A stretch of 8,099 nucleotides of DNA from a bacterium (GTDB lineage: Bacteria; Patescibacteria; Paceibacteria; UBA9973). The stretch covers positions 1 through 8,099 of the forward strand of contig JAKALG010000034.1 in the NCBI GenBank assembly GCA_021813235.1, in the 5' to 3' direction. Under the pieces are notes generated by a model that was not told where the DNA came from, ran no database searches, and saw only the letters and a list, made by a program, of their open reading frames with translations. Both the position numbers and the translations under genes were made by a program. Numbering within the stretch: position 1 is the first letter of the stretch; each line of letters begins with the position of its first letter. Below are positions 1 through 8,099 of the stretch, piece after piece.

Positions 1-1
1 A

Positions 2-1084
2 GAAATGGGGGTAGCTACTCAAGCTGATTTTTCTCCTTTTTGGAAAGTCTGGAATGATATAAATGAAAAATACCCAAACGCTAGCAAAATAACCGACCAA
101 AATAAGATTTATGGGGCTATTTCAGGTCTTGTAGGCTCACTTAATGACCCATACAGCGTCTTTTTTAGTCCAGATGATGCAAAGATGTTTGAAGACTCAA
201 TACAAGGTAGTTTTGGAGGAATAGGCATGGAAGTAGGTATAAAAGATAAAGTTCTCACTGTCATTGCGCCTTTAAAAGATACTCCTGCATATAAAGCCAA
301 CATAAAATCAGGGGATAAAATTCTCAAGATTGATGACACAGTTACATCTGATCTAAGTGTTGATAAAGCAATAAAGTTGATTAGGGGTGATGCTGGCACA
401 ACTGTCAAACTGACTGTCTTTCATGATGGAGATAAAGAGCCTAAAGAAATAAAAATCACAAGAGAAAATATAAATATACCGACTCTTGATACAGAATTAA
501 GAAAGGATGGCATTTTTGTAATAAGACTTTACAGTTTTTCAGCAAATTCAGCAGAATTATTCCGCGGTGCGTTAAAGAAATTTTCTACATCAGGTTCTGA
601 TAAATTGCTACTTGATTTACGAGGCAATCCAGGAGGTTATTTAGATTCAGCTGTTTCTATGGCTAGCTGGTTCTTGGAAGGTGGCAAACCTGTGGTCACG
701 GAAGATTATGGCAATAATGCAAAACCAAAAATATACAGAAGCCAAGGCTATAACATTTTTACTGATAAATTAAAATTCGTTATCTTGATAGACGGTGGTT
801 CAGCTTCAGCTTCAGAAATATTAGCTGGAGCAATGCAAGATTATAAAAAAGCTATTTTAGTCGGAGAAAAAAGTTATGGAAAGGGTTCAGTGCAAGAAGT
901 CGTGAAAGTTACTCCCGATACTCTTCTTAAAATCACTGTAGCAAAATGGCTCACTCCAAATGGTAATTCTATTTCAGAAAAAGGTTTGACTCCAGATTAT
1001 GTAGTACCGATAACTGCTAAAGATGCTGAAACTAAAAATGATTCACAATTAAATAAAGCAGTAGAATTATTATTAAAAAACTAA
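2..1084 (+). CDS. S41 C-terminal processing peptidase (Ctp/Tsp family), 5'-truncated
   Basis: Serine protease of the S41 family that trims or degrades proteins outside the cytoplasm. The frame is open to the left edge, so the true start and the expected N-terminal signal anchor lie outside the window; the Met at 5-7 is probably internal. Counting from that Met, residues 8-65 form the N-terminal helical part (LNDPYSVFFSPDD), about 70-150 a PDZ domain (FGGIGMEVG, KSGDKILKID), and about 165-335 the catalytic core. DLRGNPGG (204-211) is the usual carboxylate-side motif. GGSASASE gives the likely nucleophile Ser268, and GEKSYGKGSVQ gives the general base Lys293 and Gln297, so the Ser-Lys dyad looks intact. 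The 359 visible residues are about 30-50 short of a typical family member. rplI follows after 16 nt on the same strand, so co-transcription is likely. The family is certain; the substrate is unknown. Confidence 0.95.
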   Translation, partial: EMGVATQADFSPFWKVWNDINEKYPNASKITDQNKIYGAISGLVGSLNDPYSVFFSPDDAKMFEDSIQGSFGGIGMEVGIKDKVLTVIAPLKDTPAYKANIKSGDKILKIDDTVTSDLSVDKAIKLIRGDAGTTVKLTVFHDGDKEPKEIKITRENINIPTLDTELRKDGIFVIRLYSFSANSAELFRGALKKFSTSGSDKLLLDLRGNPGGYLDSAVSMASWFLEGGKPVVTEDYGNNAKPKIYRSQGYNIFTDKLKFVILIDGGSASASEILAGAMQDYKKAILVGEKSYGKGSVQEVVKVTPDTLLKITVAKWLTPNGNSISEKGLTPDYVVPITAKDAETKNDSQLNKAVELLLKN

Positions 1085-1100
1085 ATTCTAGTATAATTCA

Positions 1101-1547
1101 ATGAAGGTTATTTTTTTACAAGATGTTCCTAGGGTGGGCAAAAAATACGACATAAAAGAAGTAAATGACGGTTATGCTGTAAATTTTTTATTTCCTAAAA
1201 AGCTCGCGACTCTTGCGACACCGAAAGCCGTAGCTGAACTTGAAAGACATAAAAAAGAAATCATTATTGAAAGGGAAGTGCAAGAAGATCTTTTAATGAA
1301 AAATTTAGAAGAAATAAAAGGCAAGACCATCACTATAGGGGCTAAAGCTGATGAAAAAGGTCATCTTTTTTCTGCTATTCATGCAAAAATGCTTAGCGAG
1401 GCTATGGAAAAGCAATGTCATGTACAAATAGATGAGAAATTTATTGATCTAGAAAAACAAATAAAAGAAATAGGGGAGTTTGAAATTCCGATTCTCATAA
1501 AAAATAAAAAATCTTCATTTAAGCTTATTGTGGAGAAAATAAAATAA
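1101..1547 (+). CDS. rplI: 50S ribosomal protein bL9
   Basis: Large-subunit protein that binds 23S rRNA near the base of the L1 stalk and helps maintain reading frame. The 148-aa length is normal. The N-terminal domain is typical ([36 protein letters not shown]). A long connecting helix (about residues 41-75) leads to the C-terminal domain ([17 protein letters not shown]). The start is fixed by the conserved MKVIFL end and there is no Shine-Dalgarno. TATAAT sits only 3 nt before the ATG, too close to be an ordinary promoter for this start. bL9 is known to be missing from several CPR lineages, so its presence helps place the organism. It ends in a strong hairpin terminator that begins inside the stop codon. 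Confidence 0.97.
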
Positions 1548-1581
1548 GAACTAGCATAAAATTTATATACTAGTTCTTTTT
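1546..1581. terminator. Bidirectional terminator shared by rplI and the 91-aa gene
   Basis: Perfect 9-bp stem AAGAACTAG (1546-1554) / CTAGTTCTT (1570-1578) around a 15-nt AT-rich loop. On the plus strand it is followed by TTT and overlaps the rplI stop codon. On the minus strand it is followed by ATTTTATTTT just after the stop codon of the convergent 91-aa gene. It probably serves both directions. Confidence 0.85.
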
Positions 1582-1855
1582 AAGTTGCATCAAAAATATT
1601 TTTATTTATAAACTCCAGATTAAATCTGAAACAAAAAGTTTTGACGCATTTTTCTAAAAAAAATTCTTGGGCTCCCATCCTTAGATGGACGTCTATACAT
1701 TCTTCATAAAGAAGAATCCTTTTGAAATTACCTTCAAGGTAGTCAAAAAGTAATTTTAAAATCAAAAGATTGGAATGTATCTCTATGATGCATTCTCCGT
1801 CATCTTCAAATATAACAGGGCCCAAGGTTACGGTATTTTTCCCAGGATTTTTCAT
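1580..1855 (-). CDS. Hypothetical protein, 91 aa
   Basis: I do not recognise the family. The protein has no signal peptide or clear membrane span. It looks like a small alpha/beta cytoplasmic domain: strand-like segments (VIFEDDGECIIEI), an amphipathic helix (LLILKLLFDYLEG), then a second half with four cysteines overall (22, 53, 70, 75). Support for a real gene: a good Shine-Dalgarno (GAAGGA, 8 nt before the ATG at 1855), a stop codon abutting a shared terminator, a possible promoter directly upstream, and no alternative gene in the region. It lies downstream of the rpmA terminator on the same strand, so it is probably transcribed separately. Function unknown. Confidence 0.72.
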   Translation of the reverse strand: MKNPGKNTVTLGPVIFEDDGECIIEIHSNLLILKLLFDYLEGNFKRILLYEECIDVHLRMGAQEFFLEKCVKTFCFRFNLEFINKNIFDAT

Positions 1856-1885
1856 AACCTTTTTCCTTCATTTATTAAACAACTC

Positions 1886-1914
1886 TATTTAGCTTAAGTA
1901 TATACCGAAAACAA
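1886..1914 (-). promoter_or_regulatory. Weak candidate promoter of the 91-aa gene
   Basis: On the minus strand, TTGTTT (1909-1914) and TAAATA (1886-1891) are separated by 17 nt. The predicted start near 1879 leaves room for the Shine-Dalgarno at about 1864-1869. The -35 overlaps the T-tract of the rpmA terminator. The -10 matches consensus at only three of six positions, so this is tentative. Confidence 0.3.
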
Positions 1915-1940
1915 AAAATCCCCACAACGAGAGGGGATTT
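1908..1940 (-). terminator. Rho-independent terminator of rpmA
   Basis: Perfect 8-bp stem AAATCCCC / GGGGATTT (1916-1923 and 1933-1940) with a 9-nt loop. On the minus strand it is followed by the T-rich run TTTGTTTT. It starts 14 nt after the rpmA stop codon. Confidence 0.9.
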
Positions 1941-1954
1941 CTATTTTTAAATAT

Positions 1955-2227
1955 TTAGTTTACATTTACCACCTTTTTGACAACCGTCTTGCCGTTAAAG
2001 GATGTTTTGCGCCTAGAGCCAAATTTGACCGTACCAGCTTTCAAGGCAAATAAGGTGTGATCTTTACCCATAGATACGTTATTGCCAGCCATAATGACTG
2101 TACCACGCTGACGAATGATGATTGAGCCAGCTTGTGCTTTCTCTCCATCAGCAAGTTTTGTACCTAGGTACTTTGGATTTGAGTCTCTTAAGTTTTTCGC
2201 GGTTCCGCCGGCTTTTCTATGTGCCAT
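1955..2227 (-). CDS. rpmA: 50S ribosomal protein bL27
   Basis: Large-subunit protein whose N-terminal tail reaches the peptidyl-transferase centre. The 90-aa length is normal. Family hallmarks are [12 protein letters not shown] at the N-terminus, then [21 protein letters not shown] and [16 protein letters not shown]. It begins directly at MAHRKAGG, without the cleavable N-terminal extension seen in Firmicutes, so no Prp-type processing is needed. There is no obvious Shine-Dalgarno (AAACAAATAT precedes the ATG). rpmA often sits next to rplU (bL21); here it is alone, with a divergent membrane-protein gene upstream and its own promoter and terminator. Confidence 0.97.
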
Positions 2228-2244
2228 ATATTTGTTTTTATGAA

Positions 2245-2274
2245 ATTAAATGTTAAAATTTACTTATAAATCAA
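2245..2274 (-). promoter_or_regulatory. Candidate rpmA promoter
   Basis: On the minus strand, TTGATT (2269-2274, four of six matches to TTGACA) and TTTAAT (2245-2250, five of six to TATAAT) are 18 nt apart. The predicted start near 2238 gives an 11-nt leader without a Shine-Dalgarno. It lies in the 72-bp divergent gap between rpmA and the 126-aa gene. Confidence 0.5.
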
Positions 2275-2299
2275 CGTAGGAGTAAGTATAAACAATTAC

Positions 2300-2680
2300 A
2301 TGGAAAAAATCAAGCTATTTATTGAAAGCGACAAAGGCAAAGACATATTGGTAATAATAATCATTATTTTGGTCGGTTTAGGCTCATTTGAGCTAGGTAG
2401 ACTATCAAAAGAAACGAGTTCAGGCCTTAAAATCGAATATAATGGACAAGAAGCTAATGCCATAGGTACTGTAGACCAAAATTTAGCCATTTTGCCTCAA
2501 AATTCAGATAATTCTCAAAAATCAATTTCCGGAAGTTTTTTTGCTTCAAATCGGGGGAGTAAATATTATTCCATAAGTTGTGGCGCTGGAAAAACTATTA
2601 AAGAAGAAAATAGAATTTACTTCAAAACATCTGGGGAAGCGGAAAAAGCCGGCTACGCACTCTCTAGCTCATGTAAATAG
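2300..2680 (+). CDS. Single-pass membrane protein with Ada-like C-terminal domain, 126 aa
   Basis: A short charged N-terminus (MEKIKLFIESDKGKD) precedes one very hydrophobic span at about residues 16-32. A linker follows, then a C-terminal module at about 80-125. That module (NRGSKYYSISC, GAGKTIKEENRIYF, SGEAEKAGYAL, SSSC) resembles the small Cys-containing domain related to the Ada metal-binding fold that is tethered to membranes in many Parcubacteria. Only two cysteines are present (94 and 125), against four zinc ligands in Ada itself, so metal binding is uncertain and a disulfide is possible. The domain probably faces outward, given the positive N-terminus. The gene is divergent from rpmA and ends in TAG just before a dense hairpin array. 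The Ada-like link is from memory of the pattern; function is unknown. Confidence 0.85.
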   Translation: MEKIKLFIESDKGKDILVIIIIILVGLGSFELGRLSKETSSGLKIEYNGQEANAIGTVDQNLAILPQNSDNSQKSISGSFFASNRGSKYYSISCGAGKTIKEENRIYFKTSGEAEKAGYALSSSCK

Positions 2681-2682
2681 AA

Positions 2683-2824
2683 TGGGATATTGTATGTCCC
2701 AAAGTGGATTTTGCGACATAATATAATGTGCGCAAAATCCACGCTATGTTTTAGAACGTGCAACGTCCCAAAACATATATTGTGCGACACGATACTATTT
2801 TAAATATATAGCCTAAAAGGCTAT
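2683..2824. repeat. Array of five adjacent hairpins in a convergent intergenic gap
   Basis: Five inverted repeats lie almost end to end. H1: TGGGATAT/ATGTCCCA, loop TGT (2683-2701). H2: perfect 12-bp GTGGATTTTGCG/CGCAAAATCCAC with an inner ACAT/ATGT and one extra G (2704-2742). H3: TATGTTTT...AAAACATA enclosing a G-C pair and ACGT/ACGT, loop GCA, with two A-C mismatches (2745-2777). H4: TATTGTG/CACGATA, loop CGA (2778-2794). H5: ATAGCCT/AGGCTAT, loop AAA (2808-2824). Gaps between neighbours are 2, 2, 0 and 13 nt. H1-H4 pair about 88 of 112 nt. None of H1-H4 is followed by a clear T-tract on either strand, so they are not ordinary terminators. No protein-coding gene is visible in the gap. Confidence 0.85.
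2808..2824 (-). terminator. Possible terminator of the 107-aa gene (hairpin H5)
   Basis: Perfect 7-bp stem with a 3-nt loop, 3 nt after the TAG stop of the 107-aa minus-strand gene. On the minus strand it is followed by an AT-rich stretch (ATATTTAAAATAG) rather than a clean T-tract, so termination efficiency is doubtful. Confidence 0.45.
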
Positions 2825-2827
2825 TCC

Positions 2828-3151
2828 CTACGGTTTAGGTAAGGCTGGAGAGCTCAACTCATAGTCAGTAGGTTTTCCATCTCTGATGCGCTCCATATTA
2901 TTTATAAAAGATTTCCAAAAAATATTTATAAAAACATCATTCCAAAGATAGGATGCAGGCTCTTTCAAATACTTGTCCCAAATGCTTACCGTCCCTCCCC
3001 CGACATAGTGTATATTGTCTTGTGCTTCAGGACTTTCTACTACAGATCGCACACTTACTTTAAAATAACTCAAAACTAAAATTAAAATAACTCCTAAAAG
3101 TAAAATACCGACGATGCTTATCCCTTTGTTTTCTCTATAAAGATTCATCAT
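2828..3151 (-). CDS. Small membrane-anchored hypothetical protein, 107 aa
   Basis: A basic N-terminus (MMNLYRENKG) is followed by one strongly hydrophobic span at about residues 11-30 (ISIVGILLLGVILILVLSYF) and then a polar region of about 75 residues. That region contains aromatic and charged patches (YVGGGTVSIWDKYLKEPASY, LWNDVFINIFWKSFINNMER) and ends in a Pro-rich tail. I recognise the pattern as a recurring uncharacterised Parcubacteria protein but know no function. KG|ISIVG resembles a prepilin cleavage site but lacks the usual Glu at +5. The start has two ATGs (3151, 3148) and only a weak AGCAGG 10 nt upstream, inside a hairpin. It lies 30 nt after the 45-aa gene and ends in TAG. The sequence around SYFKVSVRSVV resembles part of that upstream protein. 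Confidence 0.82.
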   Translation of the reverse strand: MMNLYRENKGISIVGILLLGVILILVLSYFKVSVRSVVESPEAQDNIHYVGGGTVSIWDKYLKEPASYLWNDVFINIFWKSFINNMERIRDGKPTDYELSSPALPKP

Positions 3152-3161
3152 TACGATTCTG

Positions 3162-3176
3162 CCTGCTGGAAGCAGG
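3162..3176 (-). promoter_or_regulatory. Leader hairpin over the Shine-Dalgarno-like AGCAGG of the 107-aa gene
   Basis: CCTGCT (3162-3167) and AGCAGG (3171-3176) form a perfect 6-bp stem with a 3-nt loop. On the minus-strand mRNA the 3' arm is AGCAGG, the only Shine-Dalgarno-like sequence, ending 10 nt before the ATG. No T-tract follows, so it is not a terminator. A role in translation control is inference. Confidence 0.4.
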
Positions 3177-3181
3177 TCTGA

Positions 3182-3319
3182 TTAGAAAACACTATTAAAT
3201 AATGTCTTGATCCAATTGAAAACATCAGACAAACTTATTTTAAAATACTTCATCAAAAACAAAGCGACGATGATAAAAATGATTAATTTGAGAAATCCAT
3301 CTTGTTCGCTTTTCATCAT
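3182..3319 (-). CDS. Small membrane protein, 45 aa
   Basis: A short gene between the M23 gene and the 107-aa gene. The translation starts MMKSEQDGFLK, continues through a hydrophobic span at about residues 11-24 (LIIFIIVALFLM) and ends KYFKISLSDVFNWIKTLFNSVF as an amphipathic aromatic helix. The Shine-Dalgarno GAAAGG (3324-3329) is 4 nt from the first ATG (3319) and 7 nt from the second (3316), so initiation may favour 3316; an upstream in-frame ATG at 3331 overlaps the Shine-Dalgarno and is unlikely. Spacing of 30 nt on both sides suggests an operon with its neighbours. YFKISLSDVF resembles YFKVSVRSVV just after the membrane span of the 107-aa protein, so the two may be related or interact. 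Function unknown. Confidence 0.75.
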   Translation of the reverse strand: MMKSEQDGFLKLIIFIIVALFLMKYFKISLSDVFNWIKTLFNSVF

Positions 3320-3349
3320 ATTACCTTTCATATTTATATTTTACCACTT

Positions 3350-4657
3350 TTACTTATATGGAGGCAAGTAATACATCGGGTCAAGGTAAGCGTTTATAGC
3401 AGAGACTGGCATAGTAAGCATTCTGCCAGGACATGATTTACTCGGTATACTTTTTATCTCCACTGCATCACGTGCATAGACCGAAACATGCAAATGAGGG
3501 CCTGTAGAATAGCCTGTATTGCCACTATAGCCGACTATCTGTCCACGAGAGACTTTTTCCCCTACGTTTACTTTAATGAGCGATAAATGCCCATAAGTGC
3601 TAGCAAGACCATTATCATATTTAATTAAAATAAAACGCCCAAATGAGACTCCTGAGCATTGTGTATCTGTATTACCAACACCAGCAACTACACCTCCAGA
3701 CATAGCCATTACAGGTGTACCGATAGAAGCACGAAAATCTACACCATTGTGTGTGCCATTCACATAGAGACGTTTCCCTGCTTCCGTCTTGCCGAAATAT
3801 TGAGTAATAAAAACATAATCAACTGGCCAGCTCAATACTCCTCCATTCGGCAATTTAGAAGGATCAAGAATATATTTCAATTGCGATTCATAATTACTTA
3901 ATTCTTTTTCAAATGCATCTTTCTTTGCGAGTCTATCTTTCAATAATTTTTGATAATTAGATTCGCTGTTTTTTGTCTGTGCTAAAAGTTTCTTTTTGTC
4001 TGCCGTATTTTGATCTACTATTTTTTTCTGGTCAGCTAGTTTAGACTTTAGTGCAACAAGTTGATTTTTTGCGTCTGTTGTTTCCTTTCTAGTATCTTCT
4101 AAGTCACTTTTCACTTGTCTCAATTCAATTATTGCTTCCCTAATATTTTTACTGATAGTAGACATATTATCTATATCATTCCACATTGTCGTAAAATCGT
4201 TTTCTGAAAGTATGGTCGCTATTTCATTGCTTTGTTCCAATTCGTTCATTTGTCTGATGTCTAAGGATAAAGCATCTGTATTGTTAGAAATACGGTCTTC
4301 TTTGTTGTTTATTTGCAATCCTAATTCCTTTATTTGCAGAGTTGTTTTATCTATCTTTTTTTGAGTGACAGAAATGTCTGCTGTTAATTTTTTTCTAGTT
4401 AAATCAAGTTGCTTGATAGAGCCATTCAAGGAATTTTTCTGTTTGCCTAAATCATTTAGTTCTGTCTGATACTGTTTAATTTCTAACTCTAGTTTATCTA
4501 TGTCAGCATTTTTTTGACTTATTATACTGCTTAATTCATCTGCGGTTTGGGCATAGGAAAAAACAACGGGAATTAATACAAGAATTCCTGCAAGAATTAA
4601 TAAAAAAATATCTTTCTTATTCTTATATGGCTTTTTGTAATCGTAACAAAGTTTCAT
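3350..4657 (-). CDS. M23 family metallopeptidase with N-terminal coiled coils (EnvC/NlpD-like architecture)
   Basis: Predicted murein endopeptidase acting outside the membrane in cell-wall remodelling or division. The 435 residues run as follows: a basic N-terminus, a hydrophobic signal or anchor at about 17-34 with a possible cleavage site after SYA (36), long coiled coils at about 38-125 and 165-265, then the M23 domain at about 272-430. The active-site set is complete: His303 and Asp307 (HNGVD), His357 (YGH), His388 and His390 (GPHLHV). It is therefore probably an enzyme itself, unlike E. coli EnvC, which lacks these residues and only activates amidases. Cys334 and Cys409 could form a disulfide. 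The start at 4657 is supported by AGG 5 nt upstream (TAGGAAAAAATG). It overlaps the end of gltX by 35 nt in another frame, so the two are co-transcribed. Confidence 0.93.
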   Translation of the reverse strand: MKLCYDYKKPYKNKKDIFLLILAGILVLIPVVFSYAQTADELSSIISQKNADIDKLELEIKQYQTELNDLGKQKNSLNGSIKQLDLTRKKLTADISVTQKKIDKTTLQIKELGLQINNKEDRISNNTDALSLDIRQMNELEQSNEIATILSENDFTTMWNDIDNMSTISKNIREAIIELRQVKSDLEDTRKETTDAKNQLVALKSKLADQKKIVDQNTADKKKLLAQTKNSESNYQKLLKDRLAKKDAFEKELSNYESQLKYILDPSKLPNGGVLSWPVDYVFITQYFGKTEAGKRLYVNGTHNGVDFRASIGTPVMAMSGGVVAGVGNTDTQCSGVSFGRFILIKYDNGLASTYGHLSLIKVNVGEKVSRGQIVGYSGNTGYSTGPHLHVSVYARDAVEIKSIPSKSCPGRMLTMPVSAINAYLDPMYYLPPYK

Positions 4658-6035
4658 TTTTTCCTAAAATAGAGGCAATCAAGAATGGGTCTGGAGATTT
4701 ATCTAGCCCCGATAAAGCATAGCGGACAGGATGCAGTAGCTCTCCCCTATTTTCTAAATTATTTGCAATTTGCATCAAAGCATTTTTTACATTTAGAACT
4801 GTGAATTCTTTTTCATCTATCTTTTCTAATTCACTTATCGCTTTCTTTAAATTTTCTGAAATCTTTTCCGCTCCCGTGTTTTTATAAATAAGTTTTTCAC
4901 TTTCATATCCGGGTTGTTTATAAAAGAAATCAAGCTCCCCTTTTGTTACCATTTCTTTTATATCTCCCCATTTAGAGATTCTCTCTACAATTAGAGGAAT
5001 TAATTTTTCTTTTTTCAAATCTTCTGGTAAATATTTAAAAATATTTTCTTTTAGTTCTTCTTCCGAGAGTTTCTTGATATGTTCTTTATTTATCCAATTC
5101 AATTTATCGTCATTCCATTGAGCGCCAGAATGTCCTACACGAGAGATATCAAAAGTTTCTATGAGTTCTTCTATTGTGAATATTTCTCTATCGTCTCCAG
5201 GGTTCCAACCCAAAAGCGCCAAGAAGTTTATCATCGCCTGCGGTAAATATCCTTCATTTTTATATTCTAAAATATCTTTTGCTCCGTCTCTTTTACTTAA
5301 TTTTTTATTGCCATCACTCCCCATGATTGGTGGCAAGGTTGCAAAAAGCGGAGGCTCTATGCCTAAAGCTTCATAAAGAGATAAGAATTTTGGCACAGAA
5401 GAAATAAATTCTTGTCCACGCATGACATGAGAGATACCCATTTCTATGTCATCAACAATATGTGCGAAATTATACGTCGGATATCCATCACTTTTTATTA
5501 AAATAAAATCATCCAATGCTTCAGGCCCTGCAGACAAATCTCCATAGACGAGGTCATTCCATTTATAACTTTTTATTTCTGGCACTTTAAAGCGAAGAGG
5601 TTTTTTTTCATCCCAAACATCAAAAGTTTCAGGACGATGCTCTCTAAATAAAAATGGTTTTTTAGCCAGTTCTGCCCTTTCACGAAATTGATTTACTTCT
5701 TCTTCAGTATATGGGTCTGGATAAGCAAAACCTTTATTAATTAAAATCTCTGCGTATTTTTTATATATTCCAAGTCTTTCTGATTGTAAATATGGTGCAT
5801 GCGGACCTCCGATTTCTGGACCTTGGTCCCAATCAATGCCTAGCCATTTTAATGATTCTATAATATGCGCTATAGAACCCTCTACTTCCCTTTCTTTGTC
5901 TGTATCTTCAATTCTCAATATAAAAGTGCCTTTATTTTTCTTGGCCCAAAGATACGCATATAAAGCAGTGCGAACACCTCCAACATGCATAAAACCCGTA
6001 GGCGAAGGCGCAAATCTTGTAACGACTTTAATCAT
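4623..6035 (-). CDS. gltX: Glutamyl-tRNA synthetase
   Basis: Class I synthetase charging tRNA-Glu in the cytoplasm; in genomes without GlnRS it may also charge tRNA-Gln for later amidation. With residues counted from the ATG at 6041, the signature TRFAPSPTG (8-16) is followed by the HIGH-type motif HVGG (19-22), RIEDTD (43-48), the Rossmann and stem-contact regions (YPTYNFAHIVDD, HVMRGQEF) and the KMSKS-type motif KLSKR (247-251). An all-helical anticodon-binding part reaches residue 472. The protein has no cysteine, so the zinc site of some GluRS enzymes is absent. I prefer the start at 6035 (MIKVVTRFAPSPTG) because it matches the family N-terminus and the predicted transcription start falls on that A; the ATG at 6041 would add only MY. 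No Shine-Dalgarno is present. The 3' end overlaps the M23 gene. Confidence 0.97.
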   Translation of the reverse strand: MIKVVTRFAPSPTGFMHVGGVRTALYAYLWAKKNKGTFILRIEDTDKEREVEGSIAHIIESLKWLGIDWDQGPEIGGPHAPYLQSERLGIYKKYAEILINKGFAYPDPYTEEEVNQFRERAELAKKPFLFREHRPETFDVWDEKKPLRFKVPEIKSYKWNDLVYGDLSAGPEALDDFILIKSDGYPTYNFAHIVDDIEMGISHVMRGQEFISSVPKFLSLYEALGIEPPLFATLPPIMGSDGNKKLSKRDGAKDILEYKNEGYLPQAMINFLALLGWNPGDDREIFTIEELIETFDISRVGHSGAQWNDDKLNWINKEHIKKLSEEELKENIFKYLPEDLKKEKLIPLIVERISKWGDIKEMVTKGELDFFYKQPGYESEKLIYKNTGAEKISENLKKAISELEKIDEKEFTVLNVKNALMQIANNLENRGELLHPVRYALSGLDKSPDPFLIASILGKNETLLRLQKAI

Positions 6036-6041
6036 ATACAT

Positions 6042-6050
6042 ATTCTAACA
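6042..6050 (-). promoter_or_regulatory. Extended -10 promoter of gltX
   Basis: The minus strand reads TGTTAGAAT, that is TGn plus a -10 matching five of six positions. Counting 7 nt from the hexamer puts the start at 6035, the A of the second ATG, which would make a leaderless mRNA. The -35 candidate TTCTTA (6065-6070, 17-nt spacing) is weak, as is common with extended -10 promoters. Confidence 0.5.
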
Positions 6051-6057
6051 TTTTTTG

Positions 6058-6118
6058 GTAAAAATAAGAAAAGCCCAGTAAGAAGAGATTTTTGGCTTCT
6101 CTTATTATTACTGAGCTT
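6058..6118 (-). terminator. Terminator of the nucleotidyltransferase gene
   Basis: A long stem: AAGCCCAGTAA (6071-6081) pairs with TTACTGAGCTT (6108-6118) apart from one mismatch, and an inner AAGAGA/TCTCTT (6083-6088, 6098-6103) extends it. On the minus strand the T-rich tail TTCTTATTTTT follows. The 5' side of the stem overlaps the stop codon at 6117-6119. It separates this gene from gltX. Confidence 0.88.
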
Positions 6119-6608
6119 ACTTTGATGTAAATTCTTCTTTTGGGATTTTAATTACATCGGTACTGTGATGTTCCGACTGTGCTCCCAATACAATGACTTC
6201 CATAAAACTACTAAATAAATTAATCATTGTACTCGGACAATTATCTACATCTTCTGTCGTTTCTGAAACAACTAAAATAGACGCTCTTAATTTTCTTATT
6301 GTTTCATAAACCATATTTTGGTCTTCTAGTTTTAAGACAAAATCTACAGAAGAGTAATAAGATAAAAATTCCATTCTTTCTTTCTCTGAATATACTGGAC
6401 GATCCGGACCTTTCCTTTCCTTTACCAGTCCGTCAGAATGAATTCCCACTATTAGAATATCACCTTGTTTTTTTGCTTCTGCTAAATATCTTGGATGTCC
6501 TATATGCGGAACATCAAATACGCCAGTAGTGAAGACCCTTCTTTTGTCGAAGTAATTATCAGATATAATCCGATTTACTTCATAAAGAGTCACAAGTTTA
6601 TTTTCCAT
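6117..6608 (-). CDS. Cytidylyltransferase-like nucleotidyltransferase (RfaE2/TagD-type fold)
   Basis: Predicted enzyme transferring a nucleotidyl group from CTP or ATP to a sugar- or alcohol-phosphate. The 163 residues form a single domain. TTGVFDVPHIGHPRYL (27-41) carries the GxFD and HxGH (35-38) nucleotide-binding motifs. GDILIVGIHSD (49-59), KGPDRPVYSEKERMEFL and VDFV follow the RfaE2/HldE C-terminal pattern closely. The second motif is divergent: VSETTED (114-120) and HHSTDVI (147-153) stand roughly where family members have an ISTT/S segment. No heptose kinase or polyol gene is nearby, so the substrate cannot be named. The start at 6608 has a strong Shine-Dalgarno (GGAGGAG). It follows murG but has its own promoter and an intervening hairpin, which suggests separate control. 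Confidence 0.9.
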   Translation of the reverse strand: MENKLVTLYEVNRIISDNYFDKRRVFTTGVFDVPHIGHPRYLAEAKKQGDILIVGIHSDGLVKERKGPDRPVYSEKERMEFLSYYSSVDFVLKLEDQNMVYETIRKLRASILVVSETTEDVDNCPSTMINLFSSFMEVIVLGAQSEHHSTDVIKIPKEEFTSK

Positions 6609-6626
6609 TTTTACTCCTCCGTTTTT

Positions 6627-6660
6627 TAAAAAATAAAAAAACCTCTTAAATTAACGAGGT
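6627..6660 (-). terminator. Terminator hairpin after murG, or attenuator in the nucleotidyltransferase leader
   Basis: On the minus strand ACCTC (6656-6660) pairs with GAGGT (6641-6645), followed at once by a long T run (T7, A, T6). It would end murG transcripts. It also lies downstream of a strong promoter and upstream of the Shine-Dalgarno of the next gene, so it could work as an attenuator. Confidence 0.75.
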
Positions 6661-6677
6661 ACTATTTAACTACCTAT

Positions 6678-6706
6678 ATTATATCACGATTATTTTTCAT
6701 GCGCAA
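6678..6706 (-). promoter_or_regulatory. Extended -10 promoter of the nucleotidyltransferase gene
   Basis: The minus strand reads TGATATAAT: a perfect TATAAT (6678-6683) with the TGn extension. TTGCGC (6701-6706) lies at 17-nt spacing and matches the first three bases of the -35. The -35 is inside the last codons of murG. The predicted start near 6671 gives a leader of about 63 nt containing the terminator-like hairpin. Confidence 0.65.
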
Positions 6707-7820
6707 GGGCCATGTCTATGAGTGCACGAGCGATTTTATAAGCTGCATCAGGCTTATTAAAATCTTTTGTCCCTTGTACCATTTTATTCCAGACTGCTTT
6801 ATCATTCGTAATTCTTTCAATTTCCGAACATAAAATATTTGCAGTCATATTCATTTCCTCTATCACATCACATGCTCCGGCGTGAGCGTAGTTAAAAGCA
6901 TTTTTTCTTTGATGATCCCCATTAGTTGTCGTGATGGGAACAATAATAGAAGGTACCCCCCAAGAAGCTATTTCAAATATCATTGACCCAGCACGAGAAA
7001 CAATAATAGTTGCTGCTCCAGCAGCCATTTTCATAGCTAATGGATTTAAATATGGAATTGGTAAGTATCTTGCCCTGTCCTCACTAGAAGCAAGTACAAC
7101 TTTTACTTGCCCTTCAACGCTTTTAAAATTATTTATCCCTGTCTGATGTATAATTTGGAAATTTTTAACAAGTCTCGGCAAGGCACTCAATATAGTATTA
7201 TTGATAATCTCTGCTCCTTGTGAACCACCTAAAATGAAGACGACTGGTAAATCCGCTTCTAATTTAAAATATTTTAAAGCTTCTTCACGTGGAGCAATGT
7301 GCTCTATTTCCATTATTATTGGTTGTCCTGTCCAAGCCACTTTATCTTTAGGAAAATATTCTGCCGCTTCTTTAAATGACACAGCCACCTTTTTAGCAAA
7401 ACGTCCTGCCCATTTATTTACTCGTCCTGGTACTGAATCTGACTCATGAATAATTATAGGAATGCGTAAAATTCTAGCCGCTAAAATAGCTGGGAATGAA
7501 GCATACCCCCCTTTACCAAAAACAACATCAGGATAAATCGTAAATATTTTATAAATAGCATTTACTGTACCGAAAAACATTTTGAAAAGATCTGTGAAAT
7601 TTTTGAAAGAAAAATAGGTACGCATTTTGCCTGCTTTCACTTCTTCATACAAAAGCCCATTTTCAAAAAGCATTTCTTTGTCATAGGGATTATCAGAAAC
7701 ATAATAGAGTTTTGCTCCTATTATATTTTCCTCATCTATTATTTGGTTGACTTTTTGAGCAACAGCTATGATTGGATAAAAATGTCCACCTGTTCCTCCT
7801 CCTGTAAATACTATTTTCAT
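6690..7820 (-). CDS. murG: UDP-N-acetylglucosamine--N-acetylmuramyl-(pentapeptide) pyrophosphoryl-undecaprenol GlcNAc transferase
   Basis: Peripheral membrane glycosyltransferase that converts lipid I to lipid II on the cytoplasmic face. The 376-aa length is normal. Two Rossmann domains are visible. The N-terminal glycine loop is GGGTGGH (7-13), and the acceptor-side loop is HESDSVPGRVNK (125-136), with HESD where E. coli has HEQN. The C-terminal donor domain has GGSQGA (198-203), SRAGS (275-279) with FE soon after, and the sugar-contacting DHQRKNA (302-308). The start at 7820 fits the family N-terminus MKIVFTGGGTGGH. There is no Shine-Dalgarno; the leader instead consists of heptamer repeats ending in TAATAATAAT. 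It follows ftsW by 72 nt, the classic dcw-cluster order. Confidence 0.97.
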   Translation of the reverse strand: MKIVFTGGGTGGHFYPIIAVAQKVNQIIDEENIIGAKLYYVSDNPYDKEMLFENGLLYEEVKAGKMRTYFSFKNFTDLFKMFFGTVNAIYKIFTIYPDVVFGKGGYASFPAILAARILRIPIIIHESDSVPGRVNKWAGRFAKKVAVSFKEAAEYFPKDKVAWTGQPIIMEIEHIAPREEALKYFKLEADLPVVFILGGSQGAEIINNTILSALPRLVKNFQIIHQTGINNFKSVEGQVKVVLASSEDRARYLPIPYLNPLAMKMAAGAATIIVSRAGSMIFEIASWGVPSIIVPITTTNGDHQRKNAFNYAHAGACDVIEEMNMTANILCSEIERITNDKAVWNKMVQGTKDFNKPDAAYKIARALIDMALAHEK

Positions 7821-7827
7821 ATTATTA

Positions 7828-7903
7828 TTAGGCCTTAGGCCTTAGGCTCTAGGCTTTAGCTTTTTTTAATTTAGCTAGTGCCTAGTGCCTAATTACCTAG
7901 TGC
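7828..7903. repeat. Heptamer array forming an inverted repeat between ftsW and murG
   Basis: The left group on the plus strand reads TTAGGCC, TTAGGCC, TTAGGCT, CTAGGCT and a partial TTAGCT (7828-7861). The right group is the same motif inverted: on the minus strand TTAGGCA, CTAGGCA and CTAG (7873-7892). Another copy (CTAGTGC, 7897-7903) lies inside the end of ftsW. Arms 7842-7861 and 7873-7892 match at 17 of 20 positions around an 11-nt AT loop, with one further wobble on the plus strand. The arm ends directly at the ftsW stop codon. No T-tract follows on the minus strand, so it is not a standard terminator. Confidence 0.85.
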
Positions 7904-8099
7904 CTGTGTTAAATTTCGATATCTGAAGCACAATTCCTATAGCTATCAAATCTATCATAAGCGAAGTACCTCCATGGCTGATAAAAACGAGTGGCACGCC
8001 CGTCAGTGGGAAAACTCCAGTGACCGAAGCGATATTCATAAAAGACTGCGCTACAATCAGTATAACAATTCCAGAAACCAAAAGTCTACTAAATAAATC
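7893..8099 (-). CDS. ftsW: FtsW peptidoglycan polymerase (SEDS family), C-terminal end only
   Basis: Division-specific SEDS glycosyltransferase, a multi-pass membrane protein that polymerises lipid II together with a class B PBP. Only the last 68 residues are in the window; the frame runs off the right edge (DLFSRLLVSG at the boundary). The family motif PLTGVPLVFISHGGTSL is present, followed by the last membrane span (IDLIAIGIVLQI) and a short tail. RodA has a similar end, but the adjacent murG favours FtsW. The last four residues, TGTR, are encoded by a copy of the heptamer repeat that fills the following gap. Confidence 0.87.
   Translation of the reverse strand, partial: DLFSRLLVSGIVILIVAQSFMNIASVTGVFPLTGVPLVFISHGGTSLMIDLIAIGIVLQISKFNTGTR

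What the first reader, a model, noticed from the sequence alone, without database searches (positions are those of the whole stretch)
2683..2824. Five hairpins packed end to end in a convergent gap
H1 to H4 lie 0-2 nt apart and put about 88 of 112 nt into stems (8, 12+4, 13 and 7 pairs), with H5 shortly after. Terminators need one stem and a T-tract; here only H5 is placed like one, and the other convergent junction in this window (1546-1581) uses a single 9-bp stem. Such dense structure suggests a structured RNA, a protein-binding DNA element, or a remnant of a mobile palindromic repeat. Wobble pairs in H1 and H4 favour a plus-strand RNA, whereas the two A-C mismatches in H3 would be G-U pairs on the minus strand, so the strand is not settled.
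Basis: partly seen in the sequence, partly recalled or inferred. Interest (0 to 1): 0.75.

Follow-up and report, generated by a model that had tools for sequence, protein, structure and literature searches.

The report
Chromosome-terminus dif site with hairpin array
The packed hairpins look like the site where this tiny bacterium's recombination enzyme separates linked chromosomes after copying, followed by two extra, worn copies of that site in alternating direction that relatives seem to gain or lose repeatedly.

Summary
The hairpins are real, but they are neither an RNA gene nor a terminator cluster. Read on the minus strand, 2693-2790 holds a 28-bp dif site (GTGTCGCACAA-TATATG-TTTTGGGACGT), then an inverted dif-like copy with an 11-nt centre, then a third copy with a 5-nt centre. 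H3 and H2 are the inverted repeats between neighbouring copies. The dif call rests on relatives: a core found in 186 of 397 genomes, never more than once; position within 1 kb of the cumulative GC-skew maximum on two contigs and about 20 kb on an 859-kb contig; one Xer recombinase in 7 of 10 genomes, FtsK-gamma in 10 of 10; half-sites upstream of xer. The array covaries strongly, needs 16 changes among 65 labelled tree rows with no clustering, and also lies upstream of xer in 5 of 147 genomes. Its centre lengths match those printed for CTXphi attP1/attP2. I favour insertion of a folded, gene-less Xer substrate into dif; fold-back copying is the main rival. H1 and H4 are minor folds; H5 is an ordinary terminator. 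The searches made found no description of dif in Patescibacteria.

The parts
2780..2790 (-). dif left arm (C-arm) GTGTCGCACAA, Xer half-site
   Evidence: core in 65 of 80 relative loci; at most one exact copy per genome in 397; half-site repeated upstream of xer
2774..2779 (-). dif 6-nt centre TATATG (crossover region)
   Evidence: mostly TATATG, TATATC or TATACC in relatives
2763..2773 (-). dif right arm (D-arm) TTTTGGGACGT; common form in the order is TTTTGCGACAT
   Evidence: (I2), covariation, letters
2738..2748 (+). att2 centre, 11 nt (TCCACGCTATG) instead of 6
   Evidence: 10-12 nt in the 13 aligned sites
2726..2737 (+). att2 left arm in inverted orientation, with one extra (bulged) base
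   Evidence: (I3)
2704..2708 (-). att3 centre, 5 nt (TCCAC), complementary to part of the att2 centre
   Evidence: resembles the dif D-arm of the nearest relative L002, but so does the window's own dif D-arm (9 matches each)
   Evidence: outside the modelled pairs
   Evidence: position just after the stop at 2828; inference, not picked by the terminator scan
2300..2680 (+). flanking gene, Ada metal-binding-like protein; used to find relatives
   Evidence: PF02805 E 4.5e-5, 1009 homologues
2828..3151 (-). convergent flanking gene, weak Flp1-like N-terminus
   Evidence: PF16982 E 1.6e-4, below cut-off

Best explanation
2693-2790 is the chromosome dimer resolution (dif) site of a Nomurabacteria-like patescibacterium, at its replication terminus. 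Shown by comparison with relatives: at most one exact dif core per genome, at the GC-skew switch, in genomes with usually one Xer recombinase and an FtsK with a gamma domain. Inferred: Xer binds both 11-bp arms of dif, cuts at the edges of TATATG and, switched on by FtsK, turns a dimer into two monomers. Behind dif lie two further dif-like copies in alternating orientation, with centres of 11 and 5 nt that should not recombine; this alternation makes the main hairpins. The likeliest origin (inferred, about 0.5) is insertion of a short, gene-less, single-stranded folded Xer substrate between the left arm of dif and its old right arm, by one Xer strand exchange, as CTXphi attP does. The extra arms probably still bind Xer and may damp or order recombination, or, upstream of xer, repress xer.
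For: Core GTCGCACAATATATNTT: 186 of 397 genomes of the order, no row with more than one match, 0 for the reversed control (rows read by eye); up to 1 mismatch, 24 of 24 genomes of my loci, 19 with one match and 5 with two; near-full dif, up to 2 mismatches, once each in 116 of 197. Skew maximum against site: 114 kb against 113.8, 104 against 103.7, 533 against 512.6. PF00589: one match in 7 of 10 genomes, 0, 2 and 3 in the others; FtsK_gamma 10 of 10; closest solved structure XerD. Half-sites upstream of xer in 20 of 27 loci with a start. Covariation: 45 two-sided cells against 17.9 in shuffles, 0 of 500 as high, slid versions at most 12. All three left arms carry the same changed base in L469. 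16 changes on the tree, shuffled mean 16.5. All 45 model hits lie at a dif core (40) or just upstream of xer (5). CTXphi: attP1 12-nt, attP2 5-7-nt centre, opposite orientation, one functional dif and two non-functional copies after integration.
Against: No recombination was assayed. No genome is held for the window, so its own Xer, FtsK and copy number are inferred. 211 of 397 order genomes lack the exact 17-mer and 81 of 197 the near-full site. No xer was found in 17 of 147 family genomes at E 1e-20, among them G003, G011, G012, G014 and G023, which have arrays; the assemblies may be incomplete. No version with cargo between att2 and att3 was seen; the nested pattern found 0 viral contigs, and the best of the viral loci scanned with the model scored 28 bits. 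The displaced-arm test is weak: 70 matches against 61.5 expected, reached by 1.5% of permutations, 9 hand-picked pairs; for the dif arm itself 66 against 63.5, 24%. The att3 centre and part of the att2 centre are complementary, which fold-back copying explains more simply. Low folding energy next to dif also occurs without an array (L060, L062; upstream of L073 and L003).
Confidence: 0.75

Rival explanations
1. Fold-back (template-switch) copying at the terminus: a stalled fork copied dif forward, backward and forward again, giving (C-D)(D'-C')(C-D); later hairpin-templated correction keeps the arms matched. No mobile element is involved.
For: Forward-inverted-forward order of one ~30-nt unit; upstream of xer the second hairpin extends into promoter-like sequence on its 3' side, as a local inverted copy would; scattered gains fit recurrent local mutation.
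Against: The att2 centre has a CG at the same place in 12 of 13 aligned sites that is not in the dif centre, and CATAGCGTGGA is shared by window, L040 and L050, which lie apart on the tree. A bulged base in the second hairpin recurs. Placement next to a C-arm at two different loci is not required by fold-back copying.
Confidence: 0.3
2. A functional accessory module of dif, ancestral and kept by selection, as extra Xer sites or a cruciform that controls recombination or xer expression, lost many times.
For: Strong covariation; arrays also upstream of xer, where 20 of 27 loci keep a half-site; arms follow a change of the host core (L469).
Against: 46 of 65 labelled sites lack it with no clustering on the tree, and 29 of the 30 order-level sites read lack it, so dif seems to work without it.
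Confidence: 0.25
3. Structured non-coding RNA transcribed from the convergent gap.
For: Low folding energy on both strands; covariation.
Against: No Rfam match; wobbles show no strand preference; hairpins are repeats of a likely recombinase half-site; orientation relative to the neighbour gene is not fixed.
Confidence: 0.03
4. A cluster of bidirectional terminators for the convergent genes.
For: Position between two stop codons; H5 sits right after the minus-strand stop.
Against: No T-tract follows the array's stems except one minus-strand terminator-like match at 2744-2730, which is a fragment of the array. Relatives with bare dif, such as L004 and L016, keep a convergent small gene like the window's without H2 and H3.
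Confidence: 0.02

Closest known systems
dif of single-recombinase Xer systems (difSL/XerS, difH/XerH, archaeal XerA, Legionella XerL)
   Same: two inverted 11-bp arms, 6-nt centre, one per chromosome near the skew switch, usually one Xer gene; in some relatives xer lies beside the site, as PMC5357621 says of XerS and XerH (passages seen)
   Different: different arm sequence (rTGTCGCACAA / TTTTGCGACAT); followed in some genomes by two degenerate copies; closest solved structures are XerD and XerA, XerH far weaker
CTXphi-type folded attP and its integrated state
   Same: two inverted dif-like sites beside a functional dif, centres of 12 and 5-7 nt (PMC3089051 and PMC4246890, passages seen); here 10-12 and, in 11 of 13 aligned sites, 5
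   Different: no phage genes between the copies, short loops instead of a ~90-bp spacer, apparently a single Xer instead of XerC/XerD; single-stranded form not shown
Integron attC site
   Same: hairpin with kept shape and variable sequence, one extrahelical base (attC features recalled, not from a call)
   Different: no GTTRRRY box in 2680-2800 (motif recalled), closest enzyme is not IntI, no cassette gene
IMEX elements and dif-mimic islands such as LME-1
   Same: L016 has a 7.5-kb insert between two direct dif copies; viral contigs carry dif-like sites
   Different: the window has no insert with genes; LME-1 known from the abstract of PMC9765430

Membership tests
dif / Xer chromosome dimer resolution | about 28 bp, two inverted 11-bp arms around a 6-nt centre | tested here: met
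   in the window the right arm is less alike to the left than in the common form
dif / Xer chromosome dimer resolution | one copy per chromosome | tested here: met
   in relatives: (up to 1 mismatch) has 5 of 24 genomes with two matches, of which only G006 (L016) has two exact ones, 7.5 kb apart; the window's own genome is not held
dif / Xer chromosome dimer resolution | at the GC-skew switch / replication terminus | tested here: met
   3 of 3 contigs tested; inside the window the cumulative maximum is at 1482 (78), 70 at 2750, -212 at the end, so the window alone is only roughly consistent
dif / Xer chromosome dimer resolution | cognate Xer recombinase and FtsK with gamma domain | tested here: met
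   in relatives; PF00589 was missing in 1 of 10 and xer in 17 of 147; not testable in the window's own genome
dif / Xer chromosome dimer resolution | Xer-dependent recombination at the site | not testable with these tools
   needs an assay
CTXphi-type integrated attP | two inverted dif-like sites with ~12 and 5-7 nt centres next to a functional dif | tested here: met
   10-12 nt, and 5 nt in 11 of 13 (4 and 6 in the others); arm limits set by eye
CTXphi-type integrated attP | phage genome between the copies | tested here: not met
   loops of 2-8 nt at SL2 in the 13 aligned sites, somewhat longer in others; 0 viral contigs with the nested form
CTXphi-type integrated attP | single-stranded folded substrate used by Xer | not testable with these tools
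   needs an assay
integron attC | GTTRRRY box at the crossover | tested here: not met
   0 in 2680-2800, both strands; motif recalled
integron attC | IntI-class integrase | tested here: inconclusive
   one relative's enzyme: XerD E 8.9e-41 against IntI4 8.1e-26; the IntI-specific insertion was judged by eye from recall only
known RNA family | Rfam covariance match | tested here: not met

The most novel reading that the evidence does not exclude
The ~70-nt two-hairpin block is a gene-less mobile DNA element: a folded single-stranded dif mimic that the host's lone Xer inserts next to a C-arm, both at dif and in the xer operator, replacing the working right half of dif each time. It would be an integron-attC-like, structure-recognised substrate of an ordinary Xer enzyme, and a living intermediate between dif, folded phage attP and integron attC.
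Probability: 0.35. Interest if true: 0.88.

Novelty: new variant of a known kind. Interest (0 to 1): 0.72.

Why it matters
It gives a terminus marker (dif, with its arms and recombinase) for a large group of mostly uncultured Patescibacteria, which allows orientation of contigs, replication-rate estimates and a search for Xer-using phages. It also offers a natural series of bare, extended and decayed dif sites on one tree, so the question of how double-stranded dif sites and folded single-stranded att sites (CTXphi attP, integron attC) are related becomes testable with one recombinase and short oligonucleotides.

Tried and rejected
Rejected: structured RNA; terminator cluster (and bare relatives). 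The viral scan for the nested form found nothing. Similarity search of the gap in phage records gave one chance-level match (E 7). Displaced-arm test: weak, 9 hand-picked pairs, two of them sharing one relative, and for L016 I took the second of its two sites. Tree: of 81 rows three were too short (L025, L056, L067); 13 of the 78 left had no label. That 'nosite' list was made by hand (no or poor core, contig end); it includes L021, L063 and L064, which have weaker variants of the core. Three decayed arrays were counted as extended, as was L069, which has SL1 but only one arm of SL2. R1 and A2 were built from 13 sequences chosen by me because they show both hairpins, so describes that set, not all dif sites. 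In one search, 3 of 30 xer loci gave no start (L329, L331, L333) and some starts chosen by the script are doubtful; 30 of the 130 genomes with a match had loci. The 30 sites are those of the 186 genomes that were given loci. Counts of rows were read by eye from the tables.

Papers: search listings; passages of PMC3089051, PMC3025954, PMC5357621 and PMC4246890; abstract and outline of PMC9765430. Searches joining Patescibacteria, CPR, Saccharibacteria or Parcubacteria with dif/Xer terms: 0 papers held all terms (at least 2 of 3 terms) gave 782 and (at least 2 of 4) gave 446, of which I saw 10 each; no listed title describes a patescibacterial dif. The library lacks most subscription papers and preprints.

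Full report
1. The observation. The window is a piece of a Nomurabacteria-like genome: its Ada-like gene is 99% identical to one on a contig of a Nomurabacteria MAG (L001). The gap between the convergent genes 2300-2680 and 2828-3151 folds far better than shuffles on both strands (z -6.2 and -9.1). The hairpins and coordinates are as described. The contig of L001 stops inside the hairpins, 54 nt after the gene's sense codons end.

2. What the relatives show. With an alignment of the flanking Ada-like protein I fetched 80 loci, the best of 95. 65 of the 80, and the window, hold the core TGTCGCACAATATAT (up to 2 mismatches and one of four inner strings). Of the 66 sites in those loci, 43 start within 150 nt of the end of that gene and 53 within 1200 nt. 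In more distant relatives the full site is a near-palindrome, rTGTCGCACAA-TATATC-TTTTGCGACAT, 11+6+11. In the window the site lies on the minus strand: left arm 2780-2790, centre 2774-2779, right arm 2763-2773.

3. Why it is dif. (a) Single copy: 186 of 397 genomes of the order hold the exact 17-mer, no row shows more than one, and the reversed control is zero throughout; with up to one mismatch all 24 genomes behind my loci have it, 19 once and 5 twice, of which only G006 has two exact copies; the near-full site is found once each in 116 of 197 genomes. (b) Position: on the 336-kb contig of the nearest relative with a long contig the cumulative GC skew peaks at 114 kb and the site is at 113.8 kb; on a second contig 104 against 103.7 kb; on an 859-kb contig 533 against 512.6 kb. 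Inside the window the cumulative skew has its maximum at 1482, is nearly as high at 2750, and then falls to the end. (c) Enzymes: 7 of 10 genomes have exactly one PF00589 match, one has none, one two and one three; a query Xer protein finds a match in 130 of 147 family genomes; FtsK_gamma is in 10 of 10. One relative's Xer is closest to XerD and XerA among solved structures. (d) Link between enzyme and site: a left-arm half-site, on either strand, lies upstream of xer, often against the -10-like box, in 20 of 27 loci with a start (L322 at -120 of a doubtful start; in L311 and L316 it overlaps the start and was not counted). In L020, L034 and L053 xer lies directly beside a variant site TTCGCACAATATATGTAAAGCGAA or close to it; in L054 about 70 nt away.

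4. The hairpins. In the minus-strand reading dif is followed by an inverted copy (att2: right arm, 11-nt centre, left arm with one extra base) and by a third, direct copy (att3: left arm, 5-nt centre, right arm). 15 of the 67 sites show both hairpins, L069 shows SL1 and one arm of SL2 (z from -11.1 to -4.0 for these 16, over the 100 nt after the left arm), and three more look decayed (L018, L027, L045; z -1.2 to -2.4). Two other sites with low energies (L060, L062) have unrelated hairpins, and a few upstream control stretches are low too (L073 -7.4, L003 -4.1) (L033 read). In an alignment of 13 such sites 85.6% of 389 cells pair, 18 of 30 pairs have two-sided changes, 45 cells in all against 17.9 in shuffles and at most 12 when slid. 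att2 centres are 10-12 nt; att3 centres 5 nt in 11 of 13 (4 in L046, 6 in L024). In several further sites the SL2 stem has lost much of its likeness to the arm yet remains a hairpin with an inner ACAT...ATGT-like motif (L285, L287, L295, L297). In L469 all three left arms carry the same changed base, GTCGGACAA.

5. Distribution. On a tree of 78 loci from six proteins, 19 extended and 46 bare sites need 16 changes, at least 15 forced by well-supported branches; shuffled labels give 16.5. The array is thus not clustered; the window's nearest labelled neighbour, L002, is bare. A covariance model of the array hits 41 of 147 genomes of the family at E 0.001, 45 hits in all (strict filters). By position and sequence 40 of the 45 are at a dif core (among them one that abuts xer, G532, and two overlapping hits in G010) and 5 are just upstream of xer (G016, G504, G010, G501, G487). 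11 weak hits that I fetched are bare or partial dif sites, so 41 is not the number of genomes with full arrays. At the order level 29 of 30 sites read lack the array; L178 has it. In G016, G504 and G010 the block upstream of xer lies between a C-arm and a second C-arm followed by the TATTTG-like and -10-like sequence that bare xer promoters also have.

6. How it may work. dif itself presumably resolves chromosome dimers with Xer and FtsK. For the array, the best parallel is the integrated state of CTXphi, for which the papers give attP1 with a 12-nt centre and attP2 with a 5-7-nt centre in opposite orientation, a single XerC strand exchange, and one functional dif plus two non-functional copies afterwards (PMC3089051, PMC4246890). 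The window has two inverted copies beside dif with nearly the same centre lengths, but no genes between them. If a folded substrate was inserted, the right arm of att3 should be the old host arm: it looks most like it in L046/L016 (12 of 14 letters against 9 for the dif arm), but the test over 9 pairs is weak and for the window itself the two arms tie. Fold-back copying would give the same order of arms and explains the complementary centres; it does not readily explain the CG in the att2 centre of 12 of 13 sites or CATAGCGTGGA shared between distant genomes. Which of these holds cannot be settled here.

7. Novelty. dif as such is a new member of a known kind; searches of the held library listed no paper on dif in this group (limits given under Tried and rejected). 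The recurrent folded array behind dif and before xer is a new variant; I recall no description, and one search listed none among the 10 titles shown of 18.

Noticed in passing
L466 207-2396 (-), L467 278-2470 (+): The Xer recombinase of two genomes (G019, G487) carries an intein-like insert with a LAGLIDADG domain, right after the HxIRHC motif (Pfam Intein_splicing E 4.8e-19 and 1.2e-16).
   Followed up: partly
L016 10454-17930: A 7.5-kb insert between two direct dif copies, with genes for Phage_rep_O-like, AbiEii-like, Fic and RadC domains and a tyrosine recombinase with one internal TGA next to the right copy: a likely dif-integrated mobile element.
   Followed up: partly
L082, L085, L086, L091, L092, L094, L098, L103, L110, L115: Some of the 39 IMG/VR viral contigs with the core carry near-palindromic dif-like sites (by eye). 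Of 10 proteins scanned from six of them (L082, L085, L086, L091, L094, L103) several match terminase, portal and head proteins, so tailed phages may use this kind of Xer.
   Followed up: partly
L020, L034, L053, L054: A second xer lineage lies beside a variant dif (TTCGCACAATATATGTAAAGCGAA-like), closely in the first three and about 70 nt away in L054; site and enzyme may have changed together.
   Followed up: partly
window 2780-2790 and relatives: dif is flipped relative to the flanking gene in some relatives (53 plus, 14 minus of 67 sites).
   Followed up: no
L001 6785-6839: The contig of the nearest relative ends inside the hairpin array, perhaps an assembly break caused by the palindromes.
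   Followed up: no
L004, L010, L027, L036, L038, L043: Extra DNA of 0.3-1.7 kb, with ORFs in those listed (L004, L010, L036, L038), lies between the flanking gene and dif, so the terminus gap may be an insertion hot spot.
   Followed up: no
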